Assembly: GCA_030537255.1 (NCBI GenBank)
Contig: JAUNOE010000004.1
Span: forward strand, 1-45,494
Source of the DNA: Coriobacteriia bacterium
GTDB lineage: Bacteria; Actinomycetota; Coriobacteriia; Coriobacteriales; Eggerthellaceae
DNA: 45,494 nucleotides
Direction: 5' to 3'
Part shown: piece by piece, positions 1-45,494 of the stretch
Position numbering within the stretch: position 1 is the stretch's first letter
Layout of the letters: every line of letters starts with the position of its first letter
Notes under the pieces: model-generated
The model's input: the letters and a program-made list of their open reading frames with translations, nothing else
Databases searched by the model: none
Told to the model about the DNA's origin: nothing
Program-made: the position numbers and the translations under genes

Positions 1-3000
1 TGGGCTCCTCCGCCAACGTGGTCACCGGCCACGAGTTCGCGTCCAACACCAAGGGCTCCAACTACGAGGTCTCGTACAAGCCCGGCAAGCTCGTCGTCAC
101 TGATGACAATGTCGATCCTGGCAAGGTCATCACCAAGACCCATGCATCCGATGCTTACAAGCTCGGCGATGAAGTCACCTTCGTCATCGAGGCCAAGAAC
201 ATCTATGCAAGCGCCAAGGACATGACCTTCACTGAGCTGCCTGGCGTCAAGCTGGCAAAGAGCGAATTCAAGGACGTTGCTCCTGGCGCAATCGTGAGCA
301 CAACGGCTCGCTATACCATCACCGAGGACGACATCCTTGCTGGTTCCTTCGTGAATACGGTTACTGTTTCCTTTGGTGACAAGGCCTATGCAGCTGACGA
401 CACGGTTGACGTGGTTGAGGTCAACCCCGAGTTGGACGTGACCAAGAACACAGTGTCTGCTCCTGCCAATGGTTCGGCATACCAGCTCGGCGAAATAATT
501 ACCTATAAGACCACCGTCACCAACACGGGCAACGTCACGCTCAGGGGCATTGCGCTTACCGACGACAATGCTGACGACCTGGCAAACGAGAGCATCGACG
601 TGCTCAAGCCTGGCGACTTCAAGACGTTCGAGGCAAGCCATAAGGTTACCGAGGCGGACGTCATTGCGGGTGCGGTTGAAAACAACGCTAGCGCCACGAC
701 AAAGGCTCCCAACCAGGACGAGCCCGTTCAGTCCACGCTGGGTCACACCGAGGACGCTGCTGGTCCATCCAATCCTCATCTGACGATTGAGAAGACCACC
801 ACGACCTCGCCCAAGAATGGTGTTTCCTACGAACTGGACGAGACGATCAAGTATCAGGTCACTGTCACCAACACGGGTAATCTCACCCTGTCCAACGTCG
901 CTCTGACTGACGACAACGCCGACGATCTGGATGTCAAGGAAGTCGGAACTCTAGCACCTGGTGCGTCCAAGACGTTCAAGGCAAGCCATAAGGTTACCGA
1001 GGCGGACATTCAGTCTGGTTCCGTGGTCAACAATGCAACGGCTACGGCTACTAGCCCCGACCCCAACAAGGAAGTTACGGTTGTTCCTGGTCAGGCCACC
1101 GATCCTACCGATGCCCCCAATGCTCATGTGACCATCACCAAGGAAGCTGAGCAGAACGGCACGGCTGAAAATGGCGCGTTCAAGCTGGGCGAGACCATTC
1201 ACTACACCATCACGGTGACCAACACGGGCAATCAGACCGCCAAGAACATCAAGGTCTCCGACGATAATGCCAACAACTTCGGCACGAAGACCATCGAGAG
1301 CCTGGCGCCTGGCAAGTCTAAGACCTTCAAAGCTACGCATACGGTGACCGAGTCCGACATTCTTGCCGGTACGGTGGTCAATGTTGCCACGGGTGAATCG
1401 GATACGGATGTTCCTGTTACCCCTGGCACTGACGAGAAGAAGACCGAGGCCGTAGACGCTACGCTTGCGGTAAGCAAGGTTGCTAATGCACCTGCCAACG
1501 GCGAGGCTTACCAGCTTGGTGAAGAGGTTACCTACAAGATCACTATTACCAATAAGGGCAACGTCAGCTACAGCAACGTCAAGGTCGAAGACGCCCAGAC
1601 CGGTCTGTCCGAGACGCTCGATGCCCTTGCTGTGGGCGAATCCCACGAATTCACCACTACGCACGTGATCACCGAGGGGGACATTGCCGCTGGTTCGTAT
1701 ACCAACGTGGTAACGGCCGAGGCTGACGCCATCGTTGACGAGGCGGGCACTACCTACGTCCCGCGCGCTACCGATGATGAGACCATTGGTGCAAATACCG
1801 ATAATCCCATCGTCGATCCCAGCGCCAAGCTCAGGCTTGAAAAGACCGTTTCCAACATGGGTCAGGGCACGGGCGAAAATGGCGCCTTTGCATTGGGTGA
1901 TGTCATCAAGTACCAGATTACTGTGACTAACACGGGCAATCTGACCGTGAAGGACTTCGTCATCAGCGATAACAATGCTGACGGCTTCACTCCCGTGAAC
2001 GTCGGTGCCCTTGCTCCTGGTGCTAGCTACACGGTTGCGGCTCAGCATGTGGTTACGTCTGACGACATCCTGGCTGGAAGTGTGTTCAACGTGGCGACTG
2101 CCACGGGTGGCAACACCACCGATCCTGACACCAAGCCCGAGCCTGGCAAGGATCAGGTTGATACGCCCGTTGCTTCCGTCGACGTTCCTCTTGTGGTGAC
2201 CAAGACGGCAAGCGAGCCTGCCGACGGCGTTGCCTTCAAGGTTGGCGAGAAGGTCAACTACTCCATCTCCGTTACCAATGCGGGCAACGTTCCCTACGAG
2301 AACGTCAAGGTCACCGATGTCAAGACGGGTCTCGATAAGACCATCGCCGAGCTTGGTGTAGGCCAGACGCGTGAGTTCACCACTTCTCACGTGATCACTG
2401 AAGCTGACGTGGTTGCCGGCAGCTATAAGAACGTGGCAACCGCCAAGGCTGACTCCATCACCGATCCCAAGACCGGAGAGGAAAAGGTTCCTGCCGGTGA
2501 GGCATCCGAAACTATCGGCGCTAACACCAACAAGCCCATCGAGGCCTCCGCTCCCTCTATTGAGGTAAGCAAGTCCAGCAATGCTGCCAAGCTGCATGAT
2601 GATGGCCTGCTGGTCGAAGGTGACGTGGTTACCTATAAGGTCACCGTCACCAACACGGGCAACCTTACCTTGACCAATGTCAAGCTGACCGATCAGCTGG
2701 CAGGCGCTCAGCTGGCCAATGGCGAGACGGACACGATCGCAAGCCTTGCTCCTGGCGCGTCTGCGACCGTGAAGTACCGCTATACCGTCACCCAGGCCGA
2801 CGTGGTTGCGGGTCATGTCCACAACGAGGCAACTGCCAAGGCTGATACGCCCGATCCCGCCAAGCCTACGGTTGAGCCTAAGGCCCCTGGCGTCACGGAT
2901 GACCCCACCGAGGCAACCAAGCCCTCGCTGCACATTGATAAGACCGACAACGGCGCAAGCAAGGTTCCCGTCGGCGGCACTATCAACTACACGCTTACGG

Positions 3001-4457
3001 TGACCAACAACGGCAACGTTGATCTGAGCGATGTCGTTGTCACCGACCAGCTCACGGGTCTGAATCACCAGATCGGTAACCTCGCCAAGGGCGCAAGCGT
3101 CAAGGTCCTCACCTCGTATATGGTTGTTGAGGGCGATGTCGTGAATGGTTTCGTTCACAACGTGGCAACTGGCAGCGCCAAGAGTCCCGACAACAAGGAC
3201 GTCAAGGTTATTCCTGGCGAAGCAACTACCACTACCGAGGACATGAATGCGGCCATCGAGCTCGAGAAGACCGCAGCTTCTGGCGTCTATGGTGCGGGCG
3301 ATAAGATCACGTACACCATTACGGTGACCAACGTTGGCAACGTTACGATCACTGGCGTTCAGACCGAGGACCGCATGACGGGTCTGAGTGAGCAGACAAC
3401 GCTTGCTCCGGGCGAATCCGCAACTTATACCACGGACTATGTCGTGACCGATGCTGACCTGAAGGCCGGCAAGATTGACAACACCGCAACCTCCAAGGGT
3501 CTTGATCCCAAGGGCGGCGAGGTTGCAGCGTCCGACACCGAAACGGTGACAAATGATCCTCAGGTCAATCCCGAGAATCCCGACAAGCCAAGCCTGAAAC
3601 GTGACTTCAAGGTCACGGGTCCTGTCGATGTGGTCTACAACGGCTACAGCCAGTATCAGAAGCCCATTGTCAAGGATGGCGAAAAGGTTCTGACCGAAGG
3701 CGTCGACTACACGCTCGAGCCTTCTGCTGACACTACCAACGTCGGTAAGGTCACGATCAGGGTCATGGGCAAGGGCAACTACACGGGCGAAGTCGAGTGT
3801 AGCTACCTGATCACGCCCGCCTCGCTGGTCATCACCACCGGTAGTGCAAACAAGCGCTACGACGGCAAGGCCTTGACCAACAAGAGCCTGACTATCGCTG
3901 GCCTGCAGGGCGAAGATACGGTCATCGCCAAGACCACGGGTACCCAAACCAAGGTCGGCAGCTCCACCAATGGCTACTCCATTGACTGGGGCACCACGAA
4001 CCCTGGCAATTACCTCATTACCGAATCCCTGGGCACCCTGACGGTTCGCCCTGCCAAGGCTCCTGCACCTGATCCCACGCCTGGTTCGACCACGCCCACT
4101 CCGGCACCTGGACCGGGTAACGACAACAATCCTGGCGGACAGGGAACGAACCCTGGCAATGAAGGCAACGGTACGGACAATGGCTCTCAGCCTCAGCCCG
4201 GTAACGGCGATTCCGGAGAGAAGATTTACGATTCTGAGAACCCTCTGGGCAACGCCCACCCCGAATGCTGGGTCCACTACTACATGATCATCTGCATGAT
4301 CATCACGGCCCTGTATGGTGTTGGCGTATGGGCACGCCGTGGTAACTACACGCGCAAGCTCAAGAAGGACATGGACGACGTGATGGGAGATGGTGACGGA
4401 ATGGATTCCCCCGCGGCAACCCAGCCCACCACAAAGCCCGCAGGAATGGAGGCGTAG
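1..4457 (+). CDS. Giant cell-surface repeat protein (DUF7507/DUF11-like repeats), 5' end outside window
   Basis: The reading frame is open from the left edge (codons from base 3), so the N-terminus and any signal peptide are missing and the visible 1479+ residues are the C-terminal part. It contains about ten copies of a ~110-120 aa beta-sandwich repeat of the DUF11/DUF7507 type. Each copy carries a core like ITVTNTGN, then a DDN or D.LTGL segment, LAPG, and a conserved V(T/I)E.D...G...N.A.A ending. Two MBG-like modules follow (about 3595-4050), then a Pro/Gly/Asn-rich spacer (about 4060-4230) and a single membrane segment (about 4265-4330) with a basic, then acidic cytoplasmic tail. No LPXTG sorting motif is seen, so anchoring is probably by the membrane segment. 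The likely role is a stalk or adhesin on the cell surface, inferred from family and architecture. The gene that follows starts 5 bases after the stop and is probably co-transcribed. Confidence 0.9.
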   Translation, partial: GSSANVVTGHEFASNTKGSNYEVSYKPGKLVVTDDNVDPGKVITKTHASDAYKLGDEVTFVIEAKNIYASAKDMTFTELPGVKLAKSEFKDVAPGAIVSTTARYTITEDDILAGSFVNTVTVSFGDKAYAADDTVDVVEVNPELDVTKNTVSAPANGSAYQLGEIITYKTTVTNTGNVTLRGIALTDDNADDLANESIDVLKPGDFKTFEASHKVTEADVIAGAVENNASATTKAPNQDEPVQSTLGHTEDAAGPSNPHLTIEKTTTTSPKNGVSYELDETIKYQVTVTNTGNLTLSNVALTDDNADDLDVKEVGTLAPGASKTFKASHKVTEADIQSGSVVNNATATATSPDPNKEVTVVPGQATDPTDAPNAHVTITKEAEQNGTAENGAFKLGETIHYTITVTNTGNQTAKNIKVSDDNANNFGTKTIESLAPGKSKTFKATHTVTESDILAGTVVNVATGESDTDVPVTPGTDEKKTEAVDATLAVSKVANAPANGEAYQLGEEVTYKITITNKGNVSYSNVKVEDAQTGLSETLDALAVGESHEFTTTHVITEGDIAAGSYTNVVTAEADAIVDEAGTTYVPRATDDETIGANTDNPIVDPSAKLRLEKTVSNMGQGTGENGAFALGDVIKYQITVTNTGNLTVKDFVISDNNADGFTPVNVGALAPGASYTVAAQHVVTSDDILAGSVFNVATATGGNTTDPDTKPEPGKDQVDTPVASVDVPLVVTKTASEPADGVAFKVGEKVNYSISVTNAGNVPYENVKVTDVKTGLDKTIAELGVGQTREFTTSHVITEADVVAGSYKNVATAKADSITDPKTGEEKVPAGEASETIGANTNKPIEASAPSIEVSKSSNAAKLHDDGLLVEGDVVTYKVTVTNTGNLTLTNVKLTDQLAGAQLANGETDTIASLAPGASATVKYRYTVTQADVVAGHVHNEATAKADTPDPAKPTVEPKAPGVTDDPTEATKPSLHIDKTDNGASKVPVGGTINYTLTVTNNGNVDLSDVVVTDQLTGLNHQIGNLAKGASVKVLTSYMVVEGDVVNGFVHNVATGSAKSPDNKDVKVIPGEATTTTEDMNAAIELEKTAASGVYGAGDKITYTITVTNVGNVTITGVQTEDRMTGLSEQTTLAPGESATYTTDYVVTDADLKAGKIDNTATSKGLDPKGGEVAASDTETVTNDPQVNPENPDKPSLKRDFKVTGPVDVVYNGYSQYQKPIVKDGEKVLTEGVDYTLEPSADTTNVGKVTIRVMGKGNYTGEVECSYLITPASLVITTGSANKRYDGKALTNKSLTIAGLQGEDTVIAKTTGTQTKVGSSTNGYSIDWGTTNPGNYLITESLGTLTVRPAKAPAPDPTPGSTTPTPAPGPGNDNNPGGQGTNPGNEGNGTDNGSQPQPGNGDSGEKIYDSENPLGNAHPECWVHYYMIICMIITALYGVGVWARRGNYTRKLKKDMDDVMGDGDGMDSPAATQPTTKPAGMEA
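105..3560 (+). repeat. About ten tandem ~330-370 bp repeats within the surface-protein gene
   Basis: The encoded motif TVTNTGN or a close variant recurs near bases 512, 857, 1215, 1545, 1918, 2271, 2641, 2998 and 3325. A more diverged copy (EAKNIYAS) lies near 190. Nucleotide identity is high in the cores (for example accaacacgggcaa) and low between them. Such arrays can gain or lose units by recombination and can be mis-assembled with short reads. Confidence 0.85.
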
Positions 4458-4462
4458 GCATC

Positions 4463-4975
4463 ATGAAGACGAACAACTACGTTCTGCTTGCCATCTCGGC
4501 ACTGGCGGCGGCTTTCCTGCTGTTCCTTTGGTACTACCTTGGCTTTAACAGCATCGATAGCCCCCTGGATCTGGTCTTGGCCATTCTGTGGTGGGTCGGC
4601 ATCGTGGTGATCGCTGTGGTCATCATGCGCCTGGAGCATAATCGTCGTCGTCAGATCCGCACCATCTATGTTTCACCTACCGCGCTTTACAACAGCGAGC
4701 GCGGCGTGGTGGGAATTGCGGGCGTAGCCCCTGTCGATGCCATGCGTGACCTGCTGACTCAGTTGAAGTACAACTTCGATAAAGAAGAGCTCCCCAGCCG
4801 CGACACCTTTGACTATCGCTTTGTGGTCCAGACCGACGAATTCAAGGAAGGTGACCAGGAATCTGGCCAGGAGCCTACCTGGAAGGGCACGGTCACCAAG
4901 ATTGACCGCAAGAACGGCAACCGCGAAGTCGAGTTCGAAGACGAAGCTCAGTTGCGCCAGGCATTGATGGCCTAA
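4463..4975 (+). CDS. Small two-pass membrane protein of unknown function
   Basis: 170 aa. Two hydrophobic segments (residues about 7-26 and 36-55) are followed by a basic stretch (HNRRRQIR) and a ~110 aa soluble, mostly polar C-terminal domain ending in an acidic region. I do not recognise the family. It begins five bases after the stop of the giant surface protein, with a GGAGG about 10 bases ahead of the ATG, and is followed by a terminator, so the two genes look like one transcript. A role in export, anchoring or folding of the surface protein is possible but rests on position only. Confidence 0.8.
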   Translation: MKTNNYVLLAISALAAAFLLFLWYYLGFNSIDSPLDLVLAILWWVGIVVIAVVIMRLEHNRRRQIRTIYVSPTALYNSERGVVGIAGVAPVDAMRDLLTQLKYNFDKEELPSRDTFDYRFVVQTDEFKEGDQESGQEPTWKGTVTKIDRKNGNREVEFEDEAQLRQALMA

Positions 4976-5000
4976 GCTCCAGGGCAAGACCGCCGTACAA

Positions 5001-5034
5001 AAAGGGCGACCCGAGATTCGGGTCGCCCTTTTCT
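5001..5034. terminator. Bidirectional intrinsic terminator
   Basis: A perfect 13-bp stem (5002-5014 with 5018-5030) has a 3-base loop, a T-rich run on the right and an A-run on the left. It sits between the convergent 4463-4975 and 5192-8122 genes and could stop transcription in both directions. Confidence 0.9.
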
Positions 5035-5191
5035 TGTTGGGGGATAGCTGAGGTCATCACCTCGAAGGGCTATGACGCCATTTCCGTGTCTTTGCCCTAT
5101 AAGCCTCTTTGTCTGCCGCCTGAAGGTTTCGCCTCGACGCCGATATAACGCGGTTGCTATGAAGAGGCGTATCGCTCAAGGCGAAAGAGGC

Positions 5192-8122
5192 CTAAAGATC
5201 GAAGGCGTCCTCGCTGGGTTTGCGCAAGCCGTTGTGCGCAACGATGCCTCCTTGTTGTAGGAGCTCGCGGAGGCGGCCGGCCTCCATGGGTCGGTAGAAA
5301 TAGAAGCCCTGAACATAGTGGGCACCCAGATCCCGTAGCAACTGAACCTGAGATGCCTTTTCGACGCCCTCGACGATCAGGGGGGTGTCCACGGCGTTTG
5401 ACAGGGTCAGCATCGAGAACATGATGTTGGTGCCCTTTTCTCCTTCGTCGGGCTCTGGGCTGGGTACGAAGGTGCCGTCGAGCTTGATTACGTCAACGTT
5501 GATGTTGCGAAGCATGCTCAAGGAAGAAAGACCGCTACCGAAGTCGTCCATCATCACCTTGATGCCGATCGACTGGAGCTTCAGCGTCAGGTCGCGCATG
5601 GTTTCCATGTCCTCAAGAAAGCTTGTTTCTGTGATTTCAACCTTTAAGTAGCGGGCAGGAACACGGTGGCGTCCAATGAGGCGTTCAAGAAAATCCGCAA
5701 CGTCAAATGACGCGATGTCGATTCGCGAAACGTTGACGGAAAGGGGAACAGGTGTGACATCTTGCTTCAGGCAGTCCGCTAGTTGGGAAATGGCGGCTTC
5801 CCAGATAACCTTGTCTAGATTCGCAACGAAGCCCGTGCGTTCGAGCACGGGAATGAAACGGGCGGGCGAAATGTAGCTGCCATCGTCCTTGCGCCACCGA
5901 GAAAGAACCTCTGCACCGATGATCTTTCCCGTGGCGATTTCCACTTGAGGCTGGAATACGGGGAAGATGTGGCCGTCAGCAAGAGCGAAGGGGAATTCCG
6001 AAAGTAGCTGCGTCTCATCGCGTTTCTTGTCATATTCAACGGCGCGGAAAAAGCTGATGGGGCGGCGTACGTCACGCTTGGCCTGACGGTTCGCAAAGAC
6101 CGCGCGGGCGTAGCAGTCGATGTCAAGGCGCTCGGTGGCAAACAGCGGATAGACGCCCAGGGAAGGACGAAAACCCGCCGATTCGTCGTGCTCTGCTACG
6201 AGCGAGCACAGGTTTTTCCGAATGCGCTCTAGGAGTTCATGGTCCATAGGAACAAGAAGGCTGAAGTCGTCCTGGCCCCAGTAGCCAGCAACGGCGTCAC
6301 CTTCGTGCTCCAGTCCATCGAGCGTAAGAGCGACTTCCTGCAAAAGGGCATCGCCTTTTGCAAAGCCGTGCCATTCGTTGAAAGTGGACATGTTGCCCAA
6401 GTCAATGGAGACTAGGGCCCAGGCGATGTTGGGCTTTTCATGGCGGAGTTTTTGGGCGCTGGCAATGAAGTCCGTGTTCATGCGCAAACCGGTAAGTGTT
6501 TCAAAGTTGCCCGACTCAGAGCCATGGTGGGTTGGGACGTTATTTCCGACGGGGGCAAAGTCGACTCGTCTCATCAGTTCGGCCAGGGCTACCGAAGGGT
6601 GCACGGCGACACGTCCGTAATGGAGGAGGGCGCCTTGAACCTGAAGCTCGAACCTCTTGCCTTCTATGAAGAAGGGTCGCTGCAGGGACTTAAGGCATTC
6701 GTCTAGCATGCGCTGCGTTTCGGCCTTGGTGGCATTTCTGGTCACAATGACGAAGCGCGAGCCCTGGGTGCGGTGGGCGATGCCTCGAGCTCGGGCGCAG
6801 GAGAGCAGTCTTCCTGCCACAAGAGCCAGCAGGTGGTCGGTGGTCTTGGGGCCATTTGCTTGCGCAATTTCGTCGAGGTCTGCAATACGTATGCCGATCA
6901 GTCCGCAGGGGTGTTGCGACTCGCGGCATTCGGCAAGGCAGGATTCCAGCGAGGCAGCGTCTCCCAGACCGGTGACAGAATCGGTGCTGCCTGCAATATT
7001 GCGGTTTGCGAGCACTCCTACAAGCAGGGCTGGGCTGTCCTTGGTTGCCTCGAGGCGGTAGCCGCGCGATTCGAACACGACGTACGTGTCCTGGGCATCA
7101 AGCGCGCGGTATTGAATGGCGTGGTAGCGGCTTTTGCCTGAGAAGACGGCTTCGAGGTCTTCCTTCAGCGTTTCTCGGTCGTCGGGGTGGACGCGTGCCA
7201 TCCAGAAGGCCTCGGGGTTGGTGGTCTGTGATGAAGGGAAGCCGAGCTCACGTATGGCGGTTGACGAAAAGCGTGTCAGGCCCGACTCCAGATCTTTCAC
7301 CACGAAGTAGCGCCCTGGCAGAGATAGCGCCAGTGTTTCTAACACGCGGTCGTCGCAGAAGTAGGGAGCAACGAGTCCCCTCTGGTGGGATTCGGAATCC
7401 AGGTCTTTCGTTCGATGCTCGATTTTGTAGCGATACATCCTACGGTCGGCCTCGTTGGTTATATCGGTCCGAGAGCCGACAAGCGTTGGATCGACGGTCG
7501 AGCATCCAAAGCTGAAGGAATGAACCATGGGCTTAGCCTTGCTCGACTCCTTGATGAGGGCTAAGCGACAGCCCTCAAGCTGCTGTGAAAGCTCTTCTTC
7601 AGAAAGCTTGCTCGTAAGGGCGATAAATTCGTCACCACCGATGCGGAATACCTGGCAATCGGGCTTAAGGGCCCAAGTGAGGTGTTTGCTCACGTCTTGA
7701 ATGTAGTTGTTGCCTTCCTGGTGTCCAAAGCTGTCATTGCAGCGCTTCAGGTTATCCATGTCGATGAAGGCAAGGACGAAGGGACTTCCCGTTTCCCAGA
7801 TGGCATCGGAGGCCCTTTTGAATCCGGCTCCGTTAGGGAGTCCCGTCAGGGGGTCGTTGTAGGCATCCTGACGCAGTCGTTCCTGCTTTTCCGCAAGCTT
7901 CTCAAGGGCGCGGGCAAGAGCTTCGAACGTGGATGCATCGGTGAGTTGGTCGGGCATGTTTCCGAGCGCAAGTTTTTCAGCGAGGGGCTCGATTGCCCAT
8001 GGTGCGGAGGCTGGATCGATGGAGGCTTCGTCGGGGTGGTCAAGGATGTCATTGACGTATTCGAGCAGGCGTTTGCCATGAGGCGAAGGGGCGTGCTCTT
8101 GGGTTTCGGGCGTATTGACCAA
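5192..8122 (-). CDS. Multi-domain cyclic-di-GMP protein: GGDEF-PAS-GGDEF(deg)-GGDEF(deg)-EAL
   Basis: The open frame reaches a TTG at 8155 (987 aa; numbering below uses that frame). I prefer the TTG at 8122 because AGAGGA lies six bases ahead of it and no ribosome site precedes 8155. Domains: GGDEF with intact motif RIGGDEF (~95-255), PAS-like (~275-385), a second GGDEF fold with GSRF in the motif position (~389-540), a third with GQDDF (~553-710), and EAL (~725-972). The EAL domain keeps the usual metal and catalytic positions: E749-V-L, N808, E840/E843, DDFG 870-873, K891, E932 and Q949. The first GGDEF may therefore make c-di-GMP and the EAL degrade it, while the middle two GGDEF-like domains look inactive. 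No I-site arginine precedes the first motif (LKPD). No membrane segment is seen, so it is cytosolic. Which activity dominates cannot be told. Confidence 0.9.
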   Translation of the reverse strand: MVNTPETQEHAPSPHGKRLLEYVNDILDHPDEASIDPASAPWAIEPLAEKLALGNMPDQLTDASTFEALARALEKLAEKQERLRQDAYNDPLTGLPNGAGFKRASDAIWETGSPFVLAFIDMDNLKRCNDSFGHQEGNNYIQDVSKHLTWALKPDCQVFRIGGDEFIALTSKLSEEELSQQLEGCRLALIKESSKAKPMVHSFSFGCSTVDPTLVGSRTDITNEADRRMYRYKIEHRTKDLDSESHQRGLVAPYFCDDRVLETLALSLPGRYFVVKDLESGLTRFSSTAIRELGFPSSQTTNPEAFWMARVHPDDRETLKEDLEAVFSGKSRYHAIQYRALDAQDTYVVFESRGYRLEATKDSPALLVGVLANRNIAGSTDSVTGLGDAASLESCLAECRESQHPCGLIGIRIADLDEIAQANGPKTTDHLLALVAGRLLSCARARGIAHRTQGSRFVIVTRNATKAETQRMLDECLKSLQRPFFIEGKRFELQVQGALLHYGRVAVHPSVALAELMRRVDFAPVGNNVPTHHGSESGNFETLTGLRMNTDFIASAQKLRHEKPNIAWALVSIDLGNMSTFNEWHGFAKGDALLQEVALTLDGLEHEGDAVAGYWGQDDFSLLVPMDHELLERIRKNLCSLVAEHDESAGFRPSLGVYPLFATERLDIDCYARAVFANRQAKRDVRRPISFFRAVEYDKKRDETQLLSEFPFALADGHIFPVFQPQVEIATGKIIGAEVLSRWRKDDGSYISPARFIPVLERTGFVANLDKVIWEAAISQLADCLKQDVTPVPLSVNVSRIDIASFDVADFLERLIGRHRVPARYLKVEITETSFLEDMETMRDLTLKLQSIGIKVMMDDFGSGLSSLSMLRNINVDVIKLDGTFVPSPEPDEGEKGTNIMFSMLTLSNAVDTPLIVEGVEKASQVQLLRDLGAHYVQGFYFYRPMEAGRLRELLQQGGIVAHNGLRKPSEDAFDL

Positions 8123-8349
8123 TGCGAATCCTCTGGTGACGGGCCCTTTAGCCAAAAGTGGCTGTTCAATGGGCGTCGAATGCGTCTTTGATGATAACAG
8201 TCACGCTCATAACCAAACTTACCTAATGCAGGTATTTGTGGGGACTGCTTTCTTGGTTTTGGGGTGAGCTCCCAGATAAAACGCTATTCTTGGTCGTGCA
8301 AGAACCGCATGTCTTTTATGCGTTACTAGGGAAGCGAGCTTGGATTTTC

Positions 8350-10236
8350 ATGAATGGCGACACCTCCGAAACCCAGGTGACCAAAAATCAGGCAGCCGAA
8401 GAGGTCGATCGTCTGAAACGGATTTTCCCTGTGGTTCGCCTCATGGATCAGGACGAGGTCAAAAACGACCCCGACTGCCTCATCTGTGGCGAGGGAACCC
8501 CGTGCATGCGCAAGGTTTGCGAAGAGGTCATTGCGCAGGGCGGTGAGTGCACTTGCGTTTTGCGCCTTGGCGAAGACAACCACAAGGCAAGTGCTCGTTG
8601 TGTCGAAGTCGATGGCGTGCCGCATGTGCTTATGTATGCTGAGCCTCTCGACATGGTTGGCGAGCGACTGGATGAAAACGCTCTGTATCGAGATTCGCTT
8701 TCGGGGGCCTACAATCGTCGCTTCTACGATGAAAGGCTTCGCCGGGAGCACATCTTTGCTGGTGTTGCGCTTATTGACCTGGACGACTTCAAGACCATCA
8801 ATGACGCCTTGGGGCACCATGCGGGCGATCTGTCCCTAAAGACTGCTTCCCAGGTCATGCTTCGTTGCATTCGTGATACTGACATCCTGGTGCGTTACGG
8901 TGGCGACGAATTCATTCTGATTATGCCCAATATCGAACGGGAGGTCTTTGCTCGCAGGCTTAACACCCTGTCGGAGCTGGTGGCTCAGACATCGGTTCCG
9001 GGACATGACCAGATTATGCTTTCCACCAGCATCGGCGGCGTCATGTCGAATGGCATATCCATCGAAGAGGCGGTAAAGCAAGCTGACCGCCTGATGTATC
9101 TGGCCAAGCAGCGCAGAAGCGCGGTACTTACCGATGCCGACCCCATAGACGAAGTGGAGTTCCACAAGCCCCTTCTTCTCATCGTGGACGATTCTGAGAT
9201 GAACCGCGAAATCCTGAAGGAGATGCTGAAGGACGAATACGAAGTCATCGAGGCGTCGGGTGGTAAGGAAGGCCTTGTTCAATTGGAGCAATATGGGACC
9301 GAGATCGCCCTTGTTCTACTTGATATCATCATGCCCGAGGTCAACGGCTTCGAGGTTTTGCTTTCCATGGTGAGAAAGGGTCAGATCGAAGACATTCCTG
9401 TCATTATGATTTCGTCCGAGGACTCCGACGATGCCGTGTTGCGTGCCTATGAGCTGGGTGCTTCTGACTATATCGCCCGACCTTTTGACGTGCGCGTCGT
9501 TCGTCAGCGCGTCAGCAACATCATGCGTCTCTACGTTCGTCAGCGCCGCCTGAGCACCCTCTTGGCTAAGCAGTTCCATGAGCGTGAAAAGAGCAGCAAT
9601 GTTCTGGTGAACATCATGGGTGGCGCAATGGAGCTTCGAAACGGCGAAAGCGGGCCTCATGTCCTGCATGTGCGCAACCTGACCGAGATTCTCCTGGATT
9701 GTCTGATTCAGAAGACTGACCGCTATCAGGTCACCAGCTTGGAACGTTCGCTTATCGTGATGACCTCAACGTTGCACGACATTGGAAAGCTTGCAATCCC
9801 CGATGACATTCTGAACAAGCCGGGAAAGCTGACACCCGAAGAATTCGAAATCATGAAGGCTCATACCACCTTGGGGTCGGACATGCTCGAAAAGCTGAGC
9901 ATATACAGTGATAACGCCCTCCTGCTGAACACTGCACACGATATTTGTCGTTGGCATCACGAACGCTGGGACGGCAAAGGCTATCCTGATGGGCTTTCGG
10001 GTGACGACATTCCTCTTTCGGCTCAGGTGGTCTCGCTGGCCGATGTCTATGACGCTCTGACCAGCGACCGCGTGTATAAGAAGGCTATTTCGCACGAAGA
10101 GGCAATCCAGCTCATTCTTGACGGCGAATGCGGCGTCTTCAATCCTCTGCTGCTGGAGTGCCTGCTGGACGTGCAAGAACGTATCAGGCAGGAAATCAAC
10201 GTGCCAGCGCTGAGTCCCGCGTATTTCGGAAAATAG
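8350..10236 (+). CDS. GGDEF-REC-HD-GYP cyclic-di-GMP signalling protein with Cys-rich N-terminus
   Basis: The frame is open from a GTG at 8236 (666 aa, numbering used here). The Trp-rich first 38 residues look unlike protein, so I choose ATG 8350, although its ribosome site is weak. Domains: N-terminal region with six cysteines in 27 residues (C81, C84, C90, C95, C105, C107); GGDEF (~145-300) with RYGGDEF and an inhibitory I-site RDTD (213-216) exactly five residues ahead; REC (~311-430) with D318/D319 and phospho-acceptor D363; HD-GYP (~460-650) with H514-D515 and GYP at 582-584. The REC has Arg415 where Lys is usual. It combines synthase and phosphodiesterase domains with a receiver in one chain. 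The downstream Hpt gene is a natural phosphodonor candidate. It is divergent from the EAL gene at 5192-8122. Confidence 0.88.
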   Translation: MNGDTSETQVTKNQAAEEVDRLKRIFPVVRLMDQDEVKNDPDCLICGEGTPCMRKVCEEVIAQGGECTCVLRLGEDNHKASARCVEVDGVPHVLMYAEPLDMVGERLDENALYRDSLSGAYNRRFYDERLRREHIFAGVALIDLDDFKTINDALGHHAGDLSLKTASQVMLRCIRDTDILVRYGGDEFILIMPNIEREVFARRLNTLSELVAQTSVPGHDQIMLSTSIGGVMSNGISIEEAVKQADRLMYLAKQRRSAVLTDADPIDEVEFHKPLLLIVDDSEMNREILKEMLKDEYEVIEASGGKEGLVQLEQYGTEIALVLLDIIMPEVNGFEVLLSMVRKGQIEDIPVIMISSEDSDDAVLRAYELGASDYIARPFDVRVVRQRVSNIMRLYVRQRRLSTLLAKQFHEREKSSNVLVNIMGGAMELRNGESGPHVLHVRNLTEILLDCLIQKTDRYQVTSLERSLIVMTSTLHDIGKLAIPDDILNKPGKLTPEEFEIMKAHTTLGSDMLEKLSIYSDNALLLNTAHDICRWHHERWDGKGYPDGLSGDDIPLSAQVVSLADVYDALTSDRVYKKAISHEEAIQLILDGECGVFNPLLLECLLDVQERIRQEINVPALSPAYFGK

Positions 10237-10262
10237 GAATCGTTCGTTAGTTAGGAGACGTG

Positions 10263-10613
10263 ATGTCCTCGCTCGAAGTGGCATACAACGAATTGGGAGC
10301 TGACTATTCGGACGTAAAGAAGCGCCTGATGAACGAAGCTTTAGTTGAGCGCTTCGTGGGCAAGTTCCTCGAAGACCAGACCTTTGCCAGCCTTAAAGCG
10401 GCACTTGAAGCCAAGGATGCCGAGGCGGCCTTCATGGCCGCCCATACGCTTAAGGGCGTTTGCCAGAATCTGGGTCTGTCCAATTTGTTCGTTCCTGTAC
10501 GAGACCTTACCGAGGTGCTGCGCGCAGGTAGCCTAGAGGGCGCAGACGAGCTCTTTTCCCAGCTCGAAGAGCAGTACGAGCGAACGGTCAGTGTGATTTC
10601 TGCTTGTCTGTAG
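10263..10613 (+). CDS. Hpt-domain histidine phosphotransfer protein
   Basis: About 116 aa, all helical in character. It carries the Hpt signature AAHTLKGVCQNLGL, whose His is the phosphorylated residue. The start is ATG 10263, with AGGAG five bases ahead; an upstream GTG at 10260 overlaps poorly with that site. It begins 26 bases after the GGDEF-REC-HD-GYP gene on the same strand, so it is probably in the same operon. By family knowledge, such stand-alone Hpt proteins shuttle phosphate between a hybrid kinase and receiver domains. Here the likely receiver is the REC of its neighbour (inference). The cognate kinase is not in the window. Confidence 0.88.
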   Translation: MSSLEVAYNELGADYSDVKKRLMNEALVERFVGKFLEDQTFASLKAALEAKDAEAAFMAAHTLKGVCQNLGLSNLFVPVRDLTEVLRAGSLEGADELFSQLEEQYERTVSVISACL

Positions 10614-10685
10614 GCATTTCAACGTCCGATGCAGGCCGCCTTCGTTATGCGCGATGACTGAAGCTACGGATAGACCGTATGACAC

Positions 10686-11759
10686 TTAAAGGCCTTCGGA
10701 TTCGAAGCGGCGAATCAGCGCTTCCTGATGGTTCGAGTAACGAAGAGCCGTGTCCTTGGTGATGAGGCCCTGCTTAGCCGCGTTGAACAGGCCTTGGTCC
10801 ATGGTCTGCATGCCGGCCTTTGCGTTGGCGGCAATGATGGCGTCTATCTGATAGGTCTTTTCCTCACGGATGAGGTTGCGGATGGCCGTGTTCATCACCA
10901 TGATCTCAAAGACGGGGACAACGGTGCCGTTGGTTGAGGGAACCAGCTGCTGGCAAACGATGGCTTGCAGCACCAGGGAAAGCTGGATGCGCACTTGGTG
11001 CTGTTGGTTGGGTGGGAAAGCGTCCACGATGCGCTCAACCGTGTCGGCAGCGCTGGTGGTGTGCAGGGTGGAAAGAACCAGCTGGGCCATTTCCGCCGCA
11101 CTGACGGCGGTGCCGATGGTGTCGGCATCACGCATCTCGCCCAGCAGGATTACGTCTGGGCTCTCGCGCATGGCAGAACGCAGGGCTTCGGAGAAGGTGG
11201 CGACGTCGGTGGGAATCTCGCGTTGCGTGATGATGCAGTTGCCGTGTTTGTGGACATATTCGATGGGGTCTTCCATGGTGATGATGTGCCCCGTGCGCTG
11301 GTGATTCATGCGGTCGAGCATGCAGGCCAGCGTGGTGGACTTGCCGCTGCCGGAGGGGCCGGAAATCAGCACCAGGCCTTTCGTGACGTCAGCGAGCTTC
11401 ATGACGGATTCGGGGATGTTCATCTCGGCGGGATTGGGCAGGCCGAAGGGGATTACGCGAACCACGGCGCCATATGAACCACGCTGACGGAAGATGTTGG
11501 CGCGGAAGCGGCCGATGCCAGGGATGGAGAAGCTGAAGTCGTCGTCGTGGTTGACGTTGTTTTCGAACAAGGACAGGTCGCGGCCTGCGAGCTCGTAGAT
11601 GCCGGCAATGTAGTCGCGGGTGTCGGCGGGCGTAAGCGGTGCTCCGTCGGTGCGGACGTGGACGCCGCCAGCCTGGTAGGCCAGGGGAAGACCGGCGTTG
11701 ATGAATACGTCGGACGCCTTGGCATCGATCATTTCCTTGAGAAGGGATTTCAGTTCCAT
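10686..11759 (-). CDS. pilT: PilT-type pilus retraction ATPase
   Basis: 357 aa, the usual PilT length. Visible features: N-terminal LKSLLKEMIDAKASDVFI, typical of PilT; Walker A GPSGSGKST (134-142); Asp/His boxes around residues 160-235; Walker B VILLGEMRD (~204-211); and the PilT-specific AIRNLIRE motif (292-299). An AAGGAG precedes the ATG. It is the last gene of a minus-strand cluster with a PilC-like platform protein and four pilin-like proteins. The family powers depolymerisation of type IV pili. No PilB assembly ATPase, PilM/N/O or prepilin peptidase gene is visible in the window. Confidence 0.93.
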   Translation of the reverse strand: MELKSLLKEMIDAKASDVFINAGLPLAYQAGGVHVRTDGAPLTPADTRDYIAGIYELAGRDLSLFENNVNHDDDFSFSIPGIGRFRANIFRQRGSYGAVVRVIPFGLPNPAEMNIPESVMKLADVTKGLVLISGPSGSGKSTTLACMLDRMNHQRTGHIITMEDPIEYVHKHGNCIITQREIPTDVATFSEALRSAMRESPDVILLGEMRDADTIGTAVSAAEMAQLVLSTLHTTSAADTVERIVDAFPPNQQHQVRIQLSLVLQAIVCQQLVPSTNGTVVPVFEIMVMNTAIRNLIREEKTYQIDAIIAANAKAGMQTMDQGLFNAAKQGLITKDTALRYSNHQEALIRRFESEGL

Positions 11760-11786
11760 GGGGTGATTCTCCTTGCTAGGCGCTTG

Positions 11787-12269
11787 CTAGTTGTTGTCTG
11801 ATCCGGACCAGAGAGTCTCTTCGGTGGGCTCTTGGGTGTTGGTGAGCTTCCACTTGTCGATGGATAGCGTGCCGTCGTCGTTCGTGCTCACTTGGGCTTC
11901 CAGCTGCTTACCGCTGGAGGCTGCAATGACGAATGCGACGCCCGTCTTGCCAGACGTGGTGGTGATGGAAGAGCCCTTGAGCGTGCTGGCATCTCGGGCA
12001 TCGTGGGCAAGGGTGTTGAGCTTCGCCGATACGGCCGGCCATGATCCATTGGAGACGGCAAGCTCGGCGTCGATCCTCGAAACCAGGTCTTGGTCCGTGG
12101 CGTCCAGGGCAGCGGCCTCCATCGTCGAGTTCGCTTGTCGCTCGGCCTTTGCCTGTGCAGCGTTTGCGCTGGTCACGCAGAGCAGGGCAAGCACTGCCAG
12201 CAGCAGTACGGAGATGAGCGTCGCCAGACTGACGGGTCCGATGCGTATGCTTTCGGTGGAGCGACTCAT
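11787..12269 (-). CDS. Pilus-cluster single-pass membrane protein
   Basis: 160 aa. One hydrophobic segment lies near the N-terminus (~13-37), followed by an Ala/Gln-rich probable helix and a small Ser/Thr-rich domain. Its start overlaps the stop of the upstream gene by four bases (ATGA), showing translational coupling within the pilin cluster. The topology resembles a pilin-like or pilus-assembly protein, but there is no clear type III prepilin cleavage site (no G/F.....E5 pattern). I do not recognise the family beyond the context. Confidence 0.82.
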   Translation of the reverse strand: MSRSTESIRIGPVSLATLISVLLLAVLALLCVTSANAAQAKAERQANSTMEAAALDATDQDLVSRIDAELAVSNGSWPAVSAKLNTLAHDARDASTLKGSSITTTSGKTGVAFVIAASSGKQLEAQVSTNDDGTLSIDKWKLTNTQEPTEETLWSGSDNN

Positions 12270-12688
12270 TGCGCATCTCCTTCCACGTAGCGCTGGGCGT
12301 TAAGCTGGTAGATCTTGGTCTGATCTTGGGAAACGGTGATGTGGGCTTTGTACAAGGTGCCGGTTTCGGTCTTTTTGGTGGAAACCTTGCAGAACACGTC
12401 AAAGCCGTCTGAGCCGTTTATGGTAACGCCAGCCCCAACCTTCTTGCCTTTGGCGATAGCCACCGGGTCTGCCGAGAACTCTTCGGCGGCGTTCTGCGCA
12501 ATGGCGGTTGCCTGTGAGAGCTTTGCCGCTTCGGTCGACGTGACCATGGCCGAAGTGAACAGCTGAGTGAAGATGGCCAGGGAGCCCACCAGGAAGAACA
12601 GCAGAACCATCACCTCGATGATGAAGGCGGTGCTTCTGCGTGGGGAGGTGTCGAGGCGCGTTATGCCAGGGGTGCTATGCGGTGCCAT
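12266..12688 (-). CDS. PilV-like minor (pseudo)pilin
   Basis: 140 aa. After a basic leader (LDTSPRRST) comes AFIIEVMVLLFFLVGSLAIF, a hydrophobic helix with a Glu at about mature position 5, like FTLIEV of type IV prepilins. Then comes a segment rich in A, T and Q ending AQNAAEEF, as in PilV/GspI families. The residue before the presumed cleavage site is Thr rather than Gly, so processing is uncertain. Start and stop overlap the neighbours by 1 and 4 bases, so the cluster is translationally coupled. Likely a minor component of a pilus or pseudopilus. Confidence 0.78.
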   Translation of the reverse strand: MAPHSTPGITRLDTSPRRSTAFIIEVMVLLFFLVGSLAIFTQLFTSAMVTSTEAAKLSQATAIAQNAAEEFSADPVAIAKGKKVGAGVTINGSDGFDVFCKVSTKKTETGTLYKAHITVSQDQTKIYQLNAQRYVEGDAQ

Positions 12689-13224
12689 TACTTACCTCCT
12701 TGCTGCGCGCGCAGTGCCACTTCAGCCGTGCCTTGGTCGGTGGTCACTGAAAGCAGGCCGTGTTCGTAGCTGAAGACAAAGCGGCTTGAGTTGGTTACCA
12801 CGCTTGCGGTTTCGGGATTGTAGGGGGATCCTGCGGTGCTGTATTCCTGCAGCACCTTGCCCTGGTGTAGGTAGAAGCGCGTTTCGAAGGTGCCCGACTT
12901 CAGGGACTCCACGATGACGAGAGACCTTCCTTCGGGACCCTTGCCTACGGCAATGGCCTCCTTTGCGTCGTTGGCATGCACTGCGTTGCATATGAGGCCA
13001 GCGCCTTGGCGCAGGGTGTCGGTGACCTTGGCGTTGTCTGAAACGGACCGATACACCGTGACGCCCGAAATCAAGGCAAGCAGCAATGCGATGAAGAAGA
13101 CGCCCATGATCACCGAGGGGAACATGCGCTTTGCGGAATGCCCTCGTTCCTCTTCGATTTCCAGATGGGCCAAAGAGGAAAGCGCGTCGATGCGCGCCTG
13201 GTTGTTGGTTTCGTCAAGATTCAT
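12688..13224 (-). CDS. Pilus-cluster single-pass protein (possibly DUF4860 family)
   Basis: 178 aa. About 33 polar residues precede a membrane helix (~35-58, FPSVIMGVFFIALLLALISG). A ~120 aa predicted beta-rich domain follows, containing FYLHQGKVLQEY and RFVFSYEHGLLSVTT. The order and size resemble coriobacterial pilin-cluster proteins labelled DUF4860, from memory and unverified. The start overlaps the upstream stop by four bases and its stop touches the next start. A pseudopilin-like role is inferred from topology and position. Confidence 0.78.
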   Translation of the reverse strand: MNLDETNNQARIDALSSLAHLEIEEERGHSAKRMFPSVIMGVFFIALLLALISGVTVYRSVSDNAKVTDTLRQGAGLICNAVHANDAKEAIAVGKGPEGRSLVIVESLKSGTFETRFYLHQGKVLQEYSTAGSPYNPETASVVTNSSRFVFSYEHGLLSVTTDQGTAEVALRAQQGGK

Positions 13225-13547
13225 CGGGGGGTCACCACCACGGTTGGCATGATGTTGCCGGCAAAGCTTTCGTAGGACACCACGTAGTCATCGTGGTTGA
13301 TCGAAAGGCCGTAGTTCTTTTCCAAGTGCTCAAGTGAACTGGGATAGCTGCCCTCGATGGCGCAGCACTGCTTGGCTGCGGTCATGATGGATTCCCTGAG
13401 CGCCGTGGCGCCCTGCTCGCGTGCATTTGTCTGCATGACAAAGGTCAGCGCCACCACGACGGCCAGTGCAATGGCAATACAGCTTGCCAGCAAGATGCGG
13501 CCCCTGCGTCGACTCTTGAGCTCCTTGTCGGTTACTTCATGAAACAT
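13221..13547 (-). CDS. Small pilin-like protein
   Basis: 108 aa. A basic N-terminus (KSRRRGR), a hydrophobic helix (~17-38), then a helix with two adjacent cysteines and a pseudopilin-like YPSSLEHLEKNYGL motif. This resembles the start of the globular domain of type II/IV pseudopilins (YP.sl..L...Y). There is no canonical prepilin peptidase site. It lies 10 bases downstream of the PilC-like gene and overlaps the next gene by four bases. Identity as a pilin is an inference from layout. Confidence 0.78.
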   Translation of the reverse strand: MFHEVTDKELKSRRRGRILLASCIAIALAVVVALTFVMQTNAREQGATALRESIMTAAKQCCAIEGSYPSSLEHLEKNYGLSINHDDYVVSYESFAGNIMPTVVVTPR

Positions 13548-13557
13548 GTGGAATCCC

Positions 13558-14610
13558 TTAGGCGATGGAGCTCATGATGCCGATCAAGGGGAGCATGACG
13601 GCGATAAGCGTTGCTCCCACGGCGATGGTCAGGAAAGCCGCCAGAATGGGTTCGACGCTGTCCACGGCGCGGTCAAGCTGCGTGTTGGCGTCACTGAAGA
13701 AGATGTCAGCAAGGTGGCCAAGGACCTCGTCGGTTGATCCAGATCGGGTGGACATCAGTAGCATGCGTCCGTACACGGGCTCGAAGATTTCGTTTTCAGC
13801 GATGGCTTGGCCCAGGCTGCGGGGGTTGTCCAGGTTGGCCATACTGTCGTAGGCGACTTCGAGCTTGGCCTTGAGCGCTACATGGTCGACCGTGGAAAGT
13901 GCTTGCTTCAGGGCGGTTTCTTCCTGGACGCCAGAAGCGATGAAGGCGGCAAGGGCGCTCGTGAAGCGGGAGAGCGCCAGTTGGTACATGGCTCGCTTGG
14001 TTCCGGGGAAGACTTCCAGAAGCTTGGTAACACGCAGGCGACCTGTCTCGGTGTGAGCCAAGAATGAAATGGCCACGGCGATTATGGTGGTTGCCAAAAC
14101 CACTATCAGCGCAACCCAGCCGACGACCAGCGAAGCGCCTACCATGCTGAAGGAGCCCGTGGTCAGCGAGCCCGCCATGCTGTCGTAGGCATCCGAGAAG
14201 ACAGGCAGAATGAACACGACGGTGAAGGCCAGGATGACGCTCATGACGCAGAGCAAGGTGGCAGGGTAGCCGACCGAGCTTTGCAGCTTGCTAAAGGATC
14301 GATGCTCGCTTTCGTAGTAGCGGCCCAGGCTGAGCAGTGCGCGTTCGGTGCGCCCGGAAGATTCGCCCACACGCACCATTTCTACGGCATAGGCAGGAAA
14401 GGCCTTCGAGTTCTCCATCGACTGAGCCAGGCTTTCGCCGGAAACGAGTCCCGCATACACCTTGTCGCAGACGCGTTTGAAGTTGGATTGCTCGCGGTTT
14501 TCGGCGAGCAGGTGCACGGCTTCGTCTGTCTGGATGCCAGCCGCTAGCATGGTGGCGATGCTGCTGCAGAAAGCGCTGACGGCACTGCTTTCAAGGAGTT
14601 GTTCTGACAT
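13558..14610 (-). CDS. PilC/GspF-type inner-membrane platform protein
   Basis: 350 aa from the ATG at 14610, which has a strong GGAGAGGG site just upstream; the longer open frame to 14877 overlaps the transglutaminase gene and lacks protein-like sequence. Two related T2SSF halves are visible: the first contains MLAAGIQTDEAVHLL, VSGESLAQSM and VRVGESSGRTERALLSL; the second contains FIASGVQEETALKQAL and LLMSTRSGSTDEVLGHLADIF. Membrane segments lie between the halves and at the C-terminus. The family forms the membrane platform that the assembly and retraction ATPases act on. It is the first gene of the six-gene pilus cluster. Confidence 0.9.
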   Translation of the reverse strand: MSEQLLESSAVSAFCSSIATMLAAGIQTDEAVHLLAENREQSNFKRVCDKVYAGLVSGESLAQSMENSKAFPAYAVEMVRVGESSGRTERALLSLGRYYESEHRSFSKLQSSVGYPATLLCVMSVILAFTVVFILPVFSDAYDSMAGSLTTGSFSMVGASLVVGWVALIVVLATTIIAVAISFLAHTETGRLRVTKLLEVFPGTKRAMYQLALSRFTSALAAFIASGVQEETALKQALSTVDHVALKAKLEVAYDSMANLDNPRSLGQAIAENEIFEPVYGRMLLMSTRSGSTDEVLGHLADIFFSDANTQLDRAVDSVEPILAAFLTIAVGATLIAVMLPLIGIMSSIA

Positions 14611-14729
14611 GGGCCCTCTCCCCTTTGAGGCTTGTTTTTGGGAAAGTATCGCACGTTTTGATTTAGACGCGACAGTTTTCCCTGATGGTTTGCAGTTTTG
14701 CGACATAGCCGCAGGCGCGGCGCATGCAT

Positions 14730-15656
14730 CTAGTAGATATAGCGGTCGGTGTAGTCCTTTCCGTCTCCAACCAGGCTGTTGCCCGATCCCGCCGCAAAGG
14801 TCAGGTCGACACGTGACCAGGTGTTCTTGTCGATGCTGAACCGAGCGCTTTTCCAGGTTCCGTCGATGTAGACGCAAATCCAGGCATGGTAGATGCTATC
14901 GGGCGAAACGTAGCCGGTGATGATCTTGGTGGGCATTCCCTGGCTGCGCAGCATGGCTGCCCCCAGGCTGGCATAGTCAAAGCAGACTCCGGTCTTTGAC
15001 GAAAGGGTGTCGTCGGGTGAGGGCACGTAGCCCGTTGCGTTCTTGAGCTTTTCGGCCTTGGCGTTGTCGTAGCTCACGTTGTCCACGATCCAGGTACAAA
15101 TGGCCTTGAGGGCATCGCCTTCGTTTTCGGCATCGCGCGTCAGCTCGTGTGCCTTCTTCACGCGGGCGCTTTCTGCGTCAAAGGCACAGAAGACGTTGGG
15201 GCGCAGGAAGGGGGCGAACTCGCTTTCCAGGGCGACGTTGACCTGCGTGCGACAGATTTCCACGTAGTTGGTTCCGCGGGTGTTTTTGAGCACGCGGAAG
15301 GTGTAGCTTCCATCGCCGAAGGTCAAGGGGCAAATGATGGCGTGTCCGCTGGGCACATCATAGTTTTGGCTGGCATCGCCGCAGAGTATTTGGAATTTGA
15401 GACGCTGCGAGCTCTGGGCCCGAACGGCGACGTAGCCTTGGGCAGCTGAAGAGGCATCGATGTACGCTCCGTTTGAACCGGATGCCTTGCTTGCGTCGAA
15501 GTTCGCATTTGCGGGGGTCTTGGGTGGCGTGAAGGGAGCGCCCGAGGTGCCTTCTTCGGCACCGCAGCCACACAACCCCAGGCAGGCAACAATGATGAGG
15601 GCCGCAAGGAATGCGGCTATGCGTGGGACGAAGGTGTTGGCTGAGGGCACAAGCAT
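14730..15656 (-). CDS. Transglutaminase-like lipoprotein
   Basis: 308 aa. The N-terminus has a signal peptide ending in a lipobox-like LCGC (about residues 28-32), so it is probably an exported lipoprotein. The C-terminal half is a transglutaminase-like (cysteine protease fold) domain: GVCFDYASL supplies the Cys, YHAWICVYIDG the His, and WSRVDLTF the likely Asp. The N-terminal ~100 residues form a beta-rich domain of unknown function. It lies upstream of the pilus cluster on the same strand with a ~120-bp gap. A role in wall or surface-protein modification or sensing is possible, but no substrate can be read from sequence. Confidence 0.87.
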   Translation of the reverse strand: MLVPSANTFVPRIAAFLAALIIVACLGLCGCGAEEGTSGAPFTPPKTPANANFDASKASGSNGAYIDASSAAQGYVAVRAQSSQRLKFQILCGDASQNYDVPSGHAIICPLTFGDGSYTFRVLKNTRGTNYVEICRTQVNVALESEFAPFLRPNVFCAFDAESARVKKAHELTRDAENEGDALKAICTWIVDNVSYDNAKAEKLKNATGYVPSPDDTLSSKTGVCFDYASLGAAMLRSQGMPTKIITGYVSPDSIYHAWICVYIDGTWKSARFSIDKNTWSRVDLTFAAGSGNSLVGDGKDYTDRYIY

Positions 15657-15852
15657 TGATCAAGTATAGCGTGCCGCCCTGTGAGTTTGGCGGGGCTAAC
15701 CCGGCCTGCTATCAGGTGCGTTGTGGTTTTGTTTCTTCTTTGCTTGTCTCTGACGGTGCTCTTGCTCAGGGGTTTTATGGGTCACGTTGAGCGCATGGTA
15801 AACTGAAGGGCACGTCTGGAAACCAGGCTTGTTCGAAAGAGAGGAGCGACCG

Positions 15853-17031
15853 GTGGGTCTGAAGAAGCGCATCCAGGATGCCGTTGCTGTGATGTACCAG
15901 CGGATCTATGACCGCGAACGCTCCCGTGTGAAGAAGGACGCACGTCGCAAGCCCTGCATTCTGTTTGCCAGCGTTTCCCGTGCGGAAATCGGTGGAAATG
16001 CGGAATTTGTGTACCGACGCATCTGCGAGCGGGGTCTCGACGTCGATTTCGACATCGTTCTGGACTTTGCCCCTGATATCAAGTCGGTAGAGACGCCCGC
16101 CAAGCAGCTGGCCTTCATTAAACGCCTTGCTCGAGCCGACATCATTTTCCTGGATGACTACCATCCTTTCGTCTACTTCGTCGACTATCCCGCTGACGTG
16201 AAGATCGTGCAGCTGTGGCACGCTATCGGCAGCTTCAAGACCATCGGCTTCAGCCGAAAGCGCGCCAACCAGGAAGAGCACCGCCGCACCAGTAGGGCCC
16301 ACCGTGGCTACACGCATGTCATCGTGAGCGCAGAGGTGGATCGTCCCCATTATGCGGACGCTTTCAATACGCCCATTGATCGCATTTTTGCCACGGGCAT
16401 TCCTCGGGTGGATGGCTTTCTGAATAAGGCGTCCCTGGTTGCCAATCGCCAAGCCTTCTTCGAGCGCTTCCCTGTGGCCCAGGGCAAGCGCGTCATTGTG
16501 TTTGCGCCCACCTTTAGGGAAGACGACATCCGCAAGGCCACCTATGACTTCACTAAGCTCGATTTGGAGGCCATCGCTGCCTATTGCCGCAAGGCGAATG
16601 CGGTGTTCCTGCTGAAGTTCCATCAGTACACTCACGGCTTCGACGGCGTGCCTGCGCACCTGTCTGACGTCATTATCAAGGCGCAGGGCATTCGCGAGGT
16701 CAATGACCTCCTGCCCGCTGCCGACCTTCTGGTCACGGACTATTCGTCGGTGCTCTATGAGGCGGCGCTCATCGATGTGCCAACCGTATTTTACCCCTAC
16801 GACCTGGAAGAATACGAATCCACACGTGGCTTCTACGAGCCCTATGCCAGCTTCGTGCCAGGTCCTATCGTCAAGACGCCTGAGGACTTGGTGGCCCTGC
16901 TTTCGTGGACAGGCGACCAAGAGCAGATTGACGCCTTCAAGAAGCGGCATTTTGCCCACTTCGACAGCCATTCTTCTGACCGCGTGGTCGACTTGGTTCT
17001 GGAAACCACCAAGGGAAGTCTGGCGGGGTAG
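15853..17031 (+). CDS. CDP-glycerol glycerophosphotransferase family protein (TagB/TagF-like)
   Basis: 392 aa from GTG 15853, chosen because AGGAG lies six bases ahead; a TTG at 15829 gives a longer frame without such a site. The C-terminal domain has family motifs LWHAIGSFKTIG, LKFHQYTH and VTDYSSVLYEAALI, with the two His expected for catalysis. The family transfers glycerol-3-phosphate from CDP-glycerol to a lipid-linked primer or growing teichoic acid at the inner membrane face. No N-terminal membrane helix is seen, so attachment is probably peripheral. A TAAACT -10-like hexamer lies at 15799-15804. Next gene is a second family member 63 bases on. Confidence 0.9.
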   Translation: MGLKKRIQDAVAVMYQRIYDRERSRVKKDARRKPCILFASVSRAEIGGNAEFVYRRICERGLDVDFDIVLDFAPDIKSVETPAKQLAFIKRLARADIIFLDDYHPFVYFVDYPADVKIVQLWHAIGSFKTIGFSRKRANQEEHRRTSRAHRGYTHVIVSAEVDRPHYADAFNTPIDRIFATGIPRVDGFLNKASLVANRQAFFERFPVAQGKRVIVFAPTFREDDIRKATYDFTKLDLEAIAAYCRKANAVFLLKFHQYTHGFDGVPAHLSDVIIKAQGIREVNDLLPAADLLVTDYSSVLYEAALIDVPTVFYPYDLEEYESTRGFYEPYASFVPGPIVKTPEDLVALLSWTGDQEQIDAFKKRHFAHFDSHSSDRVVDLVLETTKGSLAG

Positions 17032-17094
17032 TTCCCTCGCGGGACACCCACGTTAAACGTAGCTATATCGCACTAGGAAAAGGGAGCGACGCTC

Positions 17095-18762
17095 ATGTCG
17101 GAAATCCAAAAAGAAGCTTCAGTTGCCGCAGAGGCAGTTCAGGGCGGGGCCATCGAGCTCGTTGACTTCCATTGGGAGCGCACCACTATGTTCATGGAGG
17201 TCAGCGCCGATACTCCCTTTGAGCCAGGCGACAAGCTTTTGTTCCATCGTCCTCGTGAGGTGCGCGATGACGATGGCAAGAAGCTCGCGTCCGACCTGGT
17301 GCTCTCCGAGTCTTTCTACGTCGGTCCCACTACCTGGCGTCTAAGGCCCATCGTCGCCTACCAAGATCGTGCCATTCCCTTTGGTGAGTTCGACGCCTTC
17401 ATTGTTCGTGATGGCAAGAAGCTCCCCCTGATGATGGCTTCTGGCTGCCGCAGGTCGGGCGAGCTTGCCACCAGGCGCGATGATGCCCTGTTGTATTTCA
17501 AGACGGGCCATCACTACGAGGTCTTGACCTACCCAACAGACCAGGGACAGGCTCGCTTCGAGGTCTTGGGTCGCGGTCCCAAGAATCCGCGTCTGGACCC
17601 CAAGAGCAAAGTCGTCTCTTCCCTTAAGGGCTTCCTTCGTGGCATGCATGGTGCCATTTGGACAGGCACCGAGCGCACGTTCTGCAAGCATGCCAAGCAG
17701 AAGAAAAAGATCGTATTTACTTCTGACAGGCGTAGCGAGATCGGCGGCAACATGGAGCCGCTGCTCAAGCGCATGGAAGAGCGTGGCATTACCAAGGATT
17801 ACAAGATCGTCTACGACTTCACCGACAAGGCGGGCGGCCGCGGTATCGGCCGCTTCACGAAACTGGCTTGGGATCTGGCCACGGCCAAGATCGTCTTCTG
17901 TGACGACTATCAGCTCACGCTGTATCGCGCCGACTATCAGCCCGGAACCCGTATCGTGCAGCTGTGGCATGCCTGCGGTGCCTTCAAGACCGTGGGTATG
18001 GGTCGCATTGGCACGCTCGATGCCGTCTCGCCCTTCGCTGAGTCGCATCGCTGCTACACCGACGTGGTCGTGGCGGCCGAAAAGGACGAACCCATCTACG
18101 CAGAGGCGTTCGGCATTCCCGAGGACCGTGTGAAGGCGCTGGGCATCCCCCGCCATGACTGGCTGCTGGATCCCGCCTGGCAGAAGGACAAGAAGGCCAC
18201 CTTTGCCAAGACCTTCCCTGGCGCTGCCGACAAGCGCGTCATCGTGTTTGCGCCCACCTTCCGTGGTGCGGGTAAGCGTTCTGCCTATTTCGACTACAAC
18301 TACCTCGACCTCAAGGCACTGGGAGAAGCCTGCCGGAGGAACAACTGGTTCTTGGTGCTTAAGATGCACCCCTTCATTCAGCAGATGCCCACTATCCCCG
18401 CCGAATACGCAGATGTCATCGTGGACGGCTCGGCCATTGCCGAAATCAACGACATCCTGCCCAGCACTGATGTCCTGATCACGGATTATTCGTCCACCGT
18501 ATACGAGGCGGCACTGCTGGACATACCTACGCTGTATTACGTGTTCGACCTGAACAACTACATCGCCACCCGAAACTTCTATGAAGATTTCGAATCCTTT
18601 GTAAGTGGCAAGATAGTGTATACGCAAGATGAGCTTACGTGCGCCATCGAGCAGAACGACTTCGAGCTTGACCGCTTGGAGAGCTTCAAGAAGAAGAGCT
18701 TCAAGCATCTCGACGGCAAGGCTTGCGACCGCATTATCGACGAGGTCATCCTGGGGTCCTAG
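17095..18762 (+). CDS. CDP-glycerol glycerophosphotransferase with extra N-terminal domain
   Basis: 555 aa. The C-terminal ~370 residues repeat the family motifs (LWHACGAFKTVG, LKMHPFIQ, ITDYSSTVYEAALLDIP) and are clearly paralogous to the 15853-17031 protein. The N-terminal ~180 residues are a separate beta-rich domain (ELVDFHWERTTMFMEV through YEVLTYPTDQ) with no match I can name. Similar N-terminal accessory domains occur in TagF/TarL-type polymerases and some bifunctional glycosyltransferases. Transfer or polymerisation of glycerol-phosphate is the likely role. Which of the two enzymes primes and which polymerises is not decidable from sequence. Confidence 0.88.
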   Translation: MSEIQKEASVAAEAVQGGAIELVDFHWERTTMFMEVSADTPFEPGDKLLFHRPREVRDDDGKKLASDLVLSESFYVGPTTWRLRPIVAYQDRAIPFGEFDAFIVRDGKKLPLMMASGCRRSGELATRRDDALLYFKTGHHYEVLTYPTDQGQARFEVLGRGPKNPRLDPKSKVVSSLKGFLRGMHGAIWTGTERTFCKHAKQKKKIVFTSDRRSEIGGNMEPLLKRMEERGITKDYKIVYDFTDKAGGRGIGRFTKLAWDLATAKIVFCDDYQLTLYRADYQPGTRIVQLWHACGAFKTVGMGRIGTLDAVSPFAESHRCYTDVVVAAEKDEPIYAEAFGIPEDRVKALGIPRHDWLLDPAWQKDKKATFAKTFPGAADKRVIVFAPTFRGAGKRSAYFDYNYLDLKALGEACRRNNWFLVLKMHPFIQQMPTIPAEYADVIVDGSAIAEINDILPSTDVLITDYSSTVYEAALLDIPTLYYVFDLNNYIATRNFYEDFESFVSGKIVYTQDELTCAIEQNDFELDRLESFKKKSFKHLDGKACDRIIDEVILGS

Positions 18763-18843
18763 GCGACACTTCGTACGTCAGCCCCGCCATAGGTGCACCC
18801 AAGCTCAAGCAACGAACCACAAACGCAGTTAAGAATCGAGCTT

Positions 18844-19938
18844 ATGACTACTACGACCCAACGTACTTCGGCCAAGAAGGCCTTCATCCTGATATCTCTC
18901 GTGGCGCTCATCGCGGGGCTTGCCCTGACGTGTGGCGCGCGTGAGGCCCACGCTTCTTCGGTGTGGGTGTGCAACATCAAGACGGCTAAGGGCGCCATGG
19001 CGCACAGCACCACGCAGGCCAAGCGCATGAACCTGGATAGCAGCTCCTATACGGTGTATCCCAGCGGCGACAAGTCGGGCCGTACCGACTTCAAGGCTCT
19101 GCATCTGGTCATGAATAAGTGCACCACCTGGGGTCAGCGCTGGGACCATCGCAACAAGAAGATCACCGTGCGCTTGGTCCCTGGCAAGACCTACTACATC
19201 AACCAGACCCTGAAGCTCTACAACAACATCACCTTCATTGGCACGGGCGCTACCTTGCGTCAGGTGGCCAACGGCAAGGGTGTCTTCATCAATGCCCTGT
19301 ACAAAAGCTCGTCCGATAATGTTGGATCGGTACGTAAGATCGGTGGCTACAAGCGCGGTCATAACTTTGTCATCAAGGGCGGAAAGTACGTCACCACGGG
19401 CAAGCCTGGTTCGACGTCGCGTTCCAAGAATGGCTGGCGTTTTGGCTACAGCACCTTCCTGTTCATGCATTGCAACAAGATTCGCATCAAGGACGTCACC
19501 ATAACCAACAACTACAATGGCCACTCGATTGAGTTGGCTGGTTGTGCCAACACGCGCATCGAGCGCTGCACCTTCAACGGCACCTACCGCGGCGACAGCA
19601 CCAACGAGGTCATCCAGCTGGATACCACCAAGAACTCCAGCTGCAGCCCCCAGGGCGCGCCTTGGGACGGCACTACCACGCGAACCACCCTCATCGACCG
19701 CTGCAAGTTCTACGTAACCAACTGCCCCAAGGGCGTTGGCACTAACAACATGTCTACGAAGGGGTACTATCGTGTGAAGGTCACCAACAGTACCTTCAAG
19801 GTGAAGAAGTACGCCGTCGCTCTGTACAAGGTGACCCGTGGTGGTGCGACCGGCAACAAGATTATTCGCGGTAAGGTGCTCACCGTGAAGTCCCCCAAGG
19901 CCGTCTTGGGCAAGACCGAGAAGAAGCACAGGGCATAA
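18844..19938 (+). CDS. Secreted right-handed parallel beta-helix protein (shorter paralogue)
   Basis: About 364 aa from ATG 18844. A signal peptide (AFILISLVALIAGLALT...EAHA) probably ends near residue 37. The body has beta-helix/pectate-lyase-like coils: TFIGTGATLRQV, IRIKDVTITNNYNGHSIELAGC, TRIERCTFNG and EVIQLDTT. The same ordered motifs occur in the longer protein at 27589-29355 (DGATLRR, AHHLEF, EAIQLD), so they are paralogues. The C-terminus is short and basic (KTEKKHRA). Many beta-helix proteins bind or cleave polysaccharide; no active-site residues can be assigned, so a polymer-binding or polymer-modifying role is an inference from the locus. Confidence 0.85.
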   Translation: MTTTTQRTSAKKAFILISLVALIAGLALTCGAREAHASSVWVCNIKTAKGAMAHSTTQAKRMNLDSSSYTVYPSGDKSGRTDFKALHLVMNKCTTWGQRWDHRNKKITVRLVPGKTYYINQTLKLYNNITFIGTGATLRQVANGKGVFINALYKSSSDNVGSVRKIGGYKRGHNFVIKGGKYVTTGKPGSTSRSKNGWRFGYSTFLFMHCNKIRIKDVTITNNYNGHSIELAGCANTRIERCTFNGTYRGDSTNEVIQLDTTKNSSCSPQGAPWDGTTTRTTLIDRCKFYVTNCPKGVGTNNMSTKGYYRVKVTNSTFKVKKYAVALYKVTRGGATGNKIIRGKVLTVKSPKAVLGKTEKKHRA

Positions 19939-19961
19939 GGCCCAAGGGGAAAGGATTCCGA

Positions 19962-20567
19962 ATGCCAAGCGACCTGATCTTCCTGTTCGACCTTGATTCG
20001 ACCATCACCAAACAGGAAATCCTGCCCACCATCGCAAGGAGCGTGGGCAAGGAAGAGCAGATGCGCATGCTGACCGAAGAGGCCATGATCGGGAGCGTGC
20101 CCTTCCGAGACAGCTTTCTTTCGCGCGTTGACCTGTTGAAAGACGTTCCCGTTTCTGAGGTGTCTCGGGCTATCGCCGAGATTCCAGTTCACGAGGATTT
20201 GTGCCGCTTCATGCGTGAGCACAAGGACCGCTGCTTCATCGTCACGGGCAACCTTGACATATGGATCGATGGCCTGGTCGAGCGCATGGGCATGAAGGGC
20301 AACGTGTACTGCTCCAAGGGCATCGTTTTGGATGACCGCCTGCTTGGCGTTGCCAGCGTTATTGATAAGAACCTCACGGTGGACCAGTTCGTGAATCCCT
20401 TTGTCGCCGTCGGTGATGGCTCAAACGATGCCGAGATGATTTCGCGCGCCCAGGTGGGCATCGGTTTTGGCGGCGTTCGCGCCATTGCGCCCTCGGTGCT
20501 CGAAGTGGCAAGTCATGCAATCTACGACGAGGGGCGCCTGGTGCAGTTCCTCGGGCGTTTGCTCTAG
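19962..20567 (+). CDS. SerB-like HAD-family phosphatase
   Basis: 201 aa with all HAD motifs: FDLDSTIT (motif I nucleophile and acid/base Asp), VTGN (motif II), a Lys in motif III, and GDGSNDAEM (motif IV). The size and DxDST pattern match the HAD-IB/phosphoserine phosphatase branch. AAAGGA precedes the ATG. It is followed nine bases later by the nucleotidyltransferase-racemase fusion, so the two are probably co-translated and act on one small-molecule pathway. The substrate is unknown; dephosphorylation of a serine-like or aminoalcohol phosphate is only a family-based guess. Confidence 0.88.
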   Translation: MPSDLIFLFDLDSTITKQEILPTIARSVGKEEQMRMLTEEAMIGSVPFRDSFLSRVDLLKDVPVSEVSRAIAEIPVHEDLCRFMREHKDRCFIVTGNLDIWIDGLVERMGMKGNVYCSKGIVLDDRLLGVASVIDKNLTVDQFVNPFVAVGDGSNDAEMISRAQVGIGFGGVRAIAPSVLEVASHAIYDEGRLVQFLGRLL

Positions 20568-20576
20568 GAGGCAAGA

Positions 20577-21935
20577 ATGTCTGTATCCAAGACGGTCATC
20601 ATCAGCTGTGCTGGCATGGGCAAGCGCCTGGGCATCGGTACCACCAAGTGCCTTGTTGACGTCGATGGCGTGCCCCTGATCATGCGCCATCTGAAAATGC
20701 TCGACGACGTGGAGGACGTTCGTGTGGTTGTGGGCTATCAGGCGGGTGCCGTCATCGCGGCAGTTACTGAGTATCGTCCCGACGTCACTTTCGTCTTCAA
20801 CCATGACTACGCCCACAACGGTACGGGCGCGAGCGTGTCCTTGGCAACGAAGTACGCCAACGACTACGTCCTCACAATTGACGGCGACCTGCTGATCCAT
20901 CCTGAAGACATGCGCAAGATTCTTGCCGCCGAGGGTGAGTTCATCGGCGTTACGGCTCCCGGCACTGACAATCCGGTGCTTACCGACATCGAAGGTGAAA
21001 TGGTAACGGGCTTTTCCCGCGAGCACGGCACCTTTGAATGGACGGGCGTCACACAGGTTCGCTCCGAGCGTATCCAGAACGGCGAAGGACACGTCTATCA
21101 GCTCATCGAGCCGTATCTTCCCATGCCCTACCTCTATCTGAGAACCAAGGAGATCGATACCCCCAACGATTACGACAACGCCGTGAAGTGGGTTCGTAAT
21201 GGCTATTCCGATACCGTGGTCGTGGGTATCGTGGGCGGTATGGGCTCGTATGCCACGGTGGACTTCTTCCGTCGCATGGTGGACGCCTTCCCCGCTCGCT
21301 ACGAGTGGGATCGCCCCCGTATCCTCATCGACAACTACTGCACTATGCCTAGTCGCGTGCGCGCCATTCTTTACGGAGAACGTCGCGGCGAACTGGTAGA
21401 GCAGTTGGCTTCTTCGACCCGCAATCTCATTGATGCGGGTGCGACGCACATCTTCTATGCCTGCAACACGTCTCATGTGTTCATGGACGAAGTGCGCAAC
21501 CTGGTGCCCGATTCGGACCGCTACCTGGTCAGCATGATCGATCTTCTGGCAAAGGATGTCCGAGACGCCGGGGCCAAGGAGGTCTATCTGTTGGCAAGCG
21601 AGGGCACCATTGCTACGGGCATCTATCAGGACGTCTTCGAGCGCTACGGCGTCACGGTGGTTCCTGCAGATGATTCCCAGCAGCAGGTGCTTCGTGAGTT
21701 TATCGAGGTCGTGAAGCAGAACAAGCTCAACGCCACCGAAACCGACCGCTTCGTTGGGTTCCTGGAAGAGCTCGAGGCCCAAAACATCATTCTGGGCTGT
21801 ACGGAGCTGCCCGTTCTTTATGGCGCAGCAACCAGAGCTGCCAAGGACAAGGGCATCTTCGACCCCATGGAATCCGCCATCCAGTTTGCGGTACGCGAAT
21901 TCGCTTCGGCTCAGGCTGCCAGCAACGTGGCCTAG
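20577..21935 (+). CDS. Nucleotidyltransferase fused to Asp/Glu racemase
   Basis: 452 aa, start supported by AGGAGG upstream. Residues 1-210 form an NTP-transferase fold resembling LicC/sugar-phosphate nucleotidyltransferases: CAGMGKRLGIGTTKCLVDVDG-like loop at 11-31 with Lys24, and the metal-binding IDGD at about 101-104. Residues ~211-450 form a PLP-independent aspartate/glutamate racemase: VVGIVGGMGSYATVDFF at the start, and the two catalytic Cys in YACNTSH (C296) and LGCTELP (C408). Both domains look intact. The join is at about base 21207 and no stop or frameshift separates them. Likely roles are making an NDP-activated small group and a D-amino acid for the same polymer, but the substrate is not known. 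Confidence 0.9.
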   Translation: MSVSKTVIISCAGMGKRLGIGTTKCLVDVDGVPLIMRHLKMLDDVEDVRVVVGYQAGAVIAAVTEYRPDVTFVFNHDYAHNGTGASVSLATKYANDYVLTIDGDLLIHPEDMRKILAAEGEFIGVTAPGTDNPVLTDIEGEMVTGFSREHGTFEWTGVTQVRSERIQNGEGHVYQLIEPYLPMPYLYLRTKEIDTPNDYDNAVKWVRNGYSDTVVVGIVGGMGSYATVDFFRRMVDAFPARYEWDRPRILIDNYCTMPSRVRAILYGERRGELVEQLASSTRNLIDAGATHIFYACNTSHVFMDEVRNLVPDSDRYLVSMIDLLAKDVRDAGAKEVYLLASEGTIATGIYQDVFERYGVTVVPADDSQQQVLREFIEVVKQNKLNATETDRFVGFLEELEAQNIILGCTELPVLYGAATRAAKDKGIFDPMESAIQFAVREFASAQAASNVA

Positions 21936-22156
21936 TCGTTCGGCCGGTTAACGGGGAGAGTGACGCTGGCTCCTTGGATGATCGGGGCAACGTGGTCCGG
22001 TCGTCTGGCTGGTTAGCAGAGTGGTTGGTTGATTGGCTTATCGGCCGACCAGTTCAAATTGTGGTCAACCCAAATAGGGGGGCAGTATATACCCCCTGGA
22101 GCGGTGTCTCGATGCCCGAACGCTTCGAACAATCGAATGCGGCGAATAATGACCAT

Positions 22157-22202
22157 GCAACAACGGACGGCCCCGGAAAATTCCGGGGCCGTCCGTTGTT
22201 GC
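22157..22202. repeat. Perfect 22-bp inverted repeat (long hairpin)
   Basis: Bases 22157-22178 are the exact reverse complement of 22181-22202, with two bases between. The stem is GC-rich in the middle (cggacggccccgg). No T-run follows on either strand, so it is not a standard intrinsic terminator. It could be a factor-dependent terminator, a transcript-stabilising hairpin or a dispersed palindrome. Confidence 0.85.
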
Positions 22203-22456
22203 GCTTGGCGAGGCGTTTGGCACATCGGAGTGGCTTCGCCTGGCGTGACCTACTTGCTCTCTGTGGTGCGCGCAGCGTTACCGTTTTCTTCGTTATGTGG
22301 CCAAAAAACGAAGCTGTGGACGATTTGCTTTTGCGTTTACGTAGGCAGGTAATTCGGGAGCCGCGCTGACCTGGGGTTTTACGAGTGTCAATCGGCTCAA
22401 GTAGCGAAAGGCGGCAAATCGGCTCGACGCAATCGTCCATAGCCTTGATTTTTGTC

Positions 22457-22500
22457 CAAAAGGGCCCGATTTTGCTTACGCTGTCCCGAGTGCGGGCCCT
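22457..22500 (-). terminator. Possible terminator for the minus-strand glycerophosphotransferase
   Basis: An 8-bp inverted repeat (22461-22468 with 22493-22500) has a long 24-base loop. Read on the minus strand it is followed by TTTT, about 115 bases after the stop of the 22614-23813 gene. The long loop makes it a modest candidate. Confidence 0.4.
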
Positions 22501-22613
22501 GTCCGTTTGTTTTCAGGCCCGTCCGTATGGTGTGGTCCAGGGTTTCGTCGTTGCTTTCGCTGACGCCTCGTGGTCCGCAGGTCCTGTCTGGCGTAGCGTA
22601 ATGCAGCTCGCTT

Positions 22614-23813
22614 TTATTCTGCTTGGTGGCCTCGTGCCAACGAGCGTTCGACCAAATCGGCAATGCGTTTGGTCGAACCGTAGTTGATGCCCGCGAAATA
22701 GCTCTTGGACAGGAGGGCAAAGTCGTTGTCGCACGCGTTGCCCCCATGATGAGCCCGGGCTTCGGCCAGGGCTGCGGCCATGGCTTCGCCGGCGTTGGTG
22801 TGAGTGCTGTTGGGTACCTCGCGCGCAAGGTCGATGTTCAGGCCGGGCGATGCTTCGTATTGCTTGAGGTCAGGAACGTAGAGTTCGACGGGGATCCCCA
22901 GGAGTGCCGCCTCGAAGGCGACGGCCGAGTAGTCGCTGATCATCGCATCGCAGACGTCCAAGAGGTGGATGGTTGCCGTGTGGGGGATCTCGTGGATGCA
23001 GGGATGCTCGCGCAACAGCGCCTGGCTGAAGTCGTTGTTCAGGGGGTGCCCTGTGATAACGAGATTTGCCGGTGCATCGCCGCGCGCTCCCTGGGCTTCA
23101 AGGGCGCTAGCGAGCTGCCCCAGGTTGTGGCTGAGCCAGGTTTCGTCGTAACCGTCGCCTTTGCGCAGGGTAGGTGCGTACAGAATGGTGGGCTTGCCGT
23201 TTTCGAGGAAGGGGTTGTTGCGGAGAATGCGTTTTGCCCTGCGCTTGCGGTAGCACTTCGGACCCTCTTCCAGAAGGAAGTCGATACGGGGCAATCCCAG
23301 GGGAACAACAACATCTTGAGGGTAGTCGAAAGCTTGGGCAAAGGCGTTGATGGCGCCCGGGCCGCCGGCGATCACGTAGTCATAGTTGCGGTGCATGCGA
23401 CCTGCTTCGGCAGATTCGCGGCTGCGACCGGCCGGAGTGTCTAGGCACTGGTAGCCAAACTTCTTCACGGCACCAGGGGAGTGCCACATCTGAATGACCG
23501 TACAGTCTTTGGGCTTTTTGGGGATGCTGACGGCTGGTACGTAGCCGTCGACCACGATGACCTTGCTCGTGCAGGCAACGATGAGCTGGCGAAGCGTGCC
23601 TAGGACGAATTTGACTATGTCCTTCGATTCCGGCTCGGTAAGGCAGACGACCACGCGGTCGGGACCCAGGCGCTCTTCCAGCTCGGTGACGAGCATGCGG
23701 TAGTCCATGGACATCTTTTCGCTTTGACGCGACAGCAGGGCCACGCGCTGCTTGCGGGGCAATACATGCAGAAGGCAGGCAAGCAGCTGCAAAACGACCG
23801 CCATGAGCTTCAT
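22614..23813 (-). CDS. CDP-glycerol glycerophosphotransferase family protein, membrane-associated
   Basis: 399 aa from the ATG at 23813, chosen because AGGAGGAG lies about 7-9 bases ahead; the frame extends to 23879 but without such a site. The N-terminus is hydrophobic (MAVVLQLLACLLHVLP) and may sit on the membrane. Family motifs: MWHSPGAVKKFGY, ITGHPLNND and ISDYSAVAFEAALLGIP. It is more distant from the two plus-strand paralogues (SPG instead of AxG). It is transcribed divergently from the TagG-type permease gene. It could be the primase or a different polyol-phosphate transferase (TarK/TarL/TagB-like); sequence alone does not decide. Confidence 0.88.
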   Translation of the reverse strand: MKLMAVVLQLLACLLHVLPRKQRVALLSRQSEKMSMDYRMLVTELEERLGPDRVVVCLTEPESKDIVKFVLGTLRQLIVACTSKVIVVDGYVPAVSIPKKPKDCTVIQMWHSPGAVKKFGYQCLDTPAGRSRESAEAGRMHRNYDYVIAGGPGAINAFAQAFDYPQDVVVPLGLPRIDFLLEEGPKCYRKRRAKRILRNNPFLENGKPTILYAPTLRKGDGYDETWLSHNLGQLASALEAQGARGDAPANLVITGHPLNNDFSQALLREHPCIHEIPHTATIHLLDVCDAMISDYSAVAFEAALLGIPVELYVPDLKQYEASPGLNIDLAREVPNSTHTNAGEAMAAALAEARAHHGGNACDNDFALLSKSYFAGINYGSTKRIADLVERSLARGHQAE

Positions 23814-23849
23814 CTGGACAACTCCTCCTAGGTTGTGTGTGTTCTTTCC

Positions 23850-23879
23850 ATAGTAACGGTAGGTTGGGATACAATTCAA
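23850..23879 (-). promoter_or_regulatory. Candidate sigma-70 promoter for the 22614-23813 gene
   Basis: On the minus strand TTGAAT (23879-23874) and TACTAT (23855-23850) are separated by 18 bases. They lie about 37 bases upstream of the chosen ATG, in the divergent intergenic space before the permease gene. Confidence 0.5.
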
Positions 23880-23915
23880 AGGCTATACAGACACCCGACT
23901 GACTAGGAGAGCTCA

Positions 23916-24728
23916 TTGCTGCAATCCTTAAAACAGATTGTGGGGGACGTATGGGGTTGGCGTAAGCAGATCACCCAGTTGGCCCTCTTTGACCTGAAGA
24001 AGCAGGTCGCGCGAACGGCGCTCGGCCCGTTCTGGCTCTTTGCCAAGCGCATCGTCTACGTGCTGGTGTTCTGGTTTGCTCTGGAAATCGGCCTGAAGAG
24101 CGGCAAGGATACTGGTGCTTCCGGTGCCTACCTCGTCTGGCTTGCTTCGGGCGTCTTCACCTGGACCTTCATGCAAAGCATGCTGGGCACGGGTTCCGCA
24201 ATCTTCAACAAGTACTCCTACTTGGTCAGTAAGATCAAGTTCCCCCTGGCGGGTATTCCTGCCATTTATGCGGTGTCCGAAGGAATCATCTTCCTGGGTC
24301 TGCTGATCATTCTTGCCTGCACCTGCCTGGCGTTTGGCGAAATGCCCACGATCCATCTGATTCAGGTCCCCTTTGCCATCGTGCTGCTCATGGTGTTCTG
24401 GTACCTGTTCAGTCTGTTTGCCAGCATGCTGGGCGCGCTGAGCAAGGACTTCCACAACTTGATCACCACGCTGTCCCAGCCCCTGTTCTGGCTTTCGGGC
24501 ATCATCTTCAACATCAGCAACATCCACATTCCTGCCGTGCAGATTTTCGCAATGCTGAACCCCGTTACCTTCTTTGCGAATCTCATGCGTGATGCCATCT
24601 ACTATCACACGTGGATCTGGGACAACCCGAAGGCCTGCCTCGGTTTTGCCATCGTGTTTGTAATCCAGTTCGTGGCAACCCTGGTTGTGTACAAGCGTGC
24701 CGAAACGGAGGTGCGTGATGAGCTCTAA
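23916..24728 (+). CDS. Teichoic-acid/polysaccharide ABC exporter permease (TagG/Wzm-like)
   Basis: 270 aa with six hydrophobic segments in the ABC-2 pattern. The cytoplasmic N-terminus has LALFDLKKQVARTALGPFW, typical of TagG/Wzm permeases, and the C-terminal half has FWLSGIIFNISNI and LNPVTFFANLMRD. TTG is the start codon, with AGGAGA five bases ahead. Its 3' end overlaps the ATPase gene by 11 bases, so the two subunits are translationally coupled. It should export a finished lipid-linked glycopolymer across the membrane. Confidence 0.92.
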   Translation: MLQSLKQIVGDVWGWRKQITQLALFDLKKQVARTALGPFWLFAKRIVYVLVFWFALEIGLKSGKDTGASGAYLVWLASGVFTWTFMQSMLGTGSAIFNKYSYLVSKIKFPLAGIPAIYAVSEGIIFLGLLIILACTCLAFGEMPTIHLIQVPFAIVLLMVFWYLFSLFASMLGALSKDFHNLITTLSQPLFWLSGIIFNISNIHIPAVQIFAMLNPVTFFANLMRDAIYYHTWIWDNPKACLGFAIVFVIQFVATLVVYKRAETEVRDEL

Positions 24729-26385
24729 GGCCCCCGCCATTTCGTCTCAGTCGCTCGCCGGATCGCATTTGGCTACCGTCTACGACGAGCCTCTGTGCGC
24801 CCGAGGTCTTGGTGAGTTCGAAGGCAAGTACTATCTGAACAACGCCGACGCACTCGCACAGTCTCTGTCGCGCGGCGTTCGCGCCCTCGAAGTCGACGTC
24901 CGCCTTTCCGCTGACGGGAAGGCCTGCTGCAGCTACGGCTGGGGTCCTGAGGCACGTAAGCTTCTGGGAATCGAATGGGACCCCACGCAAGGCCCCATGA
25001 CCGAAGCTACCTTCCTCAAGCAGAAGGTCGGCGGTCGTCCCACCATGAGCTTTGAGCGCTTGTATCGCCATATGAAGGAAAATCCCGAACTGTGGTGGGT
25101 GCTCGACTTCGGCAAGACGGGCAAGGAAAACGCAACGCACCTGGCAAACGCCGTGGTGGAAGGCCTGCACAAAGACAAGGCCCTGCTTTCGCGCTGCCTG
25201 GTGCAGGTGCGCAACGCCTCCATGTATCGCGGCGTCGATCGCGCTTACCATTTCTCGCATTACCAAATCATGCTGTGGCCGCGTGAGCGCATCGATGGCC
25301 TGGGTCGCCTGATCACCTACTGTGCCGACTACAACATCGAGGGCCTGGCCATAGAGGCATCCCAATGCTCTGAAGAAGTCGTTGCCATGGTTCGCAAGGC
25401 TGGTCTGAAGCTGCAGTGCTTCGCCACCGATGATGCCGAACTTGCCAACACCCTGCTTGCTCGGGGCGTGAACTCCATCTGCTCCTTCTCGCTTTCTCCT
25501 GAGGACCTCAATGAGGTCCAGGATCCCTATGCGGGTCTGACTGAAGAGCAACGCTGGGAGCATCTGAACGAACTCCGTGCGACCATCGGCAAGGAAAAGC
25601 TCGCTCAGCGCAAGACGGCCATCTCCGATGAGGTGGTGGTCGAATTCGACCATGTTTACAAGAGCTACAACCTGTATAAGAATGACCGCGAACGCCTTCT
25701 GTCCCTGTTCTGGAGCAAGAAGAAGCGTGCCGGAATCACGCGTATCGACGCCAACAACGACCTGTCCTTCCAGATTCGCCGTGGCGAAGGCGTGGCCTTC
25801 CTGGGTCATAACGGCGCCGGCAAGTCTACTGCCCTGAAGATGATTACGGGCGTTTTGTTCCCCACCAAGGGCACGGTTACCGTGTCGGGTGAGGTCAGCG
25901 CCCTGCTTGAGCTGCGTGCTGGTTTTAACGCAAACCTCACGGGTCGCGAAAACATCTATATGCGCGGCTATGCGATGGGCCTGACTGAAGAGCAGATTAA
26001 GCTCATGGAGCCCAAGGTCGTCGAGTTTGCCGACTTGGGTCATTACATCGACCAGCCCCTGCGCAACTACTCTAGTGGCATGAAGGCCCGCTTGGGCTTT
26101 GGCTTTGCCGTTTCCTCCGACCCCGAAATCCTCGTTGTCGACGAGGCCCTTTCCGTGGGCGACAAAAAGTTCAAGCAGAAGTGCATGCAGCGAATTCGCC
26201 AGATCATGGCCGATGACGACGTGACCGTTTTATTCGTTACCCATAGCTCTACTGCCGCACGTGAGTTCTGCTCGCGCGGCATCGTGCTTGACCACGGCAC
26301 CAAGGTGTATGACGGCACCATCAACGATGCCATTGCCTTCTATGAGGCTTCTCAGGGCTTGGCTGATACCAAGGAAAGCAAGTAG
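24718..26385 (+). CDS. GDPD-like domain fused to TagH/Wzt-type ABC ATPase
   Basis: 555 aa from ATG 24718 (GGAGGT just ahead, overlapping the permease gene). Residues 302-555 are an exporter ATPase of TagH/Wzt type: Walker A GHNGAGKST (363-371), signature YSSGMKARL (451-459), Walker B ILVVDE (471-476) and H509. Residues ~15-270 align with glycerophosphodiester phosphodiesterase-like TIM-barrels: GKYYLNNADAL, EVD (E58, D60), and a C-terminal CFATDDAELANTLLARGVNSI. The two catalytic His of that family are replaced: Arg29 in ARGLG where HAGG is expected, and Tyr73 in SYGW where HDW is expected. This is likely a non-catalytic recognition domain for a glycerophosphate-type polymer (inference). Wzt proteins usually carry a C-terminal sugar-binding domain instead. 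Confidence 0.9.
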   Translation: MSSKAPAISSQSLAGSHLATVYDEPLCARGLGEFEGKYYLNNADALAQSLSRGVRALEVDVRLSADGKACCSYGWGPEARKLLGIEWDPTQGPMTEATFLKQKVGGRPTMSFERLYRHMKENPELWWVLDFGKTGKENATHLANAVVEGLHKDKALLSRCLVQVRNASMYRGVDRAYHFSHYQIMLWPRERIDGLGRLITYCADYNIEGLAIEASQCSEEVVAMVRKAGLKLQCFATDDAELANTLLARGVNSICSFSLSPEDLNEVQDPYAGLTEEQRWEHLNELRATIGKEKLAQRKTAISDEVVVEFDHVYKSYNLYKNDRERLLSLFWSKKKRAGITRIDANNDLSFQIRRGEGVAFLGHNGAGKSTALKMITGVLFPTKGTVTVSGEVSALLELRAGFNANLTGRENIYMRGYAMGLTEEQIKLMEPKVVEFADLGHYIDQPLRNYSSGMKARLGFGFAVSSDPEILVVDEALSVGDKKFKQKCMQRIRQIMADDDVTVLFVTHSSTAAREFCSRGIVLDHGTKVYDGTINDAIAFYEASQGLADTKESK

Positions 26386-26398
26386 GCCTGGTGCGCGC

Positions 26399-27583
26399 AT
26401 GGTTTGGATCGAGTGGACAATTCTATTTTTGGTGACCGTTCTGGCCACCCTTCTCTTGGTTCCCCTTGTGTCCAAGCTGGCCATCAAGCTTGATGCCGTC
26501 GACTATCCCAGTGCTCGCCGTGTGAACACGCGTCCCGTGCCTCGCTTGGGTGGCGTTGCCATGGTGGGCGCCATGGCAGTGGCCCTGGCGGTGTACATCT
26601 TGGGCGTCTATCTGCTGGGCTGGCACAACGACTTCCTGAAGTTCCGTAACGAATGGAGCGTCAACGTTCCCGGTGTCGCATTGGGCGTCGTCTTCATGTT
26701 TGCGGTTGGTGTGGTCGACGACATCGTGCAGCTCAAGCCCAAGCCCAAGCTGCTTGGCCAGATCGTGGCCGCTTGCATCGTGGCGGGTTCGGGCTTGTTG
26801 CTGTCGAGCTTCCACAACCCACTTCCTGCCGGAGGTTACGTGGAGTTGGGCATTTGGGCCTACCCCATTACGGTGTTCTACCTGGTGGCCTTTGCCAACA
26901 TCATCAACCTGATCGACGGCCTGGATGGTCTGGCGGCAGGCATCACGTCCATTTCTGTGATCACCATCTTTGTTCTGTGCGTTGTCACCAATGCACTTGC
27001 CGCCGCCATGCTTAGCGTGGTCTTGCTGGGTGCTTGTCTTGGTTTCTTGCGTTACAACTTCAACCCCGCGAGCATTTTCATGGGCGATTCGGGTGCGCTG
27101 ACCTTGGGTTTCCTTCTGGGCATCATCTCTCTGTTTGGCAGTGCGCGTACGGCGATGCTGGTTTCTCTGTTGGTGCCCGTTATCGCGGCGGGCGTCCCCA
27201 TCATGGATACCATGGTCGCCATCATCCGCAGGAAGCGGGCTCATCGTCCCATCGGCGAGGCCGACAAGGGCCATATTCATCATCGCCTGATGCAGGCGGG
27301 CTTCAGCCAGCGTGCGACGGTGCTCATCATGTGGGCTTGGACGGCTGCGCTTGCACTGTGTGCGCTGATCATGATGGAATTCGACGGCCCGCTTCGTCTG
27401 GGTGCGCTGCTGGTTGTTGCAGGTCTCACGGCCTATGGCATCTTGCGGCTCAAGCTGGTTCATCCTGCGCTTATGCATCAGTATGCGCCGCGTGTTCGCA
27501 GGAAGAAGCGCTTCACGGGCTCCGTAAGCGCGACGGGCTCCACAGAGAAGGACGCCTCAACCAAGACGAAAGAAGATAAGTAG
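26399..27583 (+). CDS. TagO/WecA-type polyprenyl-phosphate GlcNAc-1-phosphate transferase
   Basis: 394 aa from ATG 26399, 13 bases after the ATPase gene; the frame continues upstream only as overlap with that gene. About ten or eleven membrane segments and all family motifs are present: RPVPRLGGVAM, VGVVDDIVQLKPKPKL (DD motif), NLIDGLDGLAAG, GDSGALTLGFLLG and HHRLMQAGFSQ. The family moves GlcNAc-1-P from UDP-GlcNAc to undecaprenyl phosphate, the first committed step for wall teichoic acid and many glycopolymers. Its place next to the exporter supports that role here. The C-terminal ~30 residues are basic and low-complexity. Confidence 0.93.
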   Translation: MVWIEWTILFLVTVLATLLLVPLVSKLAIKLDAVDYPSARRVNTRPVPRLGGVAMVGAMAVALAVYILGVYLLGWHNDFLKFRNEWSVNVPGVALGVVFMFAVGVVDDIVQLKPKPKLLGQIVAACIVAGSGLLLSSFHNPLPAGGYVELGIWAYPITVFYLVAFANIINLIDGLDGLAAGITSISVITIFVLCVVTNALAAAMLSVVLLGACLGFLRYNFNPASIFMGDSGALTLGFLLGIISLFGSARTAMLVSLLVPVIAAGVPIMDTMVAIIRRKRAHRPIGEADKGHIHHRLMQAGFSQRATVLIMWAWTAALALCALIMMEFDGPLRLGALLVVAGLTAYGILRLKLVHPALMHQYAPRVRRKKRFTGSVSATGSTEKDASTKTKEDK

Positions 27584-27588
27584 AACCC

Positions 27589-29355
27589 ATGAGTGTTACC
27601 GGTGATTCTAGGGACCAAAGGTCGGCCGCATTTCTGTTGGCTCCTTTGGTCTTGTTGCTTGCTGTCCTTGTCATTCTTTTTCCCGCAGTGGCGCATGCCG
27701 AAACCTACGAGGTGACGCAAGACGAATATTTGACCAATTGGGAAGAAAACAACAAGAGCCTCATTCAGTACTACTTGGACAAGGCGAAGACCGCCCAAGG
27801 CGTCACCACGGTTGTCATCAAGCCAGGCCTTTACGAGCTCAAAGGAGCTCTGCAGATCCGCTCGAACACCCATCTTATTTTGGAAGACGGCGCCACCCTG
27901 CGAAGGACCAACGTCGACAAGGGCCTCGTCTACAACCATGGCAAGACCCCTGAAGGCAAGTCCTGGACCACCGCTCGGGGTTACGGCCTTACGAAGAATA
28001 TCGTCGTCGAGGGCAGAGGGGTGGCCACCATTGATGGCGGCGATACTTCCAAGTGCTCCGATGATGGCTCGAGCGACCTGATGCGCTTTGACCACGCAGA
28101 AGGCGTCACGGTAAAGGGTCTTACGTTCCGCAATGTCTACAATGCCCACCATCTGGAATTCGTCGGCGTCAAGAAGGGCCTCATTTCCAACTGTTCGTTT
28201 TCGGGCTTTCGTCGTGCGGCGGGTCACGAAAAGCACCGCAACTATGGCCGTGAGGCCATCCAGCTTGATTCGTGCTGGGCGAACGGGACCTCCGGTGTTG
28301 CCGACCCTGCCACGATGAGCAATCCCGACCGCTGGGCCTCGGGAACCTTCCTCGATGGCACCAGTTGCCAGGATTGCGTCGTCGAGGGCTGCCGCTTCAC
28401 GAACGTTCCCAGCGCCATCGGCCAGCATCACTGGTCACCCGATTCGCGTTACAAGAATTCGAGCAACATCGTTATCAGGAACAACGTCATCACGGGTGGC
28501 CGTTCCGACAAGATGCTGCGCTATGCCATTACGGTGGGCGGATTGGACAACACCACGGTGAGCGGCAACACCATCACTGGCTCGTTTTACCGTGGCGTGC
28601 TTTCCTACCAGGCGCGCAATTTGGTGGTTTCCGGCAACACCATCGATGGTGCTACCGTGGGCGTCTACACGCAGTCAAAGGCGCTGAACGCCAAGATCGA
28701 ACGCAACACCATCAAGAACTCAGGTGATGCCTCCATCAAGTCATCCAAGGGTGGTTCCCTTGCGTCCATCGCCAATAACACCCTTTCGGGTGCAAGGTCC
28801 TACGGTGTGCATATCGAAGGCGCCCAGGTCTCTTCGATTGCGGGCAATGTGATCTCCTCTGCCAAGAAGTACGGCATTCTTGCTCGTGGCAAGGTTGCAA
28901 ACATCTCGTCGAACCGCATCACGGCATCGTCTGCAGGCATCAACGTGCAGTCGTCCGCAAGTGTTTCCACGGTTGCTAACAACGTCGTGAAGGGTGCTTC
29001 GTACGGCATTCTTGTCCGCGGACATGCGAAGGTGGGACGGGCTCAAGGCAACTCCTTGGCTGGCTGCTCCTACGGCATTGTTGCCAGCGAAAGCGCCAAG
29101 ATGTCCTTGGCAAAGAAGAACGTCATCGAAGGTGCCAAGAAGGCGGGTATTGCGACGACGGGCAAGTCAAAGCTTGCAAAGGTCGACGCCAACACCATCA
29201 AGAAAGCCAAGAAGTATGGCATTCGCCTTTCCAGCAAAGCGGTCAAGGCAAAGGTGACCAACAATTCGGTGCAGGTGCACAAGAAGAAGTACGGTATTTC
29301 CAAGGCCAAGAAGGTCAAGGCGAAGCTTGCTCACAACAAAATCAAGAAGTGGTAG
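27589..29355 (+). CDS. Secreted right-handed parallel beta-helix protein (longer paralogue)
   Basis: 588 aa. The signal peptide (AAFLLAPLVLLLAVLVILFPAVAHA) is cut near residue 38. An N-terminal module shares ordered motifs with the 18844-19938 protein: SNTHLILEDGATLRR, YNAHHLEFVG and EAIQLD. From about residue 300, a run of ~23-residue coils follows with the pattern N.I.GA..YGI...... (for example NTLSGARSYGVHIEG and NVISSAKKYGILARG). The last ~80 residues are very Lys-rich (KKAKKYGI, KVKAKLAHNKIKKW), a plausible electrostatic tether to anionic teichoic acid. The start follows TagO by five bases but the ribosome site is weak. Carbohydrate binding or epimerase/lyase activity is possible; no active site was identified. 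Confidence 0.87.
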   Translation: MSVTGDSRDQRSAAFLLAPLVLLLAVLVILFPAVAHAETYEVTQDEYLTNWEENNKSLIQYYLDKAKTAQGVTTVVIKPGLYELKGALQIRSNTHLILEDGATLRRTNVDKGLVYNHGKTPEGKSWTTARGYGLTKNIVVEGRGVATIDGGDTSKCSDDGSSDLMRFDHAEGVTVKGLTFRNVYNAHHLEFVGVKKGLISNCSFSGFRRAAGHEKHRNYGREAIQLDSCWANGTSGVADPATMSNPDRWASGTFLDGTSCQDCVVEGCRFTNVPSAIGQHHWSPDSRYKNSSNIVIRNNVITGGRSDKMLRYAITVGGLDNTTVSGNTITGSFYRGVLSYQARNLVVSGNTIDGATVGVYTQSKALNAKIERNTIKNSGDASIKSSKGGSLASIANNTLSGARSYGVHIEGAQVSSIAGNVISSAKKYGILARGKVANISSNRITASSAGINVQSSASVSTVANNVVKGASYGILVRGHAKVGRAQGNSLAGCSYGIVASESAKMSLAKKNVIEGAKKAGIATTGKSKLAKVDANTIKKAKKYGIRLSSKAVKAKVTNNSVQVHKKKYGISKAKKVKAKLAHNKIKKW

Positions 29356-29486
29356 GCCTCTTGGTGGGTTGTTGGTAGAGCGGTTCTCCTAAGGCTCTTG
29401 GGCTAGATGGGATTTGGAGCGTCGTTGCCATGGGGTCTTAATTTGCCCCACTTGGCAAATCTCCATTCCTTCACCACAAAAAATCA

Positions 29487-29515
29487 TTGCACCCTTACGG
29501 GACGCAGCTTAAACT
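29487..29515 (+). promoter_or_regulatory. Sigma-70 promoter for rplM-rpsI
   Basis: TTGCAC (29487-29492) and TAAACT (29510-29515) are separated by exactly 17 bases. An AT-rich tract (acaaaaaatca) lies just upstream, as for strong ribosomal promoters. Transcription would begin near 29522. Confidence 0.7.
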
Positions 29516-29521
29516 AGTTAG

Positions 29522-29755
29522 GTCTGCTTTCAAGAGCCCCGTAACCGCGCAATCGGTGCGGACTCCCACAAAGTTCGACGACACACTTCCTTGAGGGAAG
29601 TCCAGAGCCGGATAGGATCGGTGTGTCAGCTCGGGCAATGTAGGTGCAGCGGCGTAGGAACCCGCGACTTCGCATTGATGAGCAACTTTTGAATAAAGAC
29701 ACTGTGGGAATCCAGACGCTTCAACCGGATTCCCAGAACAAAGTGGAGGAAACAC
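29522..29755 (+). promoter_or_regulatory. Structured 5' leader RNA of the rplM-rpsI operon
   Basis: About 234 nt lie between the predicted start and the GTG of rplM. Pairings visible by eye: GACACAC 29580-29586 with GTGTGTC 29621-29627, enclosing the hairpin CTTCC/GGAAG (29586-29600); CAATG 29636-29640 with CATTG 29673-29677, enclosing a GC-rich arm; and a perfect 9-bp stem 29705-29713/29727-29735 ending about 10 bases before the GGAGG site. Ribosomal protein operons often use such leaders for autoregulation. No match to a named leader is claimed. Confidence 0.55.
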
Positions 29756-30193
29756 GTGAAGACTTATTACGCAAAGCCCGGTGAGGTCAAGCGCGAGTGG
29801 GTCGTCATCGACGCTGAGGACCAGGTTCTCGGTCGCGTCGCTGTCAAGGCCGCTCATATCCTGAAGGGCAAGCATAAGCCCACCTACACCCCGCATGTCG
29901 ACACTGGTGACTTCGTCATCATCATCAACGCCGACAAGATCAAGCTGACGGGCACCAAGGCAACTTCCAAGGAATACTATCGTCACTCTGGCTACCCCGG
30001 TGGCCTGAAGTGCGAGAGCTTCCGCGAAGCCATGGAGAAGCACCCCACTCGCGTCATGGAGCACGCAGTTAAGGGCATGCTTCCCAAGAACACCCTTGGC
30101 CGTGCCATGTTCAAGAAGCTCAAGGTCTACGCTGGCCCCGAGCATCCCCATGCAGCACAGCAGCCCCGCGAGATCAAGATGGAGGAGAACTAA
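29756..30193 (+). CDS. rplM: Large ribosomal subunit protein uL13
   Basis: 145 aa, the normal length. Characteristic features include [40 protein letters not shown], the [10 protein letters not shown] motif and [11 protein letters not shown]. The start codon is GTG with GGAGG eight bases ahead. It is the first gene of the conserved rplM-rpsI pair. It binds 23S rRNA early in large-subunit assembly. The start codon of rpsI follows the stop directly. Confidence 0.98.
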
Positions 30194-30586
30194 ATGGCAG
30201 GCGAAGCAATTTACTACGGCACCGGCCGTCGCAAGAACGCCGTCGCACGTGTCCGCATCGTTCCTGGTACCGGTAAGGTCACCGTTAACGGTCGCGACGC
30301 TCGTGAGTTCTTCGGTCGTCAGGCTCTGGTCGACTACGCAACCACTCCCTTTGACGTCACCGATACCAAGGGTACCTTCGACGTCATCGCTCGCTGCAAT
30401 GGCGGCGGCATCTCCGGTCAGGCTGGCGCTCTGCGTCACGGCATCGCTCGTGCTCTTCTCGAGGCTGGCGACTACCGTGCCGAGCTGAAGAAGGCTGGCT
30501 ATCTGACCCGCGACTCTCGTATGGTCGAGCGCAAGAAGTACGGCCTGAAGAAGGCTCGTAAGCGCCCCCAGTTCTCCAAGCGCTAA
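30194..30586 (+). CDS. rpsI: Small ribosomal subunit protein uS9
   Basis: 130 aa, the normal length. The N-terminus [16 protein letters not shown] and the basic C-terminal tail ending [12 protein letters not shown] are diagnostic; the last Lys-Arg reaches the ribosomal P site. The ATG immediately follows the rplM stop and uses GGAGG within the end of rplM, so the pair is translationally coupled. A terminator follows. Confidence 0.98.
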
Positions 30587-30639
30587 GGTTTGCCTGCAGC
30601 ATCTGCTGCGCGCTTTGCGAACTATCGAAATCGCATCCT

Positions 30640-30677
30640 GGAAAGACCTCGCTTCGTGCGGGGTCTTTCTGTTTCTC
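30640..30677 (+). terminator. Intrinsic terminator of rplM-rpsI
   Basis: The stem GAAAGACC..CGC pairs with GCG.GGTCTTTC across a TTCG-type loop (30641-30670), followed by a T-rich tract. Confidence 0.88.
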
Positions 30678-30693
30678 GGCAAGAAAACTGCCA

Positions 30694-30715
30694 TTTGGCG
30701 TGCTCTTGTGCCAAA
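30694..30715 (+). promoter_or_regulatory. Inverted repeat upstream of the L,D-transpeptidase gene (possible operator)
   Basis: TTTGGC (30694-30699) and GCCAAA (30710-30715) form a dyad with a 10-base centre. It overlaps a possible -35 (TTGTGC, 17 bases before AATTAT). Regulator unknown. Confidence 0.35.
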
Positions 30716-30787
30716 ATGAAAAGCTGGAAATTATTCTTGACGCATAGCTGATGAGGCCCTAAGGCCTAGCGAAGGAATAGAGGAACG

Positions 30788-32542
30788 ATGCCCAAATCTG
30801 ATATCGCACAACAGCTGCCCTTGCATAAGCGCATCATGGCGGTTGCTGTGTCTGCGGTCATGGTTATGACCCTGTGCCCCTTGGCTCAGGCTCTTGCCGA
30901 TACCACGGACAATGCCAAGGCTAAGGCTGCGGCTGCCAGCTCGTCTGACGATTCCACCCAAAGTGGCCTCGAGGGTCTTTCCGGCAAGACTGCTGTTTCT
31001 GCTGTTGCCGATGAGGCCACGGCTGTCGTCTCTGAGAAAGTCTCTCGCGGAATTATTGATAACGAATTCGACGATGAAAGCTATAAGCTCGATGAGTCGG
31101 GTATCTATGGGTTTGCCCTCTTCAAGGGTGACACGCTCATTAAGGGACCCATCTTCCTCGAGGATGGCACTTCCTTTGGTGAGGTCGATTTCAATACGGC
31201 GGGTCTTAACATCAGGGTCGTCAATGGTCTGACGGATGAATATCTCGATTCTGCCGACTACGAAGCAAACTTCTCCAAGGCTCGCACCAATTCTGTCGGT
31301 ACCAAGACCATCACTGTTACGGGCAAGGGCTCTTATTCGGGCACGCTCCACTTCACCTTCACCGTGGGTGGCAAAATCTCTGATGCAAAGGTGAGCACTT
31401 CTTTCAAGAACGGTGGCTACTACGCCTATACCGGCGGTAGGATCGCCCCTGGCTTGACGCTCAAGCTCGGCGAAAGCACGCTCAAGGCGGGTACGGATTA
31501 CGAGCTGGAATATAGTACTGACAAGAAGAACTGGACCACTGGTGGCCTTGTTTCCGGCAACAGCAAGGATGGTGTCGCTTACGTCCGCGCCGTCAGCAAG
31601 GATCCCGCGTTTACGGGTCAGACGGGTGCCTACAAGTTCCATATCGTTGGCCTGAAGTACAACTCTTATGGCCAGGGCAAGTGGAAGGGCTGGGCTAACC
31701 TGGGCCAGACCAGTGGCGCTGGCTCTGGCACCAAGAAGGTTGGTTGCGTCAAGGTCGTCAAGACGAACAGCGCTCTTTCCGGTGACATCTCCTATTCTGT
31801 CCTCAACGACAAAAAGTGGAAGTCCTCCAAGAACGGTGGTACCGCTGGCGTTTCTGGTCAGGCTGCTCAGACCATGAAGTTCTCGCTCTCGGGCAAGCTC
31901 AAGGACCACTTCGACATTTACTACCGTGTCTGCGTTTCTGGTGCTGGTTGGATGGCATGGGCCAAGAACGGAAGCTACGCGGGCGTGAAGAACTTCCATT
32001 CCAAGATGAAGATCACGGGATACCAGGTGAAGCTTGTCGAAAAGAGTGGTGGTTCCAGGCCTGCAAACGCCAGCCTGAGCACCGTCTATGCTTCAAATTG
32101 GGATTCCTTCGCCAAGGACATTCTGTACTCTCGCATTAAGAACAAGTCCAGCAAGTCCAGCTACACCATCTCCGTTGATACTACCTTCAACCGCCTTGCC
32201 ATCTACAAGGGCTCCAAGGGCAAGTGGAAGCTGGTCAAGTACTGGGTCTGCGGTACGGGTATCAAGTCTCGTCCCACCACCAAGGGTGACTTTACGCTGA
32301 AGAGCCGCAATGCCCGAATCGACTCCGGCAAGATCAGCTATTACAACTTCCACGGCTATGGCGGATCGCTTGGCTTCCACAGCGTTACCTGCAAGGTGTA
32401 CACCAAGAAGCTCTCCAAGCCTATTTCCAAGCAGCTGGGTAAAAATATTTCTCATGGCTGCGTACGTGTAAGCATGAAGAATTCCAAGTACATCTACAAG
32501 CTTCCTAATGGTACGTCTGTTGCCATTAGGGGTCTGGTGTAG
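30788..32542 (+). CDS. L,D-transpeptidase (YkuD) with hydrophobic-W-like repeats
   Basis: 584 aa. The N-terminal signal peptide (IMAVAVSAVMVMTLCPLAQALA) is followed by an Ala/Ser-rich linker and Ig-like beta modules (residues ~90-290). A region resembling clostridial hydrophobic-W (ChW) repeats follows (GWANLGQTSG...; YRVCVSGAGWMAWAKNGSYAG). The C-terminal YkuD domain (~430-584) has the catalytic motif S555-H556-G557-C558-V-R-V and the upstream conserved His in GFHS. The family makes 3-3 peptidoglycan cross-links or attaches proteins to the wall at the outer membrane face. AGAGGA precedes the ATG. It is monocistronic: terminators lie on both sides. Confidence 0.92.
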   Translation: MPKSDIAQQLPLHKRIMAVAVSAVMVMTLCPLAQALADTTDNAKAKAAAASSSDDSTQSGLEGLSGKTAVSAVADEATAVVSEKVSRGIIDNEFDDESYKLDESGIYGFALFKGDTLIKGPIFLEDGTSFGEVDFNTAGLNIRVVNGLTDEYLDSADYEANFSKARTNSVGTKTITVTGKGSYSGTLHFTFTVGGKISDAKVSTSFKNGGYYAYTGGRIAPGLTLKLGESTLKAGTDYELEYSTDKKNWTTGGLVSGNSKDGVAYVRAVSKDPAFTGQTGAYKFHIVGLKYNSYGQGKWKGWANLGQTSGAGSGTKKVGCVKVVKTNSALSGDISYSVLNDKKWKSSKNGGTAGVSGQAAQTMKFSLSGKLKDHFDIYYRVCVSGAGWMAWAKNGSYAGVKNFHSKMKITGYQVKLVEKSGGSRPANASLSTVYASNWDSFAKDILYSRIKNKSSKSSYTISVDTTFNRLAIYKGSKGKWKLVKYWVCGTGIKSRPTTKGDFTLKSRNARIDSGKISYYNFHGYGGSLGFHSVTCKVYTKKLSKPISKQLGKNISHGCVRVSMKNSKYIYKLPNGTSVAIRGLV

Positions 32543-32567
32543 GCCAGCGCCTTCAGAAAGAACTACC

Positions 32568-32612
32568 GAAGGGGGAGTAGCAGGTTCGCCTGTTGCTCCC
32601 CCTTCTTATTTC
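32568..32612 (+). terminator. Intrinsic terminator of the L,D-transpeptidase gene
   Basis: A 17-bp stem (32568-32584 with 32589-32605, two G-U pairs) closes on a TTCG tetraloop and is followed by a short T-rich run. Confidence 0.9.
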
Positions 32613-32656
32613 ATGCGTGCTACCATCGCTAGGGCAAATCAAAATTAGGAGGCAGC

Positions 32657-33787
32657 ATGAAGGTCACGGTAGTTGGCGGCGGGCATATCGGCACCGCCCT
32701 TGTTTGCTATGTGAAGCATATCCACCCCGAATACGAGGTGCGCTTGTTGACGCGTAGGCCTGAGCGCTTCGCTTCTGTGCTGGTCTGCAATGATTGGGAA
32801 CAGGGGTGCTCCTATGAAGTGGAGCCCGATGTCATCTCTGATGATGCTTCCTTGGCCGCGCAAGATGCCGACATCGTATTCATTGCCCTGCCTCATTTTG
32901 CAGTTGAAAATGCCTTTGCTGACGTTGCCCCCCATGTTGCCAAGGGGGCCTTTGTCGGTGTTCTGCCAGGTAGCGGCGGCTTCGAGTTCTTCTTCGAAAA
33001 GTATTTCCAGGACAGGGCTAAGCTCTTTGGCTTCCAAAGGGTTCCCTTCACGGCCAAGCTTGAGCGCTATGGTCATGAGGCCAATCTCAAGAGCTGGAAG
33101 CCTTACAGCGTCGTGGGCACCTTGCGCATGTCCGATCTGGACGAAGCCTGCCGTCGTATCGAGGCATGTGGACTCAAGACCAGGCGTGCCGACAACTTCT
33201 TGGCCGTATCGTTGACTCCTTCGAACCCGGTGCTGCATACCTCTCGCACCTACGAAATTTTCGGCGCGTATCCGCGTACGCATGAATTCAACGAGCATCA
33301 GCACTTCTATGTAGGATGGGGCGACCAGGCTTCTGAAACCCTGTTTGCCGTCGATGCTGAGCTTCATCAACTCTTTGCCGCCATGCCTGAGTTGGACATG
33401 AGTTCGGTTATTCCCTTGGGTGAGCACTATGAGTCGCCTACCGTGGAGGCCATGACGGCTAAGATCAACTCCATTGCTACGTTCCAGACGGTCATGGCTC
33501 CCATGAAGCCTTCTTTGGTAACTCCGGGAAAGTTTGTCGCCGACACGGATTCTCGCTTGTTTACCGAGGATTTCCCCTGGGGTCTGGCCATTATTCGCGC
33601 TTACTGTGAAATCTTCGAGGTGCCAGCGCCTACCATCGACAAAGTGTTGGGCTGGTACGCTGACTACCTGGGCTTGGAGTACTACGTCGATGGTACATTT
33701 TGTGGCAAGGACCTGGCTCGTACCGGCATTCCTCAGACTCACGGCATTACAACGAAGGAACAGGTTCTGGCACTCTACTCTGCATAG
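32657..33787 (+). CDS. Octopine/nopaline (opine) dehydrogenase-like NAD(P)-dependent enzyme
   Basis: 376 aa. The N-terminal Rossmann fold has VTVVGGGHIGTAL (GxGxxG-type) and a DADIVFIALP strand. The C-terminal helical domain has features of the opine dehydrogenase/6PGDH-like fold: NPVLHTSRTYEIFGAY, with the His and Asn-Pro commonly used for catalysis, and GHxxxx-like segments. AGGAGG precedes the ATG. By family, the enzyme reductively condenses an amino acid with a 2-oxo acid, or reduces a related keto-substrate with NAD(P)H. No opine transport genes are nearby. The gene is bounded by terminators on both sides, so co-transcription with lic genes is unlikely. Confidence 0.82.
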   Translation: MKVTVVGGGHIGTALVCYVKHIHPEYEVRLLTRRPERFASVLVCNDWEQGCSYEVEPDVISDDASLAAQDADIVFIALPHFAVENAFADVAPHVAKGAFVGVLPGSGGFEFFFEKYFQDRAKLFGFQRVPFTAKLERYGHEANLKSWKPYSVVGTLRMSDLDEACRRIEACGLKTRRADNFLAVSLTPSNPVLHTSRTYEIFGAYPRTHEFNEHQHFYVGWGDQASETLFAVDAELHQLFAAMPELDMSSVIPLGEHYESPTVEAMTAKINSIATFQTVMAPMKPSLVTPGKFVADTDSRLFTEDFPWGLAIIRAYCEIFEVPAPTIDKVLGWYADYLGLEYYVDGTFCGKDLARTGIPQTHGITTKEQVLALYSA

Positions 33788-33875
33788 GACCCACTTTGGC
33801 GTGATGGCCTTTTAGGCCCTGTTTCGGCTTGTCTATCTGTACGACCTGCTTTACGTGCGTTTTCATTCAGAACAA

Positions 33876-33922
33876 AACACGAAGCGCTCCTTGGATCTAT
33901 TTCCAAGGAGCGCTTCGTTGTT
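33876..33922. terminator. Bidirectional intrinsic terminator
   Basis: A perfect 16-bp stem (33880-33895 with 33902-33917) with a six-base loop sits between the convergent 32657-33787 and 34008-35132 genes. The left flank reads GTGTTTTGTT on the minus strand, so it likely serves the minus-strand operon too. Confidence 0.9.
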
Positions 33923-34007
33923 GAACAGGTAAATTTAGGGGTCGAAAAGGCACCTGCCGTATCAAAGCCCAAAGATGTGATGGAGTGGTGTCCTTGGTGC
34001 TGCGTGG

Positions 34008-35132
34008 CTAGATTTCAGGATGCTCGTCGACGTCGGGATGGACGTTCTGCTGGCGTTCGGCCATGAGCTCTTCCCACATAGGGCGCAGGCCTTCGCCGAA
34101 GTAGCACTGAACCAGACGGGGATGCCAACCGTCGTTGCCCTCGATGATGACCGGGCCATCGGGGCCAATTGCGACGTCCCAGCCAATGGTGAAGAGCTCG
34201 GGGATGGACTTATGCAGGCGAACGCACAGGTCCAAGGCTTCCTGGAAGTAGGGGATCTCGTAGCCACCCAGACCCGTCTCGATGCGCTCCATGGGATTGA
34301 TGGAGTAGGCAATGTCGCTGATCTTGCCGTCCTTGTTGATGAGGATGGGGATGGCACCTTCGGGCATGTCGTTCGTGCGCTGGCCAGGGCGACCGATGCG
34401 CAGGATGCTGTGCTCATCGTCGATGACGACGCGCGAGCCCGTGCTGTAGGTGATCATGCGAATGCAGTTGATGGAGCTTTCGTTCAGCTTGTTCAGTGCG
34501 GGATGCTGCTTCATGAACTCCTGAACGATCCAGCAGGTGCGCTCGCCCGAAAGATGCTCGGCGTATTCGGCGAAGCTGTAGCTGTGGTCGCGGTGGGTGA
34601 TCTTGTCGTCTTCGACGTCGACCACTTCTACGGTGTAGCCATGGGAACCGTAGGTCTGCTTGAACACCAGGCTTTGACCAAGGTAGGGCTTGAGGAACTC
34701 GGCCAGGTCCAGGGCTTCGCCCAGAAGGCCGTTTTCCTTGCGAGGACGCAGCTCTCCATTGCGGATGACGCAAATGGAAGGAACGTATTCGCTCTTGCTC
34801 TGGGCGGTCTGGGAAATCCAGTTCTCAAAGAGCAACTTGTCGCGCATGACCAGGGTGTAGTCAAAGGGGAAGGCGTTGCCGGCGGGGTAGAAGGTGGAGT
34901 TGGCCTTCCAGCGCTCGCGGCGCAGCTTGCCGTTGTCCAGGTAGTTCTTCTGATCGGGGGCGTCAACGCGGTCAAGACCATACAGGTTGTACCAGTGGTT
35001 GACTTCGTTGTTGGCTTCGTACCATTCCACCATGTCCTGGAAGCGGCGCTCTTCGGACTTTCGCTCGACCTCAGGGTAGAGCGTGGGCTGGCCAACGATC
35101 TCCCAAATCTTGTCTGTGATTTCCTTATCCAT
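34008..35132 (-). CDS. ATP-grasp family protein (sugar-transfer-associated type)
   Basis: 374 aa. ATP-grasp features: LVFKQTYGSHGYTVEVV (ATP-binding lysine and glycine loop), CWIVQEFMKQHPALN, SINCIRMITY, and WDVAIGPDGPVIIEGNDGW with the metal-binding Glu and Asn. These match the ATPgrasp_ST family often found beside capsule and sugar-transfer genes. AAAGGA precedes the ATG. It is 17 bases downstream of the LicC-like gene, so co-transcribed. It would ligate a carboxylate to an amine, thiol or hydroxyl using ATP. Attachment of an amino acid or similar group to the polymer or its precursor is a reasonable inference; the substrate is unknown. Confidence 0.85.
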   Translation of the reverse strand: MDKEITDKIWEIVGQPTLYPEVERKSEERRFQDMVEWYEANNEVNHWYNLYGLDRVDAPDQKNYLDNGKLRRERWKANSTFYPAGNAFPFDYTLVMRDKLLFENWISQTAQSKSEYVPSICVIRNGELRPRKENGLLGEALDLAEFLKPYLGQSLVFKQTYGSHGYTVEVVDVEDDKITHRDHSYSFAEYAEHLSGERTCWIVQEFMKQHPALNKLNESSINCIRMITYSTGSRVVIDDEHSILRIGRPGQRTNDMPEGAIPILINKDGKISDIAYSINPMERIETGLGGYEIPYFQEALDLCVRLHKSIPELFTIGWDVAIGPDGPVIIEGNDGWHPRLVQCYFGEGLRPMWEELMAERQQNVHPDVDEHPEI

Positions 35133-35149
35133 GAACCGTCCTTTCTTGG

Positions 35150-35947
35150 TTATTTCTTGATGAGGTATGCGGGATCCGCATGCTGAAGCTCAGCCAAGGA
35201 GTCCAGCTCGTCGATGTCATCAAAGGTGCAGGGCGCAATTCTGATCTGGTAGTTGTCGCGCGCAAGGGCGCAGGGGACGTCGTCCCAGAAGCGTTGCCGA
35301 TTTGCCTCGTCGGCAAAGGCCTTGGGCAGATCTATTGCAAGGCGAGCGCCATCTTCCTGGGTCCAGTAGGAGACGCCGTACATGTGATGGCAATTGGTTC
35401 CGCCTTTGTGAAGGTCGGTGATGATGCCTTCATCCGTGGTGTCAAAGCACCAGTCAGGCGTGGCGTCCACGGGGACGCCCAAATAGAAGGATTCGTAGGA
35501 ATACTTCTTCAAAAGTGCGGGATTCTTCAGGAACAGGTCGCTTTCGAATACGTAAGCGTTCTCAAAGTGTTCCTTGGCACATACGGCTGACGACAAGTTG
35601 TTGGTTGAGTCGTACTGGTCGTTTTTGATCAGCGTGATCGTGGGATAGTCCTTCTTCAGGAGCTCGAATTCATCGGCAAGATAGCCAACCACGATGTAGA
35701 TTTCGGTGATGTCAATGGCTAGGAGCGCATCCAAGATGGTTTCGATGATGCGGCGACCACGAACACGGATCAACGGCTTGGGCGTATTGATGGTGAGAGG
35801 CAGCATGCGGCTACCAAAGCCCGATGCCACCAGGATTGCGCGCTTTGCCCGGTAGGGTTCGAGTGCTGCGAGGTCGGCTTCGCTTGCCGTACCTGCCTCA
35901 AAGCGCCCCTCAAGCTCCGAGAACTGTTCAAGGGTGAGTTGGCCCAT
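35150..35947 (-). CDS. LicC-like CTP:phosphocholine/phosphoethanolamine cytidylyltransferase
   Basis: 265 aa from the ATG at 35947 (AAGGA six bases ahead); the longer frame to 36061 lacks a site. After a ~32-residue acidic N-terminal extension the nucleotidyltransferase core begins, with loop SGFGSRMLPLTINTPKPLI, the metal-binding ESDLF, and a C-terminal DDIDELDSLAEL. These match the LicC pattern (EIDEL). LicC makes CDP-choline from CTP and phosphocholine; the partner genes here favour ethanolamine or choline. It is downstream of the permease gene and upstream of the ATP-grasp gene. A second cytidylyltransferase-like domain is fused in the 37530-39293 protein, so the two may divide substrates. 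Confidence 0.87.
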   Translation of the reverse strand: MGQLTLEQFSELEGRFEAGTASEADLAALEPYRAKRAILVASGFGSRMLPLTINTPKPLIRVRGRRIIETILDALLAIDITEIYIVVGYLADEFELLKKDYPTITLIKNDQYDSTNNLSSAVCAKEHFENAYVFESDLFLKNPALLKKYSYESFYLGVPVDATPDWCFDTTDEGIITDLHKGGTNCHHMYGVSYWTQEDGARLAIDLPKAFADEANRQRFWDDVPCALARDNYQIRIAPCTFDDIDELDSLAELQHADPAYLIKK

Positions 35948-35965
35948 GGGCCATCCTTTCCAAAA

Positions 35966-35993
35966 CAAGGGAGGCGAGCCAAGGCCCGCCTCC
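35966..35993 (-). terminator. Possible terminator/attenuator between permease and licC-like gene
   Basis: GGAGGCGAGCC (35970-35980) pairs with GGCCCGCCTCC (35983-35993) with one A.C mismatch. On the minus strand it lies about 30 bases after the permease stop and is followed by CTTGTTTTGG. The T-run is interrupted, so partial termination is plausible. Confidence 0.5.
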
Positions 35994-36023
35994 TGATAGC
36001 TTGCTTCTTGTATGTGCGTGATT

Positions 36024-37451
36024 TTACCGCAGCTCTTGCTCGGCCTGGTTGAGCTTCGCAAACTCTTCTTCCGGGGCGTTTGCGACCAGGTGCTTCTTCG
36101 AATAGACCATGAAGTAGATCATGCCGATGACGTAGATGCCCAGCACGCAGCTTGCTGCGGTGACGTCGACGAAGAAGGTTGAGACAATGGCCACGCAGGA
36201 CAGACCAAGGCCAATGGTGGTGGTGATGCAGCCACCGGGAGTCTTGTAGCCACGGGCCATGCGGGGATTACGAATGCGCAGGATGATGTGGGAGAGATTC
36301 ATCAGCGCATAGGAGACGCAGGCGCCAAACACAGCAATGTTGAGGATCAGTCCACCGTCACGCATGACGACGACCAGGATGAATCCAATGATGCCGGAGG
36401 CGATGAGGGCCACGTAGGGAGTCTTGCGACGTCCGGTCAGAGCCAGGAAGCTGGGTAGGTAGCCAGCACGGGACAGGGCGAAGACCTGACGGGAGCCTGC
36501 ATACATCAAGCTGAAGAAACTTGCGATCAAGCCAGCGAGGGCAGCCCAGTTGACGAAGACGGCAAGGTCGCTTTGGCCGATGGCGTTCAAGGCGTCTACC
36601 AGAGGGGCATCGCTGGGGCCGATGAGCGCTGCGCCGGCACCACCTGCTGCCAGCAGCAGGGAAAGGAAGCCCGTGCAACCCAGGATTACCAGGGCGCCGA
36701 TGAGGCCACGGGGCATGTCGCGCTTGGGATCGGCAGCTTCTTCGGCAGCCAGAGGAACGCCTTCGACGCCCAGGAAGAACCAGATGCCGTAAGGCAGGGC
36801 AGCCAGGATGCCTGCGAAGCCCATGGGTAGTGCCGCGCTTGATCCAAGGGAGCCGTCTGCGGGCATGTCAAACAGCAGCGCTCCGTCGAAGTGAGGAATC
36901 ATGCCTGCGGCAAAGGCGATGAGGGCCACAAGAGCGATGGCGCTGATGACCAGCATGAGCTTGAGCGCTTCGCCTACGCCGAAGATGTGAATTGCGATGA
37001 AGACCACATAGGCAATAGCGACGATGACCAGGGGATCAACATCGATGATGCCAAGCGCCAAGACGTAGTTGGCGATAAAGGTGGCAATGGCGGCAGGAGC
37101 GCAGACGTACTCGATGACCAGCGCCAGGCCCGTTGCAAAGCCGGCCGTGCGGCCCATGGCGCTTCGTGCAAAGCCGTAGCCGGCACCAGCCGTGGGGATG
37201 GCGCTCGAAAGCTCTGCTAGACCAAACACCGTGCAGGCATACATGAGGCCCATGATCAGCCAGGCGATGGTCAGGCCGAGCCAACCACCGTTTTCCATGC
37301 CGTAGTTCCAGCCGCTGAAGTCACCGCTGATGGTGTAGGAGACGCCCAGGCCGATGAGCAGCACCCATCCAACGGCTCCTCCCTTGAGAGAACGTTTTTC
37401 GAAGTAGTCGCTCGACGCCGCTGCGTCCGCCTTCTTTTCCTTTGCGCTCAT
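36024..37451 (-). CDS. Ethanolamine-type permease (APC superfamily)
   Basis: 475 aa with about 12 membrane helices. The N-terminal YFEKRSLKGGAVGWVLLIGL and SYTISGDFSGWNYGMENGGW match the ethanolamine permease (Eat/EutP-type) family closely, and AELSSAIPTAGAGYGFAR is a general APC motif. AAGGAG precedes the ATG. It sits between the kinase fusion and the LicC-like gene, where pneumococcal-type lic loci carry the choline importer LicB of a different family. The neighbours' chemistry would then be fed with ethanolamine (or choline). Substrate specificity is inferred from family resemblance, not proven. Confidence 0.86.
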   Translation of the reverse strand: MSAKEKKADAAASSDYFEKRSLKGGAVGWVLLIGLGVSYTISGDFSGWNYGMENGGWLGLTIAWLIMGLMYACTVFGLAELSSAIPTAGAGYGFARSAMGRTAGFATGLALVIEYVCAPAAIATFIANYVLALGIIDVDPLVIVAIAYVVFIAIHIFGVGEALKLMLVISAIALVALIAFAAGMIPHFDGALLFDMPADGSLGSSAALPMGFAGILAALPYGIWFFLGVEGVPLAAEEAADPKRDMPRGLIGALVILGCTGFLSLLLAAGGAGAALIGPSDAPLVDALNAIGQSDLAVFVNWAALAGLIASFFSLMYAGSRQVFALSRAGYLPSFLALTGRRKTPYVALIASGIIGFILVVVMRDGGLILNIAVFGACVSYALMNLSHIILRIRNPRMARGYKTPGGCITTTIGLGLSCVAIVSTFFVDVTAASCVLGIYVIGMIYFMVYSKKHLVANAPEEEFAKLNQAEQELR

Positions 37452-37529
37452 ACTTGCTCCTTTGTGTCGTGCGTCCTTGTTTGGTGATGTCGTTCGTTTG
37501 CGATTGCGTTTGTGCTTCTTGTCGGCGCC

Positions 37530-39293
37530 CTATACCTCGTAGAGCGTTTTTGCCTCGGCAAGGAAGCTGTTTGCTGCCTTGTACCAGGTGTAGAGCCATT
37601 CGCCTACGGGGTTGCCCATGGCTTCCTTGTACATGGCCCATACGTACCAGTAGAAGCCCACCAGTCCGACGGCTGCGATGCAGTGCCTGACTTCCTGAGT
37701 TGTGGGCTGACGGTCAAAGTAGAGTTTGAGCATCGAGGTCGCTTCCTCGACGGAGTAGCCCGAACCCTGTGCCACGAAGTTGCCCAGGTCGCAGGCCCAG
37801 TCACCCATGGCAGCGTACTCCCAGTCGATGACCCACATGTCATCGCCATGGACCAGCAGGTTTGGCCCGTAGAAGTCGTTGTGGCACAGGCAGGGCTTGC
37901 CCTGGTCCGCCTTCATGGCACGGGCGACCTCCCCTGCGCTCTTCTTGAGCTTTGCAAAGTCGCTGGGAAGGGGATAGGAAAGGTCGTCCAGCAAGTCCAG
38001 GATGTCCAGTGTCGCCTCGTAGAAGTCGAAGGACCAGGGGGACACTTCGTCGGAATCATGCAGGCGGCGGATTAGCTGAAGCGCCTGCCTAACCTGCTCA
38101 AGGTTGCGGTAGTCGAATTCTTGGCAGCCTTCCAGGTAATGCGAAATCTTCCAGCCCTCTTCTGGGTTTTCGTACAGGAAGGTCTCGTCCAGGCCCAGGC
38201 GCTTTGCTGCGTTCAGGGCGAAGGTCTCGGCTTGGCGGTTGATGATTTCGTCGGTGCCCGTGCCAGGGTGGCGGTAGACGTAGCGCTCGCCCTTGCAGGA
38301 GAACAGCACCGAAAGGTTGGTAAGACCTGTCTTGAGGGGTGTGACCTGGGTGATGTCAGTGCGTTCGCACGAAAGCGTCTTGCAGATGTTGTCCAGGATG
38401 GCCGAGTCGACGTTGACCAGGAAGTCACGGTCGAAGGCCAGAAGATCGGGAAGCTTGTCGAATTCGTAGATCTCGCCGGGGTGGTATTGCTTCGCACGAA
38501 CGGTGAATTCGCTGGCATGTTCCAGGAACATCGTGTCCCAGAGTTTGCGCTTTGTTTCGTGGAAGTCGTATTCCTCATCAATGATGTCGATGATCTTTTC
38601 GGAGCTTTCCTGGTCGAAGAACACCGGACCGCGGGGGAACCAGCCAGCCTTGCGCTCCATGCCTTGGATGATGCCCTGCTTGTCCCAGGTAACGGCACGG
38701 ACGCGAACGTCGTCCGGGCTCTTCATTACGGGAAAGTACGCTTCGTACTCGTAAGCCTTGAAAGGACTTTCGACCAGATATTGGTCGGAGGCGCAGATGT
38801 AGCTGTTTTTCAGGTAGTCACGCGCCAGCAGAAGCGAAGAATGGTTGTTCCTGTTGGCGTAGCAGGAACTGGGAATGATGCGCACGCCAAACTTCTCGCC
38901 CAGGTAGAAGAAGCTTTCCTTCATGTGACCCGTGACGACGGAGATGTCGGAGATGCCCGCATCCTGGATTTGGCGGATGAGGCGTTCGATCAGGATTTCG
39001 CCCTGCACTTCGAAGAGGGCCTTGGGCTTTTCGAAGGAGAGGGGAGCCATGCGCGTGGCGCTGCCGGCGGCAAGAATGATGGCGCTGTCTACTTTATAAG
39101 GAGAAAGCGCTTCGCGGCCTGCATTGGTCACTGCGCCGGCGTCGTCGATGAAGCCATTGGCTTTGCAGGACTTGAGCGCCTTATTGACCGAGCCCAGCGA
39201 AATGCCTGCAGACTCCGCAATTTCTCGCTGGGTCTGCGTGCCTTCGTTCAGCTGGGACAGCAACACTTCGAATTCGTAACGGTCGAGTTCCAT
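37530..39293 (-). CDS. Winged-HTH / cytidylyltransferase / choline-ethanolamine kinase fusion (LicC-LicA-like)
   Basis: 587 aa. Three parts: a MarR/ArsR-like winged HTH (~1-62, with TQREIAESAGISLGSVNKAL); a nucleotidyltransferase (~68-290) with LAAGSATRMAPLSFEKPKAL and SDQYLV; and a choline/ethanolamine kinase (~310-587) with CLCHNDFYGPNLLV (D473) and WVIDWEYAAMGDWACDLGNF (D490). Both catalytic domains look intact. It should phosphorylate the aminoalcohol and activate it with CTP in one chain, while the HTH may bind DNA. Kinase and cytidylyltransferase fusions of this sort are known in lic-type loci. It is the first gene of the minus-strand operon and faces the LicD gene across a palindrome-rich promoter region (39310-39374). 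Confidence 0.9.
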   Translation of the reverse strand: MELDRYEFEVLLSQLNEGTQTQREIAESAGISLGSVNKALKSCKANGFIDDAGAVTNAGREALSPYKVDSAIILAAGSATRMAPLSFEKPKALFEVQGEILIERLIRQIQDAGISDISVVTGHMKESFFYLGEKFGVRIIPSSCYANRNNHSSLLLARDYLKNSYICASDQYLVESPFKAYEYEAYFPVMKSPDDVRVRAVTWDKQGIIQGMERKAGWFPRGPVFFDQESSEKIIDIIDEEYDFHETKRKLWDTMFLEHASEFTVRAKQYHPGEIYEFDKLPDLLAFDRDFLVNVDSAILDNICKTLSCERTDITQVTPLKTGLTNLSVLFSCKGERYVYRHPGTGTDEIINRQAETFALNAAKRLGLDETFLYENPEEGWKISHYLEGCQEFDYRNLEQVRQALQLIRRLHDSDEVSPWSFDFYEATLDILDLLDDLSYPLPSDFAKLKKSAGEVARAMKADQGKPCLCHNDFYGPNLLVHGDDMWVIDWEYAAMGDWACDLGNFVAQGSGYSVEEATSMLKLYFDRQPTTQEVRHCIAAVGLVGFYWYVWAMYKEAMGNPVGEWLYTWYKAANSFLAEAKTLYEV

Positions 39294-39309
39294 GGGCCCT
39301 AGTTCCTTC

Positions 39310-39374
39310 GTTCGTGAAACGTGTTGATTGTTGTGTTCACGAACACCATAGCAATCTTAATCCATGAACACAAC
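39310..39374. promoter_or_regulatory. Divergent promoter region with TGAACAC-like operator half sites
   Basis: GTTCGTGAA (39310-39318) and TTCACGAAC (39336-39344) form a perfect 9-bp inverted repeat spaced by 17. GTGTTC-AC-GAACAC (39333-39346) is itself a near-perfect palindrome, and TGAACAC recurs at 39365-39371. Possible -35/-10 pairs occur on the minus strand (TTGTGT 39373-39368, TATGGT about 18 bases on), overlapping these sites. The HTH of the adjacent fusion protein is the obvious candidate binder (inference). Confidence 0.6.
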
Positions 39375-39452
39375 AGGAGGCACGGGCGATGCTAGTATTG
39401 GTTCGGTTGGTGGCGGATCTGTGGGTGCGCCCCGTTTACAAGGAGCGGATTG

Positions 39453-42269
39453 ATGAACAAGCAGCAAGCCTATCTACTGAGTCTCGGCGCCGAGATTCAC
39501 GACATCTGCGTCAAGCACGGAATCACGTACTTTCTTGGTTGCGGAACCTTGATTGGCGCCGTCAGGCACGGAGGCATCATCCCCTGGGACGACGACTTTG
39601 ACATCCTTATGCCCTATGACCAGTGGCTGAAGTTCAAGGAGGTCTGTCAGGATCCCGCAAACCTTCCTCCCAACCGCATGCTCTGCGCGCCCGACGTGCA
39701 GGAATCCTACTTGCAGGTCATGCCGCGCTATGTTGCGCTGGACACTACCTGCATTCACCGCAATCAGTCGCTTCATAAAGACTATGCGGGCTATGTCATC
39801 GACATCTTCATCCTGGATCCCGTGGCAAACGATCCGGCATCCATCCACGCATATCACAAAGACGTGTTTCTGTACTACGACATGATTTCCTACGCCAATG
39901 CCTCCAGCACGCGTATTGAAGCATCTGTCGAAGAATATGAAGAAGCACTCGCCCTGAAGGAAAAGCTGGGAAAGATTGGTGCAGCCCAGGAGTTCGAGCG
40001 CAGGCTTGCCTCGCATTTCGACCCCGATGGCGACATCTACATCCATCGTTGGCAGGGCAGTGGAACGGTGTACCGCCGTTCGGACTTTGCCGAGGCGCTG
40101 ACCACTCCGGTTGGGCCCTACGAATTCCTTATTCCTCGCGGCTACAATGGCGTTCTGCGTGCGTCGTTCAACGACGAATGGCCCGAAATGCCCGGCAATG
40201 CCAGTGCCGTCAAGCACTCGGCACCTTCTTCGCTGGACTTCTCGTACCGCGAGGCGTTGGAGTTCTACCGTCCTTCTGCCGATCTTGATGAGCTGCGCCA
40301 GGAGCTGCTCGACCGGCGTATCCCTCTCTTGGAGTCGGCTCATGAGCGCCACTACCTGGAGGGCTCCAGGGTTAGGGCCCAGGCATCATTCGCCCTCTAC
40401 GAGCTCAACCGTCGTCTTGAGACAAGGCGGGAAGAATTCGACCGTGCGCTTGCACAGCGCGATGGTGTGGCTCTGAACAAAATCATGGGTCGTTACGTTG
40501 GCTGGCAAATCAGCGGTACGGCCATTGGCCGTAGGTATGCCAAGCTGTTTTGGCGTACGCTCGATCCCGTATTGGCCGAAGTCCCAGACGAAGTGTTCGA
40601 GGCTTTGCTGCTGGCCCTTGTCTGCACGGAGCGCATTGGCCGTGCTCATCAGGTATTGCGTGTGGCCAAGCAGCTGGGCAAGCCCTTGTCTGCTCCTGCT
40701 CAGGAAATCTTTGATGACCTTGAGGCCTTCCGTCAGGCTACCGATGATGTCTGCTATGGGCGCACCGCCGAGGCTCTGACGTGCGCCCAGCAACTCAAGG
40801 CAAAGTACCCTTGTGCCCCCACGTTCTGGTACTTGGAGGTGGAATGCCGCTTCAGGATTTATCAGGTTAAACCTGATGATGAAGCCCTTTCGTCTTTGAG
40901 TGCCTTGGTGGATGAAGCCCTGCTTCGCTTTGAAGGCGATGGCTTCTTCCTGAAGTACCAGGCCGATTGCGCAAGCGCTCGCGGCGAAGACGTAGGCACT
41001 GCTTACTTGGTTGCCGCGGAAAGCACCAAGAACGGCCTGATTCTTCGTGACATCCAGCAGCGCTTTGGCTATGCGCCCGCATGGTTGCGCAACAAGCCTT
41101 GGGCCAAGGCAAACGGCGTTCCTCAGTGGGATGGGCCAAAGGTGTCTTCTGCGAAGAAGTCAGCGGGCACCCCCTCAAGTCTCGATGGCATTCTCAACGA
41201 AAACCAGCGCTCCTTGCTGGCTATGCTTGCGCAGCTCGCAGGCCTCTGCGAAAGGGAGGGGCTGCGCTACCAGTGCGCTCCCGCGCTTGCGCAGGCCTTG
41301 TTTATCAGAAAGAAGCTCCCTTCCCGAATCGATGACTACTGCTTGGCTATGCCTTTGGGCGACCTGCGAAAGCTGCACGACTTGGTGGGGAACCTTCCTG
41401 GTCGCAGGGCATCGTGGCTTGGCTTTGAGTTCTCCAACCGGAACTTGGCGCTGAGGGTTTATGACACTGACAGCTGCCTGCTTGCTATTAACCGCGACCC
41501 CGCCAAACAGGAGCGTCAGCTCTATGTCACTATTTACGCCTTGATGCCTAGCCAGATTCCTGGTGTCTTGGACAGCGTGTTCCAGTCATGGCGCAAGGGA
41601 GCAAGCGCGGAGCAGTTTGAGCCTGCGGGTTTCAAGGCCAAGCTGTACGCTGCCCTTCATGGCCTGAATCAGCGCACGGAAAAGACTGCCGCCAAGTTGG
41701 TTGCGCTGCTCTCCGAAGTAGCGGGCTTCGATGCGTACACCTTGAGGGCGAATGGTCGCTCGGTGAAGGTCGCGCTCGATTTCGAAAAAGAATGCGAGCT
41801 GCGGTCGTTTGCGGGGTGCTCCCTGCGGGCGCCCCAGGATCTTGTCGCGTATGTGAAGGGCGAAGACGTTTCTTGTGGTCGCGCTCTCGAAACGGAGCAG
41901 AGGCGACTGGTGACCCCCTTTGCGACGTACGAGCAGCTTATCGAACGTGGCGTGATTGACGCAGATTGGTATGAGCATCGAAAGCGCTACGAAGCCATTC
42001 GCTCTCAGGTCGATTCGAGCATTGGTGACCGATTCCGTCAGAACTACGCTCAGCTCCGCTTGGCCGTGCGCTTGAAGGCCTTGAGCCGAAGCCTGCTTCC
42101 TAAGAAGGAGCGTATCTGCGCCCTGGCAAAGCAGGGCAATGTGACTGAGCTCGCCAAGGTGCTCAAGTCCTATCGCGCCTGCTATGAGCGTTATCACGAC
42201 TTGGGCGAGGTGTTCCTGGACGACGACATCGATGCAGCACTACAGCTCGTACTTTCCCAGAAGGCTTAG
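39453..42269 (+). CDS. Large LicD-family phosphotransferase with degenerate second LicD-like domain
   Basis: 938 aa from ATG 39453 (AGGAG seven bases ahead; a TTG three bases earlier is less well spaced). The N-terminal LicD domain (~10-270) has the signature GTLIGAVRHGGIIPWDDDFDI with the metal-binding Asp residues. LicD transfers phosphocholine or a like group from the CDP donor to a glycopolymer sugar. Residues ~380-560 are helical and TPR-like. Residues ~595-760 seem to be a second LicD copy: EGLRYQCAPALAQALF then IDDYCLAMPLGDLRKLHDL parallels GITYFLGCGTLIGAV then DDDFDILMPYDQWLKFKEV, but without the glycine and Asp pattern. It may be non-catalytic. It is encoded divergently from the kinase fusion. 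Confidence 0.88.
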   Translation: MNKQQAYLLSLGAEIHDICVKHGITYFLGCGTLIGAVRHGGIIPWDDDFDILMPYDQWLKFKEVCQDPANLPPNRMLCAPDVQESYLQVMPRYVALDTTCIHRNQSLHKDYAGYVIDIFILDPVANDPASIHAYHKDVFLYYDMISYANASSTRIEASVEEYEEALALKEKLGKIGAAQEFERRLASHFDPDGDIYIHRWQGSGTVYRRSDFAEALTTPVGPYEFLIPRGYNGVLRASFNDEWPEMPGNASAVKHSAPSSLDFSYREALEFYRPSADLDELRQELLDRRIPLLESAHERHYLEGSRVRAQASFALYELNRRLETRREEFDRALAQRDGVALNKIMGRYVGWQISGTAIGRRYAKLFWRTLDPVLAEVPDEVFEALLLALVCTERIGRAHQVLRVAKQLGKPLSAPAQEIFDDLEAFRQATDDVCYGRTAEALTCAQQLKAKYPCAPTFWYLEVECRFRIYQVKPDDEALSSLSALVDEALLRFEGDGFFLKYQADCASARGEDVGTAYLVAAESTKNGLILRDIQQRFGYAPAWLRNKPWAKANGVPQWDGPKVSSAKKSAGTPSSLDGILNENQRSLLAMLAQLAGLCEREGLRYQCAPALAQALFIRKKLPSRIDDYCLAMPLGDLRKLHDLVGNLPGRRASWLGFEFSNRNLALRVYDTDSCLLAINRDPAKQERQLYVTIYALMPSQIPGVLDSVFQSWRKGASAEQFEPAGFKAKLYAALHGLNQRTEKTAAKLVALLSEVAGFDAYTLRANGRSVKVALDFEKECELRSFAGCSLRAPQDLVAYVKGEDVSCGRALETEQRRLVTPFATYEQLIERGVIDADWYEHRKRYEAIRSQVDSSIGDRFRQNYAQLRLAVRLKALSRSLLPKKERICALAKQGNVTELAKVLKSYRACYERYHDLGEVFLDDDIDAALQLVLSQKA

Positions 42270-42292
42270 CGGCTCACGTTTTTTTGCGTTTG

Positions 42293-42346
42293 TCACGTTC
42301 GTGCCTTGCCCAAGGCACGGTTGGTCACGCTTCGGTCACGCTTGGT
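42293..42346 (+). promoter_or_regulatory. GTCACG direct repeats and a 9-bp hairpin
   Basis: GTCACGTT at 42293 and GTCACGCTT at 42325 and 42336; the last two are 11 bp apart, about one helical turn. CGTGCCTTG (42301-42309) pairs with CAAGGCACG (42312-42320) around two bases. The run lies 24 bases after the LicD stop and upstream of an orphan ORF. It may be an operator, or the hairpin may end the licD transcript, though no T-run follows it. Confidence 0.4.
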
Positions 42347-42401
42347 GCCGGGCGGCTTGTCATCATGGGGGCGTCGCCATTTTCTTGAAAGGACACCCCA
42401 T

Positions 42402-43269
42402 GAATAAGATTGCAGAGTCAATTGCGCCTGCCGACCCCGTTCCCTTTTGCTCTTTTGGGGCAAAAAGAGAAGTCCCGCTATTCCCTGGGGGCAGTTGTGC
42501 GGGTAGACCCTCTGAGGAGCCTTCTCGGGAAGGGCGCCTTTGTCTTGGTGGGGTATTCGAGCCAGTCTGGTTGGTGCGCGTAGTGAGCGCCGAAGAGCTT
42601 CTTGTTCGACGTAAAGGAGGGACGGTTGTCTCGGTGCGTCTCCTGCATGTCGGGGTTGCTTGCCGGCATTCGAGGAAGGCCTCTGACGGCTCGGATCCCG
42701 TCTGGCTCGGGGAGAGGCGTTCCTGCTTCGAATGGCAGATGGCACGCCTCTTTGTCGAGGGGCTAGTATCCCCGGGGACTCTCCTGTGGCTCCAATGCCG
42801 TGGCTCCAACCGTGACGTTCGGGGAAGCTTGCTCCGCTATGTTTGGCTTGCGCTCCCGCCCCGCATCATGCCCGCAGCTTCCTTGCTTGACGAAATGGCC
42901 AACAGCATGCTTAATGCGCTGCTTATTCGGTGCGGTTATGCCGTTAGCTCATGGGTTTCGGTATCCGTGTCGAGCAGCCCCGCACCTCATCTTCAGCCTG
43001 CAGATTGCATCTTGCATGCTTTGCTCGACCTAGAAACTCGCGCTCGAGATGAGGGGCGAGGCATCATGCATCGAATGCCTGGGGCGCACATCAGTCTTAA
43101 GGACGAAGGCTTTTGCAAGAATGCTCGTCCGAATGCTTCGCGGCAGCCCGCTTCGCACGCTCGGCCGTCTGGCATGGGCGGGGCGTCTGTACGACGCAGT
43201 GTTCCAGGCGCCAGAACGGTAGCTGCTTTTAGGGGCGGATTTCCTTTCGATTGGGATGATGCTGCATAA
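42402..43269 (+). CDS. Orphan ORF, hypothetical protein
   Basis: 288 aa from an ATG with AAAGGA seven bases ahead, and followed by a terminator-like hairpin. The composition is unlike the neighbours: rich in Arg, Cys, Trp and Ser, with many codons rare elsewhere in the window (AGG, CGA, CTA, GTA). The segment LLDEMANSMLNALLIRCGYAV and what follows looks protein-like, while other parts look low-quality. I recognise no domain. It may be a recently acquired gene or a non-coding frame. The start, stop and terminator argue for, and the codon use against, a real gene. Confidence 0.4.
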
Positions 43270-43271
43270 AT

Positions 43272-43306
43272 TGGAGCCGGCGGTTTGCGATTTCCGCTCC
43301 TTTTTT
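43272..43306 (+). terminator. Terminator-like hairpin after the orphan ORF
   Basis: GGAGC...GCTCC (43273-43300) forms a stem with an internal bulge and is directly followed by six T residues. Confidence 0.55.
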
Positions 43307-43362
43307 CCTCGGCTTGCGTTTTGTCGTAGAATGAGCCGAGAAGACGCACGAAAGGGATCTCA

Positions 43363-43827
43363 ATGGCAGAGCAGCGAAATCAATATGGCGCCCAGGCAGG
43401 GAATGCCCCTCGTCACGGCCGTCACGCTTCCTCGGCCCCCGCTTCCTTTTCGGATAACGATGATGTTTTCAACACGCAGGACATCGCTATTCGTTCTCGA
43501 CATGCGGCCCCTCAACCAGAAGTGGCTCCTACTCCCGATCTGAGTGGTCTTGCGGAATATGCCTACGGCGCTCCCTCGGGGGCAGATACTGATGAGTCCT
43601 ATTCCTATGGTACGGAGGCTCTCTCCTCGGCTGACGCAACGACCGAGTCCGTGCTCCCCGACAAACTGCGTCGCAAGAAGGGTGGTGCGCCCAAACGCGT
43701 CTTTGGCACTATTGGCAAGGCGCTGCTTCTGCTGCTCCTCTTCGTTTTGGCGCTTGGCCTGGGTGCTCTGGTTGGTGTTGTCTATCTGCTGGACGTTAAT
43801 CCACTGGTGTTGTTCGCAATCAAATAA
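43363..43827 (+). CDS. Single-pass membrane protein with disordered N-terminus
   Basis: 154 aa. About 100 polar residues rich in Ala, Ser, Pro, Asp and Gly precede a basic stretch (KLRRKKGGAPKR) and one C-terminal membrane helix (~121-147), with only a few residues after it. Positive charges before the helix predict the long N-terminal part in the cytoplasm. AAAGGGA precedes the ATG. I do not recognise the family. It is followed by another membrane-anchored low-complexity protein on the same strand. Confidence 0.75.
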   Translation: MAEQRNQYGAQAGNAPRHGRHASSAPASFSDNDDVFNTQDIAIRSRHAAPQPEVAPTPDLSGLAEYAYGAPSGADTDESYSYGTEALSSADATTESVLPDKLRRKKGGAPKRVFGTIGKALLLLLLFVLALGLGALVGVVYLLDVNPLVLFAIK

Positions 43828-43972
43828 GTCACGGTGCCTGTCTGTGGGGACGACGCCCTTCTTGGCGTTGCTTGCGTAGTGGACGCTTCGTGTAATCCCC
43901 TGGCTCCCTAGGGGTCCTTTGCCCCTCCTCGGTAAACTGTTTAGGAACGAAACTAAAACAAGAAGGGCAATC

Positions 43973-45151
43973 ATGGCCGACCAGCAGGACAACAATAAGC
44001 CGGGCACGAGCTCGATCACGGGTCTTTATGGGGAGAACTGGACCCCCTCTCCCGACGACCCCAACTATGAAGCGTATCTGAAGTACCAGCAGAATCTCGA
44101 AAAGGCCAAGGGTGCCTCTGGTGCTCATGCCCCGGTCACATCGGAAGAGCACACCGCTGAGGGCGATGCTTCGGGTCAGGTGTCGCCAGATCAAAGCCCA
44201 TCTCAGGATGGCAGGCCCCAGCGTCCGCATCAGGAAAACCCTAACGCAGAGGCCTCCGATTACTTCATGGGTCCCTTGATGAAGCCCTCTCATTGGTCGG
44301 ACAAGCCGAATCCTGATGCCCCTTGGTGGGCGAACCCCTATACCTATGTTAGCAAGGGCGAATGGCGCAAGCCCAACTGGGGCGATCAGCAGGCCTCTGA
44401 AGACCGAGGCCCCGAGACGGCGGAGCCTGAAGGACAGCAGCCCGCTCCCTCTTCGCAAGAGCCTGGGCGTTCCTCTGATCAGGGGAACGAAGGGGCTGCG
44501 CCTGCATCGGGTACTGCGGAGGCACAGGGTTCAGACGGTGCGTCCGCAGGCGTTGCGGGGCAGGCTAATGCTGCTGGTGCCCCCCAGGGAGCCTGGATCC
44601 CTACGGGTGATCTGGCAAATCCCTGGCGCTGGGATGCCTCTGCAGTGCCCAACCAGGCCATTGACGGCAAGCCTTGCCTGGTCCCTCGGGGCGCATGGGT
44701 TCCCTCCGGGAATCCCGCAAATCCTTGGAAATGGGATTCCGAGGTTTACCCGAACGAGTATCGCGAGGGTAAGCCCGTTAACCTCTCTGCGCAGGCGCCA
44801 GCGTCTGGCTTCGCCACTGCAGGGCAGAATCAAGGGGCTCCCTTTGTTGCGTTCCCTGACTTAAGCAAGGAATCGGGGGAAGACCGCCCCGACGTGCCTA
44901 TGTCCTCGCGTGTCGGCTGGTTCTTCATTGGCATGATTGGTGGCTTTTTGGGCCTCATCTTTGCTTGGATGGTGGCTAGCAAGTATCCCCGCAAGCAGCG
45001 CAACCAGGTTGTCAGGTGGTGCTGGGCTGGTTTCTTCGCGTGGTGCTTGCTCATGTTCGCGCTGATGGGGCTGAATGTGACAGGTGATGGATTGACTTCC
45101 GTGATAACTGGCAGCGAAGGATCTTCATCTTCAGGAAGCGCATTCGACTAA
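43973..45151 (+). CDS. Pro/Ala-rich membrane protein with tandem W-rich motifs and two C-terminal helices
   Basis: 392 aa from ATG 43973 (AAGGG upstream; the frame from 43919 has no good site). The N-terminal ~290 residues are disordered and Gln/Ala/Pro/Gly-rich, with an early YGENWTPSPDDPNYEAYLKYQ. Two tandem copies of a motif follow: GAWIPTGDLANPWRWDA and GAWVPSGNPANPWKWDS, each with NQ/NE then GKP. Related NP.W. pieces occur earlier (APWWANPYTYVSKGEWRKPNW). Two membrane helices (~318-340 and ~350-375) end the protein. The function is unknown. The W-rich motifs may be interaction sites or short sequence duplications. Confidence 0.78.
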   Translation: MADQQDNNKPGTSSITGLYGENWTPSPDDPNYEAYLKYQQNLEKAKGASGAHAPVTSEEHTAEGDASGQVSPDQSPSQDGRPQRPHQENPNAEASDYFMGPLMKPSHWSDKPNPDAPWWANPYTYVSKGEWRKPNWGDQQASEDRGPETAEPEGQQPAPSSQEPGRSSDQGNEGAAPASGTAEAQGSDGASAGVAGQANAAGAPQGAWIPTGDLANPWRWDASAVPNQAIDGKPCLVPRGAWVPSGNPANPWKWDSEVYPNEYREGKPVNLSAQAPASGFATAGQNQGAPFVAFPDLSKESGEDRPDVPMSSRVGWFFIGMIGGFLGLIFAWMVASKYPRKQRNQVVRWCWAGFFAWCLLMFALMGLNVTGDGLTSVITGSEGSSSSGSAFD

Positions 45152-45189
45152 GAAACCCGAACTAATATCTGGAAGAGTCAACCCTTATG

Positions 45190-45235
45190 AACGGCCTCCC
45201 ATTTCTTGGACATAAGAAATGGGAGGCCGTTTTGT
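45190..45235 (+). terminator. Strong intrinsic terminator
   Basis: A perfect 18-bp stem (45190-45207 with 45214-45231) with a six-base loop is followed by TTTTG. It ends the transcript of the 43973-45151 gene. Confidence 0.93.
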
Positions 45236-45430
45236 ATCCGGCAGTGCTAGTTATGACGTCTTGATAAGGCTACGCGCTGTCGAGCTGCACGTAAGCCTGG
45301 TTCGATCGAGGCGTTGCGTAGAAAGGCAGGCCTCGGCTCCATATAAAGAGAGGATGCGGACTTCAGAACAAGCGCCGCATAGGCATGTCCAGGAAACATG
45401 TAGAGCAAGCAAAATTGTCAAGAAAACCCC

Positions 45431-45460
45431 TTGACGCAAACCCGCGAAAGGAGGAATATA
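45431..45460 (+). promoter_or_regulatory. Possible promoter for a gene beyond the right edge
   Basis: TTGACG (45431-45436) and AATATA (45455-45460) are 18 bases apart. An AAAGGAGG-like run (45447-45454) inside the spacer could instead be a ribosome site, but no start codon with a long frame follows within the window. Confidence 0.35.
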
Positions 45461-45494
45461 CCAACCCACCGCGAGACGGATCATGCCACGAAGG

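Follow-up and report, generated by a model that had tools for sequence, protein, structure and literature searches.

The window, which is the whole 45,494-nucleotide stretch analyzed from the genome of a Coriobacteriia bacterium (Eggerthellaceae; GCA_030537255.1, contig JAUNOE010000004.1), includes a locus with three CDP-glycerol glycerophosphotransferase-family genes, a polyprenyl-phosphate sugar-phosphate transferase gene, a LicD-type gene, and a TagG-type permease gene followed directly by the gene for a TagH-type exporter ATPase, whose ATG at 24718 lies within the last codons of the permease gene, which stops at 24728 (Table 1). The 555 amino acid (aa) ATPase is unusual in carrying an N-terminal GDPD barrel of ~250 residues, and the coordinates, reading frame, and motifs quoted for it in a preliminary description of the sequence are correct.

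Table 1. Coordinates of the features discussed (positions in the window, except for the last line, where locus labels are given).
Feature	Location	Strand	Basis
CDP-glycerol glycerophosphotransferase-family gene	15829..17031	+	PF04464
CDP-glycerol glycerophosphotransferase-family gene	17095..18762	+	PF04464
CDP-glycerol glycerophosphotransferase-family gene	22614..23879	-	PF04464; best NCBIfam match TarB, below cut-off
tagG-type permease gene	23916..24728	+	Profile match, ORF
tagH-type exporter ATPase gene, N-terminal pseudo-GDPD domain, 555 aa	24718..26385	+	ORF, profile matches, ABC motifs
GDPD-like (beta/alpha)8 barrel, residues about 19-265, in variable TagH N-terminal tail	24772..25512	+	Pfam, alignment, AF2, Foldseek, orthologue comparison
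Arg29 codon, position of first catalytic His	24802..24804	+	Subfamily alignment
Glu58-Val-Asp60 codons, metal-ligand positions kept	24889..24897	+	Subfamily alignment
Tyr73 codon, position of second catalytic His	24934..24936	+	Subfamily alignment
Asp130 codon, third acidic position kept	25105..25107	+	Subfamily alignment
Linker, residues 266-307, predicted helix 276-290	25513..25638	+	AF2
ABC nucleotide-binding domain, residues 308-543, all motifs present	25639..26346	+	Profile matches, motif check
TagO/WecA/MraY-type polyprenyl-phosphate sugar-phosphate transferase gene	26399..27583	+	Profile match
LicD-family protein, 938 aa, homologue of G047 LicD-GDPD fusion	39453..42269	+	
Wzt-like ATPases with CWB2	L045:5772-7625(-); L144:707-2500(-); L145:609-2444(-); L146:1522-3369(+)		

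A glycerol-3-phosphate cytidylyltransferase scoring above the TIGR01518 cut-off is encoded in both this genome and that of a sister species (G013), so that CDP-glycerol synthesis by the cell is predicted and its availability likely. This gene setting agrees with the export of a lipid-linked polyol-phosphate polymer by TagGH, and the polymer is probably a glycerol-phosphate polymer of the cell wall. The locus also holds a fusion of a MobA-like nucleotidyltransferase to an Asp/Glu-racemase-type domain of the cysteate/aspartate racemase family (20577-21935), absent at that place in the sister species, and the polymer genes are flanked by two secreted-looking right-handed beta-helix proteins (18793-19938 and 27589-29355), similar versions of which occur at the same places in the sister species (L004).

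The ABC half of the ATPase is complete, as first described, with the Walker A (363), signature (451), Walker B (471), and H-loop (508) motifs all located and the TagG-type permease gene adjacent. The two best NCBIfam matches were both TagH models, below their equivalog cut-offs (NF010066, 196 bits, cut-off 320; NF010065, 220.6 bits, cut-off 538), and for this reason the protein is called TagH-type and not a TagH equivalog.

The Pfam GDPD profile (PF03009) matches residues 1-291 above its cut-off of 23.6 (28.2 bits, E = 2.5e-6), and in the sister species the match spans profile positions 15-238 of 244. An AF2 model of the domain from a 16-row alignment (pLDDT, 88.4; pTM, 0.88), used in place of one from a four-row alignment (pLDDT, 62.5), has eight barrel strands, preceded by a stretch predicted to be disordered (residues 1-18; pLDDT below 50). 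Nearly all of the top-listed Foldseek matches to the model in the PDB were GDPDs, including TtGDPD (2pz0; TMt, 0.78), spike domains of phage phi812/K (9eul, E = 7e-11; 9f5m, gp155, TMt, 0.75), and Bacillus subtilis GlpQ with glycerol 3-phosphate (5t9b; TMt, 0.73). Homology and predicted fold, the one by sequence cut-off and the other by barrel architecture, thus identify the N-terminal domain as a member of the GDPD family, bearing out the GDPD-like fold proposed for it in the preliminary description. No hydrophobic segment was predicted in the protein (maximum 19-residue hydropathy, 1.0), and from the lack of a predicted membrane segment the domain appears to be cytosolic.

The two catalytic histidines needed for a GDPD to be labelled an enzyme are absent. 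When the domain was aligned to its nearest subfamily, Arg29 and Tyr73, identical in both species, fell exactly on the positions at which the homologues hold these histidines, just as the preliminary description had it. At the first site a shift of one residue is possible, with 'CARG' set against the classical 'HRG' so that Ala28 falls on the histidine and Arg29 on the phosphate-binding arginine, and neither register supplies a histidine; at the second site Tyr73 stands unambiguously opposite the histidine. His17, conserved in both species, was considered as a restored catalytic residue and rejected, as it falls among the disordered residues ahead of strand 1 and the other histidine, the second, is missing anyway. 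In the model, Arg29 directly follows strand 1 (residues 26-28), Tyr73 lies within an insertion loop, Glu58 and Asp60 are on strand 2, and Asp130 is at the end of strand 3. These three acidic residues, at the aligned metal-ligand positions, are retained in both species together with Asn41, while two residues after Asp130 both have a glycine (Gly132 in the window protein) in place of the lysine of the subfamily. The earlier account of the active site was therefore sound on the histidines but left out the kept metal-ligand positions, through which metal and phosphate binding might be retained. Hydrolytic activity is not predicted, since Staphylococcus aureus LpgD is deficient in hydrolysis when its second histidine (H93A) or both histidines (H51A/H93A) are replaced (PMC10404611).

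Within the family, the fusion was found in only two of 138 genomes, the one containing the window and that of the sister species (contig JAUMVJ010000003.1), with the same Arg and Tyr and the same boundaries, and its identical form in a second assembly rules out an assembly chimera. Literature searches for a TagH-GDPD fusion or a pseudo-GDPD exporter returned none, in keeping with the original remark that no named system has this layout. Fifty other close TagH orthologues were counted, 48 of them with open frames of ≤344 aa, and neither of the two remaining long frames is a fusion: that of G131 (L040:6474-8249(-)) has a low-complexity, P/Q-rich N-terminal tail of roughly 300 residues and no GDPD, and the 432-aa frame of G126 reaches a contig edge and has an ordinary distance from ATG to Walker A. 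Nearly all of the orthologues whose N-terminal regions were compared consist of an MSS(N/S) start, a variable tail, and the core 'SDEVVIRFDHVTKTY', and the two fusion proteins of the MSS start, the barrel, and the same core. From the shared start and core, the barrel looks to have been inserted within the variable tail, leaving the tagG-overlapping start codon in place. Between the two species, the barrel has 75% identity and a dN/dS of about 0.15 compared to 95% and about 0.03 for the ATPase half, ratios that are rough at dS > 1; dN in the barrel exceeds that in the ATPase half about sixfold. By these sequence comparisons the barrel is under purifying selection yet evolving faster than the ATPase half.

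The nearest relatives of the barrel form a GDPD subfamily in Clostridia and Coriobacteriia with the motifs 'AHAxGGIxGxxYTNSxEA', 'ExD', and 'xxxHxW/F'. Of 25 motif-bearing rows collected with a profile search, among them those of the window genome (G000) and of G013, 20 keep both histidines, and by alignment it is this subfamily ('HAxGG...TNS'), its members mostly with both histidines, that is the donor. The remaining five rows are the window and sister proteins (Arg, Tyr), two divergent rows in which one histidine is missing or displaced by a residue (L125, L130), and L124 (G568), an LtaS-like fusion that has lost the whole site, with both histidines and the equivalents of Glu58 and Asp130 gone. 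L070 is a minus-strand match to a normal, intact GDPD, and in L129 (G777) a GDPD-like domain precedes a 4HBT thioesterase domain. In a domain tree in which many deep forks are weak, the window and sister copies are placed inside the histidine-bearing subfamily on a long stem (1.86), apart from the copy of another genus (G047) described below. An origin from a stand-alone GDPD of the same genome was also considered; the assembly (82% complete) had no Pfam GDPD match to one, at a threshold that missed even the weak window domain, so that a second divergent copy is possible.

The same barrel occurs on other proteins. The G047 genome encodes a 1134-aa LicD-type protein with an intact-histidine barrel at its C-terminus (L041:4125-7529); its gene lies immediately upstream of TagGH, with a TagD-type gene nearby. 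The LicD-type protein of the window is a full-length homologue of the G047 protein without the barrel (35% over 911 aa). A long LicD-type protein was present in three of three domain-bearing genomes compared to one of 12 without the domain, the 15 genomes being hand-chosen and two of them from one genus. A shared origin of the window and G047 domains is unsupported by the tree, with its weak deep forks, and since it separates them the fusions appear to have arisen independently. Four or five subfamily members in Clostridia sit C-terminal to LtaS-like sulfatase domains (among them L118, L122, L123, and L124), one with its active site lost. Across the LicD, LtaS-like, and TagH fusions, the barrel is thus repeatedly found joined to proteins for the synthesis or transport of glycerophosphate polymers.

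A second, Wzt-like class of ATPase, with open frames of around 600-660 aa, is widespread in the family. In four of four such proteins checked, a C-terminal match to CWB2 (PF04122) was found, above the Pfam cut-off in three and just below it in L146. CWB2 is familiar from wall-anchored proteins outside the cell; in this class it sits on a cytosolic ATPase. Its occurrence suggests that reader-type modules may recur on the exporter ATPases of the family.

The explanation we favor, on which our own opinion is evenly balanced, is that the cytosolic pseudo-GDPD binds the glycerol-phosphate polymer, likely at its free end, and so selects or times export by TagGH. The dead GDPD would be placed in the cytosol beside the nucleotide-binding domain, where it would meet polymer synthesized at the cytosolic side of the membrane, the most likely ligand being the unmodified glycerophosphate at the free end. 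With both histidines gone and the acidic residues kept, that end would be held and not cut, and its binding would select or time export, a role like that of the C-terminal sugar-binding domain of Wzt for O antigens but by a different fold. In B. subtilis GlpQ, the phosphate is contacted by Arg44, His43, and His85 and the glycerol by Ca2+, and glycerophosphate is cleaved off wall teichoic acid at its free end (PMC7086022), so that the GDPD fold is already an end reader. For the selection or timing of export, a precedent is the action of the C-terminal domain of Wzt on capped O antigen (PMC9445017, PMC11231755). That the barrel binds polymer, reads its terminus, and is coupled to ATP hydrolysis is what we infer, and the gene context makes the recruitment of a dead phosphodiesterase to read a glycerophosphate polymer plausible. 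Several observations weigh against a reader role. The barrel is present in only two species and lacking from about 50 orthologues in the family, so that TagGH can in general function without it; the faster evolution of the barrel and its long stem fit loosened constraint as well as a new function; and the subfamily lysine after the third ligand has been replaced by glycine. PF04464 enzymes can also transfer other polyol phosphates.

The dead barrel could instead be a docking or scaffold domain that ties the exporter to a PF04464 transferase or to the LicD-type protein without binding polymer. This is unlikely, though it draws on the fusion of the same domain family to a LicD-type protein adjoining TagGH in G047, on the barrel-less homologue of that protein in the window, and on the distribution of long LicD-type proteins given above with its sampling; a pure scaffold would have no need of the metal-ligand positions, and the tree argues for independent fusions. 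A sensor of a small molecule (glycerol 3-phosphate, CDP-glycerol, or a glycerophosphodiester), which would gate ATP hydrolysis by precursor supply, is less probable again: GDPD pockets do hold glycerol 3-phosphate (5t9b and 3qvq among the Foldseek matches) and CDP-glycerol synthesis is predicted in the cell, but the sequence gives no preference for a free metabolite over a polymer end with the same group.

Slightly less probable still, in our view, is a neutral passenger, with a GDPD domain captured in a tolerant tail and now decaying there. The tails of other orthologues do vary freely in length and composition, as in G131, and a roughly sixfold higher dN than in the ATPase half would suit such a passenger, yet at dS > 1 decay would be expected to have cost the frame or the fold, and the barrel keeps its frame, its predicted fold, 75% identity, and a dN/dS of about 0.15. 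Least probable of all is a domain that is still an enzyme with changed chemistry, in which an acidic metal site without the two histidines would, for example, trim polymer ends. Glu58, Asp60, and Asp130 would allow for it, but neither species retains the two histidines or the lysine close to the third ligand, and loss of the second or both histidines leaves LpgD deficient in hydrolysis (PMC10404611).

The pseudo-GDPD is a soluble and separable candidate reader through which the choice or timing of export by TagGH/TarGH could be approached. To our knowledge, no reader domain has been identified for these exporters, unlike for Wzt. The LicD-GDPD and LtaS-GDPD fusions hint at a wider group, in which a fold that cuts teichoic acid is carried by proteins that make or move it. 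More tentatively than the reader role itself, pseudo-GDPDs may form a general class of glycerophosphate-polymer readers, of which the TagH domain would act as quality control on an exporter ATPase by checking the glycerophosphate end.

In comparison with known systems, the domain shares with GDPDs (PF03009; GlpQ, TtGDPD 2pz0, gp155 9f5m, and the 'HAxGG...TNSxEA' subfamily) the barrel, the motif layout, the E-x-D pair, Asn41, and the third acidic residue, but has Arg and Tyr for the two histidines and is fused to a cytosolic exporter ATPase. TacF, described as a pneumococcal teichoic acid flippase that monitors phosphocholine content, provides, also in a LicD-type setting, a gatekeeping concept for teichoic acid export, but it is a MOP flippase and not an ABC exporter, and its abstract describes no GDPD domain (PMC13385700). 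With TagH/TarH, the ATPase of the wall teichoic acid exporter, the protein has in common its best NCBIfam matches, full ABC motifs, and a permease gene directly upstream; it differs in scoring below the equivalog cut-offs and in a 250-residue N-terminal barrel that the family's other orthologues lack. Wzt, of the O-antigen ABC exporter, likewise joins an exporter ATPase to an added domain, a putative polymer reader in the window protein, but the ABC domain here ends near residue 543 of 555, leaving no C-terminal carbohydrate-binding domain, and the extra domain is N-terminal, a GDPD barrel rather than the Wzt CBD fold, and only putatively a binding domain. The protein thus combines known parts in a new way, so far in two species.
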